Below are positions 1 to 64,000 of a stretch of DNA of 64,000 nt, one piece after another. Each line of letters opens with the position of its first letter. Within the stretch, counting starts at the first letter, position 1. Source of the DNA: JAWCQZ01 sp038869515 [NCBI: Halobacteria archaeon]. Lineage in GTDB: Archaea; Halobacteriota; Syntropharchaeia; JACQPP01. Location: positions 443,160 to 507,159 of the forward strand of contig JAWCQZ010000001.1 of assembly GCA_038869515.1 (NCBI GenBank), given 5' to 3'. The notes below the pieces were generated by a model that saw nothing but the letters and a program-made list of their open reading frames with translations, searched no databases and was not told the DNA's origin. The translations under genes and the position numbers were made by a program.

Positions 1-2
1 CC

Positions 3-3000
3 CTCGAGCGGACGTCCGCCGCCTTCCGCCCCGAGGAGGTCGCCTCCCTCAAGGCCGCGGTGGAGGAGGTCCGGGGGCTGCCGAGGGAGTTGGAGTCGAA
101 GGTCGAGGCGCTCGGGCAGAGGCTGGGCGCGCTGGAGTCGAAGCGGGAGGGGCTCGCCACCCGGGAGGAGGTCGAGGAGGTGCGGGCCCTCGTCGGGGAA
201 CTCCACGGGCTCCCGCGGCAACTGGAGGGGCGGCTGGAGGCGGTGGGGCAGAAGGTGGCGGCCCTGGAGTCGGCGGCGGCTTCGGTCCCGCGCCGGAAGG
301 AGCTCGATGCGGTCAAGGCCCTGGCGGAGGAGTTGAAAGGCTTCCCTCCGCGACTCGAAGGGCAGTTGGAATCCCTTCGCCAGAAACTCGCGGGTCTGGA
401 GGCGGCGGCCGGCGGGGCGGCGCGGCGGGAAGAGGTGGAGGGGCTGAGGAGCGCCCTCGAGGAAGCGCGCGGCTTGCCGAGGGAGAACAAGCAGAGGATT
501 GCGGAACTCTCCGAGAGGCTGCAGGCTCTGGGAGCCCTCGCCGAGGAGGTGCGGGGGCGCGGAGAGTCCCTCGGGACCCGGGTCCGGGAACTGGAGGGCC
601 TCCCGCAACGCATCGAGGAGGGGGCCCGGCAGCTCGGCGCCCGCATCGCCGCCGTCGAGGCGGCCGGGGTGCGCGAGGCCCGGGAAGCGGAGGAGAGGAT
701 GGACGGGTTGAGTCGGCAGGTGGGGGCCCTGGAGGCCCGGACCGAGACGCGGGCCGGCCGCGAACAGGTCGACTCGCTGGCGGCCCGCGTGGAGGAGGTC
801 GGAGACCTGGGCCGGCGGGCCGAGGAGCGGCTCTCCGCCCTCGCCTCCGAGATCCAGGAGGTCCGGGCCGCGGTGGGGAGGGCGGCGACGCGGGAGGAGG
901 CCAAAGCGGCGCAGGGGCGGGCCGGCGAACTGGGCCGGCGGCTCGACGGGCTCGCCTCCGAACTCCGGCAGGGGGCCGAGGGGCTCCGCCGGGAGCTCAA
1001 GGGGCTGGAAAAGCGGGCGGCCGCCCTGGGCACGGGCCTGGAGGGGGTCCGGAAGGAGCTCGGGGAGTTCCCCGCGGCCGAGCTGCTGAAGAGGACCGTG
1101 GACGAGATGGAGGGGCTGAAGGAGTTCCCCGCCTTCGCCGAGGCGCGGCTCTCGGGCATCGCTTCCGCCCTCGACTCCCTCGGGAGCCGGGAGGGGGCGG
1201 CCGAGAAGCGGCTGGAGGATTTGAGGAAATCGCTGGAGGGGCTCCGGCCCCGCCTCGACGCCGCGGGCTCCCGGGCCGAGGAGGCCCTCAAGGGACTCCG
1301 GGAGCTCCGGAAGTTCCCCGCCGAGGCGCGCCAGAGCATGGACGGCCTTCGATCGGAACTGGAGGCGCGGGCACGGGAGATTTCCGAACTGCGGGGCCGG
1401 GCCGAGGCGCTGGAGGGGGCCGCGGCGACCTTCGCCTCGGCGGAGCGCGTCGGGGCCCTGGAGGAGGAGGTGGGGCGGATGGCCGCCCTCGGGGCCGCGG
1501 CGGAGGAGAGGCTCCGGCGCTCGCTGGAGACCACCCGGGAGGTGGCGGGCCTCTCCCGGCTGGCGGCGGAGTCAGCGGAGCGGATCCGCTCCGACGTGGC
1601 CGGCTGGCGCTCCGAGATGGCGGAGGCCCGGGAACGCATGGCGGACGAGATGGCGGATTCCCTCTCCCGGGTGGACGGCGCCCTCCGCGCCGCGGAGGAG
1701 AGGCGCGCCCGGGAGGCGGGCCGCCTCGAAGCGGAGTGGAGGGAGAACGCGGCCCGTCTCGTGCAACAGGCGGAGGCGTGGAGGAGCGAGAGCGACGCCC
1801 GGCTCCGCAGCGTGGAGGGCCGGCTCGGGGCGGCAAGCGACGCCCTCCGGGCCCTCGAGGAGCGGCAGTCCCAGGAGACGGGCCGAATCGAAGCGGAGTG
1901 GAAAGGGGCGGTCGCGAGCCTGGACCACCGGTTCGAGTCGTGGAGGTCGGAGGTCGCCGAAGCCGGGCGGCGCCGGGAGGACGAGCACGGCCAAGCGCTC
2001 TCGAAACTGGCCGGGACCGTGGAGGAGCACGGGAAATCCCTGGAGGAGGCGCGGGCCTCGCAGGCCACCCTGGTCGCCGCCGAGAACGAGTTGAGGGGGG
2101 CCCTCGAACATCTCCGGGAGGCCCGGGAGTCCGACCAGGCCCGGCAGAGGGAGGAGGCGGAGGGGCTGAGGCGGGAGACCCGCCAGGTCCAGGAGGCTCT
2201 CGCCGACAGGTTCCAGAAATCGGTGGAGGAGGTACGGGCCGCCCTGCAGGAGGAGGGGGCCCTGCGCTCTCGCCTTGAGGAGAGGCTCCTCCGGGCGGAG
2301 GAGTCGGTCACGGCCCTCTCCGCCCTGAAGGAGGCCTCCGATCTCACAGCGGCCCAGCTCCGGCAGCGGAGCGACACCCTGGCAGGGGAACTCCGCGAGG
2401 TCCGGGCGGCCCTCGACGCCGCCCGCCAATCGGGGGAGCGCGTCGCTGCGGACCTCGCCCGGGTGGCCTCGGAGGCCCACCAGACGGCCCGGGGCCTCGA
2501 AGAGTTCCGGACCGGCGCGGCCCGCGCCGACATGGAGGCCGCCGAGAGGGCGGCGGCGCTGGAGAGGCGCGCCGCGGCCCTTGAGCAGGCCCTCGAGGGG
2601 CTCCGCCAGAGGAGCGAGGAGGCCGCCACCCGGAAGGAGCTCCAGGGGTGGGGGGCGTCGGTCATGGAGTCGCAGAAGGGGCTCCAGGCCCACCTCGACG
2701 ACCAGCTCGCCCAGGTCCGGCGCGCCCAGAAGGAGCTGGCCGACGGGGCGCGCGCCCTCGAATCGAGAATGAAGGAGGCTCCCGGGGAGTTCCAGAGGGC
2801 CGCTTCCGCCCTCCAGCGGCCTCTGGAGCGGAGGCTGGAGGCTCTCGAAGGGGCCCACCGCGCCCTCCGCGACCTGGGGGAGAGCCGGTTCGCCGTCGTG
2901 GAGAAGAGGCTCCGGGATGTGGCCGACCTCCCCGCAGCCCTGGAGCAGGTGAGGGGGCGGCAGGAGCAGGCCCTCGAAGGGCTCCACCAGCGGGTCGGGG

Positions 3001-3830
3001 CTCTCCGGGAGGCCCACCAGGCGTCGGAGCAGCGGACCGCCTCCCTCCAGGAGGCCGTGGAGGCGCTCCGGCGGGAGCAGGCGGAGGCGGCCCGCGCCTC
3101 TGAGGCGGGGCAGGCCCGCGCCGAGGAGGCGCGCCTCGCGCTCGAGCGGAGGCTCGACCAGTTCGCACAGCAGCAGGAGCTCGCCCTCCAGGGGCTCCGG
3201 AACCTGGTCCGCGCCTCCAGCGCCGACGTCCTGGAGGGGCGGGTGAAGGCCATCGAGTCGGGCCAGGAGGAGGTGCTCCACCACGCCGTCACCCGGTTGC
3301 GGACGTTCGAGCGGGAGGTGTCCGACCTCCGGGACCTCGTGGAGGCCCTCTTCCGGAGCCGGGACCCGGCCTCCCTGGAGGCGCAGGAGCGGCGCATCGA
3401 GGGGGCCCTTCAGGAACTGAAATCACAGGCCCCCCCGAGTGGTGATGAGCGGGCGGCGGTCGAGGCCCGCCTGTCGCGTCTCGATAGCCTCCGGGAGGGG
3501 CTCCGGGGGTGGAGGGCCCACCAGGGCGATGCCGAGGAGGCGCGCCGGAGGGTCGACGCCCAGGAGCGGGAGACCGCGGCGATGGGGGCGATGGTGCGGA
3601 CCCTCGCCGACCGCCTCAAAATGGCGGAGGAGGGGTTCCACTCGATGCGGGGTTCCGTTGAATCCACGCTCCGGGGGCTCGCCGAGACCGACGCGAAGGT
3701 CATCGAGGATTTGGCAGAGGTGAAGGGGCTCCTGGGGCGGCTCGTCGAATTGGAGGCGAGTTTGCGGAGGCTGCAGGCGATGGTGGAGACGCGCCCCGCA
3801 TCCGACATGGCGCAGGGCCTCAGGATCTGA
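3..3830 (+). CDS. Giant coiled-coil protein, C-terminal part (gene starts before the window)
   Basis: The reading frame is already open at base 3, so the N-terminus lies outside the window; a GTG at 60 is only an internal valine. About 1,275 residues are visible. They are almost entirely heptad-patterned helix rich in Glu, Arg, Ala and Leu, with no transmembrane segment, Cys pair or nucleotide-binding motif. The first 170 residues contain a repeat of about 43 residues (REEVEEVRALVGEL, RKELDAVKALAEEL, RREEVEGLRSALEE), each followed by a short G-L/F-P break. Later, two units near 1670-2030 share EAGRLEAEW/ETGRIEAEW. The family is not recognisable by name. Long coiled coils of this kind are usually structural or chromosome-organising, but that is inference. 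The gene converges on the CoA-transferase gene, separated by about 170 bases with no evident gene. Confidence 0.85.
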   Translation, partial: LERTSAAFRPEEVASLKAAVEEVRGLPRELESKVEALGQRLGALESKREGLATREEVEEVRALVGELHGLPRQLEGRLEAVGQKVAALESAAASVPRRKELDAVKALAEELKGFPPRLEGQLESLRQKLAGLEAAAGGAARREEVEGLRSALEEARGLPRENKQRIAELSERLQALGALAEEVRGRGESLGTRVRELEGLPQRIEEGARQLGARIAAVEAAGVREAREAEERMDGLSRQVGALEARTETRAGREQVDSLAARVEEVGDLGRRAEERLSALASEIQEVRAAVGRAATREEAKAAQGRAGELGRRLDGLASELRQGAEGLRRELKGLEKRAAALGTGLEGVRKELGEFPAAELLKRTVDEMEGLKEFPAFAEARLSGIASALDSLGSREGAAEKRLEDLRKSLEGLRPRLDAAGSRAEEALKGLRELRKFPAEARQSMDGLRSELEARAREISELRGRAEALEGAAATFASAERVGALEEEVGRMAALGAAAEERLRRSLETTREVAGLSRLAAESAERIRSDVAGWRSEMAEARERMADEMADSLSRVDGALRAAEERRAREAGRLEAEWRENAARLVQQAEAWRSESDARLRSVEGRLGAASDALRALEERQSQETGRIEAEWKGAVASLDHRFESWRSEVAEAGRRREDEHGQALSKLAGTVEEHGKSLEEARASQATLVAAENELRGALEHLREARESDQARQREEAEGLRRETRQVQEALADRFQKSVEEVRAALQEEGALRSRLEERLLRAEESVTALSALKEASDLTAAQLRQRSDTLAGELREVRAALDAARQSGERVAADLARVASEAHQTARGLEEFRTGAARADMEAAERAAALERRAAALEQALEGLRQRSEEAATRKELQGWGASVMESQKGLQAHLDDQLAQVRRAQKELADGARALESRMKEAPGEFQRAASALQRPLERRLEALEGAHRALRDLGESRFAVVEKRLRDVADLPAALEQVRGRQEQALEGLHQRVGALREAHQASEQRTASLQEAVEALRREQAEAARASEAGQARAEEARLALERRLDQFAQQQELALQGLRNLVRASSADVLEGRVKAIESGQEEVLHHAVTRLRTFEREVSDLRDLVEALFRSRDPASLEAQERRIEGALQELKSQAPPSGDERAAVEARLSRLDSLREGLRGWRAHQGDAEEARRRVDAQERETAAMGAMVRTLADRLKMAEEGFHSMRGSVESTLRGLAETDAKVIEDLAEVKGLLGRLVELEASLRRLQAMVETRPASDMAQGLRI

Positions 3831-4004
3831 GGGCGGGGGGCGCGGAGCGGGGGGACGCGGCGGCGGGGATGAGGATCACTGCTTTGTGACCGCTCGTCGG
3901 GCGGGCTTTCCCGGGCAGATGCCGCCTTCAAGACGCGGGCGAGGGCCCGGCGCTCCAGAATATGCGGCGGCCCCGGAAGATGGGCATCGCTTACGGGGCT
4001 CGGG

Positions 4005-5192
4005 CTACACCACGCCGCCCTTCTTCAGTTCCGCCACCTTCCCCGCGTCGAGCCCCAGCCACTCCTTCAGCACCTCCTCCGTGTGCTCCCCCAGCCCCGG
4101 GGCGGCCCTCCGGAACACGGGCGGCGTGTCGGAGAGTTTCAGCGGCGACCCCAGCACCTTGATTTTCCCCAACTTGGGGTGCTCCATCTCGACGACCATC
4201 TTCCGGTGGAGCATCTGCGGGTCGTTGAACATCTCCGGAATCGTGCTGGCGGGCCCCGCCGGGACGTCCTGCCCGTTCAGGAACTTCACCCACTCGTCCC
4301 TCGGCTTGGTCCTGAAGAGCGCCTCGACCTCGGCGTTCGCCTTGGCCAGCGAGTCGTCGGGCGCCATGTGGTACCCCTTCCACTCCGGCTTGTTCACCGC
4401 CTTGCAGAAGTTCTCCCAGAAGTGGGGCTCCAGGGCCGCGAGGGTGACGAACTTCCCGTCCGCCGCCTCGTAGATGCGGTAGCAGGGGTAGCGCCCCGAG
4501 AGGACCCGCTCCCGCGGCGTCGGGTTCCGGTTCTCGGCGATGGCCGCCGCCGCGGCGAGAGTCAGCCACGAGGCGGCGCCGTCGGCCATCGAGATGTCGA
4601 TGCACTGCCCGCACCCGGTCTTCTGGCGCGCCACCAGGGCGGCGAGGATGGACATCACCGCCATCGAGCCCCCGCCCCCGATGTCGGCGATTTGGAGCGG
4701 GATGACCTCGGGCTTCGGGCCCGCCCCGAGACCGAGCCCCCCCGCGACGCCGACGTAGTTGAGGTCGTGGCCCGGCCACTCCCGGTAGGGCCCGTCCTGG
4801 CCGTAGCCCGAGATGGAGCAGTAGACGGCCCTCGGGTTCACCTTCTTGACCGCCTCCCAGCCGATCCCGAGCCGGTCGACCACACCGGGCCGGAACCCCT
4901 CAACGACGACGTCCGCCTTTTTCGCCATCTCGAGGAATAGGTCGCGCCCCTTCGGGTCCTTCAGGTTCAGGGTGACGGAGCGCTTGTTGCGGTTCAGGAG
5001 GAGGAATGCCGCCCCCTCCTTCGCGGGGGGCTTCCGGACAGCCGGCGGCGCCCACCGCACCGTGTCGCCGGTCCGCTGCTGCTCGATTTTCACCACGTCG
5101 GCCCCCAAGTCCCCGAGCATCTGGGTGCACCAGGGGCCGGGGAGGAGGACCGTGAGGTCGAGCACCTTCACGCCGTCGAGGGCGGCAGCCAT
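4005..5192 (-). CDS. CoA-transferase family III (CaiB/BaiF) or alpha-methylacyl-CoA racemase
   Basis: This 395-residue protein begins MAAALDGVKVLDLT, the classic N-terminus of family III CoA-transferases, followed by LLPGPWCTQMLGDLGADVVKIE, the CoA-binding Rossmann segment. The motif GHDLNYVGVAGGLG near residues 140-155 carries the Asp that forms the acyl-anhydride in CoA-transferases and is part of the acid/base pair in methylacyl-CoA racemases. GHDLNY is closer to the racemase type, but substrate cannot be read from sequence. An in-frame start 29 codons upstream (5279) is rejected because its residues are Gly/Pro-rich and lie across the promoter: the complementary strand has GTTTATTTGC at 5213-5222, about 25 bases before the chosen start. 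It is transcribed alone and divergently from purA. Confidence 0.88.
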   Translation of the reverse strand: MAAALDGVKVLDLTVLLPGPWCTQMLGDLGADVVKIEQQRTGDTVRWAPPAVRKPPAKEGAAFLLLNRNKRSVTLNLKDPKGRDLFLEMAKKADVVVEGFRPGVVDRLGIGWEAVKKVNPRAVYCSISGYGQDGPYREWPGHDLNYVGVAGGLGLGAGPKPEVIPLQIADIGGGGSMAVMSILAALVARQKTGCGQCIDISMADGAASWLTLAAAAAIAENRNPTPRERVLSGRYPCYRIYEAADGKFVTLAALEPHFWENFCKAVNKPEWKGYHMAPDDSLAKANAEVEALFRTKPRDEWVKFLNGQDVPAGPASTIPEMFNDPQMLHRKMVVEMEHPKLGKIKVLGSPLKLSDTPPVFRRAAPGLGEHTEEVLKEWLGLDAGKVAELKKGGVV

Positions 5193-5304
5193 CGGGGCGG
5201 AACGATGCGAAGCAAATAAACTGTCGCCAGGGGGGGGCTCCGCGGCCCCCCTCCCCCCGTCCGCAGGCCCGCCCCCCACGGAGTGCCGTCGGGCGAAACG
5301 AACT

Positions 5305-5314
5305 CATCTATACC
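5305..5314 (+). promoter_or_regulatory. TATA box of purA
   Basis: CATCTATACC lies 31-40 bases before the purA ATG at 5345, in an otherwise GC-rich gap. The spacing implies a leader of only a few bases and supports choosing ATG 5345 over the upstream GTG at 5318. Confidence 0.6.
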
Positions 5315-5344
5315 TTTTTGTGCGACCCATCGTTGAACCCAACC

Positions 5345-6385
5345 ATGACGGTCACAATCGCGGTCGGTGGGTTCTGGGGCGACGAAGGAAAGGGAAAAAT
5401 CGTCGCCTACCTCGCGAAGCGCGACCGCCCCGCCCTCATCGCCCGCGGGGGGGTGGGGCCGAACGCCGGCCACACCGTGGAGGGGAAGGGGTTCAAGGAG
5501 GGGCTCCGGATGGTCCCCTCGGGCTACGTCCACAAAGGGGCGCGCCTCCTCATCGGCGCCGGGGTGCTGGTGAACCCCGCGCTCCTGGTCGCGGAGGCCG
5601 ACCGCCTCGGCCTCCGGAAGAGGCTCGGGGTGGACGGCAACTGCGGCGTCATCGAGGAGCGCCATGTGGAGATTGAGAAGGCCGAGACCCATCTGGCCGA
5701 GACCATCGGCTCCACCAAGAGCGGGTGCGGCGCGGCCAACGCCGACCGGGCCTACCGGCGCGCCCGCCTGGCGCGCGAGGTGCCTGAGTTGAGGGAGTTG
5801 ATCGCCGACGTCCCCGCCGAACTCCAGCGGGCCATCGCCAGCAATCGCAACGTGCTGCTCGAGGGGACCCAGGGTTTCGCCCTCTCCCTCTACCACGGTT
5901 CCTACCCCTACGTCACCAGCAAGGACACCACCGCGGCGCAGGTCGCCGCCGACGTCGGGGTGGGGCCGACCCAGGTGGACGAGGTCGTCGTCGTCTTCAA
6001 GGCCTTCCCGACCCGGGTGGGGCCAGGTCCCTTCCCCTCGGAGATGGGAGAGGCGGAGGCCGAAAAACTGGGGCTGGTGGAGTTCGGGACGGTCACCGGC
6101 CGGCGGCGGAGGGTGGGGCGGTGGGACCCCGCGCTGGCCCGGCGCTCCTGCCTCCTCAACGGCGCCACCCGGATGGCCATCACCGGGATCGACAAGGTGG
6201 ACCCCGCCTGCCGGGGGGCGCGGAGGTGGGGCGACCTGACTCCCAGGGCGCGGGCCTTCGTCGAGAGGGCGGAGCGCGACGCGGGGGTCCCGGCGGCGCT
6301 CATCTCCACCGGGCCCGCCCTGGAGGAGACCGTGGACCGGAGGGCGAAGGGTAGAAGTGGCCGGAAAGCGAGGGGGTGGAGATGA
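5345..6385 (+). CDS. purA: Adenylosuccinate synthetase, short archaeal form
   Basis: PurA joins IMP and aspartate using GTP, the first committed step to AMP. The protein has 346 residues, the length of the compact archaeal type rather than the roughly 430 of bacteria. Residues 8-18 read GGFWGDEGKGK, the GTP-binding P-loop with its catalytic Asp. GVGPNAGHTV follows near 42, with the catalytic His. GSTKSGCGAANADRAYRRA near 125-145 contacts IMP, and LEGTQGFALSLYHG near 180 is also typical. The C-terminus becomes Arg-rich. The stop overlaps the next start by 4 bases (ATGA), so purA and the Trm112-like gene are probably co-transcribed. Confidence 0.96.
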   Translation: MTVTIAVGGFWGDEGKGKIVAYLAKRDRPALIARGGVGPNAGHTVEGKGFKEGLRMVPSGYVHKGARLLIGAGVLVNPALLVAEADRLGLRKRLGVDGNCGVIEERHVEIEKAETHLAETIGSTKSGCGAANADRAYRRARLAREVPELRELIADVPAELQRAIASNRNVLLEGTQGFALSLYHGSYPYVTSKDTTAAQVAADVGVGPTQVDEVVVVFKAFPTRVGPGPFPSEMGEAEAEKLGLVEFGTVTGRRRRVGRWDPALARRSCLLNGATRMAITGIDKVDPACRGARRWGDLTPRARAFVERAERDAGVPAALISTGPALEETVDRRAKGRSGRKARGWR

Positions 6386-6567
6386 AGCGGGACCTTATGG
6401 AAATCCTGGCATGTCCGGCGTGCAAGGGTGACCTCCAACTCTCCGCCAAGAAGGAGGAGGGGGACGAAATCCTCGAAGGCGAACTGCGCTGCCCGAAGTG
6501 CCGCGAGGCGTTCCCCATCGACGACGGAATCCCGAACCTCCTGCCGCCCGACCTGCGCGCCAAGTAG
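6382..6567 (+). CDS. Trm112-like zinc-ribbon protein
   Basis: A 61-residue protein, MKRDLMEILACPACKGDL..., with C-x2-C near residue 11 and LRCPKCREAFPIDDGIPNLLPP near residues 36-57. This is the Trm112/YcaR fold, in which a zinc-binding half packs against a short beta domain ending in the conserved I-P-N-L-L motif. In eukaryotes and archaea Trm112 activates several SAM-dependent methyltransferases that modify tRNA, rRNA or release factor. The archaeal partners are not encoded nearby. Start ATG 6382 is preferred over GTG 6376 because it overlaps the purA stop. Confidence 0.88.
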   Translation: MKRDLMEILACPACKGDLQLSAKKEEGDEILEGELRCPKCREAFPIDDGIPNLLPPDLRAK

Positions 6568-6606
6568 CGGTCGAAACTATTCATACAGGGCCGTTGAGGG
6601 TCCCGG

Positions 6607-7239
6607 ATGGCCAAGCCCGCCCCCCCGCCCCCCCAGCCGTCGCAGACCATCCACATCGGCCGCAAGGGGGCCCACTCGATCGAGTTCGACTTCCCGGAGG
6701 TGGTCTACCCCCTCGAGAAGGGGGAGGAGGTCTCCCTAGAACTGAAAATCGTCAACCACGCGGAGCCCGCCCACGTGAAGCTCTCGGTCGGCGGCTCCCT
6801 CAAGGAAGCGGTGCTCATCCGCAGCGACAGCCCCTACGTGAAGGGGGAGGAGGCCGTGCCGGTCATCCTCCGCCTCCCGAAGGACGCCCGGACCCCGCTG
6901 AAGGGCGAGATCGCGGTCACCGCTGGCTACGGGGCGTCGCGGGCCTCCTTCGGCGTGCTCCTCGGCGACCCGCGCCCCGTCCGGGAGAAGAGGGGGGAGC
7001 GGGAGGGGCCCGCCGGGGAGGGCGGGGCGATGGAAGGGGGGGCCGCCCCGGCGGCGCTCCGCGCGCGGTCGGCCCCCGCCTGGGCCCGGGAGTGGCGGAT
7101 CTGGGCGGCGGCGGCCCTCGCGGCCTCCCTCGCCTCCGCGGCGCTCCTCGCCTCCGCCGGAGGGGTGGTGGAGACCTTTGCGGCGGCGTGGGTGGCGGCG
7201 GCCCTGATGGTGGCGCTCCTCCTCCGCGCTCCCTCGTGA
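6607..7239 (+). CDS. Membrane-anchored protein with N-terminal beta-sandwich, function unknown
   Basis: The protein has 210 residues. Residues 15-115 form a beta-rich domain with strand spacing typical of CARDB-like or immunoglobulin-like modules (VSLELKIVNHAEPAHVKLSV). A Gly/Glu/Arg-rich linker of about 40 residues follows, then two hydrophobic helices (about 165-185 and 188-206) and a very short tail. There is no N-terminal signal peptide, so the beta domain should be cytoplasmic if the two helices form a hairpin. Upstream, ACTATTCATAC at about 6576-6586 is a TATA box resembling the one at 21333. No enzymatic motif is visible and no family is recognised. Confidence 0.75.
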   Translation: MAKPAPPPPQPSQTIHIGRKGAHSIEFDFPEVVYPLEKGEEVSLELKIVNHAEPAHVKLSVGGSLKEAVLIRSDSPYVKGEEAVPVILRLPKDARTPLKGEIAVTAGYGASRASFGVLLGDPRPVREKRGEREGPAGEGGAMEGGAAPAALRARSAPAWAREWRIWAAAALAASLASAALLASAGGVVETFAAAWVAAALMVALLLRAPS

Positions 7240-7364
7240 TATGACGGGGAGCGCGGGGCGCAGAACCCTGCCCTCGGCTCGCGCTTCGCGCTCGCTCCGG
7301 GCGGGTTCCGCGAGTGGAGACCCCCGGGACCCCGTGTACAGGGGGAGGGCCCGGGGGTGGACCT

Positions 7365-7403
7365 GCCGTTTTCCGCGCGGGCTCCGCCCGCGCGGAAAAC
7401 GGC
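7365..7403. repeat. Perfect 18-bp palindrome with a 3-base loop
   Basis: The arms 7365-7382 and 7386-7403 are exact reverse complements over 18 bases, separated by TCC. It sits between the stop of the beta-sandwich gene and the TATA region of pyrG in a 218-base gap, and is preceded by low-complexity GC-rich sequence with further short inverted words near 7283-7315. It could end transcription from upstream or act as a structured leader or operator. No T-run follows directly, so a simple intrinsic terminator is not obvious. Confidence 0.8.
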
Positions 7404-7457
7404 CTATGTTCTGCGAAGAATAGAAACGTTTTTCATCCCTCGGTCGCTAACCCGAGC

Positions 7458-9113
7458 GTGCCCACCAACGGCCGCGACGGGGGGTCGACGCGCTTCATTT
7501 TCGTCACCGGAGGGGTCATGAGCGGCCTCGGCAAGGGGATCGCCGCCGCCTCCATCGGCCGCCTCCTCAAGGGGCTCGGGGCGACGGTCGCGCCGGTGAA
7601 GATGGACCCCTACCTGAACGTGGACGCGGGGACCATCGGCCCCTTCCAGCACGGGGAGGTGTGGGTCACCGAGGACGGCGGCGAGATCGACATGGACCTC
7701 GGCCACTACGAGCGGTTCCTCCACCAGGACGTTCCGAGGGACCACAACATCACCGCGGGGCAGATCTGGCAGGCGGTCATCGAGAAGGAGCGCCGCGGCG
7801 AGTACCTCGGGCAGACGGTCCAGATCATCCCCCACATCACCGACGAGATCCGGAGGCGGCTCCAGGTCGTGGCGGACCGCTCGAAGCCCGACGCGGTCAT
7901 CGCGGAGCTGGGGGGCACCGTCGGGGACATCGAGAGCGAGGCGTTCCTCGAGGCGGCGCGCCAGGTGGCCCAGGCCCACCGGGACCGCGTCCTCTTCGTC
8001 CACGTCACCTTGGTCCCCGAGGGGCACGGGGGGGAGCAGAAGACCAAGCCGACCCAGCACAGCGTCGCGGAGCTCCGCGCCCGGGGCATCCAGCCCGACG
8101 TCATCATCGCCCGGACCGACTCGACGCTCGCCCCGGAGAGCCGGTCGAAAATCGCCCTCTTCTGCCAGGTCGCGCCCGAGCAGGTCATCAGCGGGCCCAC
8201 GGTCTCCAACATCTACCGGGTCCCCCTCGTCTTCGAGGAGGAGGGGCTCGGCCGGATTCTCGCGGAGCGGCTCAAACTGAAGGGGAAGGGGGGCGGCCTC
8301 GCCGACTGGCGGCGGGTCGTGGAGGAGATGGACGGGGCGGAGCGGGAGGTCACCATCGCCATGGCCGGGAAGTACGTCGCGATGGCCGACTCCTACATCT
8401 CGCTCAACGAGGCGCTGAAGCACGCGGCCGCCTCCCTCGGGGCGCGGGTGAAGATCCACTACGTCAACACCGAGGAGGTGGAGAGGGACCCGGCGGCCCT
8501 CGCCTCCCTGGCGGGGGTCGGGGGCGTCCTGGTCCCGGGGGGCTTCGGGGGGCGCGGGGCGGAGGGGAAAATCCGCACCATCCAGTTCGCCCGGGAGAGG
8601 GGGGTGCCCTACCTGGGACTCTGCTTCGGGTTCCAGTTGGCGGTGGTCGAGTTCGCCCGCAACGCGGCGGGGCTGAAGAAGGCCCACACCACCGAGATCG
8701 ACCCGAAGACCCCCTACCCGGTGGTGGACATCCTCGAGCACCTGCGGCAGGCCCGGATGGGGGGGACGATGCGCCTGGGGGCGCAGCCCGTCAAGCTCCG
8801 GCCCGACACCCGGGCGCGCACCATCTACGGCGGGCAGGAGATTATCCTGGAGCGCCACCGCCACCGCTACGAGGTGAACCCGCGCTTCATCCCGGCGCTG
8901 GAGCAGGCGGGGCTCGTCTTCTCGGGGCTCTCGCCCGACGGAAGGATGGAGGCCATCGAGTTGCCGGGCCCCTACTTCTTCATGGCGACCCAATACCACC
9001 CTGAGTTCAAGTCGCGGCCGGGGGCTCCCGCCCCGGTCTTCAAGGCGTTCCTCCAGGCCGCCCTCAAGAGCGGGGGAGGGGTTCATAAGCCCCAGGGCGC
9101 AGGGTCTGGATGA
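7458..9113 (+). CDS. pyrG: CTP synthase
   Basis: The enzyme aminates UTP to CTP using glutamine. It has 551 residues, and both domains are present. The N-terminal amidoligase begins RFIFVTGGVMSGLGKGIAAA (P-loop), then MDPYLNVDAGTIGPFQHGEVWVTEDGGEIDMDLGHYERF across residues 50-95. The class I glutaminase has the nucleophile region LGLCFGFQLAVVEFARN near 390 and QYHPEFKSRP near the C-terminus. The frame stays open to 7314, but the GTG at 7458 gives the expected length, lies about 30 bases downstream of the AT-rich element GAATAGAAACGTTTTTC, and leaves the palindrome at 7365 outside the gene. The stop overlaps the following ATPase gene by 4 bases. Confidence 0.96.
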   Translation: MPTNGRDGGSTRFIFVTGGVMSGLGKGIAAASIGRLLKGLGATVAPVKMDPYLNVDAGTIGPFQHGEVWVTEDGGEIDMDLGHYERFLHQDVPRDHNITAGQIWQAVIEKERRGEYLGQTVQIIPHITDEIRRRLQVVADRSKPDAVIAELGGTVGDIESEAFLEAARQVAQAHRDRVLFVHVTLVPEGHGGEQKTKPTQHSVAELRARGIQPDVIIARTDSTLAPESRSKIALFCQVAPEQVISGPTVSNIYRVPLVFEEEGLGRILAERLKLKGKGGGLADWRRVVEEMDGAEREVTIAMAGKYVAMADSYISLNEALKHAAASLGARVKIHYVNTEEVERDPAALASLAGVGGVLVPGGFGGRGAEGKIRTIQFARERGVPYLGLCFGFQLAVVEFARNAAGLKKAHTTEIDPKTPYPVVDILEHLRQARMGGTMRLGAQPVKLRPDTRARTIYGGQEIILERHRHRYEVNPRFIPALEQAGLVFSGLSPDGRMEAIELPGPYFFMATQYHPEFKSRPGAPAPVFKAFLQAALKSGGGVHKPQGAGSG

Positions 9114-10603
9114 AACCGGGCCCCGAGGAGACGTTCGACACCCTCCTTGAGGAGGTGAAGGTCACCGAGTCCACCGCCCCGCGGTTCCTCCTCCAGGGGA
9201 AGGAGGTGGACCTCTGGAGCGAGGCCTACCGCCCCTACCACTCCAAGACCTCCGCCGAATACATCCGGGAGCGGGTCCTCCAGGCCCAGAAGGAGGGGAA
9301 GGACCCCTTCCCCGACGTGGTCGGGAAGCGGGCGGAGAAGGAGATGGTGAAGAATGCCCTCCTCAGCGGCTCGACCCTCCTCTTCAAGGGCCGGAAGGGC
9401 TACGGCAAGACCACCTTCTCCAAGTCGGTCGCGCGGCTGCTCCCCGAGAAGATCGTGGCTGTTCGCGGCTGCAAAATCTACGACGACCCGACCCGCCCCT
9501 CCTGCTTCGCCTGCAAGAGGAAACTGCTGACCCAGGACGCGGTCGAGGTCGCCTGGGTCCCCCGGGTCTGGGTCCGCATCCCCGGCGACCCGCAACTCAC
9601 AACCCGGCAGCTCATCGGCGGCATCTCCATCCAGAAAATCCGCGAAGGGCTCGACCTGGACCACCCCGAGGTTTTCGTCCCCGGCCGTGCCCTGAAGGCG
9701 AACCGGGGCATCGGCTACTACGACGAACTCGGCTCCATCCCGTCGAGCCTCCAGACCCTGCTCCACGAACTCTTCGAGGAGGGGCAGGTGACCACCACCG
9801 AGGGGGACGTGATCCCTTTCCGCATCGACGCCGTGGAGATCGCCGCCACCAACCCCGCCAACTACCGGGGGACCAACCCCATCAAGGAGCCCCTCCTCGA
9901 CCGCATGGAGGAGATCACCATCGGGCCCCCCGAGACCCTCGCCGAGGAGGTCGAAATCGGCAGGCGCAACATGTACCTCGCCCGGCGGGGGCAGGACCCG
10001 AAGATGCCGGCGTGGCACATGGAGCTCCTCGCGACCGCGGTCCGGCTCGCCCGGGACCGGGAGGAGACCGACATCGCCCGCGCCATCGAGACCGAGCCCT
10101 CCTGCCGCGCCACCATCAAGCTCTTCGACCACGTGAAGTCCCAGGCCCTCATGAACGGCCGGGAGGTGCCGCTGCTGGCGGACTACGGCCCCGCCTTTTC
10201 GGCGGCCAAGCTGGCCCTCGGCGGGCGCATGGAGCTAGGCTACGGCTCCCGGGAGCCCAAGGAGAAGGTCATCGAGCGGCTGGTGGAGCGGGCCGTCGAC
10301 GCGGTCTGCAAGCGGGTCTACGAGAAGTTGCCCGAGGACAGGTTCGAGAAACTCATGGCGGAACTGAAGTCCCTCGCCAAGGAGGGGCAGTGGAGCCCCG
10401 CGAGGGAGACGGCGGCGAAACTGAAGGGGAAGCCGGTCCTGGCGGCCCTCCTGAAGGAGATGGCGGAGAAGGTGGAGGAGTTCTACCCGAGCGCCGCCGA
10501 GATGGTGGCGGAGTCTGTGGCCCGGTGCAACAAGACCCTGGAGCGGGTGGACGGGTCCTACCGGTTCGTCGAGGGGAACGGCGGTTCGGTCACCGAGGAG
10601 TAG
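9110..10603 (+). CDS. Mg-chelatase (ChlI/BchI)-like AAA+ ATPase
   Basis: A 497-residue AAA+ protein of the magnesium-chelatase clade. Walker A is GRKGYGKTTFSK near residues 90-101, Walker B is GIGYYDELGSIPSS near 205, sensor 1 is AATNPANY near 248, and the Arg-finger region LLDRMEEITIGPPE follows. Between Walker A and B lies a Cys group (GCKIYDD... SCFACKRKLL), possibly a metal site. The C-terminal third is a helical extension. No ChlD/BchD or ChlH partner is present. In archaea such solitary ATPases occur without chlorophyll synthesis and their role is unsettled. The 4-base overlap with pyrG indicates co-transcription. Confidence 0.88.
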   Translation: MKPGPEETFDTLLEEVKVTESTAPRFLLQGKEVDLWSEAYRPYHSKTSAEYIRERVLQAQKEGKDPFPDVVGKRAEKEMVKNALLSGSTLLFKGRKGYGKTTFSKSVARLLPEKIVAVRGCKIYDDPTRPSCFACKRKLLTQDAVEVAWVPRVWVRIPGDPQLTTRQLIGGISIQKIREGLDLDHPEVFVPGRALKANRGIGYYDELGSIPSSLQTLLHELFEEGQVTTTEGDVIPFRIDAVEIAATNPANYRGTNPIKEPLLDRMEEITIGPPETLAEEVEIGRRNMYLARRGQDPKMPAWHMELLATAVRLARDREETDIARAIETEPSCRATIKLFDHVKSQALMNGREVPLLADYGPAFSAAKLALGGRMELGYGSREPKEKVIERLVERAVDAVCKRVYEKLPEDRFEKLMAELKSLAKEGQWSPARETAAKLKGKPVLAALLKEMAEKVEEFYPSAAEMVAESVARCNKTLERVDGSYRFVEGNGGSVTEE

Positions 10604-10605
10604 TT

Positions 10606-10646
10606 GTTGCCGGTCCTCTCGGGAACTCTCCCGTCATGTCGGCAAC
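10606..10646. terminator. Hairpin between convergent genes
   Basis: GTTGCCG at 10606-10612 pairs with CGGCAAC at 10640-10646, and an inner CGGGA/TCCCG stem nests inside. It starts 2 bases after the ATPase stop, and GAATTTTTTATAC follows at about 10663. This is a plausible bidirectional end point for the pyrG transcript and the facing aminotransferase gene. Confidence 0.55.
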
Positions 10647-10670
10647 GTAGGAAAGCGGGTGAAGAATTTT

Positions 10671-11801
<1,131 letters not shown>

Positions 11802-11917
11802 GGGGTCTCCGGAGGCGGGGCGCGGTTTAAATCTGTATGCACCGGGGGGCCCCGCCGGGTGGCCGGAGGTCCAAACCTTTAAGGGTGGGGAGCGGGCGGG
11901 AAATCTCCGGAGCGGAC

Positions 11918-12067
11918 ATGGAGGTCCACTACCGAATCCAAGGCGCCTGCCGCGAGTGCGGCCACCTCCTCCCGCCCATCGAGACCGAGAGCCTGCGGGG
12001 GGTCGTCTGCCCCCGGTGCGGCGGCGACATCGAGGTCTTCAGGGCGGAAGAGCTCCTGCTCGCGTAG
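11918..12067 (+). CDS. Small two-CxxC zinc-ribbon protein
   Basis: A 49-residue protein with C-x2-C (CRECG) near residue 11 and a second C-x2-C (CPRCGGD) near 33, separated by about 20 residues. This is a single rubredoxin-like zinc knuckle. The tail is acidic. ATG 11918 is chosen because a TATA-like CCTTTAAGG lies at 11876-11884, about 35 bases upstream, which excludes the longer reading from 11837. It is transcribed divergently from the aminotransferase and precedes the tryptophan genes. No function can be assigned. Confidence 0.7.
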   Translation: MEVHYRIQGACRECGHLLPPIETESLRGVVCPRCGGDIEVFRAEELLLA

Positions 12068-12122
12068 AGCGGCTGGCGGAGGGTCGCTCGGCCTTATTCT
12101 GGAGAGGCGCCCATAGGGCCCC

Positions 12123-13139
12123 ATGGCCAAGCGGATTCCCGGGCGGGGCGAGAACCTCGCCTACTACATCAAAATCGTGGGCACCGGCGAGAGGCAGGCG
12201 GAGGACCTGAGCCGCGAGGAGGCGGCCGAGGCGATGGAGCTCGTCCTCTCCGGGCGGGCGACCCCCGCCCAGACCGGCGCCTTCCTGCTGGCCCTCCGGA
12301 TGAAGGGGGAGGCGGGGCCCGAGATCGCGGGGTTCGCGGAGGCGGCGCGGCGGCGCTCGACGCCCGCCCGGGCGCCCCCCGGGGCCCTCGACACCGCCGA
12401 CTACGCGGGGCGCACCCGGGAGCCCTTCCTCAGCCTCGCCGCCGACTTCATCGCCGCGGCCGCCGGGGTGCCGGTCGTCCGCCACGGGAACGGCGCGGCG
12501 CCGGAGTTCGCGGGGCGCCGCTCGCTCTTCGACACCCTGCGGGCGCTCGGGGTGGAGCCCGGGCCCCGGCACGGATCGCCGCTCCAGTTCATCCACGTCT
12601 CCCAGGCCTGCCCGCCCCTCGACCGGCTCCTCCACCTCCGGAGGGAGCTGGGGGTCCGCTCCGCGGCCCACGTGGTGGCCCGGCTCCTCGACCCCGCCGC
12701 AGCCGGAGTCCACCTCCTCGGCATCGCCCACCGCCCCACCCTCGACCTCATGGCCTCCGCCCTCCGGCAGCTGGGGGCCCGCCGGGCACTCCTGGTGGAC
12801 GGGGTCTCGGGCTCGGAGGAGTTGCCGATGGACGCCGATGCGGGGGTGTGCGAGGTGCGGGACAGGGAGGTCCGGAACCACCGGCTGGGGGCGCGGGAGT
12901 TCGGACTGCGGCCCGGGAGCGTGGGGCCGGTGAAGGACGCGGGCGAAGACGCGGCCCTGGTCGAATCCATCCTGAGGGGCACCGTCCCCGGCCCCGCGCG
13001 GGACGGTGCCCTCCTCAACGGGGCGCTCCGGCTCTACGCCGCCGGGCGGACAGACTCGAAGGAAGGGGCGCTCCGGCTCGCCCGGGAGGCGCTCGATTCG
13101 GGCAAGGCTTTCTCCCTCCTGGAGCAACTCCGGGGATGA
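12123..13139 (+). CDS. TrpD2-like paralogue of anthranilate phosphoribosyltransferase
   Basis: The protein (338 residues) has the class III glycosyltransferase fold of TrpD: an N-terminal helical domain (LSREEAAEAMELVLSGRATPAQTGAFLLALRMKGE) and a nucleoside-phosphorylase-like alpha/beta domain. The TrpD catalytic signature GTGGD is replaced by TADYAGRTREP near residues 97-107, the usual mark of the TrpD2/YbiB branch, which lacks anthranilate phosphoribosyltransferase activity and in bacteria binds nucleic acid. VVRHGNGAAPEF keeps part of the PRPP-loop region. It overlaps trpD by 4 bases (ATGA at 13136-13139). Its role in tryptophan synthesis is therefore open: a regulator or accessory protein is as likely as an enzyme. 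Confidence 0.85.
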   Translation: MAKRIPGRGENLAYYIKIVGTGERQAEDLSREEAAEAMELVLSGRATPAQTGAFLLALRMKGEAGPEIAGFAEAARRRSTPARAPPGALDTADYAGRTREPFLSLAADFIAAAAGVPVVRHGNGAAPEFAGRRSLFDTLRALGVEPGPRHGSPLQFIHVSQACPPLDRLLHLRRELGVRSAAHVVARLLDPAAAGVHLLGIAHRPTLDLMASALRQLGARRALLVDGVSGSEELPMDADAGVCEVRDREVRNHRLGAREFGLRPGSVGPVKDAGEDAALVESILRGTVPGPARDGALLNGALRLYAAGRTDSKEGALRLAREALDSGKAFSLLEQLRG

Positions 13140-14179
13140 TCCGGGAAGCGATTGCGGCCCTGTCGGACGGGCGCGACCTGTCGCCCGCCGAGGCCGCGGG
13201 GGCGATGGGGGAGATTCTCGCAGGGCAGGCGACGCCGGCGCAAATCGCGGGCTTCCTCGTCGCCCTCCGCGCCAAGGGCGAGAGCGCTCCCGAGATCGCG
13301 GCGATGGCGAGAGCGATGCGGGAGAGGTCCATTCGCATCTCCCCGAAGGTCGCGGGGCCCCTGGTGGACACCTGCGGGACCGGCGGCGACCGGGTCCGGA
13401 CCTTCAACGTCTCCACCTCGGCCGCCCTCGTGGTCGCCGGCGCGGGGGTCCCGGTGGCGAAGCACGGCAACCGCTCGGTCACCGGCCCCTGCGGCTCCGC
13501 CGACCTCCTCGAGGCGCTCGGGGTCAACCTCTCCGCCCCCGCCGGGGACGTGGAGCGCTCCATCGAGAGGGCGAACATCGGCTTCCTCTTCGCCCCGATG
13601 TTCCACCCCGCGATGCGCCACGCCGGGCCGGTCCGGAAGGAGCTGGGAATCCGCACCGCCTTCAACCTCCTCGGCCCCCTCACCAACCCCGCCGGGGCGC
13701 AGGTTCAGTTGGTCGGGGTCTACGACCCGGCCCTCACCGGCCTCGTCGCCAAGGTGCTCCGCCTCCTCGGGACGAAGAGCGCCCTGGTGGTCCACGGCGC
13801 GCCGGGGGTTGACGAAATCTCGCTGGCGGGCCCCACCCGCGCCGTGGAGGTCTCCCGCTCCAAGGTCCGGACCCTGACCCTCAACCCCTCCGACTTCGGC
13901 CTCAAGCGGCTCCCCCCGGCGGCTGTCCCGGCCGCGCCCCCCGAGGAGAGCGCCCGGCGGCTGGTCGCCCTCCTGCGCGGGGAGCGGGGCCCCCTCCGGG
14001 ACTCGGTGGCGGCCAACGCGGCGGCGCTGCTCAAAATCGGGGGGAAGGCGAGGACGTGGAGGGAGGGGGTCGAGGTGGCGGCCCGCTCCATCGACTCCGG
14101 CGCCGCCCTCGCGGCCCTCCGGGGGCTGGTGGAGCACGGGGGCGGGGACCTGCGGCGGCTGGAGCGTCTCGGGGGATAA
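13136..14179 (+). CDS. trpD: Anthranilate phosphoribosyltransferase
   Basis: Transfers phosphoribosyl from PRPP to anthranilate, the second step of tryptophan synthesis. It has 347 residues starting MIREAIAALSDGRDLSPAEAAGAMGEILAG. VDTCGTGGDRVRTFNVSTSAALV near 78-100 holds the catalytic GTGGD and N-x-S-T motifs. KHGNRSVTGPCGSADLLEALG near 108-128 is the PRPP loop, though the usual Ser-rich SSKSGSAD is TGPCGSAD. Anthranilate-site residues lie in RTAFNLLGPLTNPA near 170. The frame extends back to 12848, but ATG 13136 gives the family length and the ATGA overlap with the upstream gene. The trpC gene follows 45 bases on. Confidence 0.95.
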   Translation: MIREAIAALSDGRDLSPAEAAGAMGEILAGQATPAQIAGFLVALRAKGESAPEIAAMARAMRERSIRISPKVAGPLVDTCGTGGDRVRTFNVSTSAALVVAGAGVPVAKHGNRSVTGPCGSADLLEALGVNLSAPAGDVERSIERANIGFLFAPMFHPAMRHAGPVRKELGIRTAFNLLGPLTNPAGAQVQLVGVYDPALTGLVAKVLRLLGTKSALVVHGAPGVDEISLAGPTRAVEVSRSKVRTLTLNPSDFGLKRLPPAAVPAAPPEESARRLVALLRGERGPLRDSVAANAAALLKIGGKARTWREGVEVAARSIDSGAALAALRGLVEHGGGDLRRLERLGG

Positions 14180-14224
14180 GGTTCAAGAGGGGCCCGACGC
14201 GGCATAGAGCCCTGGTCCCCGGCC

Positions 14225-14992
14225 ATGGCAGGCACCGTCCTCGACCAAATCGTCGCCGAGGTCCGCAAGGATGTGGCCCGGCGGAAGCGGAAGGACCCCG
14301 ACCTCAGCGACCGCCTCACGAAAATCGTCGACTTCGAGGGGGCGCTCCGGAGGGCGCGGACCCCTGCCCTCATCGCCGAAATCAAGCCGAAGTCCCCCTC
14401 GGGGGGCGAGTTGCTGCCCGGGGTGCGCCCCGAGAGGCAGGCGAAGGCCTACGTCGAAGGGGGCGCCGACGCAATCTCGGTCCTGACCGAGCCGAAGTTC
14501 TTCGGCGGCGACCCCGAGCACCTCGTGGCGGTGCGGCAGGAGTTCGAGTCGGTGCCGTTGCTGCGGAAGGATTTCATCCTGGACCCCTTCCAGGTGGAGG
14601 AGGCCTACGCCTACGAGGCGGACGCGGTGCTCCTTATGGTCTCGGTCCTCGGCCCGCGCTTGGGGGAGATGCTCGACGCGGCGAAGGAGCAGAAGCTGCA
14701 GGCGCTGGTCGAGGTGCACGACGAGCGCGAGCTCGACGCCGCCCTGAAGGCGGGGGCGACGCTGGTCGGGGTGAACAACCGGAACATGGGGACGCTGGAG
14801 GTGGACCTCGGAGTCACAGAGAGGCTCGCGGAGCGGGTCCCGGACTCCGTTTTCCTGGTGAGCGAGTCGGGAGTGGAGCGGCCGGAGGATGTCAAGCGGG
14901 CGGTCAAGGCGGGGGCGGATGGAATCCTCGTCGGGACAGCGCTGATGAGAGCGAAGGACCCGGCGGCGCTGCTGCGGAGCTTGAGGCCCTGA
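14225..14992 (+). CDS. trpC: Indole-3-glycerol-phosphate synthase
   Basis: Closes the indole ring from CdRP. The protein is 255 residues long with the TIM-barrel motifs of the family: LIAEIKPKSPSGG near 50 (catalytic Lys), AISVLTEPKFFGG near 85, LLRKDFILDPFQVEEA near 110-125, LQALVEVHDERELDAAL near 155, VGVNNRNMGTLEVDL near 182 and LVSESGVERPEDV near 208. It follows trpD on the same strand and completes a trpD2-trpD-trpC unit. The gene ends 42 bases from the stop of the convergent threonine synthase gene. GTCGCA/TGCGAC (15005-15035) could form a weak hairpin there. Confidence 0.96.
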   Translation: MAGTVLDQIVAEVRKDVARRKRKDPDLSDRLTKIVDFEGALRRARTPALIAEIKPKSPSGGELLPGVRPERQAKAYVEGGADAISVLTEPKFFGGDPEHLVAVRQEFESVPLLRKDFILDPFQVEEAYAYEADAVLLMVSVLGPRLGEMLDAAKEQKLQALVEVHDERELDAALKAGATLVGVNNRNMGTLEVDLGVTERLAERVPDSVFLVSESGVERPEDVKRAVKAGADGILVGTALMRAKDPAALLRSLRP

Positions 14993-15034
14993 GGGCCGCC
15001 CCGAGTCGCATGCGCGGCACCCTCCGGCTGCGAC

Positions 15035-16240
15035 CTATGAATTCTTCAACTTCTTGACCAATTCCTCGACCGTGACCTCGACCGGCCCCCCGACGCTCTT
15101 CAAGACGCCTTCCGGGTCCTTCAGCAGGTGGCCCGTCGCGACGCAGACCGCCCGGGAGCCCTTCTTGATGGCCCCCGTCTCCACCAGTTTCCTCAGCCCT
15201 GCGATGGAGGCGGCGCTGGCGGGCTCCACCGCGATCCCCTCCATCTGCGCCAGGTCGAGCTGTGCCTCGAGGATGGCCTCGTCGGGGACCGCCGCCGCGG
15301 CGCCCTTGCTCTCGGAGATGGCGGTCAGCGCCCTCGGTGCGTTGACCGGGTTCCCGATGCGGATGGCGGTGGCGACCGTCTCGGGGCTCTCCACCGGCCG
15401 GATGGCCCTCCGCCCCCGGGCGACGGCGTCCGCCACCGGCGCGGCCCCCGCCGCCTGGATGCCCGCCATGCGGGGGACCTTGTGGGTGAAGCCCAGCTGG
15501 TGGAACTCCTTGAACCCCTTGTAGATGGCGGAGATGTTCCCGGCGTTCCCCACCGGCAGGACCACCCAGTCCGGGACGTCCCAGTTGAGCCCCTCGGCGA
15601 CCTCGTAGGCGAGGGTCTTCTGCCCCTCCAGCCGGTAGGGGTTGACCGAGTTGAGGAGGTAGACGCCCGACGACGCGCACACCTCCCGCACCGCCCGGAG
15701 AGCCTCGTCGAAGTTGCCCGGAATGGTGTAGACCTCGGCGCCGTGCATGAGCGCCTGGGCCAGTTTTCCGAGGGCGACCTTGCCCCCGGGAAGGACCACG
15801 ATGCACCTCATCCCCGCCTGCGCCGCGTAGAGGCTGAGGCTGGCGCTCGTGTTGCCCGTCGAGGCGCACGCCACCGCCTTCATGCCGAGTTCGCGCGCCT
15901 TCGTCACCCCGACGGTCATCCCGCGGTCCTTGAAGGAGCCGGTGGGGTTCATCCCCTCATACTTGACGTAGACCTCGGCGAGCCCGAGTTCCTTCTCGAA
16001 CCGCTTGCACCTGTAGAGCGGCGTGTCCCCCTCCTGCAGCGTGACCGCCTCGACCTTGCCCGAGACCGGGAGGAGTTGCCGGTAGCGCCACACCCCCTTG
16101 CCGGAGAATGTGCGCCGGGTGAGCCGCTGGTCGCGGAAGTCCCACATCACTTCGAGGAGGAGGCCGTCCTCGGGGCAGACGGCCGCCGCGGGGTCGTCGG
16201 GGGTGGCTTGGCAGGCGGAGCAGCGGAGGAGGTAGGTCAT
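15035..16240 (-). CDS. thrC: Threonine synthase
   Basis: A PLP enzyme (fold type II) converting O-phosphohomoserine to threonine. The 401 residues begin with a zinc-ribbon-like MTYLLRCSACQATPDDPAAAVCPEDG, as in many archaeal ThrC proteins. The PLP lysine is in KYEGMNPTGSFKDRGMTVGV near 95-112, the phosphate-binding Ser/Thr stretch is ACASTGNTSASLSLYAA near 127, and LPVGNAGNISAIYKGF near 230 also fits. The C-terminal CVATGHLLKDP is conserved. A TATA element on this strand (complement of GATATGAAAAGTT, 16264-16276) lies about 25 bases upstream of the start. Confidence 0.95.
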   Translation of the reverse strand: MTYLLRCSACQATPDDPAAAVCPEDGLLLEVMWDFRDQRLTRRTFSGKGVWRYRQLLPVSGKVEAVTLQEGDTPLYRCKRFEKELGLAEVYVKYEGMNPTGSFKDRGMTVGVTKARELGMKAVACASTGNTSASLSLYAAQAGMRCIVVLPGGKVALGKLAQALMHGAEVYTIPGNFDEALRAVREVCASSGVYLLNSVNPYRLEGQKTLAYEVAEGLNWDVPDWVVLPVGNAGNISAIYKGFKEFHQLGFTHKVPRMAGIQAAGAAPVADAVARGRRAIRPVESPETVATAIRIGNPVNAPRALTAISESKGAAAAVPDEAILEAQLDLAQMEGIAVEPASAASIAGLRKLVETGAIKKGSRAVCVATGHLLKDPEGVLKSVGGPVEVTVEELVKKLKNS

Positions 16241-16317
16241 CGCTGTGTCGGTCGTGGCGTCTTGATATGAAAAGTTTCGCGGTCAGGGGCCGCCGCGCGA
16301 AAGCGGCGAAGAGAGGA

Positions 16318-16350
16318 ATCCCGGCCCCGAGTCGCATCCACAGGCCGGGA
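16318..16350. repeat. 9-bp inverted repeat just 3' of the tRNA
   Basis: ATCCCGGCC at 16318-16326 is the exact reverse complement of GGCCGGGAT at 16343-16351. It sits immediately beyond the 3' end of the tRNA on the minus strand and could act in processing or termination. The inner GAGTCGCAT word also occurs at 15003-15011. Confidence 0.5.
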
Positions 16351-16351
16351 T

Positions 16352-16439
16352 GGCCGGAGCCGGGATTCGAACCCGGGAGCCCCCTGCGGGGCAGTGGACT
16401 CTCAGACCACCGCTTTGGGCCGCGCCGTGCGGCTCCTTT
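16352..16439 (-). tRNA. tRNA-Leu (GAG), 5' acceptor strand anomalous
   Basis: Read on the minus strand, the T-arm is intact (CCGGG TTCGAAT CCCGG, 16360-16376). A long variable arm with a GCCCC/GGGGC stem marks a class II tRNA. The anticodon arm is GTGGT-CTGAGAG-TCCAC (16394-16410), with T33 and anticodon GAG at 16401-16403, reading CUC/CUU leucine codons. The D-loop GCGGCCCAAAGC is Leu-like. The 3' acceptor strand is CTCCGGC (16353-16359), so the 5' strand should be GCCGGAG. The sequence at the expected place is AAAGGAG, so only four of seven pairs form. The discriminator is C instead of the usual A, and no CCA is encoded. It may be a decayed copy, or its 5' end may lie elsewhere because of an unrecognised intron. 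Confidence 0.7.
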
Positions 16440-16618
16440 TTTCCATTCTCTCCCTCAGCGAGAGCTGACTCCGCGCCGACTTCAGCGGCCATCCTTGCGA
16501 ATGGGTCGGCCACTCAAGACTCGATGGCAAGAGCAGAGTGAAAGCGGGGGCCGGAGTCGGGACCCGCACGCGCGGGTCCTCGCGGCCGCGGGGAGGGGAC
16601 GAAAGCCCTTCCCCTGCG
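16440..16618. other. Non-coding gap between tRNA-Leu and the end of alaS
   Basis: No convincing gene is seen. Two strong hairpins occur: CTCTC/GAGAG around 16446-16462, and GGACCCGC/GCGGGTCC at 16560-16579, the latter about 40 bases beyond the alaS stop. The sequence near 16548-16570 loosely resembles a T-arm but lacks the conserved loop bases. Together with the tRNA and the thrC promoter this makes up a 378-base stretch without protein genes. Confidence 0.5.
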
Positions 16619-19276
16619 TTATTTTTTAGCGGATTTTTGAAGGACCCCCATCCCAATCTTCAGCGCTTCCTCCAGTTTGTTCACGTTCACCCCGACCCCC
16701 TGCGCCACCTCCGGCCTCCCCCCGCCCTTCCCGCCGAGGATTTCGCACATCTTTTTGACGACCTCCCGGGCGTCCGTCTTCCCCCCGGTCGCCACCACGA
16801 ACCTCCCGTCCCTGCGCGCCACGATGCAGAGGAGGCCCCTCCCGGCGACCTCCCGGGCCACCTTCGCCATGTTGCTGTCGTCGATTTCGGTTTTGACTAC
16901 CGCGACGCAGCCCTTCGCCTCCCGCACCGCCTCCTCGACGTGGGCCCGGGCCATGGCGGCGTGGAGCCGCTCCAGCGCCTTCCCCCGCTCCTTCCACTCC
17001 TCGAAGAACTTCTCCACCGACTTCGGCAACTGCTCCGGCGGGACCCGCAGGGCGTCGGCTGCCCGCCGCAGGGTGGACTCCCTCTCTTGCACCGCCCGCA
17101 GGGCGGCCTCGCCCGCCGCGTATTCGAGGCGCTCCACGCCGTCCTGGATGCGCTCCGCCCGGAGAATCTTCACCGAACCGATGACCCCGGTGCTTTCGCA
17201 GTGGGTCCCGCCGCACGCCTGGACGTTCCCGTCCACCGTGACGGTCCGGATTCTCGGTCCGGGCGCGATGCCCCCCTGGTAGAGGCCGAATCCGTGGGCC
17301 CGCTCCGCCTCGTTGCGGTCGCGGAAGACCGCCTCGACCGGGAGGTTCTCCATGAGCAGCGCGTTCGCCACCGACTCGATGCGGCGCAACTCCTCCGGGT
17401 CGAGGGGGCGGAAGTGGGTGATATCGAGCCGCGCCGAGTGGATTCCCTTCTGCGCGCCGGTCTGCCAGACGTGGGGCCCGAGGACCCGCCGGCACGCCTC
17501 GAGGACCACGTGGGTCGCGGTGTGGTGCTTGGTGTGGGCGATGCGGCGCGCCGCGTTCACCTCCCCTTCGACCCTGTCGCCGGCCTTGAACTCCCGGGGG
17601 TGGTCCACCCGGTGGAGGACGACTCCCTTGCTCTCCTGGACGTCCCGCACCGTCGCCGCCTTCCCCTTCACCGCAAGCACCCCCTGGTCGGCGGGCTGGC
17701 CGCCCCCCTCGGGGTAGAACGCGGTCGCGTCGAGGGCCACCCACTGGCCGGCCACGGCCGTCACCTTGGCGGTGAAGGCGAGGTCGGCGGGCTTCTCGTA
17801 GTAGAGCCTCCGGGTCGCGGGGGCCTGGACCTCCGGCAGCGCCGTCTCCTTCGCCACGGCCGCCCGCTTCGCGTGCCTCTGGGCGACCCGGGAGTAGAAG
17901 TCGTCGGGGACCTCGACCGTGACTCCGAGGGGCGCCGCCACCTCCCGCACAACTTCGGGGACGAGGCCGTGGCTGTCGTACCACTCCACCAGCGCGTCGA
18001 GGGCCACCCGTTTCTGCTTTCCGATCTCCCGCTCCACCATCCTCCGCCCCCGCTCCAGGGTCTCCCGGTAGCGCTTCCCCTCCTCCTCCAGCATCTCCTT
18101 CAGGGACTCGTGGCCCAGCGGGAAGTGCAGCTCGACCACCTCGGGGACGGAGAGCCGGAGCCCCAGGCCGTCCATGAGCCGCCGGAGCCTCCGGAGAATG
18201 AGCCGCGCCAGGTATCCGACGTGGACGTTGCTCGGCACCACCCCGTCCCGCACCATCCAGCCGAGGGTCCGCGCATGGTCCACCACGGCGTAGGCCGACT
18301 CAATGGGCTCCAGCGTTCTCTCCAGTTTGTCCGCATCGAGCCCGACCTCCTTCGAGACCCTCTTCCGGAGTTCCCGGAGGGTCGTCCCGCGCAAGTCCCC
18401 CATCGGCCCCGCGAGCCGCGCCACCTTCCCGAGGAGGTCGCGGTGCTTCTCGATGTCGAGTCCCGCGAGCCCCTGGATCCGGCGCACGACCTCCGGGAAG
18501 ACCGAGTCGTAGACGGTCGGCGTCCCCTGCGAGGCCCAGGCAAGCCGCTCCAGGCCGTAGCCGGTGTCCACGATGCGCCGCTCCATGGGCCGGTACTTCT
18601 GCCCCCCCAGCTCCACGTCTCCAGCGGGGTGGGCCTCCCGGTCCATGAAGACGAGCGTCGCCACCTCGAGCCCGCCGAGCATCACCTCGACGCTCGGGCC
18701 GGCGTTGCCTCCGCCGAACCACCACTTCTCCTTGTAGGTCACCGCCGCCGGGTCGGCCCCCGCCTTCCAGAGGAACTCCGAGCAGAGCCGGAGCGTCTCG
18801 TCCCGCCAGTAGACCTCCTTGCCGGGGGCGTTGAACGCGTGGTGGGCCATCATCTCGAAACTGGTGAGGTGGCGCCCCGAGCGCCCGACCGACTCCACGT
18901 CGTCGAGGCGGATGCACGGCTGGGAGATGGCGAGCGGGTTGGCCGGGGGCGGCACCTGGCCCGAGGTGACCCAGGGCTGGAAGTCGTAGATGGAGGCGTT
19001 GGTGAGCAGGACGTCGTCGCGCCACCGCGCCGCCACCACCGGATAGGGCTTCAGGCGGGTGTGGCCCTGCGACTCCAGGAAGGAGAGGTAGGCCTCCCGC
19101 ATCTGCTCCACCGACTTTCGCTGGAGGACCGGCGCACCGATGAAGGAGTAGGGGACGCAGGGCGCGTCGCCGCACCGGTCCCGTCCCGGGTCGAGGCTCC
19201 AGAAGTCGGCGCCGCACGACCCGCACGTCTTGCGGTGGTATCCGCACTCCTTGAAGAACGCCAGGTCCTGGAACAT
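16619..19276 (-). CDS. alaS: Alanyl-tRNA synthetase, archaeal type
   Basis: Charges tRNA-Ala and edits mischarged Ser and Gly. The 885 residues start MFQDLAFFKECGYHRKTCGSCGADFWSLDP, the archaeal zinc-ribbon N-terminus, then RDRCGDAPCVPYSFIG and the class II core (FEMMAHHAFN, EKWWFGGGNAGPS, DTGYGLERL). The editing domain has IAHTKHHTATHVVLEA (HxxxH) and QACGGTHCESTGVIGSVKIL, supplying all metal ligands. The C-terminal DHHA1 domain ends GGGRPEVAQGVG. The frame stays open 43 codons further, but that stretch spans the promoter: TATATATT (complement of 19353-19362) lies about 80 bases before ATG 19276, implying a leader of about 55 bases. An unrecognised alternative start within the leader is possible. 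Confidence 0.95.
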   Translation of the reverse strand: MFQDLAFFKECGYHRKTCGSCGADFWSLDPGRDRCGDAPCVPYSFIGAPVLQRKSVEQMREAYLSFLESQGHTRLKPYPVVAARWRDDVLLTNASIYDFQPWVTSGQVPPPANPLAISQPCIRLDDVESVGRSGRHLTSFEMMAHHAFNAPGKEVYWRDETLRLCSEFLWKAGADPAAVTYKEKWWFGGGNAGPSVEVMLGGLEVATLVFMDREAHPAGDVELGGQKYRPMERRIVDTGYGLERLAWASQGTPTVYDSVFPEVVRRIQGLAGLDIEKHRDLLGKVARLAGPMGDLRGTTLRELRKRVSKEVGLDADKLERTLEPIESAYAVVDHARTLGWMVRDGVVPSNVHVGYLARLILRRLRRLMDGLGLRLSVPEVVELHFPLGHESLKEMLEEEGKRYRETLERGRRMVEREIGKQKRVALDALVEWYDSHGLVPEVVREVAAPLGVTVEVPDDFYSRVAQRHAKRAAVAKETALPEVQAPATRRLYYEKPADLAFTAKVTAVAGQWVALDATAFYPEGGGQPADQGVLAVKGKAATVRDVQESKGVVLHRVDHPREFKAGDRVEGEVNAARRIAHTKHHTATHVVLEACRRVLGPHVWQTGAQKGIHSARLDITHFRPLDPEELRRIESVANALLMENLPVEAVFRDRNEAERAHGFGLYQGGIAPGPRIRTVTVDGNVQACGGTHCESTGVIGSVKILRAERIQDGVERLEYAAGEAALRAVQERESTLRRAADALRVPPEQLPKSVEKFFEEWKERGKALERLHAAMARAHVEEAVREAKGCVAVVKTEIDDSNMAKVAREVAGRGLLCIVARRDGRFVVATGGKTDAREVVKKMCEILGGKGGGRPEVAQGVGVNVNKLEEALKIGMGVLQKSAKK

Positions 19277-19352
19277 GGCTTCGTGGCGCGAGAGGGGCTC
19301 TTTCGAAAAGAACCTTCCGTTCCGCGAAAATCGCGCGCGGGGCAGGTCCAGA

Positions 19353-19362
19353 AAATATATAT
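19353..19362. promoter_or_regulatory. Shared TATA box for alaS (minus) and the DUF1614 gene (plus)
   Basis: AAATATATAT reads as a TATA box on both strands between two divergent genes. On the plus strand it is 23-32 bases before ATG 19385, so that transcript would be leaderless or nearly so. On the minus strand it leaves a leader of about 55 bases for alaS. Confidence 0.6.
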
Positions 19363-19384
19363 GCGCCCCCTCCGGTCCCCAACG

Positions 19385-20074
19385 ATGGCGTTCGAGGCCG
19401 TCCACCTGCGACGGTTCCCGCTCCTCTGGTGGCTCAAGTTCGAGGGCTACGAGCCGAACTTTTTCCTTTTCGCCGGGCTCCTCCTCCTGATTTTCCTGCC
19501 CGCGGCTCCCCTGGCGGCCATCGCCGCGGCGGCCGGCGTCTGGCTCGCCAGCGGCTTCGACGTCCAGGTCCCCGGCTCCTTCCGCACCCGCAAGCCGGCC
19601 CTTTCAGCGGAGACCGCCTCCTTCCTCGAGAAACTCCACGGGGTTCCGGTGGCCGAGCCCCTCGCCAAGGGGGAGCGGACCTACCGGACCCGCCTGGCGC
19701 TGAACCTCGGCACCGCACTCTTCCCCGTCGCCTTCCTGGTCTACCTCGTCTGGAGCGGCTCCTCGACCGCGCTCGCATCCCTCGCGACCCTCATCCCGGT
19801 CGTTTTCCTCACCGTCCTCCTCGGGAAGGCGGAGCCCGGCGTCGGCATCCTCCTCCCTCCCTACGCGGCCCTGGCGGCGCTCCCCATCACCCTCCTCCTC
19901 CACGGCGGCCCCCTGATGGCCATGGCGACCGCCGGCATCGGCGTCATGGTGGGCTCCCTGGTCCTCGTCTTCTCGGTGAAGCGGGACGAGCCCGGAGCCC
20001 CCGTCTACCGCATCGGCGGCAAGGGGAGCGGCGCAGCGGTCGTCCTGACGGCCATCCTCGCCCTCCTGCTCTGA
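19385..20074 (+). CDS. DUF1614-family multi-pass membrane protein
   Basis: The 229-residue protein has about six hydrophobic segments: FFLFAGLLLLIFLPAAPLA, ALNLGTALFPVAFLVYLVW, ATLIPVVFLTVLL, PPYAALAALPITLLL, AMATAGIGVMVGSLVLVFSV and a C-terminal AAVVLTAILALLL. The signatures A-x-N-x-G-x-A-x-x-P-V near residue 100 and EPGVGILLPPYAAL near 155 match DUF1614 membrane proteins of archaea as I recall them; the function of that family is unknown. The family call rests on motif memory, not a search. ATG 19385 is set by the TATA box. The stop is one base from the stop of the convergent glycosyltransferase gene. Confidence 0.7.
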   Translation: MAFEAVHLRRFPLLWWLKFEGYEPNFFLFAGLLLLIFLPAAPLAAIAAAAGVWLASGFDVQVPGSFRTRKPALSAETASFLEKLHGVPVAEPLAKGERTYRTRLALNLGTALFPVAFLVYLVWSGSSTALASLATLIPVVFLTVLLGKAEPGVGILLPPYAALAALPITLLLHGGPLMAMATAGIGVMVGSLVLVFSVKRDEPGAPVYRIGGKGSGAAVVLTAILALLL

Positions 20075-20075
20075 T

Positions 20076-21272
20076 TTATCGCCGCCGCTCGCCGAACCGC
20101 GCCGCGGCCTCCCGGTAGACCGAGAGAGTCCGCTCCACCACCGCCTCGACGGAGAAGCGCTCCGCCACGAGCCTCCGCGCCTCCGCCCCCAGCCGCTCCC
20201 GGAGGCCCGGGTCCCCCAGGAGGGTCCGCAACCCCTCGGCGAGCCCCTCCACGTCCCCCGGCGGGAAGCGGAGGCCGCTGCGCCCCGGTTCCAGGAACTC
20301 CGCCACCCCGGGGATGGAGGAGGCGACCACCGGCCTCCCGCACGCCATCGCCTCCTGGAGGATGTTGGAGACCCCGACGTTGGCGTAGACAGGGACCGCC
20401 ACCGCGTCGGCGCCGTTGAAGAGGGCGGGCAGGTCGCGGTGGGGCACCGCGGGGCGGAAGACCACGCGGTCGCCGAGGCCCAGGTCCCGCGCCAGGGCGC
20501 GGAGGCGGGGCTCCTCGGGCCCTTCCCCCACCAGGAGGACCCGGAGGCCGGGGAACTCGGGCCCGATGCGGGCCGCCGCCTCGAGCAGGAGGTGGAGCCC
20601 CTTCCAGGGCTCGAACCTCCCCCCGGCCAGGAGCGTGGGACCGTCGAAGAGGCGGGGAACCTTGCGGGGCGCGAAGGCCTTCGCGTCCACGCCGTTCGGG
20701 ACCACCCGGATGCGCTCCCGGGGAATGCCGAGGCCCCGGAGGAGGCCCGCGGCGTGCTCCGTGGTGGGGAGCAGGAAGTCGTAGCCGTCGAGGTAGAGTT
20801 TCTGGAGCGCCGCCGCCATCCGGACGGAGGGGTGGGGCAGCGCCAGCGTCCTCTCCATCGGCTCCCCGGGGGACCAGCCGGGGGGCCGGAGGTGGCTGGC
20901 GACCTCGGAGGGGAGGAAGCCGCCGAACCGGAGCAGCCGCACCGCGGGCGTCGTCTTCCCCGCCAGGAGCCCCGCGAGGCCGGAGGCCGCCACCTCCATC
21001 GCGTGGAGGACGGGGGTCCGGTGGCGGAGGGCCGCGGCCGCCGCCCCGACTCCGAGGAGGACGCCCGAGGCGAGCCACGGGAGGGGCCGGAACTCCCCGG
21101 CGGTCGAGGGGAGGGGGAGGCGGTAGACCGTGCTCCCCGAGAAGGCGCGCCCCGCCTCCCTCTGTGAGACCATGACCGGCGAGTGGCCGCGGGAGGCGAG
21201 GCCCCGGAGCAGGTGCTGGGCCTGGATGGAGCCGCCCCCCAGGGCCGAGCGGCAGACCAGCAGGACGCGCAT
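20076..21272 (-). CDS. Glycosyltransferase, GT4 family
   Basis: A 398-residue GT-B glycosyltransferase. The N-terminal MRVLLVCRSALGGGSIQAQHLLRGLASRGH is the acceptor-domain loop, and VVPNGVDAKAFAPRK lies near 190. The nucleotide-sugar half has LLAGGRFEPWKGLHLLLEAA near 212, VLLVGEGPEEPRLRALA near 245 and the EX7E-type motif NILQEAMACGRPVVASSIPGV near 310. A 23-codon upstream extension is rejected because it runs into the promoter side of the neighbouring operon. It is divergent from a putative diacetamido-sugar operon, so it may use that sugar in surface glycan or N-glycan assembly; this link is by context only. Confidence 0.92.
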   Translation of the reverse strand: MRVLLVCRSALGGGSIQAQHLLRGLASRGHSPVMVSQREAGRAFSGSTVYRLPLPSTAGEFRPLPWLASGVLLGVGAAAAALRHRTPVLHAMEVAASGLAGLLAGKTTPAVRLLRFGGFLPSEVASHLRPPGWSPGEPMERTLALPHPSVRMAAALQKLYLDGYDFLLPTTEHAAGLLRGLGIPRERIRVVPNGVDAKAFAPRKVPRLFDGPTLLAGGRFEPWKGLHLLLEAAARIGPEFPGLRVLLVGEGPEEPRLRALARDLGLGDRVVFRPAVPHRDLPALFNGADAVAVPVYANVGVSNILQEAMACGRPVVASSIPGVAEFLEPGRSGLRFPPGDVEGLAEGLRTLLGDPGLRERLGAEARRLVAERFSVEAVVERTLSVYREAAARFGERRR

Positions 21273-21332
21273 CCTCCCCCCTGCGCCTCCCGCTCCATAA
21301 TCCTTCGGCGCAATTCGGAGAGATGTCGGAAA

Positions 21333-21343
21333 ACTATTCATAG
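21333..21343 (+). promoter_or_regulatory. TATA box of the sugar-modifying operon
   Basis: ACTATTCATAG lies about 22-32 bases before the GTG start at 21365. It matches the element at 6576 before another gene (ACTATTCATAC), so this looks like a strong local promoter variant. Confidence 0.55.
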
Positions 21344-21364
21344 CGGCCGTCCCACGGTCGGGCT

Positions 21365-22339
21365 GTGCGGAAGCGAATCCTCCAAATCGGTCTTGGCGGC
21401 TGGGGAAAGAACCACCTGAGGGTCTGGAACGAACTCCGCCAGGAGGTCTTCGTCGCGGACGTCGTCGAGAAGTCCCTCCAGGAGTGCCAAATCTACAACA
21501 TCCCCGCCTCCCGGACCGGAACCGACTTCCGCGCCTTCCTCGACAAGGTGGACGCGGTGGACATCGTCACGCCCACCGACACCCACTTCCCGGTGGCCAA
21601 AGCGTGCCTCGAGGCGGGGAAGGACCTCCACATCGAGAAGCCTCTCACCCTCAACACCCGCGAGGGGGAGGCCCTCGTGAAACTGGCGCGGGAGCAGAAG
21701 CGGCTCGTGCAGGCGGGCCACATCTTCCGCTACAACCCGGCGAGCCTCTTCATCCGCGACGCCATCCGGAAGGGCGACCTCGGCCAGGTCCGCGTCCTCT
21801 TCGGCCGCTACGCTGGCTTCAAGCGGCCCCGGACCGACGTCGGCGTCCTCCAGACCGACGCCATCCACTACCTCGACCTCTTCTCCTTCTTCCTGGACAA
21901 GCGCCCCCTGCGCGTGCAGGCGGTGGCCCGCGACTTCCTCGGCCGGGGGCTGGAGGACACGGCCCTGGTGAACCTCGACTACGGCTCCGCCATCGCCCAC
22001 GTCGAGGCGGGCTACTTCCCGCCCCAGACCCAGCGGGACGTCACCGTCGTCGGGGACCAGAAGGCGGTCGCGGCCGACATCGTGGCCCAGAAGGTCCACG
22101 TCCACTCCCAGAGGCACGTGAACAGGGAGGGGCGGTGGACCGCGGAGGGGGGCGCCGTCTGGAGCCCCGAAATCCGGCAAGTCGAGCCCCTGAAGACCGA
22201 ACTGGAGTCGTTCCTGAAGTGCGTCGAGACCCGCGAGAGCCCGGTGGCCGACGGCCAGGTGGGCCTCGAGGCCCTGAAGGTCGTCGAGGCGGCCTACGAG
22301 TCGGCGCGCCTGAAGCGGGAGGTCGAAATCCGGTGGTGA
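21365..22339 (+). CDS. Gfo/Idh/MocA-family NAD(P)-dependent oxidoreductase
   Basis: A 324-residue dehydrogenase starting at GTG. The Rossmann fold begins [58 protein letters not shown] near residues 60-95 contains the conserved EKP motif of the family, and [12 protein letters not shown] near 118 follows. The C-terminal half is the alpha/beta sugar-binding domain. The next two genes, a hexapeptide acetyltransferase and a DegT aminotransferase, follow with 4-base overlaps. The set matches the logic of WbpB/WbpD/WbpE, which oxidise, aminate and acetylate UDP-GlcNAcA at C3. By that analogy this gene would be the C3 dehydrogenase. Confidence 0.9.
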
Positions 22340-22974
22340 AGACCGGGGTCTCCCCGCTGGCCAGACTCCACCCCCGCGTATTCCTGGGCGCGGGCTCAGC
22401 CGTCGAGGAGTTCGCCGTCCTGGGGGTCCCCCCCGGCGGCCGCCCCGCCCCCCTGCGCATCGGCCCCGGCGCCCGCATCCGGAGCCACACGGTCATCTAC
22501 GGCGGCAACTCCATCGGCCGCGGATTCGGGACCGGCCACGGGGCCCTCCTCCGGGAGGGGAACCGCGTCGGGAGCGAGGTCGTGGTGGGGAGCCACTCCG
22601 TGGTCGAGGGGCGCTGTCGCATCGAGGACCGCGCGACCATCCACTCCAACTGCTTCATCGGCGAGGAGACGGTCCTCCGGAGAAACGCCTGGGTCGGCCC
22701 CGGCGTCGTCACGGTGAACACCAAGTTCCCCCGCTGCGCCTACAAGGAGGCGTGCTTCGACCCGCCGGTGGTGGGTCGGGACGCCGTCATCGGGGGCGGG
22801 GCCATCCTCATGCCCGGCGTGGAGGTGGGGGCGGGCTCCATGGTGGCCGCGGGAGCGGTGGTGACCCGCGACGTCCCCGCGGGGACCCTGGCGGTGGGCT
22901 CCCCAGCCCGCGTCGCGAAGCGCATGGAGGAAGTCCTCTGCCTCAACGGAAAGCGCTACCGGAGGTCGAGGTGA
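22336..22974 (+). CDS. Hexapeptide-repeat (left-handed beta-helix) acyltransferase
   Basis: The protein has 212 residues and begins at GTG 22336, overlapping the dehydrogenase stop (GTGA); GTG 22333 is equally possible. From about residue 40 onward it shows [IV]-x-x-x-x hexapeptide rungs: [84 protein letters not shown]. It ends with GSPARVAKR, the usual cap of sugar N- or O-acetyltransferases. In this operon it most likely acetylates the amino group installed by the downstream aminotransferase (WbpD-like role), by context. Confidence 0.88.
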
Positions 22975-24206
22975 CGCGCCCCGGCCACAAACGCGAGGCC
23001 CGGCGCGGCCGCTTCGGCTCCCGCGCATCCCGCGTCCTCCGGGAGAAGCGCCGGGTGGACCTTGCAGCCCGGAAGCGGTCCCGGGCGCGGGCGCCGGCGC
23101 CCCGCCCGGCGCCGAGGCCCCCGGCCCGCCTCTCCGTCCCCCTCTCCCGCGTCGTCATTGACGACGAGGTCCGGAGGGCCGCCCTCCGGGCCCTCGACTC
23201 GGGCCGCTACATTCTCGCGGACGAGTGCCGAGCCTTCGAAGCGGAGCTCGCCAGGCTCACGGGCACGAAGCACGCGGTCCTCGTCAACTCGGGCACCTCC
23301 GCGATTTACCTCGCCCTGAAGGCTCTCGGGGTCAAGGAGGGCTCCGAGGTGATAGTCCCCTCGCTCACCGCGTTCCCGACGGTGGAGCCCATCTGCCACC
23401 TTGGAGCCCGGCCGGTCTTCGTGGACATCGGCGACACCTGCACCGCGGACCCGGATGCGGTCCGCAAGGCTGTCACTCCGAGGACCGCGGCCATCCTGCC
23501 GGTCCACCTCTACGGCCACCCCGCCGACCTCGGCCCCCTGCTCGAAGTGGCCAGCGACCACTCCATTCCCCTCGTCGAAGACGCCTGCCAGGCACACGGG
23601 GCGCGCACCCGGGGGAGGCGGGTCGGCTCCATGGGCGCGGCGGGCTGCTTCTCCTTCTATCCATCGAAGAACCTCACCGTGGCGGGGGACGGGGGAGCGG
23701 TCACCACAGACCGGGACGACATCGCCAAGGCCATCCGGATGCTGCGGGACCATGGCCGCCAGTCCAAATACCTCCACGAGGCGGTCGGCTACAACTTCCG
23801 GTTCAACGAAATCCAGGCGGCGGTGGGCCGGGTCCTGTTGCGCCGCCTGGAGGGATTCAACCGGAGGCGGCGCGAGGTCGCGGCGGCCTACCGGAAGGGC
23901 CTCGCAGCCACCCCTCTGGGCCTTCCCCCCGAAACCATAGAAACGGAGCCCGTCTACCACCTCTTCGTGGTCCGCACCCCGCGCCGGGAGCAACTCCAGG
24001 AGTTCCTCAAGGAGCGCGGGATCGAGACCGGCGTCCACTACCCGGTCCCCTGCCACCTCCAGCCCGCCCTGGCCCACCTGCCCCGGACCTCACTGCCCCG
24101 GACCGAGGCCGCGGCGCGGGAGATCCTTTCGCTCCCTATTTTCCCGAGCATCACCGCCGCACAGAGGGAGCACGTGGTGCGCTCGGTCGTGGAGTTCTTC
24201 GCCTAA
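22971..24206 (+). CDS. DegT/DnrJ/EryC1 sugar aminotransferase with basic N-terminal extension
   Basis: A 411-residue PLP aminotransferase. Residues 1-53 are an Arg/Pro/Ala-rich low-complexity extension. The enzyme proper begins near [29 protein letters not shown]. It has [17 protein letters not shown] near 100, [13 protein letters not shown] near 125, [11 protein letters not shown] near 200 and the PLP lysine in [19 protein letters not shown] near 225. The C-terminal [14 protein letters not shown] is typical of UDP-sugar aminotransferases. It overlaps the acetyltransferase by 4 bases (GTGA). If the true start is downstream of the basic stretch, the overlap would be lost, so the long form is preferred. 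Confidence 0.9.
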
Positions 24207-24772
24207 ACGAGGCCGCGGCGCCCCAGGATGCGCCGGGGGACCCGCCCGAACCCGGCCAGGGCATCCTCACGGGTGAGCCCCGCCACCACTCCGAAGGAGG
24301 CGAGGTCCTCCGGGGCCCGGACCTCGGCGCGGCTCTCCGCCCCGGAAGTGAGCAGGACGGGGGCCTTCGCCTTCTTGGCCAGGAGGGCGTTGTGCCGGAG
24401 CCTCTGGAGGGCGCGGACGCGGTTCCCGCCCCGGAGCCGCAGCAGGTCGCCGACGCACAACTCGACCGCGACGCCGCTCTCGGCGGCGAACCGGGCCGTG
24501 ACCGTGTCGAGGAACCCGGGGGTTGAGAGGGCGTCCACGGCGGGGTGCCGGGCCGCCTTGCGCAACTCCTCCTTCGACCCGGTGGCGACGAAGACCGCCC
24601 CTTTCAGGCCCCGGTTCCGGGGGGACTCGGGGAGGAGGGTGACCGGGAAGAGGCCCGGGACCGGCGGACCCGCGGCAACCACTCCCGCCCCCGACCAGCC
24701 CCATTCGCGGAGGAAGCCCGGGAGGTCCGGGTCCGGGGGGAGGCGTGTCCGGAGGTCGTAGAACTCTTTCAT
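24203..24772 (-). CDS. rnp3: Ribonuclease P protein component 3 (p30)
   Basis: A 189-residue protein beginning MKEFYDLRTRLPP, which corresponds to the conserved F-Y-D-L/h start of the Rpp30/Rnp3 TIM-barrel-like family. KGAVFVATGSKEELRKAARHPAVDALSTPGF near 75-105 and RALQRLRHNALLAKKAKAPVLLTSGA near 138-162 are also characteristic. Rnp3 pairs with Pop5 on RNase P RNA for tRNA 5' maturation. Its stop overlaps that of the convergent aminotransferase gene by 4 bases. L15e lies upstream on the same strand, 30 bases away, as in other archaea where translation genes cluster. Confidence 0.88.
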   Translation of the reverse strand: MKEFYDLRTRLPPDPDLPGFLREWGWSGAGVVAAGPPVPGLFPVTLLPESPRNRGLKGAVFVATGSKEELRKAARHPAVDALSTPGFLDTVTARFAAESGVAVELCVGDLLRLRGGNRVRALQRLRHNALLAKKAKAPVLLTSGAESRAEVRAPEDLASFGVVAGLTREDALAGFGRVPRRILGRRGLV

Positions 24773-24802
24773 CGCCGAAGATGGGGCCTTCCGGCTTCTA
24801 TC

Positions 24803-25303
24803 TTATGGCAGGCCGCGGGCGCGCTGCCCCGCGCTGGTGAGGGCCCGGAAGGCCCGGCCCCGGCGCCGCGCCGCGGGCGCCAGGCGGGGGTCGGCTTGCA
24901 CCTCGGGGCTCGCCCGGTCCACGACGATGACCTCGAACCACTGGTGGCGGCCGTCGTCGGCCACCCAGTAGGAGTTGAGGACCTCCATGTTGGGGAACCG
25001 GCGCGCGACCCGCTCCTCCGCGATGCGCTGGATGGACTTGGCGGGGGTCATCCGGTTGACGCCCATGTGCTTGGTCTTGCGCCCCCCCTTGAACCGCATC
25101 TTCCTCCGCCCCCCGCGCCGCACGCGCGCCCGGACCACGCCGACGCCCGGCTTCGCCCGGTAGCCGAGGCGCCGCGCCCGGTCGAGCCGGGTCGGCCGCT
25201 CGACCCGGAGGAGGGCGGGGCCCCGGCGCCACTTCTGGAGCCGCTCAAAGCGGAGTTCTTGTTTCCAGAAGGAGGCGTCCATCAGCTTGTAGGCGGAGGG
25301 CAT
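24803..25303 (-). CDS. rpl15e: Large-subunit ribosomal protein L15e
   Basis: The 166 residues begin [28 protein letters not shown]. They include [29 protein letters not shown], the RNA-binding core, and [42 protein letters not shown], the signature of eL15. It is somewhat shorter than the usual 185-195 residues, mainly in the N-terminal half and the C-terminal tail. The TATA element (complement of CATTAAAAGT, 25331-25340) lies about 30 bases from the start and is shared with the divergent ygfZ-like gene. Confidence 0.94.
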
Positions 25304-25365
25304 GCTGGGCCCCTTTGGACCCCCCCGCCCATTAAAAGTTTCTTCCCTCTCCGGAGTGGGGAGAG

Positions 25366-26496
25366 ATGGAGTCGCCCCTCGCCCCCCGCCACCGCGCCCT
25401 CGGCGCCTCCTGGACCCGCGTGGCCGGGGCCGACCTCCCCCTCCACTACGGCTCCCCCGGGGCCGAGGTCCAGAAGGCGCGCCGGAGGGTCGCCCTCGCC
25501 GACCTCTCCTTCCGGCCCAAAGGCGAGGCGAGGGGCCCCGACGCCGCCGCCTTCCTCCACAACCTCCTCGCCTGCGACGTCAGGGCGGTCGCCCCCGGGG
25601 CCGGGTGCTACGGGGCCCTGCTCGACTCCAAGGGGAAGATGGTGGCCGACCTCCACCTCTGGAGAATCGAGGAGGACCGCTTCCTCCTCGACACCGAGCC
25701 GGAGTCCTCAGGGCTCCCCGGCCGCCTGGGGACGTTCGTCCTCAACTCCAAGGTCGCCGTCGCCCCCGCCCGCATGGGCCACCTCCACCTCCTGGGCCCC
25801 GGGGCGGTGGAGCTCCTCTCGCGGCTCGGGGCGGGAGCGCCGGCGAAGGAGCACGCCCACTTCGCCGCCTCCGTGGCGGGAGCGGAGGCGCGCGTGGTCC
25901 GCCTCTCCCGCTACGGCGTCGAGGGATTCGACCTCCTCGTTCCGGCCTCCGGGCTCGAAGCTCTCTGGGAGGCCTTCCGCAGGGCGGGGGCCCAGCCCGC
26001 GGGGTGGCAAGCCCTGGAAACGCTCCGGGTCGAGGCGGGAATCCCGCGCTTCGGCGCGGAGATGGACGCGGGGACATTTCCGCAGGAGGCGCGCATCGAG
26101 GGGCGGGCGGTGTCGTTCACCAAGGGGTGCTACCCGGGCCAGGAGACCATGGCGCGGCTCAAGAACCTGGGCCACGTGAACCGGCTCCTGGCGGGGCTCC
26201 TCCTGGACGGGCCCGCGCAGGCCGGGGCGCTCCTCCACGCAGAGGGCAAGGAGGCGGGCCGCCTCACGACCGCGTGCGACTCCCCGACCCTCGGGAAGAG
26301 CGCCGGGCTGGCCATGGTCCGGCAGGAGTTCGCCCGGACGGGGACGAGACTTCAGATTGAGAACGGCCCCGGGGCCGTCGTGGCCGACCTGCCCCTGATT
26401 CCGGCCGCCGCCACGGTGCCGCCGAGGAACCCAAACCGCCCCGAACCCAACCCCGTTTCGCGGGCGGAACGCGAGAGTTCGGGGCGGTTTCAATGA
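25366..26496 (+). CDS. YgfZ/GcvT-like folate-binding protein
   Basis: The 376-residue protein has the T-protein fold. [33 protein letters not shown] near 80-110 and the signature [21 protein letters not shown] near 250-270 (K-G-C-Y-x-G-Q-E) identify the YgfZ branch rather than the glycine-cleavage T-protein. YgfZ uses tetrahydrofolate (in archaea perhaps a tetrahydropterin) to help build or repair certain Fe-S enzymes. The last 25 residues are an unusual Pro/Asn/Arg-rich tail. The stop overlaps the alcohol dehydrogenase start by 4 bases. Confidence 0.88.
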
Positions 26497-27521
26497 GAGC
26501 CGTGACCCTCCGGGGCCACGGGGGCCCCGAGGTCCTGAAGGTCGAGACCCTGCCCGACCCCAGACCCGGCCCCAAGGAGGCGCTCGTCCGGGTCAAGGCC
26601 TGCGGCCTGAACCACCTCGACGTCTGGGTCCGGAAGGGGCTGCCCAACCTCGAACTGGCCCATCCCCACATCCCGGGCGCCGACATCTCGGGAACCGTGG
26701 TGGAGGCCGGCCCCGGAGCCGGGCGGGAGTGGGTCGGGCGCGACGTGGTCCTCCAGCCGGGCCTCTCCTGCGGCGCCTGCCCCGCCTGCGCCTCCGGCCG
26801 CGACGACATGTGCCCCCGCTACGGCATCCTCGGCGAGCACCGCCCCGGGGGGTGCGCCGAACTGGTCGCCGTGCCCCGGGAGAACCTCATGCCCAAGCCC
26901 GCGCGCATCTCCCACGCGGAGGCCGCCTGCATCCCGGTGGTCTTCCTGACCGCCTGGCACATGCTGGTCGCCCGCGCGCAGGTGCGCCCCGGTGAGAGCG
27001 TGGTGGTCATGGCCGCGGGCTCCGGGGTCGGCAGCGCCGCCGTCCAGATTGCGAAACTCTGGGGCGCCACCGTCATCGCCGCCGCCGGCTCTGCGGGAAA
27101 ACTGGACCGGGCCCGGAAACTCGGCGCGGACCACGGAATCGACTACGGCACGGAGGACCTCGGAGCCCGCATCAAGGAGTTGACCGGCGGCAGGGGCGCC
27201 GACGTGATTGCCGACAGCGTCGGCGTCGCCCAGTGGGAGAGGATGGTCCGGGCTCTGGCCTGGGGCGGGCGGCTCGTGACCTGCGGGGCGACCTCCGGTT
27301 TCGACGCCAGGACCGACCTGCGCCACCTCTTCTTCCGTCGGCTCAGTCTGCTCGGGTCCACCATGGGGTCGAAGGGGGAGCTGCACGATGTGATGCGCCA
27401 CGTCGAGGCGGGGAAACTGAAACCGGTGCTTGACACCGTCTTCCCTCTCGAAAAGGTGGCGGAGGCGCACAAGAGGCTCGAAGGAAGGGAAGTGTTCGGG
27501 AAGTTGGTGCTGGAGTTGTAG
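26493..27521 (+). CDS. Zinc-type alcohol dehydrogenase / quinone oxidoreductase family (MDR)
   Basis: A medium-chain dehydrogenase of 342 residues. The GroES-like half has CGLNHLDVWVRKG near 37-49 and a complete structural-zinc lobe, CGACPACASGRDDMC (C-x2-C-x2-C-x7-C) near 94-109. The Rossmann half has VVMAAGSGVGSAAVQIAKLWGATVIA near 170-195 and GADVIADSVG. The catalytic-zinc Cys is CGLNHLD and the His/Glu ligands look incomplete, so it may be a zinc-independent reductase such as a crotonyl-CoA or quinone reductase type. It is co-transcribed with the YgfZ-like gene. Confidence 0.9.
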   Translation: MRAVTLRGHGGPEVLKVETLPDPRPGPKEALVRVKACGLNHLDVWVRKGLPNLELAHPHIPGADISGTVVEAGPGAGREWVGRDVVLQPGLSCGACPACASGRDDMCPRYGILGEHRPGGCAELVAVPRENLMPKPARISHAEAACIPVVFLTAWHMLVARAQVRPGESVVVMAAGSGVGSAAVQIAKLWGATVIAAAGSAGKLDRARKLGADHGIDYGTEDLGARIKELTGGRGADVIADSVGVAQWERMVRALAWGGRLVTCGATSGFDARTDLRHLFFRRLSLLGSTMGSKGELHDVMRHVEAGKLKPVLDTVFPLEKVAEAHKRLEGREVFGKLVLEL

Positions 27522-27582
27522 CGGCGGCTCTTGCCCAGAACCTTCAAATGTAGGCGTTTCCCCGCCCCGTTTTTTGAAATAT

Positions 27583-27617
27583 TGTGATGTGCGCGAGCAT
27601 CGCGTGCGCACATCACA
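27583..27617. terminator. 12-bp perfect hairpin at the end of hisB
   Basis: TGTGATGTGCGC at 27583-27594 pairs exactly with GCGCACATCACA at 27606-27617 across an 11-base loop. It includes the hisB stop codon (27613-27615). A T6 run lies at 27570-27575 on the plus strand. It probably separates the converging alcohol dehydrogenase and his transcripts. Confidence 0.6.
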
Positions 27618-28191
27618 GTCTCCCCTTCGTGCTCGGAACCCTCCCGTGGGTCACCTGGGCCCCCCGCCGCAGGGCCACGCCCAGCGCCTTGAACAGCGCC
27701 TCCAGCATGTGGTGGTCGTCCTCGCCATCCGTCGCGGCGTGGAGGGTGACGCCCCCGTGCTTGGCCAGTTGCTCCAGGAAGTGGACCGCGCTCCGTGTCG
27801 CCAGGCCGCCGACCCTCTTTTCCACGAACTTGCCCTCGAAGGCGACGTAGGAGCGGCCCCCGAGGTCGAGGGCCACGGTTGCCAGGGACTCGTCCATGGG
27901 GACGGCGGCGCTGCCGAAACGCTCGATGCCCCGCCGGTCCCCGAGGGCCTTCGAGAGGGCCTGTCCCAGGACAATCGCGGTGTCCTCGACGGTGTGGTGG
28001 TCGCCGGTGGGAAGGTCTCCCCGGGCCCGGAGGTCGAGGTCCATGCGGCCGTGGAGGGCCATCGCCTCGAGGATGTGGTTGAAGAGAGGGATGCCGGTCC
28101 GGGCCTTGACCCGGCCCGTCCCGTCGAGGGAGAGGCGGCAGCGGATGGAGGTCTCCTTGGTTTTCCGCTCGACGGTGGCGGTGCGCGCCAT
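27613..28191 (-). CDS. hisB: Imidazoleglycerol-phosphate dehydratase
   Basis: Sixth step of histidine synthesis. The 192 residues start MARTATVERKTKETSIRCRLSLDGTGR. The manganese-binding motifs are NHILEAMALHGRMDLDLRARGD (near 38-60), GDHHTVEDTAIVLGQAL near 63-80 and the second HHMLEALFKALG near 160. HGRVPSTKG at the end is the conserved C-terminus. It lies 22 bases downstream of hisA on the same strand, so a hisA-hisB transcript is likely. Other his genes are not in the window. Confidence 0.95.
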   Translation of the reverse strand: MARTATVERKTKETSIRCRLSLDGTGRVKARTGIPLFNHILEAMALHGRMDLDLRARGDLPTGDHHTVEDTAIVLGQALSKALGDRRGIERFGSAAVPMDESLATVALDLGGRSYVAFEGKFVEKRVGGLATRSAVHFLEQLAKHGGVTLHAATDGEDDHHMLEALFKALGVALRRGAQVTHGRVPSTKGRL

Positions 28192-28213
28192 GGGCAGGAA
28201 TGGCTGCCGGTGA

Positions 28214-28930
28214 CTATACCCCTTTCTCCAGGGCGAGGGCTTCCGGGAGAGCGATTTTCCCCTCGTAGAGCCCCCGCCCCAGCACCGCTCCCGCAGCCCC
28301 GGCGTCGCGGATGGCCCGCACGTCGTCGAGGCTGGAGATGCCCCCCGCGACGAGGATGGGGACGCCCAATTTCGTGAGTTCCTTGACGGGCCCCAGGGGC
28401 AGCCCCCTCCCGCGCCCCTCCACATCCACGTTGGTGAAGAGGAAGGTTCCGGCGACCCCCTCGAACCGCTCGACCAGTTCCCGGGGCGTCGCTCCGGTTC
28501 CCCGCGTCCAGCCCCGCGTCGCCACCTCGCCCCTCCTCGCGTCCACCGCGACCACGACGGCCTCGGGCCCATACTGCTCCACGGTCCTCTCCACCATCTC
28601 GGGCCTCTCCACCGCCGCCGTCCCGAAGATGACCCGGCTCGCCCCCTGGCCGAGCCAGAAGGCGGCCCGGGTCAGGGTCCGGATGCCGCCCCCGACCTGG
28701 ACCTTCGCGTCGCCCCGGGAGCGGACGATGTCGAGGAGGAGTTCCCGGTTGGAGCCCGCCCCCGCCGCGCCGTCGAGGTCCACCACGTGGAGCCACCGGG
28801 CCCCCGCGTCCACCCACCGCTGTGCGGCGGCCACCGGGTCCCCGAGATCGAGGAGGGTTCTCTCGCCCCCCTCCAGGACCACGGCGCGGCCCTTCTGGAG
28901 GTCCACGGCGGGATAGATGGCGAAGGCCAT
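28214..28930 (-). CDS. hisA: ProFAR isomerase
   Basis: HisA isomerises ProFAR to PRFAR in histidine synthesis. The protein has 238 residues beginning MAFAIYPAVDLQKGRAVVLEGG, with the catalytic Asp in AVDLQKG. WLHVVDLDGAAGAGSN near 50, VQVGGGIRT near 80 (phosphate-binding), VVAVDARRGEVATRGW near 125 and LVAGGISSLDDVRAI near 190 complete the barrel. A start five codons upstream (28945, MKNPT) is possible, but a TATA-like GGTTATGG (complement of about 28954-28961) favours the inner ATG with a short leader. The gene is divergent from the PfkB-family kinase. Confidence 0.95.
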   Translation of the reverse strand: MAFAIYPAVDLQKGRAVVLEGGERTLLDLGDPVAAAQRWVDAGARWLHVVDLDGAAGAGSNRELLLDIVRSRGDAKVQVGGGIRTLTRAAFWLGQGASRVIFGTAAVERPEMVERTVEQYGPEAVVVAVDARRGEVATRGWTRGTGATPRELVERFEGVAGTFLFTNVDVEGRGRGLPLGPVKELTKLGVPILVAGGISSLDDVRAIRDAGAAGAVLGRGLYEGKIALPEALALEKGV

Positions 28931-28966
28931 GGTGGGGTTTTTCATCCGGCCTCCATAACCTTTCGG

Positions 28967-29890
28967 ATGCCTCCGGAGGTTCTCGCGTTCGGCGCCCTCA
29001 ACGTGGACCGCCTGGTGCGGGTCGATTTCATCCCCGGCTCCGGCGCCGAGACCTCGGGACGCGAGGTGGAGCTCTCGCCCGGGGGGGCGGCGGGCAACTT
29101 CGCCGCAGGAATGGCCCGCCTTGGTCTCCGGTCGGGGCTGGTGGCGCGGGTCGGGAGCGACCCGCACGGCGATTTCCTCCTCCGGGCCCTCCGGCGGGAG
29201 CGGGTGGATGTTCGCGGGGTCCGGAGGGTCGGAGGGTTCAGCGGCCGGGTGACCGCGATGGTGGACCGGCAGGGGGAGCGCGCGCTCATCGTGGAGCCCG
29301 GGGTGAACGACGGATGGAAAGGCCTCCCCCCCTCCGTCCCGTTCGGTCGGGCCCGATGGCTCCACCTCACCTCCTTCGCCTGCACCGAGGGGGACGGGCC
29401 CCTGCGGGTCCAGGCCGCGGCCGCCCGTCTCTGCGCGGGCCGGGTCAGCCTCGACCCGGGAAACCTCTACGCGCGGCGCGGGGAGAGGGGGTTGCGTCCC
29501 CTCCTCCGGAGGACGGCGGTGCTGCTGCCTTCCGAGGAGGAGTTGCAGAAAATCACGTCGGGAGCGGCCGTTCCCGGGGCGGAGGCCCTCGCCGAGGGGG
29601 GGATGACCGTGGCGGTCAAGATGGGTCCTCGGGGCTGCTTCGCCACGAACGGCCGGGAGTCGGCCCGCCTGCCGTCGCTCGCGGCGAAGGTCGTGGACAC
29701 CACCGGCGCGGGGGACGCCTTCGACTCCGGATTCATCTTCGGCCGCCTCCGCGGCCACCCACTGAGGGAGTGCGCCCTCCTCGGGAGCCTCGCCGCCGCG
29801 TCGTGCGTGGCGCGGGCGGGGGCGTGGACGGGGCTGCCGAGCCGGGCCGAGCTGCTGCGGAGATTCGAGACCGCCCGGGGGCGGATGTGA
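28967..29890 (+). CDS. PfkB/ribokinase-family carbohydrate kinase
   Basis: The 307 residues open VLAFGALNVDRLVRVDFIP, the family's N-terminal strand, then ELSPGGAAGNFAAGMARLGLRSGLVARVG near 37-65 (PfkB signature 1). DTTGAGDAFDSGFIFGRL near 240-257 is signature 2 with the anion hole and catalytic Asp. KMGPRGCFA lies near 215. Substrate is not determined: nucleosides, fructose phosphates and KDG are all used by archaeal members. The stop overlaps the start of the MoaD-like gene (GTGA), implying co-expression. Confidence 0.9.
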   Translation: MPPEVLAFGALNVDRLVRVDFIPGSGAETSGREVELSPGGAAGNFAAGMARLGLRSGLVARVGSDPHGDFLLRALRRERVDVRGVRRVGGFSGRVTAMVDRQGERALIVEPGVNDGWKGLPPSVPFGRARWLHLTSFACTEGDGPLRVQAAAARLCAGRVSLDPGNLYARRGERGLRPLLRRTAVLLPSEEELQKITSGAAVPGAEALAEGGMTVAVKMGPRGCFATNGRESARLPSLAAKVVDTTGAGDAFDSGFIFGRLRGHPLRECALLGSLAAASCVARAGAWTGLPSRAELLRRFETARGRM

Positions 29891-30153
29891 AGGTCGCCCT
29901 CCGCGCGTTTGCATCTTGTCGAGAGGCGCTCGGGACCGATTTGATGGAGGTGGAGGCTCCGGCCGGCTCGACCCTCCGGGATCTGCTGCGCTCCCTGAAG
30001 TCGAAGGGCCTCGACGTGCTGGAGGGCGAAAATCTCCGCGCCGAGACCAACGTGCTGGTGAACGGGGAGCAGGTGGAGTACGGGAAGGGGCTGGATACCG
30101 TCCTGCAGGAGGGGGACGAGGTCGCCGTTTTCCCGCCGGTGGCGGGGGGCTAA
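29887..30153 (+). CDS. MoaD/ThiS-like ubiquitin-fold sulfur carrier (SAMP-type)
   Basis: An 88-residue beta-grasp protein starting at GTG 29887. VKVALRAFASCREALG is the first strand, STLRDLLRSLKSKG lies near 30, NVLVNGEQVEYGKGLDTVLQEGDEVAVFPPVAGG is the C-terminal half, and it ends in Gly-Gly, the residue pair thiocarboxylated by an E1-like enzyme. It could serve molybdopterin synthesis, tRNA thiolation or protein modification (SAMP). No MoaE or E1 gene is nearby, although a molybdopterin-domain protein is encoded about 1.7 kb away. Confidence 0.88.
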   Translation: MKVALRAFASCREALGTDLMEVEAPAGSTLRDLLRSLKSKGLDVLEGENLRAETNVLVNGEQVEYGKGLDTVLQEGDEVAVFPPVAGG

Positions 30154-30178
30154 GCAGCCCCAAAAAAGTCCCCCCAGA

Positions 30179-30250
30179 TTCCGGTGGGGAACCGGAAGGC
30201 CGGTATTTTGCTCCTTTCGCAACCCCGGAAGGAGCCTTCCAGAAAGGCTC
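30179..30250. other. Cluster of three hairpins between convergent genes
   Basis: TTCCGGT/ACCGGAA (30179-30197, 7 bp), GCTCCTT/AAGGAGC (30210-30235, 7 bp) and GAGCCTT/AAGGCTC (30232-30250, 7 bp) are all perfect. The second and third share 30232-30235, so they cannot form together. C-AAAAAA lies just before at 30161-30167. The stretch lies in the 124-base gap between the MoaD-like gene and the beta-propeller gene. It may be a bidirectional terminator or a small structured RNA. Confidence 0.5.
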
Positions 30251-30277
30251 GATGAGGAAGAATTAATTCGGCCTCAC

Positions 30278-31798
30278 TTAGCCCCGGTGCCCCGCCCGAT
30301 CCAGCATCCGCTTCACCGCATTCAGCCTCCCCATCGCCTCCTCCCGCAACGCGTTGTAGCGCGGCGCATCGAGCAGCCCCCGTCCCCTCATGTACTCAAG
30401 GTTCTCCAGGGTCTTCTCCTCCCGCGCCCGCTCGCGGAGGAGCCGCGCGACCTCGCGGGGGACCGGGGGCGTCCGGGGCACGACGGGGCGTGGAGCCGGT
30501 TTCGGGGACGCGGGTTTCGACTTCTGGGGTTTCGTCGCAGGCGGCTTCTCCGGCTCCGCGAGCGGGCCCTTTTTTGGAACTCCCGGGCGCTCCCGCGGCG
30601 CCCCCTTCCGGCGCTTCAGGGCAGGCACTCTCGCGGGGAGCGACCTCAGGACCTTCCACGCCTGCGGCAGCCCCGGGACCAGGAGGAGTCCCCGCTGGTG
30701 GAGGAATGCCAGGAGTGTCAGGGCCCATGCGGCCCCGGCGGCGGCCAGGAGCGTTCCAACCGGGAGAGGTCCCGCGGGCTCGGGGGGCGGCGGCGCGGGG
30801 AGGTCGGCCGCAGAGGTCGGGACAGGCGATGGCTCGGGAACCCGGTCCGAGACGTTCACAGCGGGCTCGGCAACTCTGGGCACCTCCACAAATCCGGTAT
30901 CGAGCGTGTGGACGAGCCCCCCCTTTGCGCCCACCGCCGCCCGGGAGCCGTCCTGCGACAGCGCGAGCGCCTCCACCGGGCGGAAGAAACTCCTGCGCCA
31001 CAGGGTGGTCCAATCGGAGCCGAGGGCCGCCACGTCATCGCCCCACGCTGCCAGCAGGAACGAGCCATTGGCCGAGAAGTCCAGGCCCGCGATGCTCAAG
31101 GGCGGCTCCAAGGTCCGGGTGAGCCTCTCGGTCCCGTTCCGGTCGAAGACACGGAGCCTCCCCTGGGCGCTCCCGATGGCCACCGCCGAGCCGTCCTCCG
31201 CCACCGCAAGGGCGGAGGTGGTCTGGACCGGCCGCCTCCACCTCTCCGCGGCCTGCCCGTCGAGGAGCAGGAGAGTGCCGGGGATGGAAACCGCGAGCGT
31301 GCCCCCGTCGGCCGAAAGGCCCAGGGCCTCCAGGGGCCCCTCCAGCCTCTGCCCGGTCACGGGCCGCCCGTCCCGGTCCACGAAGACGAGGGTCCCGTCC
31401 TGGGTCCCGATTGCGGTGCGGAACCCCCGGGCTGCCACGGCCATCGAGTTCACCACCGCCGTGGCCCGGTAGGTCCAGAGGGGGGAGAAGTCGGAGCCCC
31501 GGAGGGTGATTTCGGTTCCAACGGCGGTGGCGAGGAACGAGCCGTCCGGGGCCGCGGCGAACTTCGGGACGATTCCGACGGGGAGGCTCCGGACCACCGA
31601 GCCGTTGTCGCCAAGCAGTGTGAGCGCCCCCCCGTGGACAGCCACGTAGGTCGCGTTGGGCGGCAGGGCGAGGCCGGTGACCCGGTCGAGGGCGGGGTAG
31701 GACCAGCGCTCCACCGGCTCCTGTTGGGCGGCCGCGGGAGCCAGGAGGGTCGCCAGGGCCGCCCACCCGAGGAGCCGCAGCAGCCCGCCCACGCTCAC
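30278..31798 (-). CDS. Secreted beta-propeller, membrane-anchored, with cytoplasmic helical tail
   Basis: The 506-residue protein starts at GTG with a signal peptide, GGLLRLLGWAALATLLAPAAAQQ. Residues 30-310 contain about seven blade-like repeats with WD40/PQQ character (for example GVVPKF-A-A-PDGSFLATA, ALGLSADGGTLAVSI, ALAVAEDGSAVAIGSAQGRLRVFDRNG, ALALSQDGSRAAVGAKGG). A Pro/Ala linker, a transmembrane helix (LLAAAGAAWALTLLAFL near 350-367), a Lys/Pro-rich segment and a C-terminal helical module (LENLEYMRGRGLLDAPRYNALREEAMGRL) follow; the last resembles a SHOCT-like domain. The start overlaps the stop of the molybdopterin-domain gene, so it is the third gene of an apgM operon. Confidence 0.82.
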   Translation of the reverse strand: MSVGGLLRLLGWAALATLLAPAAAQQEPVERWSYPALDRVTGLALPPNATYVAVHGGALTLLGDNGSVVRSLPVGIVPKFAAAPDGSFLATAVGTEITLRGSDFSPLWTYRATAVVNSMAVAARGFRTAIGTQDGTLVFVDRDGRPVTGQRLEGPLEALGLSADGGTLAVSIPGTLLLLDGQAAERWRRPVQTTSALAVAEDGSAVAIGSAQGRLRVFDRNGTERLTRTLEPPLSIAGLDFSANGSFLLAAWGDDVAALGSDWTTLWRRSFFRPVEALALSQDGSRAAVGAKGGLVHTLDTGFVEVPRVAEPAVNVSDRVPEPSPVPTSAADLPAPPPPEPAGPLPVGTLLAAAGAAWALTLLAFLHQRGLLLVPGLPQAWKVLRSLPARVPALKRRKGAPRERPGVPKKGPLAEPEKPPATKPQKSKPASPKPAPRPVVPRTPPVPREVARLLRERAREEKTLENLEYMRGRGLLDAPRYNALREEAMGRLNAVKRMLDRAGHRG

Positions 31799-32235
31799 CC
31801 CTTCCGCACCATCGGGACGTCCGGATGATTGGAGGATGTCTCGCGGAAGGGCCCCTCCCGCACCTCGATGGCGACGACGCCCTTGACGCTGGCGCAGGGA
31901 TTGGACGAGCCCGGCATCACGAGCCGGAGGGGCCCTCCCTGGTCCTCCCGGAGGGGCCCCTCCCCGAGCCGCAGAAGGAGGAGCCCCAGGCGCCGGAACT
32001 CCTCCAGGGCCGCCACCCCGGCGAAGCCGTCGGAAGCGATGACCCGGACGTGGGTCGCGCCCGGGCTCGGCCCCGCCATCTCCAGGAGGCGTTCGACCGG
32101 GACTCCCTCTGCGGTCGGCTCGGGCCTGAACGGGCTCAGGGGCCCCCGGCTCCGGGGAAGCCGCGCGAGGAGGGAGCCGGGGAGTTCGAGGGGCGTCCGG
32201 ACGGCGCCGGTGACGCGGAGGGCAGGGGGGCTCAC
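31795..32235 (-). CDS. Small protein resembling the sulfite-oxidase-type molybdopterin-binding domain
   Basis: A 146-residue protein starting at GTG 32235, overlapping the apgM stop (GTGA). LRVTGAVRTPLELPGSLLARLPR, GVPVERLLEMAGPSPGATHVRVIASDGFAGVAAL and GGPLRLVMPGSSNPCASVKGVVAIEV follow the order and spacing of oxidoreductase molybdopterin-binding (PF00174-like) domains. The only Cys lies in SSNPCASVKG near the C-terminus, not at the cofactor-ligand position of sulfite oxidase, and the length is minimal. It may be a non-catalytic version. Assignment is by pattern recognition. Confidence 0.65.
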   Translation of the reverse strand: MSPPALRVTGAVRTPLELPGSLLARLPRSRGPLSPFRPEPTAEGVPVERLLEMAGPSPGATHVRVIASDGFAGVAALEEFRRLGLLLLRLGEGPLREDQGGPLRLVMPGSSNPCASVKGVVAIEVREGPFRETSSNHPDVPMVRKG

Positions 32236-33407
32236 GGCTTCAGCAGAAGGTCCATGAGGCCGGTCGCCTTCCTGTGCCCGAGGGAGCCATTGGCCGCCGA
32301 GGCCTCGCTGAAATCGGGCCCGTCGCCCTTCCCGCGCGGCGCGGGCCAGAGGGCGAAGGGGACCGGCTCCGGAGTGTGGCGCTTCAGGGCCACCGGCGTG
32401 TAGTGGTCGGTGGTCAGGAGCGCCCGCACCGGCTCGCCGAGTTCCGGGAGGCCGTCGAGGACCGGGCCGACGCACCGCCGGTCGAAGTCCTCCAGCGCCC
32501 GCAACTTGTTCTTCAGGGAGCCCTCGTGGCCCGCCTCGTCGGTGGACTCGACGTGGAGGTAGAGCAGGTCCACCCGGCGCAGGGCGTCGAGGGCCGCCCG
32601 GGCCTTCCCCTCGTAGTTGGTGTCGTAGTAGCCGGTCGCGCCCGGGACCTCGATGACCTCGAACTTCAGGTACCGCCCGACGCCGCGGAGCAGGTCCACG
32701 GCGGTGATGATGGCCCCGCGCGCGCCGAACTTCTCCTCGAAGGGCCGCACCTTCGGCGCTTTCCCGCAGCCCCAGAACCAGATCATCGTCGCCGGCGGCT
32801 TTCCGGCCTCCCGGCGCTTCCGGTTCACCGGGTGGTCCGCGAGCACCGCACGGGAGTCGAGCATGAACTTGCGGAGGACCGGGTCGCGGGGCAGATGGGG
32901 CTCGAAGGGCTTGTCGGAGATGTTGTGGGGCGGGGTGCACTGGGACTCCACCCCGTCGCGCCGGATGAGCAGGTTCCGGTAGGAGACGCCGGGTAGGAAA
33001 TCGAAGCCGTCGCCCCCGAGTTCCTCCTGAACCGCCCGCATCAACTCGGCCCCCTCCTGACTGGTGATGTGGCCCGCGGAGTAGTCCTTCATCACTCCGC
33101 TCTCGACCCAGACGAGGTTGCACCGATAGGCGACGTCTGTCGGGCCGAGGGGGATGTTCCGGGCCGCCGCCTCCAGGGGCGCCCGCCCCGTGTAGAACTC
33201 GGAGGGGTCGTAGCCGAGTATCGCCATGTTGGCCACGTCGGAGCCGGGCTCCAGCCCGGGGGGGCAGGTGGTCGCCGTCCCCAGCAGCCCCTCTCGGGCG
33301 AGGCGGTCCATGTTGGGTTTCTTCGCGGCCTGAAGCGGCGTCCGGTTCCCCAGTTCGGGGATCGGGTAGTCCCCCATGCCGTCGCCGAGGAAAATGATGC
33401 GCTTCAT
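32232..33407 (-). CDS. apgM: 2,3-bisphosphoglycerate-independent phosphoglycerate mutase, archaeal type
   Basis: Interconverts 3- and 2-phosphoglycerate. The 391 residues open MKRIIFLGDGMGDYPIPELGNRTPLQAAKKPNMDRLA, the metal-binding alkaline-phosphatase-superfamily start. PPGLEPGSDVANMAILGYDP near 49-68 carries the active Ser. HVESTDEAGHEGSLKNKLRALEDFD near 288-312 and LLTTDHYTPVALKRHTPEPVPF near 334-355 carry the remaining metal ligands. A related branch has been proposed as homoserine kinase, so the role is not fully fixed; thrC elsewhere in the window makes that possible. A TATA box (complement of GAATTAATAC, 33429-33438) and a GGAGG-like site precede the ATG. Confidence 0.92.
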   Translation of the reverse strand: MKRIIFLGDGMGDYPIPELGNRTPLQAAKKPNMDRLAREGLLGTATTCPPGLEPGSDVANMAILGYDPSEFYTGRAPLEAAARNIPLGPTDVAYRCNLVWVESGVMKDYSAGHITSQEGAELMRAVQEELGGDGFDFLPGVSYRNLLIRRDGVESQCTPPHNISDKPFEPHLPRDPVLRKFMLDSRAVLADHPVNRKRREAGKPPATMIWFWGCGKAPKVRPFEEKFGARGAIITAVDLLRGVGRYLKFEVIEVPGATGYYDTNYEGKARAALDALRRVDLLYLHVESTDEAGHEGSLKNKLRALEDFDRRCVGPVLDGLPELGEPVRALLTTDHYTPVALKRHTPEPVPFALWPAPRGKGDGPDFSEASAANGSLGHRKATGLMDLLLKP

Positions 33408-33482
33408 CGACCCTCCTGTCGGGTCGGGGAATTAATACGCCTTCGCAAACCTCCGCCGCGGCGCGGCGGCCCCCTCCTCCGG

Positions 33483-34085
33483 TCAGGAGAGCCCCTTCCG
33501 GACCTCCGCCTCGACCCTGCGCGCCACATCGGCCGGGCTCCCATCGGCGGGGACCGCCACCACCCGCCCCGGCTCCTCCTCCGCCACCCGGAGGTAGTTC
33601 TCCTGGACCCGCCGGAGGAACCTCTCTTTCTCGAAGGCGGTCCTCCCCCCCCTCCGCCCCTGCAGCCGGCGCACCGCCTCCCGGGGGTCGAGGACGAGGA
33701 GCACGGTCCGGTCGGGCCAGACGCTCCAGGGCCGGTGGGCCTCCCGGAGCCACTCCACAGGGTCTCCCGCCACCCGCCCGCGCAGGGTCTCCCCCTGGTA
33801 GGCGAGGCGGCTGTCGGAGTAGCGGTTGGTCACCACCGGCAGGCCCCGCGCGAGGGCGGGGCGGACGGTTCGCGAGAGGTGGAGCGCGTGGTCGGCGAGG
33901 AAGAGGTGGGCGAGGGCGAGGGGGTCGGCGTGCCGCCGCAAACTTTCCCGGATGGTCCGCCCAAGCCAGCCGCCGGTGGGCTCGGCAGTGAAGAGCGCTC
34001 CGTGGAAACGGGGGCGGAGGAGCCGGAGGACCGTGTCCTTCCCCGCACCGTCGATGCCTTCGATGGAGACGAGGCGGCCCGCCAT
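33483..34085 (-). CDS. tmk: Thymidylate kinase
   Basis: Phosphorylates dTMP. The 200-residue P-loop kinase begins MAGRLVSIEGIDGAGKDTVLRLL (P-loop GIDGAGKDT, with Asp instead of the common Ser after Lys). FTAEPTGGWLGRTIRESL near 40 holds the base-binding E-P-T motif, LFLADHALHLSRTVRPALARG near 70 follows, and VVTNRYSDSRLAYQGE near 93 contains the D-R-Y-like motif as N-R-Y-S-D-S. An upstream ATG (34109, MRGVEGD) lies within the promoter palindrome, so the inner ATG is chosen. It is divergent from the decayed dehydrogenase gene. Confidence 0.92.
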   Translation of the reverse strand: MAGRLVSIEGIDGAGKDTVLRLLRPRFHGALFTAEPTGGWLGRTIRESLRRHADPLALAHLFLADHALHLSRTVRPALARGLPVVTNRYSDSRLAYQGETLRGRVAGDPVEWLREAHRPWSVWPDRTVLLVLDPREAVRRLQGRRGGRTAFEKERFLRRVQENYLRVAEEEPGRVVAVPADGSPADVARRVEAEVRKGLS

Positions 34086-34109
34086 TGTGTCGCCCTCGAC
34101 TCCCCGCAT

Positions 34110-34140
34110 ATCAAACTGCTGCCGCAGGCAGTTTCATATC
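34110..34140. promoter_or_regulatory. Divergent promoter with an inverted repeat
   Basis: ATATCAAACTGC and GCAGTTTCATAT face each other across CGCAG-rich bases, an 11-of-12 inverted repeat. Each arm ends in a TATA-like ATAT for one of the two divergent genes: tmk on the minus strand and the dehydrogenase relic on the plus strand. Confidence 0.45.
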
Positions 34141-34161
34141 CGGGGACTCCGACCGCTCCTC

Positions 34162-34733
34162 ATGCGCATCGTGGTCCTGGGCGGCGCGGGGGACATGGGG
34201 AGGCAGGTCTGCAAGGAGCTCGCGGCCAGCCCGGAGGTTTCGGAAATCGCGGTAGCCGACATCAGCCTCGACCGGGCGCAGGAGGTGGCGAAGGGTCTCG
34301 GCTCGATGGCCCGGGCCGCCCGCCGCATGGAGCGGCTGGAGGAGGTCCGCATCGCCTTCACCGGGGACGCCCAGGATGCCGAGGGCCTCGCCAACGTGGA
34401 GCACGCGCTGCACATGTTCACCGGCGAGGTCGCGGCCCACCTGGGCGGCAAACCGGTCCGGGTCCGGGCGGGAACCGGCCGCGAGATCGTGGAGTTCCCG
34501 CCCCCGGTGGGCCCCGTCCCGGTCTACTATGCCGGCCACGCCGAGCCGGTCACCCTGCCCCGCTTCATCCCGGGGCTGCAGACGGTGACCCTGAAGGGCG
34601 GCATCACTCCGCCGTGGCGGGCGACGTCTCGAAGCCCGGAGTCTTCGCCCCCGAGGGATGCGTGGAGCCGGAGAAGTTTTTCCCTCTCCTGGAGGCCCGC
34701 GGGGTGAGGGTGGAGACTCGGGAAGATGGCTGA
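34162..34733 (+). pseudogene. Decayed saccharopine-dehydrogenase-family gene
   Basis: The N-terminus MRIVVLGGAGDMGRQVCKELAASP is the Rossmann start of the saccharopine dehydrogenase family (normally about 380-400 residues). After KGLGSM the sequence jumps to HALHMFTGEVAAHLGGKPVRV and EFPPPVGPVPVYYAGHAEPVTLPRF, which belong to the C-terminal half, so about 110-130 residues are missing in frame. At about 34600-34614 the expected ending continues in another frame (VAGDVSKPGVFAPEG... to the stop at 34731-34733), while the original frame gives unrelated Ser/Arg-rich residues. One deletion plus one frameshift indicate a pseudogene. An assembly error could explain the frameshift but less easily the deletion. 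Confidence 0.75.
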
Positions 34734-34836
34734 GAGGGAGCAGGAGGCCATCGAGCGCAGGGCGGAGTCGCGGCGCCGCAACAAGAGGCGGCCCCGCTAC
34801 CGGCACGCCAGGCCCTACCGGAAGCCGCTCAAATGA
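34726..34836 (+). CDS. Possible 36-residue basic protein
   Basis: An ATG overlapping the end of the decayed dehydrogenase opens a frame MAEREQEAIERRAESRRRN with a KRRPRYRHARPYRKPLK end. It is extremely basic in the C-terminal half, like small nucleic-acid-binding or ribosomal proteins. It ends inside the 3' end of the convergent TadC-like gene. There is no independent promoter evidence, and the composition could arise by chance in GC-rich DNA. Confidence 0.3.
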   Translation: MAEREQEAIERRAESRRRNKRRPRYRHARPYRKPLK

Positions 34837-36742
34837 ACAGCCTGAACATCACCCACGCGCCGATGACCATGCCGACCGAGTATTTCAGCCCTGCCATCGC
34901 CTTCCCCTGGCCCATCTGCCCCGCCATGAGGCCCGACCCGAACCCCTGAAGGATCGCCGCGTGGAAGAAGATGCGCTTGTAGAGGGGCACGTCCACTCCC
35001 GCGAGGACGCTGACCCCCGATTTGCTCACGTTGGCGCTCGCCCGCTCGATTTCGGGGAGGAAGGTGGCGGCCATGATGAAGACGACGATGGTGAACACGC
35101 CGAAAGACATGAAGATGATGACCACGTAGATGAGCATGTTGAGGGCCCGCTCCTTCTCCAGGACGTGGACCGTCCGGGCGTCCTTGGCGGTGATGTCGAG
35201 GACCTCGCGCACGTCGCCGCTCGATTTCAGGGCCTGGGTCAGCAGTTTCACGGTCCGGGAGACCGACCCGATGCGCAGCCGGTTGGCGAAGCGGGCGAAC
35301 GCGTCCTGGACCGACATGCCCCAGATCATGTCCCGGTGGATTTTCTTGATCTCCTCGGTGAGGGCCCCGTGGGCCTGCTTCGACATGAGTTCGATGGACT
35401 CCGACATGGTCATGCCGATCTCGTTGGTGAGGGCCATGCGGTGGAGGAAGTCGGGAATCTCGTTGCGGATTTTCTTCTCCCGCTTGGCCTTGATTTCGTA
35501 GAAGACCGAGACCGGGGTGACCAGGACGATGCCCATGATGATCATCATGTCGTCGATGAACTGGTTCTGGAGGGCGTTCGGGTTCAGGGCGAACAGGATG
35601 AAGAACACCCCCAGGGCCGCGGGCCCGCTGAGGATGAGGGCCCGGAAGGGCTCCTCGAGGCAGTAGTTCCAGAGGTCGAGCCTCTTCTTCAGCGCCAGTT
35701 TCTTCCGCGTCTCCAGGATGGCCTCGTACTTCTCCCGCTCCGGGGTGCCCTCCTCGGGGAGCTCGACGTTCACGTCGAGGGACTTCTCCAGTTTCAGCAA
35801 CGGCGCTTTGCCCGCGTCCTGGGGCGTGATGATGTAGATGGTGAAGAGGAACATGCCGGAGCCCGCCGGGATGAGCATGTAGGTGATGGCGTAGAGCGCG
35901 ATGGGGCTCCCCCCCTGGACGAGGCCGATGACCGTCTGAATGATGACGATGAAGAGGGGCCCCGCCACGAAGGCGGTGACGTAGGACTCCGCCATGAGGC
36001 CCAGCGTCTCCAGGAACCCCTTCTGGTCCTGGATGGCCGCGTCGAGGTACTGGTTCGCCTTCTCCTGGAAGAACGACACCATGTTCCCGCCCGAGTCGAT
36101 GACCGTGAGGAGGGAGTGCAGCATCTCCTGGAACTTCGGGCTGGGCGAGTTCTCGATGGCGTGCTGGATGGCGGTGCGGAGGTCGTTGCCGAAAATCTCC
36201 ATGTCGTTGACGATGCCCTGGAACTCGACCGAGACCTCGCCGTAGATCTCCTTGGCGCGGGCCAGAGAGCGGAAGACCTCGATGATGTTCATCCCCCCCT
36301 TGCTCATGGCGTACATGTAGGTGACCGCGTAGGGCAGCACCTTGTTGATCCTGCCTTTGCGGCTGCCGGCGCGGCTCCGGGGACCGCCCCGGACGAGGGC
36401 CCGGGTGAGCATCATGAGGCCGAAGAAGCAGAGGAGGAAGAAGACGGCGAAGAGCATGGGGTCCTTGTACTGGAGGAAGCCCTGGACCGATTCCCGGGAG
36501 AGCTTCGTGATGGGTCCGCTTCCGATTTTCAGGACGAAAACGAGCAGATACCCCACGAGGCCACCGACCGCGGCGCCCGCCACGCCCCCCAGGAGCGAGA
36601 AGAAGTAGACGTTCGACAGGAAGGCCTCCGGGGTCGTGGCCATCCGCGCCCTCCGGAGCTCCTGGGAGATGGCCGGGAACTGGTCCTTGCGCTTCTCGAC
36701 CCACTTGCGGGCGAGGCGGACGGCGAGAGGGTTCGCTTTCAT
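34829..36742 (-). CDS. TadC/FlaJ-like type II/IV secretion membrane platform protein, double T2SSF domain
   Basis: A 637-residue membrane protein. Hydrophobic segments occur near residues 50-72, 97-115, 270-290, 300-320, 392-410, 425-445, 565-590 and 615-637. Two cytoplasmic helical T2SSF domains are recognisable by LPYAVTYMYAMSKGGMNIIEVFRSLARA (near 140) and IPDFLHRMALTNEIGMTMSESIELMSKQ (near 465). This is the layout of archaeal FlaJ/ArlJ and PilC/TadC platform proteins, which work with a secretion ATPase and class III-signal pilins. Neither ATPase nor pilin genes are adjacent, so it is an orphan. The TATA box (complement of CTTATAGTTT, 36775-36784) lies about 33 bases from the ATG. Confidence 0.9.
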   Translation of the reverse strand: MKANPLAVRLARKWVEKRKDQFPAISQELRRARMATTPEAFLSNVYFFSLLGGVAGAAVGGLVGYLLVFVLKIGSGPITKLSRESVQGFLQYKDPMLFAVFFLLCFFGLMMLTRALVRGGPRSRAGSRKGRINKVLPYAVTYMYAMSKGGMNIIEVFRSLARAKEIYGEVSVEFQGIVNDMEIFGNDLRTAIQHAIENSPSPKFQEMLHSLLTVIDSGGNMVSFFQEKANQYLDAAIQDQKGFLETLGLMAESYVTAFVAGPLFIVIIQTVIGLVQGGSPIALYAITYMLIPAGSGMFLFTIYIITPQDAGKAPLLKLEKSLDVNVELPEEGTPEREKYEAILETRKKLALKKRLDLWNYCLEEPFRALILSGPAALGVFFILFALNPNALQNQFIDDMMIIMGIVLVTPVSVFYEIKAKREKKIRNEIPDFLHRMALTNEIGMTMSESIELMSKQAHGALTEEIKKIHRDMIWGMSVQDAFARFANRLRIGSVSRTVKLLTQALKSSGDVREVLDITAKDARTVHVLEKERALNMLIYVVIIFMSFGVFTIVVFIMAATFLPEIERASANVSKSGVSVLAGVDVPLYKRIFFHAAILQGFGSGLMAGQMGQGKAMAGLKYSVGMVIGAWVMFRLFI

Positions 36743-36799
36743 GGTCGCACTCCTATCTTGCGCGAGATTCGGGCCTTATAGTTTCGCGGGGCGGCGGGG

Positions 36800-37018
36800 C
36801 TACGGGTGGCCGTCGGGGCCCCGGGGGGAGCGTTCCAGGAGGCCGAGCCACTCGGTGAAGAGTTCGCAGGAGCGGGGGAAGCACTCCAGGGTGCAGCCGA
36901 TGCAGGGTGCCAGGGCGTTTCCGGCCATGAGGAGGGCGCGCCCCGGGGCCCGGGGCCCGGCTTCGTTGCCGGCGCGCCCGTTGGAGCCCCGGCCGTCGTC
37001 CCGCGCCGCCGTCGTCAC
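36800..37018 (-). CDS. Small cysteine-containing protein downstream of the LSm gene
   Basis: A 72-residue frame starting at GTG 37018, overlapping the LSm stop by 4 bases (GTGA), the coupling style used throughout this genome. The first half is Gly/Arg-rich, and the second half reads LAPCIGCTLECFPRSCELFTEWLGLLE, with four Cys in C-x2-C-x4-C-x4-C spacing. An internal ATG (MAGNALAPCIGC) could also start a 42-residue form. The Cys spacing suggests a metal site. No family is recognised. Confidence 0.5.
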   Translation of the reverse strand: MTTAARDDGRGSNGRAGNEAGPRAPGRALLMAGNALAPCIGCTLECFPRSCELFTEWLGLLERSPRGPDGHP

Positions 37019-37263
37019 GCCTTCCTCCGGGAGGTCCACGAGGGGTCGGCGGGATGGATGAGGACGATGTTGTTGCCGCGGAGGATGATGGAGCCGAGGG
37101 TGCGGACCTTGCCCGCGTCCGCCACCTCCGAAGCGTCGGTCAGGAAGACGTTGAGATAGTCGTCCACGCCGTTCAAGGTGCCTTCGAGGAGGGTCTTCTC
37201 GCCCTTCATTTCGATGCGGATACGGGAACCGACCATGTCGAGGACCCGCTGGTTGGGGAACAT
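37015..37263 (-). CDS. LSm/Sm-like archaeal RNA-binding protein
   Basis: The 82 residues form a single Sm fold. RVLDMVGSRIRIEMKGEKTLLEGTLNGVDDYLNVFLTDA is Sm1, with the D-x-x-x-N loop seen as VDDYLN, and RTLGSIILRGNNIVLIHP is Sm2, with the R-G-x-N/D motif as RGNN. Archaeal LSm proteins form ring oligomers on U-rich RNA. Longer reading frames (starts at 37308 or 37392) are rejected because the complementary strand has TTTTTAAGG at 37297-37306, which is 35 bases upstream of ATG 37263. Confidence 0.9.
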   Translation of the reverse strand: MFPNQRVLDMVGSRIRIEMKGEKTLLEGTLNGVDDYLNVFLTDASEVADAGKVRTLGSIILRGNNIVLIHPADPSWTSRRKA

Positions 37264-37413
37264 GGCGGGGATGAGAACTTCTCCCGGCGCTCCCTCCTTA
37301 AAAACCATCCGAAAACGGCGAAAATTTTCAGCATCGGAGAGACCCGGGAAGATTTGAAATCGGGTGCAAATCGGTCTCCGGGCGGTGGACAATCCCGGAG
37401 AGTCGGATTTTGT

Positions 37414-37989
37414 TTATGAGGGTGCCTCAATATTTCTTCTATTTCCTGAAAAGAGACCCTCCAGTGACGCCCGGACTTCGAAGAGTCCTGCAAGGGTGTT
37501 GACGTTCATGGCGAGGCCCGGGCTGCGGACGGTCCACCGCTCCTCCTCCCCCGGAGCCCAGAGGTTGAGACCGGCCGGGGCGAGACCGCCCTGGGCCGGC
37601 ATCTCCTGCCGTCCGGCCGGGACCCAGAGAGAGAGCGGCCGGTGGGTCTCACCGTAGCGGCGAATGGTGGCTGCAACCGTCTCCGGAGGGAGCCGGGGGA
37701 GGTCCGCCGCCACCACCAGGAGGGGGAGGCCGAGTCTGCGGGCCGCCAGGGCGGCGTCCTCAACGAATCCCCGCCCCGGAGTCTCGATGACGGCGAGTCC
37801 GCGGGCGCGGGCCCACCGGGCGGTCGCGGGGGTCCGGGGCGAAGTCGCGACCGAGACCGGCCCGGCGTTGCCGCGCTCCAGGGCGTCCACCACCCATCCG
37901 ACGAGGGGCTTCCCGAGGAGGGTCGCCATCGGCTTCTCGCCCCCCCCGAAGCGGGTCGAGCGCCCCCCCGCCATGACGACCGCCTTCAC
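37414..37989 (-). CDS. cobY: Adenosylcobinamide-phosphate guanylyltransferase, archaeal CobY
   Basis: CobY transfers GMP from GTP to adenosylcobinamide phosphate, the archaeal alternative to CobU. The 191 residues start MKAVVMAGGRSTRFGGGEKPMATLLGKPL, the nucleotidyltransferase loop. VVAADLPRLPPETV near 92 carries the metal-binding Asp, and GLNLWAPGEE lies near 141. The start overlaps the cobS stop by 4 bases (37986-37989), so both nucleotide-loop assembly steps are encoded together. Confidence 0.9.
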   Translation of the reverse strand: MKAVVMAGGRSTRFGGGEKPMATLLGKPLVGWVVDALERGNAGPVSVATSPRTPATARWARARGLAVIETPGRGFVEDAALAARRLGLPLLVVAADLPRLPPETVAATIRRYGETHRPLSLWVPAGRQEMPAQGGLAPAGLNLWAPGEEERWTVRSPGLAMNVNTLAGLFEVRASLEGLFSGNRRNIEAPS

Positions 37990-38753
37990 AGGAAGACCAC
38001 CGCCGCCGCGAGGAGGATGGCTCGGGAGATTTCGTGGATCGCCCCGAGGACGTCGCCGTTGACCCCGCCGAGGGTCCGGTGGGCGGCGGCCACCCCCAGC
38101 CTCGGGACCAGGTGGCCGGCCCCGAGGAGCGCCGCGGCCGGCAGCAGCCCGCCGGAGGGCGTGAAGCCGAAGGTCCAGCCCCAGAGGCCGAAGGTGAGGA
38201 GGGCGGTGAGCGTGAAGGAGAGGAGGAGCCGGGCAACCGTGGCCTCCTCGAGGAACGCCCTGCCCGACCCCTCGCCGAAGGGCCGCCCGAACGCCGCGGC
38301 GACCACCATAGCGTGCTTGGCCCCCGCCTCGGCGGAGGCGAAAAGTGCGAGGAGGATTCCGAAGTTCAGAAACCCCGCGGCCCGGTGCGCAGCGGCTGCC
38401 AGCACCAGCAGGGTGAGGATGCCGGCCAGAAGGCCCGCCGCCCCGACGGCAGGGTCCCGCAGGACCTTCCGGCGCTCCTCGGGACTCCCCTTCTTGGCGA
38501 TGGCGTCGGCGAAGTCCACGAGACCGTCGAAGTGGTGGATGCCGGTCAGCAGGTAGAGGAGGGCGAGGAGGAGAGCCGCTGTGAGGAGGGTGCCGATGCT
38601 GGCGAGAGCAAGGCCGTAGGCGGCGAGGGCGAGGGGGAGGGCAATCAGGAGGCCGGCGACGGGAAAGAACTGCATCGATTTGCCCACGCCTTCCATCGGG
38701 CGGGGACCCACTGGCAGCCGCGTCAGGAAGGCGAGGACGTCCAGGAGGCCCAT
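37986..38753 (-). CDS. cobS: Adenosylcobinamide-GDP ribazoletransferase (cobalamin synthase)
   Basis: Joins adenosylcobinamide-GDP and alpha-ribazole in the last step of cobalamin synthesis, in the membrane. The 255 residues have a typical start, MGLLDVLAFLTRLPVGP. The diagnostic GIHHFDGLVDFADAIAKKGSPEERRKVLRDP lies near 70-100, several hydrophobic helices follow, and GGVNGDVLGAIHEISRAILL is at the C-terminus. A TATA element (complement of GATTTGAAAG, 38773-38782) precedes it, so cobS-cobY forms a two-gene transcript. Confidence 0.94.
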   Translation of the reverse strand: MGLLDVLAFLTRLPVGPRPMEGVGKSMQFFPVAGLLIALPLALAAYGLALASIGTLLTAALLLALLYLLTGIHHFDGLVDFADAIAKKGSPEERRKVLRDPAVGAAGLLAGILTLLVLAAAAHRAAGFLNFGILLALFASAEAGAKHAMVVAAAFGRPFGEGSGRAFLEEATVARLLLSFTLTALLTFGLWGWTFGFTPSGGLLPAAALLGAGHLVPRLGVAAAHRTLGGVNGDVLGAIHEISRAILLAAAVVFL

Positions 38754-38827
38754 GGGGGGAGTGCTGCGGGGGATTTGAAAGGATTGGCCACGGGACCCCG
38801 TTTCAGGCTCCTGCGCGCAGCTCCCGG

Positions 38828-38942
38828 ATGCGGAAGGTGGCCCTCTGCATCGCCGCCAGCATCGCCCGGGATGACGGCTCCGTGGACTGGCTGCCCCCGG
38901 CGGGGAGGACTGCGGATGCCGGGAGTTCTACGGTTCCAGATC
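38828..38942 (+). pseudogene. Relic of a RibD/DHFR-like reductase gene
   Basis: MRKVALCIAAS followed by ARDDGSVDWLP matches the N-terminus of DHFR/RibD C-terminal-like reductases, normally with a D-G-x-I insert before A-x-x-D-G. After DWLPP the homology continues in a shifted frame as GEDCGCREFYGS, corresponding to the usual G-E-D-Y-G-Y-x-x-F-Y. Only about 40 codons remain, with one small deletion and one frameshift, and the rest of the gene is absent. It occupies part of the 327-base gap between cobS and the geranylgeranyl reductase gene; the remainder holds the hairpin repeat. Confidence 0.6.
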
Positions 38943-39009
38943 GCCCACAACTTCCTTGCGATGCTCCCCGTTTGACTTCGGAACGCGAGAATCGGTCGGC
39001 GGTTTCAAG

Positions 39010-39091
39010 CGCTTGCGCGAGTGGCGACCGGAAGGGCCCCGCGCAAGCGTTCGGATGAAGCTAAAAACGCCAAAGTAGTGTTAGAGCAGCG
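39010..39091. repeat. Hairpin plus 51-bp dispersed element, copy A
   Basis: A perfect 10-bp hairpin (39010-39019 with 39040-39049) is followed by sequence that matches 53186-53236 at 45 of 51 positions (39041-39091). The shared core includes CTAAAAACGCCAAAGTAGTG. The element overlaps the last codons of the minus-strand geranylgeranyl reductase gene. Its T5 run on that strand could end transcription. Confidence 0.75.
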
Positions 39092-40406
39092 TCTTCACCA
39101 TCCCCAAAAACTCCTCGTTCCCGTAACTCTTCCCCCCGAACTGCTTCGCGAACCGGTTGATCGCCTTGTCGTCGAGCGCGGTGAGGAACTCCTTGATGCG
39201 ATAGTAGCGGGTGTTGATATCCTCGATTTCGGCGCGCCACCCCCTCTCGTAGAGCTCCAAAAACGCTTCCGAGAAGTCCTTCGCTCCCAGGGCCTCCGCC
39301 GCCACCCGTCCCGCGACGGCGCCCCCGGTCATCGCCGCCGTGATGCCCCCGCCCGTCAGCGGGTCGCAGTGGCGCGCGGCGTCGCCGACCAGCATGACGC
39401 CGGGCGCGATGCACCTCCTGGGCGGCGCGGCGACCGGGACCCCGCCGACGATGCGGCGGTCAATCCTGCCTCGGGGGAAGTGCTGCGCGACGAATTTGTT
39501 GAGGTAGTGGGTCGAGGAGAGGCCGCTCTTCAGGTTCCGCGACACCTGCGTCCCGAGCCCCACGTTGGCGCTCGTCGGCCCCTTGGGGAAGACCCACGCG
39601 TAGCCGCCGGGGGCCACCTCGTTGCCGAGGTAGATGTCAATCCGCTCCGGGTCCACCTCGATGCCGGTCATGCAGTATTCGAAGGCCGACTCGGCGTCCT
39701 TCGCCTTCAGCGCGGTCCGCAGCCCGGCCCACCTCCCCACCCTGCTGTCCACGCCGTCGGCGCCGACGACCAGCGGGGTCTCCACCTCCAGTGTGTGGTC
39801 CGGCGCCTCCGCGAGGACCCTCCAGCGGCCGTTCTTCCGCTCCATCCCGACCACCGTGGCGCGGGTGAGGACCTGCGCCCCCGCCTCCACCGCCCGCCGG
39901 GCGAGGTGCTTGTCGAAGAGGCGCCGGTCGAGGACGTAGCCCTCTCCCTGGATGTCGGCCCGCGTCCCGTCGGGGGCGTAGACGCGGGCCCCTTTGATGG
40001 TGGCCGAGACCCACCTCGGGTCGGCGGACATGTGCTTCTCTAATTCGGCCCGCGACACCCCCTCCGCGCACCGGACCGGCCAGCCGATTTCGGGGAGGCG
40101 CTCGAGGACCAGGACGCTCGCTCCCCGGGATGCGGCGGCCTGCGCGGCCATGGAGCCCCCCGGGCCCGCGCCCACCACGACCACGTCGGCCTCCATTCCG
40201 ACCCGCGGGCCCCCTTTCGGCACCGGCTCTGGGCCCCGGGGCCCCCGGGAGATGGCCTCCACCGGGCATGCGGGGATGCAGAGGTCGCACTCCGTGCAGT
40301 TCTCCATGACCCCGATGGCGCCGGTCCTCAGCGCGATTGCGTCGGGGGGGCAGACCGAGACGCAGCAGCCGCAGAGGTCGCACACCCGGGGGTCGATGGT
40401 GACCAT
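39081..40406 (-). CDS. Geranylgeranyl reductase fused to an N-terminal 2[4Fe-4S] ferredoxin
   Basis: The 441-residue protein begins with a ferredoxin domain. Cys 9, 12, 15, 19 (CDLCGCCVSVCPPD) and Cys 37, 40, 43, 47 (CTECDLCIPACPVE) provide ligands for two [4Fe-4S] clusters. From residue 72 it is a flavoprotein: ADVVVVGAGPGGSMAAQAAA (FAD Rossmann), PVRCAEGVSR, VVGADGVDSRVGRWAG near 215, GYAWVFPKG near 270 and LVGDAARHCDPLTGGGITAAMTGG near 345. The family saturates geranylgeranyl chains of archaeal lipids. In methanogens a separate ferredoxin supplies electrons; here it is built in. The promoter (complement of TTCAAAGTAG, 40430-40439) is 25-33 bases upstream of the ATG. Confidence 0.92.
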   Translation of the reverse strand: MVTIDPRVCDLCGCCVSVCPPDAIALRTGAIGVMENCTECDLCIPACPVEAISRGPRGPEPVPKGGPRVGMEADVVVVGAGPGGSMAAQAAASRGASVLVLERLPEIGWPVRCAEGVSRAELEKHMSADPRWVSATIKGARVYAPDGTRADIQGEGYVLDRRLFDKHLARRAVEAGAQVLTRATVVGMERKNGRWRVLAEAPDHTLEVETPLVVGADGVDSRVGRWAGLRTALKAKDAESAFEYCMTGIEVDPERIDIYLGNEVAPGGYAWVFPKGPTSANVGLGTQVSRNLKSGLSSTHYLNKFVAQHFPRGRIDRRIVGGVPVAAPPRRCIAPGVMLVGDAARHCDPLTGGGITAAMTGGAVAGRVAAEALGAKDFSEAFLELYERGWRAEIEDINTRYYRIKEFLTALDDKAINRFAKQFGGKSYGNEEFLGMVKTLL

Positions 40407-40445
40407 CTGAAGGGGATGGGGCCTGCCGCTTCAAAGTAGTGTCTG

Positions 40446-41672
40446 TCAGCGTTTCCGCAGGACCAGCGCCAGCAGCCCGAGGGCGGCGAGGGCGGGTAGA
40501 ACCTCGAATCCCGGGCTGGGGCGGGGAATGTTGCTGGGGATGTTGCTGATTTCAATCGTCATCTTCGAGGGCGTAGGGCTTGCGGGTGCAGCGGGCTGTT
40601 GCGCTGCCGGAGCAGCAACCGCCGGGGCGGCTGTGGCTGGGGACGGCGTCCTGCAGGCGCCCCGCTCGCAGCCGAGAGAGCATGTTTCGGTCACCGTCCA
40701 CTCTGTCCCGTCCGCGCTGCAGGCGCGGATGTTGCTCCCGGAGCACTCACGCGCTCCCGGGGTGCATATCTGGACCTTCTTCAAATCCGCCCGGACGTTG
40801 ACCGCGCCTCCCGGGGTCAGGGTGACGACGTCCGTGAAGTCTTGGTATCCCGTCCTCGCGACCCGGATGGAGTGCGTGCCCTCCTCCAGATCCTTCAGAA
40901 CCAGCGGGGTAGTCCCCCGGGACACTCCGCCGAGGTAGACCGAGGCCCCGGACGGTTCCGAGGAAACGGTGAGGGTTCCCACTCCGACAAGAGTCGCGGA
41001 CACGAGCGCCTGCCCTGCCGTGGCGCCGCAGGAGACTGTGAGCGCCTTGGTGTAGTCTTTGTAATTCTGCTTGATGAGGCGCACGGTGTGGGCCCCCGGA
41101 GTGACCTCGAGGGAGACGATGGCTCCCGGCTTCGTCGTTTGGCCTGTGGACGTCCCGTCGAGGACGATGAGGGCGCTGTCCGGGGTGGAGGCGACGCCGA
41201 CGTAGGAGTGGGCCGAGGTTTGGATGGGAAGTCCCCACCGTTCGGTGCTATACGAGGGGTCATCGAAAAGAGAGGCGTCCTTGCATGTGTCTGTCCACCC
41301 CGTGATTTTCAGATCGGCGTAATCGTGGCACTCCACGATGAGGTTCTGCGTCTGGTCGCCCGTGGATGGGACGGGCACCGTGGCCGTGAAGCTCCTCTTC
41401 CCCCCGGAGGGGGGGACGCACGACGCCGTCCCCTTCACCCAGCCGCTCTTCCCGTAGTCCCACCACCAGCAAAGGGCTCCGCCCGCGCCGTCGTTTCGGG
41501 CCGTGACCTGGATGGGGGCACTCTCCCCGCAATTCTCGTTCGAGACAGTGACCCGGTCCACCGATACCGTGCCCCGGTACCCCTGGGCGGAGGCGGCCAG
41601 CAACAGAACGAGCGGAACCGAGACCAGTATGCGGATGTGCCGCTTGGCCGTTCTCTCTCTTCCCGTTGCCAT
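40446..41672 (-). CDS. Secreted PEGA-domain surface protein with PGF-CTERM-like C-terminus
   Basis: A 408-residue exported protein with signal peptide IRILVSVPLVLLLAASAQG. An N-terminal Cys-containing beta domain (to about 150) is followed by two PEGA repeats (SYVGVASTPDSALIVLDGTS and LTVSSEPSGASVYLGGVSRG starts). A Cys-rich stretch comes next (CTPGARECSGSNIRACS, CSLGCERGAC), then an Ala/Pro/Ser linker. The end reads SPGFEVLPALAALGLLALVLRKR: PGF, a hydrophobic span, then basic residues. That is the layout of PGF-CTERM sorting signals processed by archaeosortase A. Start ATG 41672 lies about 20 bases from a TATATAC element. The divergent neighbour is a winged-helix regulator. Confidence 0.82.
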   Translation of the reverse strand: MATGRERTAKRHIRILVSVPLVLLLAASAQGYRGTVSVDRVTVSNENCGESAPIQVTARNDGAGGALCWWWDYGKSGWVKGTASCVPPSGGKRSFTATVPVPSTGDQTQNLIVECHDYADLKITGWTDTCKDASLFDDPSYSTERWGLPIQTSAHSYVGVASTPDSALIVLDGTSTGQTTKPGAIVSLEVTPGAHTVRLIKQNYKDYTKALTVSCGATAGQALVSATLVGVGTLTVSSEPSGASVYLGGVSRGTTPLVLKDLEEGTHSIRVARTGYQDFTDVVTLTPGGAVNVRADLKKVQICTPGARECSGSNIRACSADGTEWTVTETCSLGCERGACRTPSPATAAPAVAAPAAQQPAAPASPTPSKMTIEISNIPSNIPRPSPGFEVLPALAALGLLALVLRKR

Positions 41673-41687
41673 CTGACAGATACAACT

Positions 41688-41698
41688 TCTTGTATATA
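41688..41698. promoter_or_regulatory. Shared TATA element of the PEGA gene and the regulator gene
   Basis: TGTATATATCA lies in an AT-rich patch between the divergent starts at 41672 (minus) and 41732 (plus). It can serve both directions, so the winged-helix protein could control its own gene and the surface protein at one site. Confidence 0.5.
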
Positions 41699-41731
41699 TC
41701 ACTTACGTCTACCGGTCGCCCGAGCCGATTT

Positions 41732-41986
41732 GTGGCCTTATTCAGACTCCTGGGGAAAACCGGGGTGACCGGCATCCTCCTGGAACTGCGCCAGGGGGAT
41801 CGGAACTTCTACCAGTTGAAGAAAATCATCGGCCACCCGACGGCGACCTTGGAACGGCTCCGGGAACTCGAAAGAACGGGTCTCGTCAGCCGTGGGCCCC
41901 GCGGGAAGCGGGGCTCCATGGCCTACTCGCTCACCGAGCGGGGAAGGGAGATTTCGAACTTCGTCAACAAGCACAGGGACCTCTGA
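41732..41986 (+). CDS. Winged-helix transcriptional regulator (HxlR/ArsR-like)
   Basis: An 84-residue single-domain DNA-binding protein starting at GTG. LGKTGVTGILLELRQGDRNFYQLKKIIGHPTATLERLRELERTGLVSRGP gives helix 1, helix-turn-helix and recognition helix, and KRGSMAYSLTERGREISNFVNK forms the wing and last helix. This is the pattern of small archaeal HxlR/MarR-type regulators. No sensor domain or Cys pair is present. Being divergent from the PEGA/PGF-CTERM gene with a shared TATA region, it may repress or activate that gene. Confidence 0.82.
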   Translation: MALFRLLGKTGVTGILLELRQGDRNFYQLKKIIGHPTATLERLRELERTGLVSRGPRGKRGSMAYSLTERGREISNFVNKHRDL

Positions 41987-42033
41987 CTCGTCCCGCCAGC
42001 GGAGGGGCGGGGGCCCGGTATAAACCCGCCGCT

Positions 42034-42077
42034 ACTTGACGATTCTCAAGTCCCCTCACAATTTCCCTTTTGGGAAA
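42034..42077. terminator. Two short hairpins between the regulator gene and vapC
   Basis: ACTTGA/TCAAGT (42034-42051) and TTTCCC-TTTT-GGGAAA (42062-42077) are perfect inverted repeats. They lie in the gap between converging genes, and the second would place a T-rich stretch at the end of the minus-strand vapC transcript. Confidence 0.45.
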
Positions 42078-42092
42078 CACCGGGCGGCCCCT

Positions 42093-42473
42093 TCAGATGA
42101 ACACGACCGGGACCTCCCGGACCCCCTCGAAGCCCCGGTCCCCCGTGACCAGTTCGCACCGGTGCGCCTCGGCGGTGGCGAGAATCAGGGCGTTGGCCAT
42201 GGAGAGTTTTCGGTGGAGGACCCGCAACTCGGCCCCTCGGAGGGCGACCTCCGCGGAAACGGGGACCGGCGTGGAGTTCGCCCGGACCAAGTCCACGGCC
42301 CGGAGGGCCGTCTCCGGGTCGGCGGTCAGATATTTCCGGTAGACCTCGTAGAGCGCGATGGTCGAAGAGTAGATGCGGGAGGTCTCGTAGTCCCCCACCC
42401 TCTTCGCCCGGGGCGAGCCGTTGAAGAGCTCGATCCAGGTCGAGGAGTCAAAGAGCGCGTTCTGTTTTTTCAC
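42093..42473 (-). CDS. VapC-like PIN-domain toxin, one catalytic Asp replaced by Asn
   Basis: A 126-residue PIN domain starting at GTG 42473 inside the end of the antitoxin gene. Asp 9 (LFDSSTWIE), Glu 43 (ALYEVYRKYL) and Asp 112 (LVTGDRGFEGV) are the expected acidic residues. The third acidic position, normally Asp in A-D-A-x-I-x-A-T, is Asn 94 (SMANALILAT; codon AAC, 42192-42194). PIN toxins cut RNA with a metal held by these residues, so activity may be reduced or lost. It is encoded directly behind the AbrB-type antitoxin with a 26-base overlap. Longer reading to 42638 is only antitoxin antiframe. Confidence 0.85.
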   Translation of the reverse strand: MKKQNALFDSSTWIELFNGSPRAKRVGDYETSRIYSSTIALYEVYRKYLTADPETALRAVDLVRANSTPVPVSAEVALRGAELRVLHRKLSMANALILATAEAHRCELVTGDRGFEGVREVPVVFI

Positions 42474-42663
42474 GCAGGCCTCGCGCGGGAACCTTGCGGG
42501 GGCCCGAGCCCCGCAGGTCCCCGGCCCGCCGGACCCGGGGAACCAGGCGGATGCCGAAGCGGTCGGAGAGGACCAGGAACTCCGAGGCCCCGGTCTCGTC
42601 GCGCACCTCCTTCGGGAGGAGGAGCCTGCCTTTGTCATCGAGTCTCGCCACCGCTTCGGCCAT
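42448..42663 (-). CDS. AbrB/SpoVT-type antitoxin
   Basis: A 71-residue swapped-hairpin DNA-binding protein: MAEAVARLDDKGRLLLPKEVRDETGASEFLVLSDRFGIRLVPR. D-x-K-G-R-x-x-L-P-K-E-V-R is the AbrB signature. The C-terminal part (AGDLRGSGPRKVPARGLREKTERAL) is the toxin-binding tail. It sits upstream of and overlaps vapC, the usual order. A near-perfect 23-bp palindrome directly before the start is the likely operator. Confidence 0.85.
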   Translation of the reverse strand: MAEAVARLDDKGRLLLPKEVRDETGASEFLVLSDRFGIRLVPRVRRAGDLRGSGPRKVPARGLREKTERAL

Positions 42664-42665
42664 AT

Positions 42666-42688
42666 CCCACTTTTCTATGAAAGGTGGG
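42666..42688. promoter_or_regulatory. Palindromic operator of the AbrB/VapC operon
   Basis: CCCACTTTTC-TAT-GAAAGGTGGG is a 23-bp palindrome with one mismatch per arm, starting 3 bases upstream of the antitoxin ATG. It covers the TTTCATAG core-promoter region on the minus strand. AbrB-type antitoxins bind such sites as part of toxin-antitoxin autoregulation. Confidence 0.6.
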
Positions 42689-42713
42689 AACTTAAGGGCT
42701 CCGGCCTCGCAAC

Positions 42714-42723
42714 GTTCATAAGG
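42714..42723 (+). promoter_or_regulatory. TATA box of the sirtuin gene
   Basis: GTTCATAAGG lies 21-30 bases before ATG 42744, implying a transcript with little or no leader. Confidence 0.5.
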
Positions 42724-42743
42724 CCCCCTCCCCACCCGACCCG

Positions 42744-43496
42744 ATGTTCGAGGAGGAGGTGGAGGCCGCCGCGCGCCTCCTCGCCGGCGCCCGCCACGCC
42801 GTCGCGTTCACCGGCGCGGGCATCTCCACCGAGTCGGGCATCCCCGACTTCCGGGGGCCGCAGGGGCTCTGGAAACGGTTCGACCCGATGAAAATGGCCC
42901 ACATCGAGACCTTCAAAAAGGACCCCCGCGCCTTCTGGGAGTTCGCCGCGAGCCGCAACCTCTCCGGCGCCAGGCCCAACGCCGGCCACGCCGCCCTCGC
43001 GGAACTGGAGAGGGCGGGCCTCCTGCGGGCGGTCGTGACCCAGAACGTGGACGGCCTCCACCAGGAGGCGGGGTGCGGCCGCGTCATCGAATTGCACGGC
43101 ACCACGCGGACGGCCGGATGTCTGGAGTGCGGGCGCAAATATCCGCGGGAGGAGACGGTCGCGCGGGTCAAGTCGGGAGAGAACCCGCCCCTCTGCGGGT
43201 GCGGGGGGCTGCTGAAGCCCGACACCGTCCTCTTCGGCGAGCCCCTCCCCGCCGACGCCCTGCGGCGCGCGTTCGCCGAGGCCGCGACCTGCGACCTGAT
43301 GCTGGTCCTCGGTTCGAGCCTGGTGGTCTACCCCGCGGCCTCCATCCCGGAGGAGACGGCCCGCCGGAAGCAGCCCCTCGTCCTGGTGAACGCCGAACCG
43401 ACCGACAAGGACTGGATCGCCGAGGTGGTCATCCACGCGAAAATCGGCGAGGTCCTCCCCGGAATCGCGAAACGGGCCTGCGCGTTGCGAAAATAG
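42744..43496 (+). CDS. Sir2-family NAD-dependent protein deacylase
   Basis: The 250-residue sirtuin has AFTGAGISTESGIPDFRGPQGLWKRFDP near residues 21-48 (NAD-binding GAGxS and IPDFR), VVTQNVDGLHQEAG near 96 and the catalytic His in ELHGTTRTAGCLECGRKYP near 115. The zinc module is C-L-E-C and, later, P-P-L-C-G-C-G-G, so the second pair is C-x-C. FGEPLP and VLGSSLVVYPAA complete the fold. Sirtuins remove acyl groups from lysines such as those of Alba. It stands alone between the toxin-antitoxin pair and the exosome genes. Confidence 0.93.
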   Translation: MFEEEVEAAARLLAGARHAVAFTGAGISTESGIPDFRGPQGLWKRFDPMKMAHIETFKKDPRAFWEFAASRNLSGARPNAGHAALAELERAGLLRAVVTQNVDGLHQEAGCGRVIELHGTTRTAGCLECGRKYPREETVARVKSGENPPLCGCGGLLKPDTVLFGEPLPADALRRAFAEAATCDLMLVLGSSLVVYPAASIPEETARRKQPLVLVNAEPTDKDWIAEVVIHAKIGEVLPGIAKRACALRK

Positions 43497-43540
43497 CCTC
43501 GCGCTCCGGCCCCGCATCCCCGTCGAAACCGAGGGGGAAT

Positions 43541-43551
43541 GGTTTTTATAT
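43541..43551 (+). promoter_or_regulatory. TATA box of the exosome operon
   Basis: TTTTTATATTG is a strong TATA element. A start of transcription about 25 bases downstream would fall at 43563-43575, well before rrp4 (43621) and right at a short upstream reading frame. Confidence 0.6.
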
Positions 43552-43562
43552 TGGGACGGGAT

Positions 43563-43613
43563 ATGCCCGCTCTCCTGCTAATGGATTCCGCGAACAGGAG
43601 GCGCACAGCGTAG
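43563..43613 (+). CDS. Possible 16-codon upstream open reading frame before rrp4
   Basis: ATG at 43563 opens MPALLLMDSANRRRTA and stops with TAG at 43611-43613, 7 bases before the rrp4 ATG. From the TATA position the mRNA would begin near this ATG, so the small frame could be read as a leaderless peptide and affect rrp4 translation. Its coding status is not supported by homology. Confidence 0.3.
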   Translation: MPALLLMDSANRRRTA

Positions 43614-43620
43614 CCGCGCC

Positions 43621-44517
43621 ATGGAAATGGACGCCGTCAGTCCCGGCAAGCAGGTGGTCCTCCCCGGCGACCTCGTCGCCGAGGACCCCACCCTCGCGGG
43701 CGAGGGGACCTACGTCGAGGGCAACCGGGTCTTCTCCCTCCACCACGGCATCGTCGAGTCGAAGGATGGCGTCCGGGTCATCCCCCTCAACGGGCGCTAC
43801 CTGCCGATGCCCGGGGACACGGTCATCGGCCTCGTCACCGACATGCAGTTCTCGGGATGGCGGGTGGACATCGGCGGCCCCGTCCAGGCGTTCCTCAAAC
43901 TGGAGGACCACTTCGCCCGGGTCGAGCGCGGGGAGCTCGACAAGCACCTCAGGCCCGGGGACCTCATCCTGGCCCGGGTGGCCAGGGTGGGCCCCGAGAT
44001 GAAAATCGACCTCATCCTCAACGAGCCCGACCTCACCGTACTCCGGGAGGGGCGGGTCATGGACGTGGACCCCACCCGGGTCCGGCGCATCATCGGCCGC
44101 GGCGGCTCCATGATTCGCCTCCTGAAGCGCAAATACCGGTGCGACATCGTCGTCGCCACCAACGGCCGGGCGTGGGTCCGGGGCCCCGACTCCGAGGTGG
44201 AGGAGGCGCTCCGCACACTCAAACTCATCGAGGCCGAGGCCCACACCTCCGGCCTGACCAACCGGATCGCCACCCTGCTGGGCGTCTCCACGGAGGGGCT
44301 CACCGACCCCCCCGGCGAAGGGCGCAGGCGCGACCGCCCCCCCCGGGAGGACCGGAGGGGCACCCGCCGGGACGACGGCCCGCGGGGCGAAGGGCGGCGG
44401 GGCCCCCGGCGCGGCGACCGGCGCCCCCCCCGCGACGACTTCGAAATCCCTTCCGAAATCACCCAGCGGCCCGCCCGGAGAATGGGCGGCCGCGGAGGCG
44501 GGAGGCGGAGGGAGTAG
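43621..44517 (+). CDS. rrp4: Exosome complex RNA-binding subunit Rrp4
   Basis: A cap protein of the archaeal exosome. The 298 residues comprise an N-terminal domain (PGKQVVLPGDLVAEDPTLAGEGTYVEG), an S1 domain (GRYLPMPGDTVIGLVTDMQFSGWRVDIGGPVQAFLKLEDH, near 58-110) and a KH domain (VRRIIGRGGSMIRLLKRKYRCDIVVATNGRAWVRGP, near 157-195). The last 75 residues form an Arg/Gly/Asp-rich disordered tail (GRRRDRPPREDRRGTRRDDG and similar), longer than in most Rrp4 proteins. It leads the rrp4-rrp41-rrp42 operon. SBDS and proteasome alpha, which often precede it in archaea, are absent here. Confidence 0.95.
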   Translation: MEMDAVSPGKQVVLPGDLVAEDPTLAGEGTYVEGNRVFSLHHGIVESKDGVRVIPLNGRYLPMPGDTVIGLVTDMQFSGWRVDIGGPVQAFLKLEDHFARVERGELDKHLRPGDLILARVARVGPEMKIDLILNEPDLTVLREGRVMDVDPTRVRRIIGRGGSMIRLLKRKYRCDIVVATNGRAWVRGPDSEVEEALRTLKLIEAEAHTSGLTNRIATLLGVSTEGLTDPPGEGRRRDRPPREDRRGTRRDDGPRGEGRRGPRRGDRRPPRDDFEIPSEITQRPARRMGGRGGGRRRE

Positions 44518-44569
44518 CCGTGGCGCGGCGGGACAACGTTTTAGGCGCAAAGGAGCAGGTGCCCCCGTC

Positions 44570-45301
44570 ATGAGCGGCATGAAATCGTCCGAACCCCTCA
44601 TCGTGAAGGGGAAGCGCCTCGACGGCCGCGCCGTGGACCAGTTGCGCCCCATCAAAATGGAGGTCGGCGTCCTGAAGCGGGCGGACGGCTCCTGCTACTA
44701 CGAGCAGGGCGACAACAAGGTCATGGCGGCGGTCTACGGGCCCCGGGAGGTCCACCCCCGCCACCAGGAGGAGGCGACCAAGGCCATCGTGCGCTACCGC
44801 TACAACATGGCCTCCTTCTCCGTGGACGACCGGAAGCGCCCCGGCCCCGACCGGCGCTCCGTCGAGTTGAGCAAGGTCTCCCGGCAGGCCATCGAGCCCC
44901 TCGTCCTCACCGAGCGCTTCCCCCGGAGCGCCGTGGACGTCTTCGTCGAGGTTCTCCAGGCGGACGCCGGGACCCGGACCGCCGGCATCAACGCGGCCTG
45001 CCTCGCCCTCGTGGACGCGGGCATCCCCATGCGGGGCCTCGTCGCCGCCTGCGCCGCCGGGAAGGTGGAGGACACGGTCGTGCTCGACCTCAACCAGAAG
45101 GAGGACAACTTCGGCCAGGCCGACATGCCGGTGGCCCTCTGGCGCGGGGGGACCACCCTCGTCCAGATGGACGGCCACATGACCTTCGAGGAGTTCCAGA
45201 AGGGCTACGCCATGGCCCGGAAGGGGTGCGAGGACATCCTCGCGATGATGCGGGAGACCCTCCTCACGCAGGCCAAGAAGGGGGACGGGGGGAAGGAGTA
45301 G
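44570..45301 (+). CDS. rrp41: Exosome catalytic subunit Rrp41
   Basis: An RNase PH-fold 3'-5' phosphorolytic exonuclease subunit, 243 residues. RLDGRAVDQLRPIKMEVGVLKRADGSCYYEQGDNKVMAAVYGPREVHPRHQ is the N-terminal core, RRSVELSKVSRQAIEPLVLTERFPRSAVDVFVEVLQADAGTRTAGINAA carries RNA- and phosphate-binding Arg residues, and QKEDNFGQADMPVALW contains the catalytic Asp. The catalytic hexameric ring alternates Rrp41 and Rrp42. It follows rrp4 by 52 bases and precedes rrp42 by 3 bases. Confidence 0.96.
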   Translation: MSGMKSSEPLIVKGKRLDGRAVDQLRPIKMEVGVLKRADGSCYYEQGDNKVMAAVYGPREVHPRHQEEATKAIVRYRYNMASFSVDDRKRPGPDRRSVELSKVSRQAIEPLVLTERFPRSAVDVFVEVLQADAGTRTAGINAACLALVDAGIPMRGLVAACAAGKVEDTVVLDLNQKEDNFGQADMPVALWRGGTTLVQMDGHMTFEEFQKGYAMARKGCEDILAMMRETLLTQAKKGDGGKE

Positions 45302-45304
45302 GCC

Positions 45305-46099
45305 ATGCCGACCGGCAAGGTCCAGAACACCCTCGTCACCGAGCTCCGCCGGGACCAGATCTACACCGCCCTCGGGAAGAAGGTCCGGGTGGACGGCCGG
45401 GCCCCGGACGAGTCCCGCCCCATCCGCATCGAGACGGGAGTCATCCGCAAGGCGCAGGGCTCGGCGCGGGTCTACCTCGGCTCCACCCAGGTCCTCGTGG
45501 GCGTCAAACTGATGCCCGGGACCCCGTTCCCCGACACCCCCAAGAGCGGGGTCATCATCTCCAACGCCGAACTCGTCCCGATGGCGAGCCCCATCTTCGA
45601 GCCGGGGCCGCCGAACGAGAACGCCATCGAACTCGCGCGCCTCGTGGACCGCGGGGTGCGGGAGTCGAAGGCGATCGACCTCGAGAAGCTCTTCATCGAG
45701 GAAAACAAGGTCTGGATGCTCTTCGTGGACGTCCACGCCCTCGACGACGACGGCAACCTGATTGACGCCGCCTGCATCGGGGCCACCGCCGCCCTCCTCA
45801 CCGCCAAGGTCCCCCGCTCCCAGTTCGGCCTCGGGGAGGACATCCCCCTGGAGGTCCGGCACGCCCCCGTGGCGGTGACCGTGGCCGACGTCCGGGGCCA
45901 CCTCATCGTGGACCCCGGCCTCGACGAGGGGGCCGTGGCCGACAGCCGCCTCACCGTGATGACCCGGGAGGACGGGGCCCTCTGCGGCCTCCAGAAGGGG
46001 GGCACCGGCTCCCTCTCCCCCGAGCGCCTCGAGGAGATGGTGCGCCTCGGCATCGAGAAGGGGAAGGAGCGGCGCAAACTCCTGCCCCGGCAGGTCTAG
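45305..46099 (+). CDS. rrp42: Exosome subunit Rrp42
   Basis: The structural RNase PH-like partner of Rrp41, 264 residues. It starts at ATG 45305, 3 bases after rrp41. RVDGRAPDESRPIRIETGVIRKAQGSARVYLGSTQVLVGVKLMPGTPFPDTP near 25-75, NENAIELARLVDRGVRESKAIDLEKLFIEENKVWMLFVDVHALDDDGNLIDAACIGATAALL near 100-160 and HLIVDPGLDEGAVADSRLTV near 200 identify the family. The catalytic Asp of Rrp41 is not conserved here, as expected. L37Ae follows 21 bases on. Confidence 0.96.
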   Translation: MPTGKVQNTLVTELRRDQIYTALGKKVRVDGRAPDESRPIRIETGVIRKAQGSARVYLGSTQVLVGVKLMPGTPFPDTPKSGVIISNAELVPMASPIFEPGPPNENAIELARLVDRGVRESKAIDLEKLFIEENKVWMLFVDVHALDDDGNLIDAACIGATAALLTAKVPRSQFGLGEDIPLEVRHAPVAVTVADVRGHLIVDPGLDEGAVADSRLTVMTREDGALCGLQKGGTGSLSPERLEEMVRLGIEKGKERRKLLPRQV

Positions 46100-46120
46100 G
46101 CCGGACGGGGGACCGCCGCC

Positions 46121-46375
46121 ATGGCCCGCTTCAAGAAGACCCGCTCGACGGCCCGCTTCGGGCCCCGCTACGGCCGCAAGGCGCGGAAGGTGGTGGCCGA
46201 CATCGAGGCCGCCATGCGCCCCCGCTCCGCCTGCCCGAAGTGCTCCGCCCTCTCGGTCCGGAGGGTCGGGACCGCCCTCTTTCGCTGCCGCCGCTGCGGC
46301 GTGGTCTTCGCCGGCGGGGCCTACCTGCCCGCCTCCGTCCGGGCGCCTCCCGCCGAGGAGGCCGCCGCCGAATGA
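46121..46375 (+). CDS. rpl37ae: Large-subunit ribosomal protein L37Ae
   Basis: The 84-residue zinc-ribbon ribosomal protein begins MARFKKTRSTARFGPRYGRKARKVVADIEAAMRPRSACPKC. The two CxxC pairs (CPKC and CRRC, separated by about 17 residues) form the zinc site. The C-terminal GGAYLPASVRAPPAEEA is a slightly extended tail. In many archaea this gene follows rrp42, as here. The stop overlaps the pcc1 start by 4 bases. Confidence 0.94.
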   Translation: MARFKKTRSTARFGPRYGRKARKVVADIEAAMRPRSACPKCSALSVRRVGTALFRCRRCGVVFAGGAYLPASVRAPPAEEAAAE

Positions 46376-46617
46376 GGCCGCGGCTCGCCGCCCGCTTCCT
46401 TCTGCAACTCCCCGACGCCCGGGTCGTCCTCCGGGCGCTGCGGCCCGAGGCGCGCTCCTCCCCCGGCGCCTCCATCGCTCTGCGGCGCGGGGCCCTCGAA
46501 CTCCGGCTCCAGGGGACGACCCCGTCGGGCCTGCGGAGCCAGGTGAACGCGTGGCTGCGGCTGGTGGAGGTTGCGGCGGGGGCCGCCGCCGCGGCCGGTC
46601 CGACCCGGAAGGTTTAA
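46372..46617 (+). CDS. pcc1: KEOPS complex subunit Pcc1-like
   Basis: An 81-residue protein, RPRLAARFLLQLPDARVVLRALRPEARSSPGASIALRRGALELRLQGTTPSGLRSQVNAWLRLVEVAAGA. The pattern of two strands, helix, strand and a final amphipathic helix, with L-R-x-x-x-N-x-W/x-R, fits Pcc1, the dimerisation subunit of the KEOPS t6A tRNA-modifying complex. Position between rpl37ae and the prefoldin beta gene is the usual archaeal one and supports the call. The frequently adjacent rpoP gene is missing here. Confidence 0.75.
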   Translation: MRPRLAARFLLQLPDARVVLRALRPEARSSPGASIALRRGALELRLQGTTPSGLRSQVNAWLRLVEVAAGAAAAAGPTRKV

Positions 46618-46641
46618 TCCGCCGCCGTGCCAGGAGCCGCC

Positions 46642-47013
46642 ATGGCCGCCAACCTCCCGCCCCAGGTCCAGAACCAGTTGGTGCAGTTGCGCCAGCTGCA
46701 GCAGCAGGCGCAGTCGGTCGCCCTCCAGAAGAGCCAGGTGGACTCCCTCCTCCGGGAGACCGAGTCCGCCCTGGCGGAGTTGGAAAAAATCGGCCCCGAC
46801 GACACCATCTACCGGGCCGCCGGCACCGTCCTCATGAAGGCGAAGCGGGACGAGGTGAAGGCCAACCTGGCGGAGAAGAAGGAGACCTACTCCCTGCGGC
46901 TCAAGACCCTGGAGCGGCAGGAGGAGCGCATCAAGAAGCGCGGCGAGGAGCTCCAGCAGCAGTTGCAGCAGAGCCTCAAGTCGGCCGGGGTCGCGGGGCC
47001 CGCGGCTGGATGA
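46642..47013 (+). CDS. pfdB: Prefoldin beta subunit
   Basis: A chaperone subunit of 123 residues forming two long helices around a beta hairpin. MAANLPPQVQNQLVQLRQLQQQAQSVALQKSQVDSLLRETESALAELEKI is the first coil, GPDDTIYRAAGTVLMKAKRDEVKANLAEKKETYSLRLKTLERQEERIKKRGEELQQQL the hairpin and second coil. The D-x-x-I-Y-R/K-x-x-G-x-x-L/M motif is diagnostic. ATG 46642 is preferred over GTG 46627. The TATA-like GGTTTAATCC at 46610-46619 may give an extra promoter within the cluster. Confidence 0.92.
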   Translation: MAANLPPQVQNQLVQLRQLQQQAQSVALQKSQVDSLLRETESALAELEKIGPDDTIYRAAGTVLMKAKRDEVKANLAEKKETYSLRLKTLERQEERIKKRGEELQQQLQQSLKSAGVAGPAAG

Positions 47014-47029
47014 TGTATATTTTTATACA
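47014..47029. promoter_or_regulatory. Palindromic TATA region before trpE
   Basis: TGTATA-TTTT-TATACA is a perfect palindrome one base after the prefoldin stop, followed by ACAAAAAAGTATTTTC. It probably contains the trpEG TATA box, and its symmetry could also bind a dimeric repressor or form a terminator-like hairpin for the upstream operon. Confidence 0.5.
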
Positions 47030-47065
47030 AAAAAGTATTTTCAATTACATCTGAAGTCGGAGGCC

Positions 47066-48415
47066 ATGGCCGCATCCCCGCCCCTCCGCGCCCGCTCCGC
47101 CCGCGTCCCGCTGAACCCCCTCGGGCTCTTCGCCGCCCTGGAGGGGGGCCCCCGCTTCCTCCTCGAGTCGGTCGAGGGGCCCCAGAAGAGCGCCCGCTAC
47201 TCCTTCGTCGGCTTCGACCCCCTCGCGGAGTTCCGCGCCCGCGGGCACCGGGTCGAGGTGACGGATGCCCGGGGCCGGAGGAGCCGCCACCGCTCCTCCG
47301 ACCCCTACGGCGAGCTCCGGGGGCTCCTGGCCTCCTCCGGGCGGGGGGACCGGAACCTGCCGGTCCCTTTCGCGGGGGGCCTGGTCGGCTACATCTCCTA
47401 CGACGCTGCCCGCGGTTTCGAGCGCCTCCCCGACCGGTGCCTTCCCGACCCGGGCTTTCCCGACCTCCACTTCATCGTCCCGGGCCAACTGGTCTGCTTC
47501 GACCACGTGGCCCGGAGGGTCCTCCACCTCTCCCGGGGCGCGCCGGCCCGGCTGCCCCGACCCCGGGAGCCGGAGGGAGCCCTCCGGACCTCGGGACTCC
47601 GCGCGAGCATGGACCGGCCCCGCTTCGAGCGCGCCGTGAACCGGGCCCTCGGCCACATCCGTGACGGCGACATCTTCCAGGGGGTCCTCTCCCGCCGCCT
47701 CGCGATGCGGGCCCGCGGGGATCCGGTGAACTTCTACCGCGTCCTGCGGCGCATCAATCCTTCCCCCTACATGTTTCACCTCGACTTCGGCGACGAGCAG
47801 ATTGTCGGCTCCTCCCCGGAGACCCTGGTGCGCCTCCGCGGCGGAGAACTCACCCTGCGCCCCATCGCGGGGACCCGCCCGCGGGGGGGGACGGCCGAGG
47901 AGGACGAGCGGCTCAAGGTGGAGCTGCTGCTGGACGAGAAGGAGCGGGCCGAGCACCTGATGCTGGTGGACCTCGGGCGGAACGACCTCGGCCGCGTCTC
48001 TTCCTACGGGAGCGTGGAGGTGGACGAACTCATGGTCGTCGAGAAATACTCCCACGTCCAGCACATCGTCTCCAACGTCCACGCCCGGCTCGCCCCCGGG
48101 AGCGACGGGTTCGACGCTCTCAAGGCCGGCTTCCCGGCCGGGACCGTGAGCGGGGCGCCGAAAATCCGCGCCATGGAACTCATCGAGGAGCTGGAGCCCG
48201 TCCGGCGGGGCCCCTACGCGGGCGGGGTCGGCTACTTCTCCTTCGACGGGAACATGGACTTCGCCATCACCATCCGCACCATGTACCTGCGGAAGGAGCG
48301 GGCCCACCTTCACGCCGGCGCCGGCATCGTGGCGGACTCCGTCCCGTCGCGGGAGTTCGCGGAGACCGAGCAGAAGTTGGGGGCGATGGTGAAGGCCCTC
48401 GGAGAGATGAAATGA
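47066..48415 (+). CDS. trpE: Anthranilate synthase component I
   Basis: Makes anthranilate from chorismate, using ammonia from TrpG. The 449 residues contain PRFLLESVEGPQKSARYSFVG near 28-48, the L-L-E-S motif and distant Ser of the tryptophan feedback site. The chorismate-binding core has GDIFQGVLSRRLAMRARGDP near 202, PSPYMFHLDFGDEQIVGSSPETLVRLRGGELTLRPIAGTRPRG near 234-275, LLLDEKERAEHLMLVDLGRNDLGRVS near 290 and AGTVSGAPKIRAMELIEELEP near 365. The stop overlaps trpG by 4 bases. Confidence 0.97.
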   Translation: MAASPPLRARSARVPLNPLGLFAALEGGPRFLLESVEGPQKSARYSFVGFDPLAEFRARGHRVEVTDARGRRSRHRSSDPYGELRGLLASSGRGDRNLPVPFAGGLVGYISYDAARGFERLPDRCLPDPGFPDLHFIVPGQLVCFDHVARRVLHLSRGAPARLPRPREPEGALRTSGLRASMDRPRFERAVNRALGHIRDGDIFQGVLSRRLAMRARGDPVNFYRVLRRINPSPYMFHLDFGDEQIVGSSPETLVRLRGGELTLRPIAGTRPRGGTAEEDERLKVELLLDEKERAEHLMLVDLGRNDLGRVSSYGSVEVDELMVVEKYSHVQHIVSNVHARLAPGSDGFDALKAGFPAGTVSGAPKIRAMELIEELEPVRRGPYAGGVGYFSFDGNMDFAITIRTMYLRKERAHLHAGAGIVADSVPSREFAETEQKLGAMVKALGEMK

Positions 48416-48972
48416 GAGTCCTCGTCATCGACAACTACGACTCCTTCGTCTACAACCTCGTCCAGATGGTCGGTGCCTCGGGAGCCCAGGTTCAGGTCCT
48501 CCGCAACGACGCTCCGCTCTCCGAAGCGAAGCGGGCCGACCCCGACGCCATCCTCATCTCCCCCGGCCCGGGCCACCCGAGGGATGCGAGGCTCTCCCTG
48601 GAGGTGCTGCGGGAGATGCCCGGGGTTCCCACCCTCGGGGTCTGCCTGGGCCACCAGGCCATCGGCCTGGTCTTCGGGGCCCGCGTCGCCCACGCCGCGA
48701 AGCCGATGCACGGCAAGACCTCCCGGATTTTCCACAACGGGAAGGGGCTTTTTCGGAGCCTCCCGAGCCCTCTCACCGCGACCCGCTACCACAGCCTCGT
48801 CGTGACCGGCGTGAAGCGACCCCTGGAAATTGCGGCCCGAACCGGGGAGGGAGAGGTGATGGCCCTGAGGCACCGAAAATATCCGGTCGAGGGGGTCCAG
48901 TTCCACCCCGAGTCGGTGGTGACCGAGGGGGGAAAAGTCATGGTGAAGAACTTCCTGAAAGCGGTGAAGTGA
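48412..48972 (+). CDS. trpG: Anthranilate synthase component II (glutamine amidotransferase)
   Basis: A class I glutaminase of 186 residues: MRVLVIDNYDSFVYNLVQMVG, ILISPGPGHPRDA near 48, the nucleophile in TLGVCLGHQAIGLVFG near 75-90, and the His/Glu pair in EGVQFHPESVVTEGG near 165. It supplies ammonia to TrpE. A dual role in folate (PabA) synthesis is known in bacteria but no pabB homologue is visible here. The trpE-trpG pair is separated by about 33 kb from trpD-trpC in this window. Confidence 0.96.
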   Translation: MRVLVIDNYDSFVYNLVQMVGASGAQVQVLRNDAPLSEAKRADPDAILISPGPGHPRDARLSLEVLREMPGVPTLGVCLGHQAIGLVFGARVAHAAKPMHGKTSRIFHNGKGLFRSLPSPLTATRYHSLVVTGVKRPLEIAARTGEGEVMALRHRKYPVEGVQFHPESVVTEGGKVMVKNFLKAVK

Positions 48973-49048
48973 GCGCCCTTCCCACGCCGCCTCGTGGACG
49001 GTGCGGAACTCCCGGGACGACGCTCCGCTCCCGCTGCCGCTGGCGCCC

Positions 49049-49166
49049 GGGGAGGGCGGGTCGCCCTCCCCACGACCCCGAGGGGATGCTCCTCGCCTTA
49101 GACGTCATGCTGGCGAAGGGGTTCACGACTGCTACGCAGTCGGGGGTTGCCTGCGGAGCAGGCAAC
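49049..49166. repeat. Three perfect palindromes with 3-base loops
   Basis: GGGGAGGGCG/CGCCCTCCCC with loop GGT (49049-49071), CGACTGC/GCAGTCG with loop TAC (49126-49142) and GTTGCCTGC/GCAGGCAAC with loop GGA (49146-49166) lie in the 325-base gap between trpG and the transporter gene. A shorter CGAGG/CCTCG stem lies at about 49079-49095. No protein gene is convincing in the gap. The same design (perfect stem, three-base loop) is seen at 7365-7403. Confidence 0.7.
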
Positions 49167-49297
49167 AGCTGCAAAACGCACGCGGCGCCCTCCGGCAGGT
49201 CCGAACTCACCCTCTGATTTCACAGCGACAGTTGGTCGTGCAGTTCCCGCTTCTCCCGCGGCCGAAAGTCTATCAAACCCCGCGCCCCGGGAACCCC

Positions 49298-50533
49298 ATG
49301 ACCTGGCTCCCGGTGGTGGTCCTCCTCGCGGTCTTCCTTCTGATTGCGGCCCGCCAGGTCGGCCGGGTCCGCCTCCGCATCTGGCACATCATGCTCGGCG
49401 GGGCGGCCGCAGTCCTGCTGACTGGGCAAATCGGGCCCGCCGAAGCTGCGGCGGCGGTCAACCCCGACGTGATGCTCTTCCTCTTCGGAATGTTCGTCGT
49501 CGGTCGGGCGCTGGAGGAGAGCGGCTACCTCTACCACCTCGGCGAGCGGTGGTTCGGGCGGACCCGGTCGGCCGACGGGCTCCTCCTCCTGGTGTTCCTC
49601 TGGATGGGACTGCTCTCGGCATTCCTGCTCAACGACACACTCGCCATCATCGGGACCCCGCTGGTACTCAACCTCGCCCGGAAGCACGGCCTGCCGCCCA
49701 AGATGCTCCTGCTGGCCCTCGCCTTCGCGGTGACCATCGGGAGCGTGGCGAGCCCCATCGGCAACCCGCAGAACCTCCTGGTGGCGTTGGACGGCGGCGT
49801 GCCGAGCCCGTTCGTCACGTTCGGCCGGTTTCTCCTGCTCCCGACGCTGGTCAACCTCGTCGCCGCCTACCTCCTGCTGCGGTTTGCCTTTCGGGACCGC
49901 ATGCCCCGGGGCCCCCTGGAGCACCGGCCGGAGCCGGTGAAGGACCCGGCCCTCGCACGGCTCTGCCAAATCGCCCTCGCCCTGGTGGTGGCGGGGGTCG
50001 CGGCCCGCATTTCCATCTCCCTCCTCGGGCTCCCCGCCGAGTTCCGCCTCACTTGCATCGCTCTCGCCGGGGCCGCGCCCATCCTCCTCCTGAGCCCGAA
50101 GCGGGCGGACATCGCCCGCCGCATCGACTGGCCGACGTTGGTCTTCTTCGTCGCCATGTTCGTCCTGATGCAATCGGTCTGGGACACCGGCTTCTTCCAG
50201 TCCCTGCTGACCCTGACCGGCGCCGACGTCGCCTCCCTCCCGATGATTCTCCTGGTCTCGGTGGTCCTGAGCCAGTTCATCTCCAACGTGCCCCTGGTCG
50301 CCCTCTACCTGCCGCTCCTGGTGCACGGCGGGGCCTCGACGGAGGGGCTGATGGCCCTTGCGGCGGGCTCGACCGTCGCGGGAAACCTCACCATCCTCGG
50401 GGCGGCGAGCAACGTCATCATCATCCAGAACGCGGAGAGACAGGGGGAGACCCTGACCTTCCGGGAGTTCACGCGGTTCGGGGTCCCGCTGACGGCGCTG
50501 AACCTCTTCGTCTATTGGCTCTTCCTGAGGTAG
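49298..50533 (+). CDS. ArsB/NhaD/SLC13-superfamily ion transporter
   Basis: A 411-residue membrane protein with about 11 hydrophobic segments starting MTWLPVVVLLAVFLLIAARQ. VNPDVMLFLFGMFVVGRALEESGYLYHLGE, SAFLLNDTLAIIGTPLVLNLAR (near 115), GSVASPIGNPQNLLVAL (near 148) and, in the second half, QFISNVPLVALYLPLLV and AGNLTILGAASNVIIIQNAERQG are the paired hairpin motifs of the ion-transporter superfamily (arsenite, citrate, Na+/H+, dicarboxylate). The ion cannot be named: no arsR or arsenate reductase gene is nearby. A TATA-like CTATCAAACC lies at 49269-49278. Confidence 0.88.
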   Translation: MTWLPVVVLLAVFLLIAARQVGRVRLRIWHIMLGGAAAVLLTGQIGPAEAAAAVNPDVMLFLFGMFVVGRALEESGYLYHLGERWFGRTRSADGLLLLVFLWMGLLSAFLLNDTLAIIGTPLVLNLARKHGLPPKMLLLALAFAVTIGSVASPIGNPQNLLVALDGGVPSPFVTFGRFLLLPTLVNLVAAYLLLRFAFRDRMPRGPLEHRPEPVKDPALARLCQIALALVVAGVAARISISLLGLPAEFRLTCIALAGAAPILLLSPKRADIARRIDWPTLVFFVAMFVLMQSVWDTGFFQSLLTLTGADVASLPMILLVSVVLSQFISNVPLVALYLPLLVHGGASTEGLMALAAGSTVAGNLTILGAASNVIIIQNAERQGETLTFREFTRFGVPLTALNLFVYWLFLR

Positions 50534-50537
50534 CGCG

Positions 50538-51233
50538 CTATCCGAGGTCCTCCAGGCACTCCTTCAGCGGCTTCCGGATGCAGGAGATGATGGGGGTGTC
50601 CCGCAGCGTGTATTTCCGCGTCTCCAGGGTCCGCATCCCCTCCACCAGCGCGAGGAAGTCGGCGGGGCTCTCGGTCTCGAACGCTACCATGAACTCGTGG
50701 TCGTCGAGGCCGAAGGAGTAGGATGTGTTGTTCTTCACGCTCGGGTGCTTGTGGCCCATCGCGATGTGCTCCTTCATCATCCGCATCCGCTCCGCCGGGG
50801 GCAACTGATACCAGTCGTGGGTCTTCACGAATGGATAGACGAAGAGGTATTTCCGGCCCGCCGGTTCGACCCGCGACATCGTCCCCTCCTGCCCCGAGTG
50901 GCGATGATCGGCGACGTAGGGCGAGGGGCGGGCCATCGCGAGGAAACCGTATCTCATCTCCAGCCACCGCCCGAGGCCGGTCCTCTGGAGCGCCGCCGCG
51001 TGGGCCTGGAGGTCGTCGAGGGAGGCCGCGAACCTCCAGAGCAGGAGGTCGGTCTCGGCCCGGAGGCCGGTCGTCGAGTAGGGGAGGGACTTCACCCGGG
51101 GCGCCCACTCCTCCACGGCGGCAATGAACTCCCGCTTCCCTGCCTCGCGCTCCTTGGCAGGCTGCCGCCGCCAGGCGGGGTCGGTGCGGTAGAAGGAGAA
51201 GTGGAGGAACTGGGGCGCATCGGGGTCGGCCAT
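50538..51233 (-). CDS. HemQ/chlorite-dismutase-like heme protein
   Basis: The 231 residues belong to the chlorite dismutase-like superfamily. FLHFSFYRTDPAWRR, LLLWRFAASLDDLQAHAAALQRTGLGRWLEMRYGFLAMARPSPYV and the core KYLFVYPFVKTHDWYQLPPAERMRMMKEHIAMGHKHPSVKNNTSYSFGLDDHEFMVAFE match coproheme decarboxylase (HemQ), including Y-P-F-x-K-x-x-x-W-Y and the proximal His region. In archaea such proteins occur with the siroheme-derived (alternative) heme route, AhbC/AhbD, and their role is less clear. No other heme genes are adjacent. The stop is 5 bases from that of the convergent transporter. Confidence 0.88.
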   Translation of the reverse strand: MADPDAPQFLHFSFYRTDPAWRRQPAKEREAGKREFIAAVEEWAPRVKSLPYSTTGLRAETDLLLWRFAASLDDLQAHAAALQRTGLGRWLEMRYGFLAMARPSPYVADHRHSGQEGTMSRVEPAGRKYLFVYPFVKTHDWYQLPPAERMRMMKEHIAMGHKHPSVKNNTSYSFGLDDHEFMVAFETESPADFLALVEGMRTLETRKYTLRDTPIISCIRKPLKECLEDLG

Positions 51234-51292
51234 GACCGAGGATGCGAGCCAAAGGGGATTATGTTTTTCCCCGTCTCTTCCCCATCGCCACC

Positions 51293-52063
51293 ATGGCGGG
51301 CCTCCCCATCACACTTCTTACCGATTTCGGGTCCACCTACACGGCCGCCATGAAGGGGAGGATCCTCTCCGCGGCCCCTGACGCCCGCATCGTCGAGATC
51401 TCCACCAAGATCCCTTCCCACTCCGTCCGCGAGGGGGCCTTCCTTCTCCGTTCGGTGGTGCGCCACTTCCCACCGGCCGTCCACGTGGGCGTGGTGGATC
51501 CCGGGGTCGGGACCCGGAGGAAGGGGCTCATCGTGAAAGCCGGCGGCGCCTATTTGGTGGGTCCAGACAACGGCCTCCTCATGCCTGCGGCCCGGGCCCT
51601 CGGCAAGCCCGAGCCATTCGAAATCACCAAGGAGTTCCCCGGAGTCTCGCGGACCTTCCACGGCCGCGACCTCTTCGCCCCCGTGGCCGCCCGCCTCTCC
51701 CGCGGCGAGACCCCCGACGAGTTCGGCGTCCCCCTGGGCAACCCGGTGGACCTCGACCTGGACGCCTGCGAGGTCTCCGCCGACCTGCTCACCGGCGAGG
51801 TCCTCTCGGTGGACGGGTTCGGGAACGTGGTCACCAACATCCCGGCCGGCGCCGTGGCCCCCCACATTCGTCCCGGGGACCGCCTCGGCCTCCACGGGAA
51901 AATTGTCCCCTTCGCCGCCACCTACGGCGAGGTGGATGTCCACCGGCCCCTGGTCCTGGTGGGTTCCCACGACACCGTCGAAATCGCGGTCAACCAGGGG
52001 AGCGCGGCCGAGACGTTCCGGCTGAAGGCGGGAGACCGGGTCCAATTGAAGGTGGTCCGATGA
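51293..52063 (+). CDS. SAM hydrolase / SAM-dependent halogenase-like protein (DUF62)
   Basis: A 256-residue protein: MAGLPITLLTDFGSTYTAAMKG with the substrate-binding Asp, then VHVGVVDPGVGTRRKGLIVKAGGAYLVGPDNGLLMPA near 60-98 and RTFHGRDLFAPVAARLSRG near 115. The C-terminal beta-barrel has VLSVDGFGNVVTNIPAG. Archaeal members use water (as hydroxide) to split SAM into adenosine and methionine. ATG 51293 is used because the TATA-like GGGATTATGT lies at 51255-51264. It overlaps the Mer-like gene by 4 bases. Confidence 0.9.
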   Translation: MAGLPITLLTDFGSTYTAAMKGRILSAAPDARIVEISTKIPSHSVREGAFLLRSVVRHFPPAVHVGVVDPGVGTRRKGLIVKAGGAYLVGPDNGLLMPAARALGKPEPFEITKEFPGVSRTFHGRDLFAPVAARLSRGETPDEFGVPLGNPVDLDLDACEVSADLLTGEVLSVDGFGNVVTNIPAGAVAPHIRPGDRLGLHGKIVPFAATYGEVDVHRPLVLVGSHDTVEIAVNQGSAAETFRLKAGDRVQLKVVR

Positions 52064-53097
52064 CGGGCCGGCCCGTCCGGCGCGGCGTCGAGATCGTCCC
52101 CTCCTTCCCGGTCCCGGAAATCCTGCGGCTGGTCAAGGAGGCGGAGGCCCAGGGCTTCGACACCGTATGGTTCACCGACCACTTCAACAACCGGAACGTC
52201 TACGTGGCCCTCGCCAGCGTCGCGGTCCAGACCCGGAAAATCGTCATCTCGCCCGGGATCACCAATCCCTACCTCATCCACCCCGCATGGACGGCGTCGG
52301 CGAGCGCGAGCCTGAACGAGCTCGCCGGGGGGCGCACCCACCTCGGCATCGGCGCCGGGGACCGGACCACCCTGCGGCGCATCGGCGTGAAGCGCGAGAA
52401 GCCCCTCGCCCGCATCCGGGAGGCGGTGGACGTCATCCGCGCCCTCCACCGGGGGCAGGTGGTGGACTCGGACCTCTTCGGCATGGGCGGGGCGCGCCTC
52501 GACTACCCGGGCGGGGCCGTCCCGATCTACGTCGGCTCCCAGGGGCCGAAGATGCTGGAGTTGGCGGGCGAGATTGCCGACGGCGTCCTCATCAACGGCT
52601 CCCACCCGCTCGACTTCGAGGCCTCCCGGGAGCCCCTCCGGCGCGGGCTGGAGCAGCGGGGGCGGGCGAAGATGCGGGTCCCCATCGAGACGCCCGCCGA
52701 GAGGTTCGACCTGGGAGCCTACACCTGCGTCTCGGTCCACGCCGACGGGGAGAGGGCGCGGAGGGCGGCCCGCATCGTCGCCGGCTTCGTCACCGCGGGG
52801 GCGGGCGAGGTCACCCTCCAGCGCCACGGAATCCGCGCGGAGGAGTTGGCCGCGCTGCAGGCCGCTCTGGGGGCGCCGCCCTCCAAGGAGAAGTGGGGCA
52901 AGGTGGGCGCCTGCGTCACGGAGCGGATGGTCGAGCGGTTCACCATCGCCGGCACTCCCGGGGAGGTCGTCGAGCGGCTCCGGCGGCTGTTGGGGGCCGG
53001 GGTGACCCACCTCATCTTCGGCTCGCCTCTCGGGCCCGACAAGTTCGAGGCGCTGAAGGCCATCGGGAAGGAGATTCTTCCCACCCTCGGGGCGTAG
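52060..53097 (+). CDS. mer: F420-dependent LLM-class oxidoreductase, probable methylene-H4MPT reductase (Mer)
   Basis: The 345-residue luciferase-like TIM barrel has VEIVPSFPVPEILRLVKEAEAQGFDTVWFTDHFNNRNVYVALASVAVQTRKIVISPGITNPYLIHPAWTASASASLNELAGGRTHLGIGAGD. The sequence T-D-H-x-N-N-R-N-V-Y, N-P-Y-x-x-H-P and L-G-I-G-x-G-D is characteristic of Mer, which reduces methylene- to methyl-tetrahydromethanopterin with F420H2. Other F420 enzymes share this fold, so the substrate is not certain. If Mer, the organism has a C1 pathway of methanogen type. No mcr genes are in the window. Confidence 0.82.
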   Translation: MTGRPVRRGVEIVPSFPVPEILRLVKEAEAQGFDTVWFTDHFNNRNVYVALASVAVQTRKIVISPGITNPYLIHPAWTASASASLNELAGGRTHLGIGAGDRTTLRRIGVKREKPLARIREAVDVIRALHRGQVVDSDLFGMGGARLDYPGGAVPIYVGSQGPKMLELAGEIADGVLINGSHPLDFEASREPLRRGLEQRGRAKMRVPIETPAERFDLGAYTCVSVHADGERARRAARIVAGFVTAGAGEVTLQRHGIRAEELAALQAALGAPPSKEKWGKVGACVTERMVERFTIAGTPGEVVERLRRLLGAGVTHLIFGSPLGPDKFEALKAIGKEILPTLGA

Positions 53098-53173
53098 GAA
53101 TCTACGGCTTCCGGCAAACCTACCGCTTCCCGAGCCTGGCGCACTATTCGCCCGCAGTTTGACGCACTCCGGG

Positions 53174-53236
53174 ACCGAACCTCGCGCGCGAGCGTTCGGT
53201 TGAATCTAAAAACGCCAAAGTAGTGTTAATGCAACG
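53174..53236. repeat. Hairpin plus 51-bp dispersed element, copy B
   Basis: ACCGAAC at 53174-53180 pairs with GTTCGGT at 53194-53200, enclosing the perfect palindrome CTCGCGCGCGAG. Bases 53186-53236 match 39041-39091 at 45 of 51 positions. The hairpin arms differ between the copies although both are perfect. This copy marks the left edge of the accessory island, 77 bases after the mer-like gene and 8 bases from the stop of the minus-strand hypothetical gene. Confidence 0.75.
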
Positions 53237-53243
53237 CCAGAGT

Positions 53244-53537
53244 TCAGCAATCGGGCAACCCGCTGGCGAACTTCTCCGGCGGCGGCATCCTCCCCTTGCC
53301 ATGCGCGAGGATGGTTTCGATGTCGGCCTCCCCAGAGGCGACCCACCGGATAAAGCCCCAGTTCCAGTTCCGGCCTTTGCCCTTGCTGTTCCAGTAGGTC
53401 ACGTCCTGCTCAATCAGCAGCCACTTCAGGACCTTCAGGACGTATTCGTCGGTCAGGCCGATGCCGAAATCGAACCGCTTTCGCGCCAGGATTGTCTTGG
53501 GCTCGCCACACCTGGCCACGGCCTCGACGGTCCCCAT
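53244..53537 (-). CDS. Hypothetical protein divergent from the DpnI gene
   Basis: A 97-residue protein beginning MGTVEAVARCGEPKTILARKRFDFGIGLTDEYVLKVLKWLLIEQDVTYWN. It is rich in aromatic residues (WNSKGKGRNWNWGFIRW) and has less GC-rich codon use than its core-genome neighbours, supporting real coding and foreign origin. It shares a TATA region with dpnI. No family is recognised; it could be a truncated part of a larger restriction or mobile-element protein. Confidence 0.65.
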   Translation of the reverse strand: MGTVEAVARCGEPKTILARKRFDFGIGLTDEYVLKVLKWLLIEQDVTYWNSKGKGRNWNWGFIRWVASGEADIETILAHGKGRMPPPEKFASGLPDC

Positions 53538-53560
53538 GAACTCTCGGAACAGACACCCAC

Positions 53561-53570
53561 GTATTTAAAC
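53561..53570. promoter_or_regulatory. Bidirectional TATA box of the DpnI island
   Basis: GTATTTAAAC contains the self-complementary TTTAAA. It lies 19-28 bases before ATG 53589 on the plus strand and 24-33 bases from the start at 53537 on the minus strand, so both genes probably have leaderless transcripts. Confidence 0.6.
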
Positions 53571-53588
53571 CGCAAGACATGGGGTGAG

Positions 53589-54359
53589 ATGTATCTGGAC
53601 TTGCCCGCAGACGCGGCCCGGGGCTACAAGAGTCTCTCGCAGCGGGCGCGGGTCATGACCCAGGCATGGGGCCGGGAGAATCTCTACTGCCCTGCGTGCC
53701 CGTCGAAGGGTCTTGAAGCGGCTCCCGAAGGAATGGAGGTCATCGATTTTTCCTGTCCACGATGTGAATCGCCTTACCAACTCAAGTCGAAGAGCGGGCC
53801 GTTCGGGAGGAGCGTGGTAAACTCCGCCTACGCGCCGAAAATACGCGCCATCATGAACGGAACCGCACCAAACTATCTTTTCATGCGGTATGACCCGGAT
53901 GCGCTGAAGGTTCGGGAATTGTTCGTCGTCCCGCGCCACTTCCTCTCTCCGGACGTCATCGAGGAGCGGTCGGCGTTGAAGGCCACCGCGCGGAGATCTG
54001 GGTGGGTGGGTTCCAACATCCTGCTCTACCGGTTGCCGCCCGAGGCCCGGATTCCGTTGGTGGATTCAGGTTCAGCTATCGACCCTCGGCGTGTTCGCGC
54101 AGTTTGGAGGCAGTTCTCCTTCTTCGGGGAACTTTCGCCGAAGTTCCGGGGATGGACCTCCGATGTTCTTTCGTGCGTCAGGCGGATTGGGAAGACGGAT
54201 TTCATGCTTGACGATGTTTACAGCTTCGAGCGCGAGTTGAGCCGTCTCCATCCTCAAAATCGGAATGTGCGGCCAAAGATCCGGCAACAGCTCCAGGTCC
54301 TTCGAGACTTTGGCATTTTGAAATTCGAGGGGGAGGGGCGGTACCGGCTAATTCGATAG
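53589..54359 (+). CDS. dpnI: DpnI-type restriction endonuclease (methyl-GATC specific)
   Basis: The 256 residues align end to end, from memory, with R.DpnI (254 residues), which cuts G-m6A-T-C only when methylated. YKSLSQRARVMTQAWGRENLYCPAC matches its N-terminus; Cys 34, 37, 56, 59 form the zinc site. The PD-(D/E)XK core has Asp 53 and Lys 66, but position 64 is Gln (YQLKSKSG), where DpnI has Glu. ATARRSGWVGSNILLYRLPPEARIPLVDSG and RGWTSDVLSCVRRI lie in the middle, and the C-terminal winged helix FERELSRLHPQNRNVRPKIRQQLQVLRDFGILKF is well conserved. The TATA box fixes the start. A truncated dam gene follows directly. Confidence 0.92.
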   Translation: MYLDLPADAARGYKSLSQRARVMTQAWGRENLYCPACPSKGLEAAPEGMEVIDFSCPRCESPYQLKSKSGPFGRSVVNSAYAPKIRAIMNGTAPNYLFMRYDPDALKVRELFVVPRHFLSPDVIEERSALKATARRSGWVGSNILLYRLPPEARIPLVDSGSAIDPRRVRAVWRQFSFFGELSPKFRGWTSDVLSCVRRIGKTDFMLDDVYSFERELSRLHPQNRNVRPKIRQQLQVLRDFGILKFEGEGRYRLIR

Positions 54360-54360
54360 A

Positions 54361-54867
54361 AGCCCCTCACGCAACGGCCTCTACAGGGTGAACCGCAGGG
54401 GCCAGTTCAACGTGCCCTTCGGGGATTACCCGGCCTCTGCGGTCCTCGACGAGGAGAACCTCCGCGCCGCCTCCCGCCTCCTGGGGGGCGTGGCTCTGCG
54501 GGCCGGCGATTTCCAGGAGACGCTGAGAGATGCCGCCGCAGGCGACTTCGTGTACCTGGACCCTCCCTACCAGCCCATCAGCCGGACATCGAGTTTCACA
54601 GGCTATACCGAGAGCCAGTTCGGCGCCCAGGAGCAACGGCGGTTGGCGGAAGTCTTTCGTGACTTGGCAGAAAGGGGATGTCTGGTGATGGAAAGCAACT
54701 CCCACGCTGGGCTCGTGAAGGAACTTTACAGGGGGTTCCACATCACCCCGACGAGGGCCCCGAGGGCCATCAACTGCAAGGGGGAGGGGAGGGGCAGAAT
54801 CACCGAGTTTGTGATCACGAACTACTTGCCTGCGCAGACACGCCTTTCCGCGAGCTGGCCAGCCTAA
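54361..54867 (+). pseudogene. Dam-type (D12 class) adenine methylase, N-terminal half missing
   Basis: The frame contains the C-terminal half of a GATC adenine methylase. NGLYRVNRRGQFNVPFGDY (before and across the GTG at 54388), DFVYLDPPYQPISRTSSFTGYT with catalytic motif IV DPPY, and the end VMESNSHAGLVKELYRGF ... RITEFVITNY are all present. Homology begins abruptly right after the dpnI stop. The SAM-binding motif I (F-x-G-x-G) and about 120-130 upstream residues are gone. The remnant cannot bind SAM on its own, so it should be inactive. A split-gene partner elsewhere in the genome cannot be excluded. Confidence 0.85.
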
Positions 54868-55182
54868 ACCTACTGCTTCCTGGCATTTTGCACCTCCCAG
54901 AAACATCTCCGGAATTCCACGGGCGTCCTCCCGGGCCAGCTGGACGATGAGGGCCTCGTGCTCCGGGGTCGCCTTCCGGAGGGGGTTCCGGGGAGCCCGG
55001 GGGCGGTCCACCTCCTCATTCGGGAAGCGGCGCCGGATGTCGGCCCGGGAGAAGGGCGGGGGGTCGGAGTCCACCGAAGCGGACCGGGAGCTGCTTCTGC
55101 GGATATTTTCCGGTCGAAAATCGGGAGGAGAAACTGTCTGGGACGTCACGAAGCGGTAGGTTCAACCAAGATGCGGGCATCG
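54868..55182. other. Gap in the island between the dam relic and the tRNA-like relic
   Basis: No convincing gene. A minus-strand frame (55149 down through the dam relic) begins MTSQTVSPPDFRPENIRR and includes FSRADIRRRFPNEEVDRPRAPRNPLRKATPEHEALIVQLARED, which has plausible protein character, but it continues as antisense of the dam relic and has no promoter. It may be a remnant of another island gene. Confidence 0.4.
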
Positions 55183-55253
55183 GCGGGTTGGCGTAGTGGA
55201 GGAACACAACGCTTAAGACTCCTGTAATAGTAGTCGTCGGAATGGCAACCCGC
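55183..55253 (+). pseudogene. tRNA-like sequence, probably a degenerate tRNA-Leu
   Basis: GCGGGTT (55183-55189) and AACCCGC (55247-55253) are exact complements 71 bases apart, the spacing of a tRNA acceptor stem. Between them are GGCGTAGTGG (D-arm-like), GCTTAAGA with a UAA anticodon context at 55211-55218, and a long variable-like segment. The anticodon stem pairs poorly (CAACG against CTCCT), and the conserved T-arm GGTTCGAATCC is absent. It looks like a damaged class II tRNA gene or an attachment-site remnant. The start of the zinc-ribbon gene lies inside it. Confidence 0.35.
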
Positions 55254-55361
55254 GATTGCCCGAAGTGCGGCTATAAATGGGCACCTAGAGTTTCCACTCC
55301 TAAGAGATGCCCGCGCTGTGGAAAGTGGCTGGTTCCGAGGCCGGTTGGGAGCCAGGAGTAG
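55242..55361 (+). CDS. 39-residue two-CxxC zinc-ribbon protein
   Basis: MATRDCPKCGYKWAPRVSTP followed by KRCPRCGKWLVPRPVGSQE: two C-P-x-C-G knuckles 17 residues apart, as in small zinc ribbons next to DNA methylase or phage genes. Lower GC than the core genome. It ends 4 bases before the start of the methylase fragment, and both may once have been one unit. Its ATG falls inside the tRNA-like sequence. Confidence 0.7.
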   Translation: MATRDCPKCGYKWAPRVSTPKRCPRCGKWLVPRPVGSQE

Positions 55362-55365
55362 AACG

Positions 55366-56070
55366 ATGTTCGAAGTGTTTCAGAAGGAGAATATCGAGAA
55401 ATTGAAAACAACGAATCCGCTTTTCCTGCACGTAGTCTCATCCGCAGTCGCCGAGGCGGGCTTTGAACCGAGAGGGACCGTCGTCCGCATCGTCAGGACG
55501 TTGCGCGGTGGCTTCAGGCCCATGGGGGCGGAAGAAGAGTTTGAAGGCGTTTGCTCGATGCCAAGGGCTTGCTGGGAGCCGTGGGCGGTTTTCCGAAAAC
55601 CCCTCGAACGCGGTTTGACGCTGGCGGAGAATTTGAGGAGATACGATGCGGGAGCCCTCCGGAGGAATCCCGATGGAACACCTTTCACGGACGTCATCAT
55701 CAGTGAGCGGACACCCGAAACCGAGCGTAACATTGCTCCCCATCCAACCCTAAAGCCCCAATCTTTCATGCGGCGTATTGTCTGGGCTGCGTTGCCCACA
55801 GGCAAGGGTCAAGTGCTTGATACCTTCTGCGGGGCTGGGTCCACGCTGGCGGCGGCTGCGTCGCCGGGCTACGATTCGACGGGGTTGCAGGTCTCAAAAG
55901 AGTATTGCGCCGTGGCCCGGGAACCGATGCCCAAACTGGCCTTGCTCAGGGTCAATCCATGGCGGACCAAGGGAAACAACGGCGATATCGCCGGAGCCCT
56001 GAAAATGTTCGGGATGGGTTTGAACCGGTTTTCCGACAAGGAGGGTTCGGAGCAAGGGGTCCAAGCATGA
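55366..56070 (+). pseudogene. N4/N6 beta-class DNA methylase, C-terminal fragment
   Basis: The 234-residue frame starts MFEVFQKENIEKLKTTNPLFLHVVSSAVAEAGF, which in full-length methylases of this family is internal. It contains FRPMGAEEEFEGVCSMPRACWEPWAVFRKPL, APHPTLKPQSFMRRIVWAALPTGKGQVLDTFCGAGSTLAAA (motif X and the SAM-binding motif I, residues 126-163) and a frayed C-terminus. In beta-class enzymes the catalytic motif IV (DPPY or SPPY) comes before this part and is absent. It is therefore probably inactive. The last 40 residues overlap the nadM promoter, and its stop overlaps nadM by 4 bases. Confidence 0.75.
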
Positions 56071-56579
56071 GAGCGTTCTACATCGGCCGCTTCCAGCCCT
56101 ACCACCTCGGCCACCAGGCCATTCTCCAGCAAATCGCCGAGCGGGCTGACGAGGTGGCGGTCGCCATCGGCTCCGCTCAGAGGAGCCACACCCTCGACGA
56201 CCCCTTCACCGCCGGCGAGCGGATGATGATGGTGGTGGACAGTTTGAAGGGGGTCATCCCGATCCCGTTCTACGTCATCCCGCTGGAGGACGTGGAGCGC
56301 AACTCGGTCTGGGTCTCGAACGTGAAGTCGATGACCCCGCCCTTCGACGCGGCCTACTCCAACAACCCGCTGGTGGCGCGCCTCTTCCGGGAAGCCGGCG
56401 TGAAGGTCCGCCACAGCCCCCTCTACAAGCGGAACGAGTACTCGGGGACAGAAATCCGGCGGAGGATGGTGGCGGGCGAGAAGTGGGAGCACCTCGTCCC
56501 CAAGGCGGTGGTGAGGATTCTGCGGGAGGTCCGGGGGGTCCAGCGGCTCAAGGATCTGGCGAAGGGCGACCAGGAGTAG
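56067..56579 (+). CDS. nadM: Nicotinamide-nucleotide adenylyltransferase, archaeal type
   Basis: Forms NAD+ from NMN and ATP. The 170 residues have MRAFYIGRFQPYHLGHQAILQQI with the G-R-F-Q-P-x-H-x-G-H nucleotidyltransferase motif, AIGSAQRSHTLDDPFTAGERMMMV near 35, IPLEDVERNSVWVSNV near 72, and YSGTEIRRRM near 128, the ISSTxIR-like motif. The length is that of archaeal NadM. It marks the return to normal GC-rich codon use after the island. The AtuA-family gene starts 3 bases after its stop. Confidence 0.95.
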   Translation: MRAFYIGRFQPYHLGHQAILQQIAERADEVAVAIGSAQRSHTLDDPFTAGERMMMVVDSLKGVIPIPFYVIPLEDVERNSVWVSNVKSMTPPFDAAYSNNPLVARLFREAGVKVRHSPLYKRNEYSGTEIRRRMVAGEKWEHLVPKAVVRILREVRGVQRLKDLAKGDQE

Positions 56580-56582
56580 GCC

Positions 56583-58349
56583 GTGACCCCTCCGCTCCGC
56601 ATCGCCAACTGCTCCGGCTTCTACGGCGACCGCTTCTCCGCCCCCAAGGAGATGGTCGAGGGGGGTCCCATCGACGTCCTCACGGGCGACTACCTGGCGG
56701 AACTCACCATGCTGATTCTCTGGAAGGACAAGCAGAAGGACCCCTCCCTCGGATACGCCAAGACATTCCTGAAGCAGGCCGAGGAGGTGCTCGCGACCTG
56801 CGCCCGGAGGGGGATCAAAATCGTCGTCAACGCGGGGGGGCTCAACCCGGCGGGTCTCGCCGGGAAACTCCGCGAGCTCCGGGACCGGCTCGGGGTGAAG
56901 GCGAGCGTCGCCCACATCGAGGGCGACGACCTCCTCCCCCGCCTGAAGGGGTTGCAGAAGGCGGGCCACCCCCTGCGGAACCTCGACACCGGAAAGCCGC
57001 TCGCGGAACTGAAGGCCCCGCCCCTCACCGCCAACGCCTACCTCGGGGCGTGGGGAGTCGTCGAGGCGCTGAAGGCGGGGGCGGACGTGGTCATCTGCCC
57101 GCGCGTCACCGACGCCTCCCTCGTGGTGGGCCCCGCCGCCTGGAAATTCGGCTGGGGCCGGTCCGACTGGGACCGGCTCGCGTCGGCTGTGGTGGCGGGC
57201 CACATCGTCGAGTGCGGCGCCCAGGCGACCGGCGGGAACTACGCATTCTTCCAGGAGGCGGGGGATCTCCGCCACCCCGGGTTCCCGCTGGTCGAGATGG
57301 AGCCCGACGGGACGTTCGTGGTGACGAAGCACCCGGGCACCGGGGGCCGGGTCACCGCAGGCACGGTGACCGCCCAGCTGCTCTACGAGGTCTCCGGTCC
57401 CCGCTACATGAACCCCGACGCCGTTGCGCGCTTCGACACGGTGCGGCTGGAGGAGGTGGGGCCCGACCGGGTCCGGGTCTCCGGCGTCCGGGGGGAGCCC
57501 GCGCCCGACGAGACCAAGGTCTGCATCAACTACCTCGGGGGGTTCCGGAACTCGATGACCTTCGTCCTCACCGGCCTCGACATCGAGGCGAAGGCCGAAC
57601 TGGTCCGGCGCACCCTCTTCGAGAGCCTCGGCGGGGAGAAGCGGTTCGCCTCGGTGGACGTCCAACTCATCCGGTCCGACAAGCCCGACCCCCCCACCAA
57701 CGAGGAGGCGAGCGCGCTCCTCCGGTTCACCCTCAAGGACCCCGACCCCAAGAAGGTGGGCCGCGCCTTCTCGAGCGCGGTGATGCAGATGGGGCTCGCG
57801 ACATACCCGGGCTTCTACACCACGACGCCGCCGACCGACGAGAGCCCCTACGGGGTCTACTGGCCGGCGCTCGTCCCGCGGGATGCGGTCCGGGAAGAGG
57901 TGGTGATGGAGGACGGGAGCCGTCGCGCGGTGGAGCAGGCGCCGCCGGGCGCGAAATCCGCTGAAATCCGCCTCCCCGCCTACATTCCGCCCCCCGCCCA
58001 TGACGGCCCGACCCGGAGGGTCCCCCTCGGGAGGGTCGCCGGCGCCCGCTCCGGGGACAAAGGGGGGAACGCCAACGTCGGGGTGTGGGTGCGGAGCGAG
58101 AAGGAGTATGGCTGGCTCTACCGCTTCCTGACCGCCGAGAAATTCAAGGACCTCATCACGGAGGCCCGCCGGCTGCCGGTCGAGAGATACGAGTTTCCCA
58201 ACCTGCGGGCGCTCAACTTCGTGGTGAAGGGGCTCCTCGGGGAGGGGGTCTCCTCCTCCACGAGGATGGACCCGCTGGCCAAAAGCCTGGGGGAGTACCT
58301 GCGGGCGAAATTGGTGGAGGTGCCGGTGGCGCTTGTGCCGCCCCCATGA
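56583..58349 (+). CDS. AtuA-family protein (DUF1446 plus C-terminal AtuA-like domain)
   Basis: The 588-residue protein starts at GTG: LRIANCSGFYGDRFSAPKEMVEGGPIDVLTGDYLAELTMLILWKDK is the conserved N-terminus of the AtuA/DUF1446 family. GIKIVVNAGGLNPAGLAGKL near 80, VVICPRVTDASLVVGPAAWKFGW near 172, VECGAQATGGNYAFF near 209 and HPGTGGRVTAGTVTAQLLYEVSGPRYMNPD near 250-280 follow. After about residue 470 comes the small C-terminal domain (PLGRVAGARSGDKGGNANVGVWVRS). AtuA is required for acyclic terpene breakdown in Pseudomonas, but its reaction is unknown. Here it could act in branched acyl-CoA or isoprenoid turnover, perhaps with the CoA-transferase at 4 kb (inference). Confidence 0.88.
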   Translation: MTPPLRIANCSGFYGDRFSAPKEMVEGGPIDVLTGDYLAELTMLILWKDKQKDPSLGYAKTFLKQAEEVLATCARRGIKIVVNAGGLNPAGLAGKLRELRDRLGVKASVAHIEGDDLLPRLKGLQKAGHPLRNLDTGKPLAELKAPPLTANAYLGAWGVVEALKAGADVVICPRVTDASLVVGPAAWKFGWGRSDWDRLASAVVAGHIVECGAQATGGNYAFFQEAGDLRHPGFPLVEMEPDGTFVVTKHPGTGGRVTAGTVTAQLLYEVSGPRYMNPDAVARFDTVRLEEVGPDRVRVSGVRGEPAPDETKVCINYLGGFRNSMTFVLTGLDIEAKAELVRRTLFESLGGEKRFASVDVQLIRSDKPDPPTNEEASALLRFTLKDPDPKKVGRAFSSAVMQMGLATYPGFYTTTPPTDESPYGVYWPALVPRDAVREEVVMEDGSRRAVEQAPPGAKSAEIRLPAYIPPPAHDGPTRRVPLGRVAGARSGDKGGNANVGVWVRSEKEYGWLYRFLTAEKFKDLITEARRLPVERYEFPNLRALNFVVKGLLGEGVSSSTRMDPLAKSLGEYLRAKLVEVPVALVPPP

Positions 58350-58355
58350 CCGCCG

Positions 58356-59336
58356 GTGACCGAAGCGGAGATTTCGGGTCCGGTGTCCATCTCCACCGGC
58401 GGTCGCCTCAACCGCGCCGCCGTCGGCTGGTCGCGCCACCCGCTCCAGGAGTGCTCCATCGAGGGGCGCTGGCCCCGGAAGAAGCGGTGGCACTTCTGGC
58501 TGGTGACTTCGGACACGCATCTCGTCGCGCTCACATTCGCGGACGTTGACTACTTCGGACTGGCCCACGTCTCCTTCTGGAGCTACGACTCGAAGGACGC
58601 GGTCTCCAAGGGGGCGCTCCGGCTCGGAGGGTGGAAGAGGGGGCTGCCGCCCGGCGCCAGCCGGGGGCCGCCGTTCGAGGTCTCGGGAATGGGGCTCCGC
58701 CTCTCCATCGCCGAGTCACCGGCCGGGGCGAAGTTGGCCGCACGGAGCAAGCGCATCTCCCTCGACATCGAGGTGGAGCGCCCCCCGGGCCACGAGACGC
58801 TCAACGTCCTGGTACCCTGGAGCGACCGCAGGTTCCAGTTCACCTCGAAGCAGAACTGCCTCCCGGCGCGCGGGAAGGCGGTGGTGGACGGCGCCGAGCA
58901 CCGGTTCGACCCCGAGAACCGCGCCTACGGGACCCTCGACTTCGGCCGCGGGGTGTGGCCCTGCAACGTGGAGTGGAACTGGGCGACCGCGTGCGGGGTC
59001 CAGGGGAACCGCGTCGTCGGGCTCAACCTCGGCGGCAAGTGGACCGACGGGACCGGCGTCACCGAGAACGGGGTGGTGGTGGACGGCAAACTGACCAAAA
59101 TCCACACTGACGTGAGGTTCGATTACGACCGGCGCAACCTGATGAAGCCTTGGACAGTCCGGGGGGAGGAGGTGAACCTCCGCTTCGACCCGCTGAAGGC
59201 GAACCCGCTGCGGGTCCCGCTCGGGGTCGTGTCGGTGAACAACCGGCAGTGCTACGGGAGGTTCAGCGGGAGGGTGGCGGGGGTCGAGGTGCGGGATTTG
59301 ATGGGCTCCGCGGAAGATTTCAGGGCGAGATGGTGA
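58356..59336 (+). CDS. DUF2804-family protein
   Basis: A 326-residue protein from GTG 58356, 6 bases after the AtuA-like gene. GRWPRKKRWHFWLVTSDTHLVALTFADVDYFGLAHVSFWSYDSKD near 38-82, FQFTSKQNCLPARGKAVVDG near 160-180, YGTLDFGRGVWPCNVEWNWATACG near 192-215 and GLNLGGKWTDGTGVTENGVVVDGKLTKI near 225-252 fit DUF2804, a two-domain beta-rich family of unknown function related in fold to lipid-binding (AttH/CrtC-like) proteins. No signal peptide or membrane segment. Coupling to the AtuA-like gene suggests a shared role with hydrophobic substrates. The family call is from memory. Confidence 0.75.
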   Translation: MTEAEISGPVSISTGGRLNRAAVGWSRHPLQECSIEGRWPRKKRWHFWLVTSDTHLVALTFADVDYFGLAHVSFWSYDSKDAVSKGALRLGGWKRGLPPGASRGPPFEVSGMGLRLSIAESPAGAKLAARSKRISLDIEVERPPGHETLNVLVPWSDRRFQFTSKQNCLPARGKAVVDGAEHRFDPENRAYGTLDFGRGVWPCNVEWNWATACGVQGNRVVGLNLGGKWTDGTGVTENGVVVDGKLTKIHTDVRFDYDRRNLMKPWTVRGEEVNLRFDPLKANPLRVPLGVVSVNNRQCYGRFSGRVAGVEVRDLMGSAEDFRARW

Positions 59337-59449
59337 AGGACGGGTTTGAAAGGCCTGCAAACCCCGAATGGGAGGCACTCGTCGGGCCGCGCTCTCGGGG
59401 GCGGGGCAGAAAAGGGGATATGGACGCCACTTTCTATCCCTAACCACCC

Positions 59450-60769
59450 ATGCTCGACAAACTCGGCTCCTCCCTCCGCGACGCCCTGAAGAAACTCGCG
59501 ACCCTCGGCCGCGTGGACAAGGAGGCGGTGGAGGCGACGGTCAAGGACGTCCAGCGGGCGCTGCTCTCCTCCGACGTCAACGTCAAACTGGTGATGGAGA
59601 TGTCGAACTCCATCCGGAAGCGGGCGCTCGACGAGAAGCCCGCGCCGGGGATGACCGCCCGAGACCACGTCCTCAAGGTGGTCTACGAGGAGATGGTGAA
59701 ACTCCTCGGAAAGCCGGCGCCCGTCGAACTCAAGCCCCAGACCATCCTCCTCGTGGGCCTCTACGGGGCGGGCAAGACGACGACGGCCGGGAAGATCGCC
59801 CGCCACTTCCAGAGGAAGGGGCTCCGCGCGGGCGCCATCGGGGCCGACATCCACCGGCCCGCCGCCATGGACCAGTTGAAGCAGCTCTGCGACAAACTCC
59901 GGATTCCCTGCCACGTGGAGCTGGGAGCGAAGGACCCGGTGGCGGTGGCCCGGAAGGGCCGCGAGGCGCTCAAGGGGCAGGAGGTCGTCGTCGTGGACAC
60001 GGCGGGCCGTCACGCCCTCGACAGGGACCTCATCCGGGAGATGAAGGCCATCGCAGCGGAACTCAAGCCCGACCACCGCTGGCTGGTCATGGACGGCGCG
60101 ATGGGCCAGGCCGCGCGGGAGCACGCCAGGGCGTTCCACGAGGCGGTCGGGCTCACCGGCGTCGTGGTTACGAAACTGGACGGGACCGCCAAGGGGGGCG
60201 GCGCCCTCGCGGCGGTCGCGGAGTCGGGAGCCTCCATCGCCTTCCTCGGAGCGGGCGAGCACCCCGAGGACCTGGAGAAGTTCGAGCCCGACGGGTTCGT
60301 CTCGCGGCTCCTCGGGATGGGGGACCTGAAGGCCCTGCTGGAGCGCGCCCAGGAGGCGCTGGAGGGGAAGGAGATCGATGTCAAGTCGCTCGCGAGGGGG
60401 AGGTTCACCCTCGACGACCTCTACGACCAGTTGAAGTCCCTGGACCGGCTCGGGCCCCTCAAGAACGTCCTCGGGATGCTGCCCATCGGCAACATCCCGG
60501 GGGTCCGGATGGACGACAAGACCGTCCAGTCCACCAAGGAGAGGCTCCGCCGCTTCCGCGTGGTCATGGACTCCATGACCGCCGAGGAGCGCGCCAACCC
60601 GAAACTCATCTCCGGTTCGCGGGTGGTCCGCATCGCTCGCGGCTCGGGGAGCCGGGTGGAGGAGGTGCGGGAGTTGCTGAAATACCACAAAACGATGCAG
60701 CGGGCCCTGAAACAGATGACGGGCTCCCGCGAGTCCATGAGGAAGATGATGCGGCAATTCGGCGGGTGA
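59450..60769 (+). CDS. srp54: Signal recognition particle protein SRP54
   Basis: GTPase that delivers nascent membrane proteins to FtsY with SRP RNA. The 439 residues contain the N domain (LDKLGSSLRDALKKLATLGRVDKEAVEATVKDVQRALLSSDVNV), G domain with ILLVGLYGAGKTTTAGKIA (G1), GADIHRPAAMDQL, VVVDTAGRHALDRDLIREM (G3), TKLDGTAKGGGALAAV (G4) and LGAGEHPEDLEKFEP, and the M domain with MGDLKALLERAQ, a short Met-poor groove and ISGSRVVRIARGSGSRVEEVRELLK for RNA binding. The residue after G1 is typical. The leader is short. SRP RNA is not in the window. Confidence 0.97.
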   Translation: MLDKLGSSLRDALKKLATLGRVDKEAVEATVKDVQRALLSSDVNVKLVMEMSNSIRKRALDEKPAPGMTARDHVLKVVYEEMVKLLGKPAPVELKPQTILLVGLYGAGKTTTAGKIARHFQRKGLRAGAIGADIHRPAAMDQLKQLCDKLRIPCHVELGAKDPVAVARKGREALKGQEVVVVDTAGRHALDRDLIREMKAIAAELKPDHRWLVMDGAMGQAAREHARAFHEAVGLTGVVVTKLDGTAKGGGALAAVAESGASIAFLGAGEHPEDLEKFEPDGFVSRLLGMGDLKALLERAQEALEGKEIDVKSLARGRFTLDDLYDQLKSLDRLGPLKNVLGMLPIGNIPGVRMDDKTVQSTKERLRRFRVVMDSMTAEERANPKLISGSRVVRIARGSGSRVEEVRELLKYHKTMQRALKQMTGSRESMRKMMRQFGG

Positions 60770-60830
60770 AGCGGGCAGGCGTTTCGACGGGTTAGAAAGG
60801 TTTAAATCCGCACCCCGGGCCTCTCCCCGG

Positions 60831-62045
60831 ATGCGATTCATCGCCGCCTCCCTGATGCTCGCCCTGGTTCTTGGGGCCTCGGCCGCCCTCGCCCAGGAGA
60901 ACCAGACGAACCCGAGCAACCAGACCAACCAGACCAACCAGACCAACCAGACCGCTTCTCCCACCCCAGGTCCGAGCCCCTCCCCCCCGCCCTCCACAGG
61001 CCAGGTGGTCATCCTGACGAGCCCTGCCGACGGGGAGATTTTCATCGACGGGGTGAAAGTCGGGACCGGTTTCTACGTCAACTTCTCCTTCCCCGCCGGG
61101 TTCTACCGGGTCTCCTTCGGGGAGATCCCCGGCTACCGGAAACCGGCCAACATCACTCTGGAGGTGGCCGGCGGCAAGGAGACCCGGCGGACCGTGAACT
61201 ACGAGGCCGCAGCGACACCCCCGCTCACGGTCCCGAAACTGGCGGTGACCAAGGAAGTCGCCAAGCCCTCGGCTGCGGTGGCGGAGAGCATCGAGGTGGT
61301 CATCACCGTGACCAACAGCGGCAACGGCCGGGCCCTGAATGTCTCCTACAGCGACGTCCTGAGCGACTGCTTTGAGCGGGCCGCGGGGACCCTGGAATGG
61401 AAAGGCGAACTTGACCCGGAAGAGCGGATTCGGAACGTCTATTCCATCAAACCCACACGGGAGGACCTCTGCTTCCTCGACCCGACCAAGGCGGTCTACT
61501 TCGACTCCACCGGTAACCGCCACTCTGCCCTTTCCGGGGACGTGAAAATCCTCGTGACCGGGAGGAAAGAAGAGGCTCCGAAAATCGACATCCGGAAGGC
61601 GGTCGGCAAGTCGGACCCCTTCGTCGGAGACGACGTGACGGTGACCCTGACCCTGAAGAACACCGGGAACGCCCCGGCCCTGGGCGTGGTGGCCAGCGAC
61701 GTCATCCCATCGTGCGCCCAAGTCACGGGAGGGACGCCTGGCTGGAACGGGACCCTGGCGGTGAACAAGGAGGAGCAGGCGACCTACACACTGTCGGTCA
61801 AGGAGGCGGGCATCTGCCGTCTCGGGTCGGCCACCGTGCAGTACCTGGACTCCCGGGGCGGAAAGTACACGGCGGAGTCGAGTCCCGCCACAATCACTTC
61901 CAAGACCAAGTCGTTCGTCGAGGCCTACCGGGACGTCATCTCCATCGTGGCCGTGACCGGCGGCGCCATCGGGGCCCTCGTCACCATCACCAACCTCGCC
62001 AAGAAGGCGAAGACCAGGGTTTCGGAAAAGAAGAAGAAAGAGTAA
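60831..62045 (+). CDS. Exported PEGA and DUF11/CARDB-repeat membrane protein
   Basis: The 404-residue protein has signal peptide MRFIAASLMLALVLGASAALAQ, then an N-Q-T repeat region (five N-x-T sequons) and a Pro/Ser spacer. A PEGA-like domain (VVILTSPADGEIFIDGVKVGTGFY, near 60-125) follows, then two DUF11/CARDB-type repeats (SIEVVITVTNSGNGRALNVSYSDVLSDCFERAAGTLEWKG and DVTVTLTLKNTGNAPALGVVASDVIPSCAQVTGGTPGWNG), each with two spaced Cys. A transmembrane helix (ISIVAVTGGAIGALVTITNLA) and a Lys-rich cytoplasmic end complete it. The TATA box GGTTTAAATC is at 60799-60808. Confidence 0.85.
   Translation: MRFIAASLMLALVLGASAALAQENQTNPSNQTNQTNQTNQTASPTPGPSPSPPPSTGQVVILTSPADGEIFIDGVKVGTGFYVNFSFPAGFYRVSFGEIPGYRKPANITLEVAGGKETRRTVNYEAAATPPLTVPKLAVTKEVAKPSAAVAESIEVVITVTNSGNGRALNVSYSDVLSDCFERAAGTLEWKGELDPEERIRNVYSIKPTREDLCFLDPTKAVYFDSTGNRHSALSGDVKILVTGRKEEAPKIDIRKAVGKSDPFVGDDVTVTLTLKNTGNAPALGVVASDVIPSCAQVTGGTPGWNGTLAVNKEEQATYTLSVKEAGICRLGSATVQYLDSRGGKYTAESSPATITSKTKSFVEAYRDVISIVAVTGGAIGALVTITNLAKKAKTRVSEKKKKE
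60918..60953. repeat. Four tandem 9-bp units encoding Asn-Gln-Thr
   Basis: AACCAGACC is repeated exactly four times. Each unit encodes N-Q-T, an N-glycosylation sequon, just after the signal peptide of the PEGA/DUF11 protein. Unit number may vary between strains. Confidence 0.85.
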
Positions 62046-62058
62046 GCGCCCCCCCCTC

Positions 62059-62883
62059 ATGGTCGAAGCCCCCGAGACGGTTTCCCGGGAGAGCTGGCGC
62101 CGCCGGCAGGCCGTGGAGTTCGGCATGGTGGCGCTCGCCCTCTCGTCGGTGGCGGTCATCCTCGTGGACCTGGTGGTTCCCGACCTGACCGTGGCCCGGA
62201 AGAACGTCCTTCTGGCCGCCGACTTCGCCATCTGCGTCGTCTTCTGGGTGGACTTCGGGTTCCGCCTCCGGCGCGAGACCCGCAAGGCGTCCTACTTCGG
62301 GCGCCGTTGGTATGAACTCGTCGGCATGTTGCCTGCCGCGGTGTTCGCTCTTTTGGAGGCCCAGTCCTCCCTGGGCGTCATCGCCCGGACCTTCCGCCTC
62401 ATCGGCGCCGCGGCCCGACTTACGCGATTCGCTTCGACCTCGCGCTCTCTCTTCGCCCGCATGCATCTTGTCCCTTTCGGGATCGTCGTGATGGCGGTCG
62501 TCCTCATCAGCGGCACCCTCGCCTACGAATTCGAGCGGGACGCGGAGGGGGGCAACATCAAGAACGTCGCCGACGGCATCTGGTATGCTTTGGCCACCGT
62601 TACCACCGTGGGCTACGGCGACAGGTTCCCGGTGACGGCGGCGGGACGGGCCGTGGGAGCATTCACCATGCTCGCGGGCATTACCCTCTTCGGCACCCTC
62701 ATCGCCCTCATGGGGGCGGCACTCGCCACCCGGTGGGGCCGGGCCTTCGCGGCAGAGGACCCGGAATTGGCCCTCATCCAGCGGCGTCTTGCGGAGGCCA
62801 AGGACCTCACCGAGGAGGAGGCGCGGGCGCTGGCGAAGCGGGTCGAGGACTACTGCCGGACCCGGAGCCAAAAGGGTCAGTAG
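62059..62883 (+). CDS. Voltage-gated-type potassium channel
   Basis: A 274-residue ion channel. Hydrophobic helices occur near 18-40, 46-64, 80-100 and 107-125 (a shortened voltage-sensor region with RTFRLIGAAARLTRFASTSRSLFARM as S4-like basic helix), then S5 (FGIVVMAVVLISGTLAYEFE), pore helix and selectivity filter TVTTVGYGDRFPVT near 188-200, and S6 (GAFTMLAGITLFGTLIALMGAALA). The C-terminal 50 residues form a helical tail (PELALIQRRLAEAKDLTEEEARALAKRVEDY). It overlaps the convergent idsA gene by 7 bases. Confidence 0.9.
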   Translation: MVEAPETVSRESWRRRQAVEFGMVALALSSVAVILVDLVVPDLTVARKNVLLAADFAICVVFWVDFGFRLRRETRKASYFGRRWYELVGMLPAAVFALLEAQSSLGVIARTFRLIGAAARLTRFASTSRSLFARMHLVPFGIVVMAVVLISGTLAYEFERDAEGGNIKNVADGIWYALATVTTVGYGDRFPVTAAGRAVGAFTMLAGITLFGTLIALMGAALATRWGRAFAAEDPELALIQRRLAEAKDLTEEEARALAKRVEDYCRTRSQKGQ

Positions 62884-63833
62884 CCCCGCTCCACTGCATA
62901 GTCCGCGAGCTGGAGGAGGAGGTCCTTGGCCCGCCCCTCCTTGAATGGGGCGACGGCCCGCTGCGCCGACACGGCGAAGCCCCGCGCCCTCCGGGCCGCG
63001 TAGTCGATGGAGCCCAACTCCCGGAGGGTCCGGAGGGCGGAGGCGACCCCGCGCCGGCCGGCCCGGTTTGGGTCGAATCCCCGGGCGAGGGCGTGGATGG
63101 CAACGAGGGTCTTCTTCTTCCGCTGCAGGTCGATCCCCACGCTCTTGCCGAGGAGCTCGTCGGTCGCCGTCAGGCCGAGGAGGTCGTCCTGGATCTGGAA
63201 GGCGAGCCCGACATTCCAGCCGTAGGACTCCGCGCGCGCCACGGCGGCGGGCGGGGCCCCGGCCAGGAGGGCCCCGAGGCCCGCCGAGGCCCGGAGGAGG
63301 GCCGCGGTCTTGAGGCCGACCATCCGCAGGTATTCGGTCTCGGTGACCCGGGCCCGCTCTTCAAAAGCCATGTCGAGGGCCTGCCCCTCGCAGATTTCGA
63401 CGCAGGTCTTCGCCAGCATGGCGGCGGCGCGGTCGCGGCGGGCGGGGTCGGCCCGGGCCTCACCGAGCTTCTGGAAGGCGCGGGCGAAGAGGGTGTCGCC
63501 GGCGAGGATGGCGAGGGGGAGGCCGTACTTGACGTGGACCGTGGGGACCCCGCGGCGGAGGGTGTCCCGGTCCATGATGTCGTCGTGGATGAGGGTGAAG
63601 GTGTGGACGAGCTCGACCGCGGTGGCGGCGGGCAGGAGGGCGCGGGAGTCGCCCCCGACTGCGGCCCCGGAGAGGAGGAGGAGGGCGGGCCGCATCCGCT
63701 TCCCCCCGGCCCCGAGGAGGTGGCGGCAGGCCGCCGAGAGGTCGGGGACCGAGAGGGAGTCGCCGCGGGCCAGCTCCCGGTCGACGCGCCCGGCGAGGCG
63801 GGCCAGTTCGGCCTGGAGGGGGGGCGCGCTCAC
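62877..63833 (-). CDS. idsA: Isoprenyl diphosphate synthase (geranylgeranyl/farnesyl type)
   Basis: Builds the polyprenyl chain for archaeal lipids. The 318 residues have GGKRMRPALLLLSGAA near 42, the first Asp-rich motif LIHDDIMDRDTLRRGVPTVH near 80-99, FEERARVTETEYLRMVGLKTAALLRASAGLGA near 155-185, and the second motif LAFQIQDDLLGLTATDELLGKSVGIDLQRKKKT near 215-245 (D-D-x-x-G). The residue before the first motif is Ile-His, so chain length is not determinable with confidence. It starts at GTG 63833, overlapping the fni stop, and so is co-transcribed with IPP isomerase. Confidence 0.95.
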   Translation of the reverse strand: MSAPPLQAELARLAGRVDRELARGDSLSVPDLSAACRHLLGAGGKRMRPALLLLSGAAVGGDSRALLPAATAVELVHTFTLIHDDIMDRDTLRRGVPTVHVKYGLPLAILAGDTLFARAFQKLGEARADPARRDRAAAMLAKTCVEICEGQALDMAFEERARVTETEYLRMVGLKTAALLRASAGLGALLAGAPPAAVARAESYGWNVGLAFQIQDDLLGLTATDELLGKSVGIDLQRKKKTLVAIHALARGFDPNRAGRRGVASALRTLRELGSIDYAARRARGFAVSAQRAVAPFKEGRAKDLLLQLADYAVERGY

Positions 63834-64000
63834 AGGTGCCCCCGCTGCTGGAGAATCTCGCGGGTCGCCCCGGTGAAGAGGACGCTCTGCCTCCGGAGGT
63901 CCCCGGGGGTCCGGCAGCCGGTGAGGAAGAGGGCGGTCCGCAACTCCGCCTCGAGGAACCGGATGACTTTTCCAACCTCCCCCTCCCCTTTGAGCGCGGC
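63830..64000 (-). CDS. fni: Isopentenyl-diphosphate isomerase type 2, C-terminal part (runs off the window)
   Basis: The last 56 residues of the frame read VGKVIRFLEAELRTALFLTGCRTPGDLRR then QSVLFTGATREILQQRGHL, matching the C-terminal helix pair of the FMN-dependent type 2 IPP isomerase (L-R-x-A-M/L-F-L-T-G-x-R-x-x-x-D-L). The gene begins beyond base 64000. The GTGA overlap with idsA places isomerase and prenyl synthase in one operon, a common archaeal arrangement. Confidence 0.82.
   Translation of the reverse strand, partial: AALKGEGEVGKVIRFLEAELRTALFLTGCRTPGDLRRQSVLFTGATREILQQRGHL

What the first reader, a model, noticed from the sequence alone, without database searches (positions are those of the whole stretch)
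53174..56070. DpnI island built from one intact nuclease and two broken DNA methylases
Seen: a full-length DpnI homologue, directly followed by a Dam-type methylase that has lost motif I, then a tRNA-like relic, a zinc ribbon and a second methylase that has lost motif IV, all with lower GC than the flanks. Known: DpnI cleaves methylated GATC and is only tolerated where the host does not methylate GATC. Inferred: replacement of an ordinary Dam-based restriction-modification locus by a methyl-directed one, leaving the methylase as scar. In an archaeon this would be defence against Dam-methylated mobile DNA.
Basis: partly seen in the sequence, partly recalled or inferred. Interest (0 to 1): 0.7.

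Follow-up and report, generated by a model that had tools for sequence, protein, structure and literature searches.

The report
DpnI nuclease sitting on broken dam
A probably archaeal genome carries an intact enzyme that should cut DNA marked by Dam-type methylation, directly joined to the broken-off end of a Dam-type methylase, an arrangement known from Neisseria and seen here in several unrelated bacteria, which suggests that the cutter can settle by knocking out the marker.

Summary
Confirmed: an intact DpnI homologue (53589-54359), 13 bp later the C-terminal half of a Dam-family methylase (54373-54825), then a 5'-truncated methylase of another family (55411-55953), in the lowest-GC stretch of the window. 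The tRNA relic is not supported. Best reading: DpnI took the place of the 5' half of a resident dam gene, removing the methylase and installing a nuclease for methylated GATC, as published for Neisseria, here in a probable archaeon. Of 92 distinct DpnI loci examined, 6 others touch a dam piece; each piece is incomplete and on the DpnI strand, and no full-length dam was found beside DpnI. These loci are scattered on the DpnI tree and tend to avoid GATC (0.34 of expected in the window). The enzyme belongs to a branch with Gln instead of Glu at metal ligand 64, shared by all 14 archaeal relatives. Not shown: that the lost methylase made GATC, that a full R-M system preceded, or that the enzyme is active. 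Awkward: some relatives, mostly Acidobacteriota, carry DpnI beside a complete DpnIIB-like methylase. No genome is held, so an intact dam elsewhere is not excluded.

The parts
53589..54359 (+). Intact DpnI homologue, 256 aa, PD-(D/Q)XK catalytic domain plus winged helix; D53, K66, Zn cysteines C34/C37/C56/C59 and methyl-cleft residues L130, R136, W139, G141 kept; Gln at position 64 where DpnI has Glu, Gly at 48 where DpnI has Asn
   Evidence: model pLDDT 94 matching 4esj; residue roles from PMC4117772
54373..54825 (+). Dam/M.DpnII-type remnant, C-terminal ~150 aa only (open frame runs to 54867); the N-terminal half, with the AdoMet motif and target-recognition region (motif places recalled), is gone; starts 13 bp after the DpnI stop
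55242..55361 (+). 39-aa zinc-ribbon-like ORF, doubtful as a gene
   Evidence: Pfam matches all below cut-off, weak PHROG matches
55411..55953 (+). 5'-truncated N6_N4-type DNA methylase (residues 124-302 of a 309-aa plasmid homologue); its frame runs on to 56070, into the NMNAT start
53244..53537 (-). 97-aa ORF of unknown kind, GC3 0.87, on the other strand just upstream of DpnI
   Evidence: no Pfam, NCBIfam, PHROG or PADLOC match; GC3
53098..56066 (.). Low-GC insert between a luciferase-like oxidoreductase (52060-53097) and an archaeal-type NMN adenylyltransferase (56067-56579)

Best explanation
A mobile DpnI gene replaced the 5' half of a resident Dam-family methylase gene. The same event removed the methylase (its AdoMet and target-recognition half is gone) and installed a nuclease predicted to cut GATC methylated on both strands, so the cell's own now unmethylated DNA is safe while incoming Dam-methylated DNA is cut. 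Shown: the anatomy, the intactness of the nuclease with its methyl-recognition residues, the incompleteness of both methylases, and the recurrence of DpnI at broken dam genes elsewhere. Inferred: that the lost methylase made GATC, that the event was one replacement rather than two successive ones, that the nuclease is expressed, active and methyl-directed, and that the second methylase fragment is older or separate debris.
For: (1) DpnI intact; D53, K66, four Zn cysteines and the methyl-cleft residues equivalent to DpnI L129, R135, W138, G140 kept (roles from PMC4117772). (2) Dam similarity starts 13 bp after the DpnI stop, same strand; of the solved Dam-family structures M.DpnII is closest (131.8 against 67.8 bits). 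(3) In 95 DpnI loci (92 distinct) 6 besides the window carry Dam-family pieces, all touching DpnI (overlapping to about 130 bp away), same strand and incomplete: Neisseria L001, Gallionella L026, Anaerotignum L058, Pyrinomonadaceae L070, Clostridia L073, Acidobacteriota L166; 0 of 45 control loci (details). (4) These 7 rows need 6 label changes on the DpnI tree, at least 4 forced by well-supported branches. (5) GATC is 79 observed against 234 expected in the window; scar loci are lower than other DpnI loci: 7 values against 59, one-sided Mann-Whitney p 0.009, 0.021 without the window. (6) GC3: nine host genes 0.87-0.96, Dam piece 0.83, DpnI 0.71, as if dam were the older resident. (7) Of 50 DpnI-bearing genomes 3 have an over-cut-off Dam: in one the DpnI has an in-frame stop (G628/L031), in one it is the truncated dam beside DpnI plus a second, weaker match (G638).
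Against: The specificity of the lost Dam cannot be read, because its target-recognition half is missing; the Dam family includes other sites (recalled). 86 of 92 distinct DpnI loci show no dam piece. GATC avoidance is not specific: CTAG and GTAC are avoided more strongly in the window, and archaeal loci chosen for NMNAT reach the same 0.34 (class of G007). Genome G621 (L018) has an over-cut-off Dam and an uninterrupted DpnI. Over-cut-off does not mean full length: the window remnant itself passes (137.2 against 114.85 bits); and no background rate of Dam was measured. The closest archaeal relatives L002-L009 show no dam piece, though 5 of these 8 have under 600 bp before DpnI. The second broken methylase shows that the site collects debris anyway. 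No close relative with an empty or intact site was found.
Confidence: 0.58

Rival explanations
1. Debris field: DpnI, the dam piece and the second methylase piece arrived separately in a hot spot for foreign genes and lie together by chance; DpnI did not replace dam.
For: Two methylases of different families are broken here, each without its 5' part; GC3 differs between the pieces (0.71, 0.83, 0.69); 86 of 92 distinct DpnI loci have no dam piece; methylase genes of other kinds also lie near DpnI.
Against: All 6 other dam pieces touch DpnI on the same strand although up to 6 kb per side was searched, and none occurs in 45 control loci; those controls are ordinary archaeal genes and are shorter, 2.0-3.5 kb.
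Confidence: 0.25
2. The Gln-64 branch of DpnI has another specificity or works with a partner methylase, so the window enzyme is not a GmATC-only nuclease.
For: 37 of 83 aligned enzymes, with the window and all 14 archaeal ones, have Gln at a metal-binding position; Acidobacteriota L011, L014, L018, L042 and, nearly complete, L021, and Woesearchaeota L059, all of this branch, carry a full or nearly full DpnIIB-like methylase beside DpnI; archaeal L008 has a full-length match to another methylase model on the opposite strand nearby; G621 has a Dam as well; Asn48 of DpnI, which contacts guanine, is Gly in the window and in 9 of 83 in all.
Against: The methyl cleft is conserved across both branches (R136 83 of 83, L130 82 of 83, W139 79 of 83, G141 81 of 83); with both neighbouring methylases broken, a nuclease for unmethylated sites would cut its own host unless another methylase protects it.
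Confidence: 0.12
3. The dam piece is kept as a small working protein, for instance a DNA-binding relic or regulator, and is not a scar.
For: Its frame is open for about 160 codons with possible starts and GC3 0.81-0.83.
Against: It lacks the AdoMet half; the dam pieces at other loci are different parts (N-terminal, C-terminal or middle), so no common product is kept.
Confidence: 0.05

Closest known systems
Neisseria drg (dam-replacing gene; NmeBII/Drg) in the leuS/dam locus
   Same: DpnI homologue next to a truncated dam, lower GC, methylase fragments downstream (PMC4269198, PMC516771 passages; L001)
   Different: A probably archaeal host; Gln-64 branch instead of Glu; the retained dam part is larger than in L001 (C-terminal half); the second methylase is of another family
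Pneumococcal DpnI/DpnII/DpnIII alternative cassettes
   Same: DpnI nuclease; a Dam-type M.DpnII methylase is the closest solved relative of the remnant
   Different: [quoted passage not shown] here one locus holds DpnI together with a methylase piece; no DpnD and no DpnII nuclease recognised in the ORFs scanned
Archaeal orphan Dam-like methylases (HG3, GATC)
   Same: A Dam-family methylase resident in archaea (PMC10609329, passages), a possible source of the remnant
   Different: Those are persistent methylases; here only a half is left, next to DpnI

Membership tests
DpnI / Dam-replacing family (PF06044 + PF17726), Type IIM | Both Pfam domains over cut-off and full length | tested here: met
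   166.7 and 93.8 bits against 26.7 and 23
DpnI / Dam-replacing family (PF06044 + PF17726), Type IIM | PD-(D/E)XK active site with D53, E64, K66 | tested here: inconclusive
   D53 and K66 kept; Gln at 64, as in 37 of 83 aligned rows, window included
DpnI / Dam-replacing family (PF06044 + PF17726), Type IIM | Methyl-binding cleft Leu129, Arg135, Trp138, with Gly140 behind Trp138 | tested here: met
   L130, R136, W139, G141 in the window (PMC4117772)
DpnI / Dam-replacing family (PF06044 + PF17726), Type IIM | Cuts GmATC and not GATC | not testable with these tools
   needs purified enzyme
drg-type replacement of dam | DpnI homologue abutting a truncated dam | tested here: met
drg-type replacement of dam | Close relatives with intact dam and no nuclease at the same site | tested here: inconclusive
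   no close relative found
drg-type replacement of dam | Host lacks GATC methylation | not testable with these tools
   no reads and no genome held
Former DpnII-type restriction-modification system | Remnant of a GATC nuclease beside the methylase | tested here: not met
   no such match in the island ORFs that were scanned; frames without an ORF were not
tRNA gene or relic at 55180-55262 | ARAGORN or Rfam tRNA match | tested here: not met

The most novel reading that the evidence does not exclude
DpnI genes establish in methylating cells mainly by landing in, and destroying, a resident GATC-type methylase gene. This happened independently in archaea, Bacillota, Acidobacteriota and Pseudomonadota, and the unexplained GATC avoidance of DpnI genomes is the fossil of the methylation or restriction that was there before.
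Probability: 0.4. Interest if true: 0.65.

Novelty: new member of a known kind. Interest (0 to 1): 0.5.

Why it matters
Dam replacement by DpnI was described in Neisseria. Finding it in a probable archaeon and, by the same test, at six other DpnI loci (one of them Neisseria itself) in three bacterial phyla makes it look like a general route by which a methyl-directed nuclease can enter a methylating cell without killing it. It also offers a testable answer to a stated puzzle: a published survey called it surprising that GATC is avoided in 38 of 42 genomes with DpnI-like enzymes (PMC4687349, passages). If DpnI succeeds an earlier GATC methylase or R-M system at the same locus, the avoidance is inherited.

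Tried and rejected
tRNA relic: rejected. Direct or inverted repeats marking island ends: only short imperfect pairs of the kind chance gives. Frameshifted N-terminal parts of either methylase elsewhere in the window: none; besides the known pieces only alignments at E 0.006 or weaker. Phage or plasmid origin of DpnI: no full-length match in 50,697 phage records (1 partial), 2 full-length and 4 partial of 72,556 plasmid records (both full ones Neisseria, each a 2.17-Mb record filed as a plasmid, so perhaps a chromosome), 5 viral contigs with the winged-helix part only; a first viral scan with the single protein found nothing. Second methylase as DpnA (M2.DpnII): not supported, its best PADLOC model is PDLC03215, whereas the Neisseria gene is PDLC03371 and the Anaerotignum (L058) one PDLC03376. 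GATC avoidance as proof of past restriction: kept only as weak support; rows dropped: 27 of 86 non-scar loci with under 8 kb. Host placement: NMNAT is of the archaeal equivalog, best 66% in the class of G001, 62% in that of G007, 55% in the phylum of G011; the AtuA neighbour gave 0 of 196, 0 of 23 and 1 of 389 genomes; no close relative found. First Dam model held two misread frames; it was rebuilt from five clean Dam sequences, and the dam loci were the same, plus L166, which only the second search included.
Full report
What is there. The window carries an intact DpnI homologue at 53589-54359. Its stop is followed after 13 bp by similarity to the C-terminal half of Dam-family methylases at 54373-54825: residues 132-282 of the 284-aa M.DpnII structure 2dpm, positions 123-267 of 267 of TIGR00571, residues 130-284 of a 290-aa phage Dam. 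That Dam finds no N-terminal half in the window. Further on, 55411-55953 matches residues 124-302 of a 309-aa plasmid methylase, so its first 123 residues with the DPPY motif are missing. The stretch 53174-56070 has 60.2% GC against 69.99% in the window and is the lowest 2.9-kb stretch in it. The tRNA-like relic fails every test used. The flanking NMN adenylyltransferase passes the archaeal equivalog cut-off (247.1 against 181.2 bits), and DpnI falls in a set of nine rows, the other eight archaeal (support 98), so an archaeal host is likely; a close relative was not found and no genome is held.

The nuclease. It keeps D53 and K66, the four zinc cysteines and the residues equivalent to the methyl cleft of DpnI (L129, R135, W138, G140; roles read in passages and one section of PMC4117772; alignments). 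At metal ligand 64 it has Gln instead of Glu. This is not decay: among 83 aligned rows 46 have Glu and 37 Gln, and all 14 archaeal loci and the window have Gln. Asn48 of DpnI is Gly here, as in 9 of 83 rows. The predicted model (35 sequences, mean pLDDT 94) finds only DpnI structures at E below 0.001: 4esj with query TM-score 0.85-0.87, 4kyw with 0.66. Activity and specificity are inferred.

Recurrence at broken dam. A Dam profile built from five full-length Dams was run on six-frame segments of 95 DpnI loci (92 distinct: L163, L168 and L159 repeat L073, L014 and L080) and 45 control loci brought in by NMNAT or AtuA searches. Besides the window, 6 distinct loci gave hits, all touching DpnI and on its strand, none complete: Neisseria gonorrhoeae L001 (model 227-278 of 284, after DpnI), Gallionella L026 (160-243, after), Anaerotignum L058 (200-250, before), Pyrinomonadaceae L070 (8-80, before), Clostridia L073 (7-241, before), Acidobacteriota L166 (8-50, before); the window keeps 130-282. 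Controls: 0 of 45, but they are shorter (2.0-3.5 kb) and are ordinary archaeal genes, not restriction hot spots. 77 of the 95 loci have at least 600 bp on both sides of DpnI. On a 94-row tree the seven scar rows need 6 changes, at least 4 forced by well-supported branches; shuffled labels do as well in 64 of 500, so clustering of the scars is not shown. L070 and L166 are neighbours and may share one event. In L070 a DpnD-like gene follows DpnI, as recalled for the pneumococcal DpnI locus.

Exclusion. Of 50 of the 80 DpnI-bearing genomes searched for TIGR00571, 12 have a match and 3 an over-cut-off match. In G628 the DpnI (L031) has an in-frame stop; in G638 one match is the truncated dam beside DpnI (a second, weaker one is over the cut-off too); G621 is a true exception. 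The cut-off does not prove full length, since the window remnant itself passes it. No background rate in DpnI-less relatives was measured, so this is description and not a test.

GATC avoidance. The window has 79 GATC against 234 expected by a maximal-order Markov model; CTAG and GTAC are avoided still more. With added genome stretches the ratios at scar genomes are 0.89 (G626), 0.46 (G637), 0.45 (G638), 0.17 (G1096), 0.75 (L070, locus only), 0.41 (L001, locus only) and 0.34 (window); 59 other DpnI loci with at least 8 kb have median 0.79; one-sided Mann-Whitney p 0.009, without the window 0.021 (a first version on loci alone, 7 against 70, gave 0.024). Kinship among rows is not corrected for, the amounts of sequence differ, and archaeal loci picked for NMNAT in the class of G007 also show 0.34. 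A survey found GATC avoided in 38 of 42 genomes with DpnI-like enzymes, called it surprising, and noted GATC-recognising ordinary systems in other strains or species (PMC4687349, passages). Succession at one locus would explain this.

What does not fit. A DpnIIB-like methylase (best PADLOC model PDLC03371 for L011 and L014, the same as for the Neisseria gene after DpnI in L001; a paper calls the gene following drg in three gonococcal genomes DPNIIB-like) stands complete or nearly so directly beside DpnI in Acidobacteriota L011, L014, L018, L021, L042 and Woesearchaeota L059 (PADLOC was run on L011 and L014 only). It is cut off directly before DpnI in Uhrbacteria L076 and Methylotenera L074 and lies in two pieces in L001. 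Archaeal L008 has a full-length match to another methylase model (PDLC03376) on the opposite strand near DpnI. Weaker or edge-cut matches of the same search stand at L010, L012, L032 and L080, and 1 of 45 control loci has one. If the complete ones make GmATC, they should be lethal with an active DpnI; so either they have another target, or the Gln-64 branch differs. The second broken methylase of the window is of a third family (PDLC03215). I found no trace of a DpnII nuclease in the ORFs scanned, so orphan dam or R-M system stays open.

Known work. drg in Neisseria, inserted in and truncating dam, is published (PMC4269198 and PMC516771, passages). Pneumococcal isolates mostly carry one of three alternative cassettes, DpnI among them (PMC12707154, passages). 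An archaeal R-M survey describes Dam-like orphans; the passages shown do not speak of DpnI (PMC10609329). Searches showed, in the titles and abstract openings listed (20 of 214, 30 of 42, 10 of 14, 8 of 8, 2 of 2, 8 of 8, none of none), no paper on DpnI at a broken dam outside Neisseria; two plasmid papers with the term only cite the gonococcal work. Subscription papers are not covered.

Verdict.

Noticed in passing
L011 1991-3109, L014 4703-5866, L018 4903-5976, L042 4875-5981 (also L021, L059): DpnIIB-like beta-class methylase, complete or nearly so, on the same strand directly beside a Gln-64 DpnI gene; puzzling if it makes GmATC.
   Followed up: partly
L076 3481-4038; L074 5668-5997: The same kind of methylase is cut off directly before DpnI, a second type of scar not counted among the dam scars.
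   Followed up: partly
DpnI family alignment: The family splits into Glu-64 and Gln-64 enzymes (46 and 37 of 83); all 14 archaeal loci are Gln.
   Followed up: partly
L031 (Altiarchaeales): DpnI with an in-frame stop in a genome that holds two over-cut-off Dam genes (G628).
   Followed up: partly
window 1-64000: CTAG (4 against 62), GTAC (27 against 86) and GATC (79 against 234) are the three most avoided four-letter words.
   Followed up: partly
L003 1159-1992; L006 2616-3860; L008 4923-5831: Neighbours of archaeal DpnI relatives look defence-like: a Fic gene, a DndB-like gene, a methylase.
   Followed up: no
window 53244-53537 (-): 97-aa ORF with host-like GC3 (0.87) and no match in four family libraries.
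   Followed up: no
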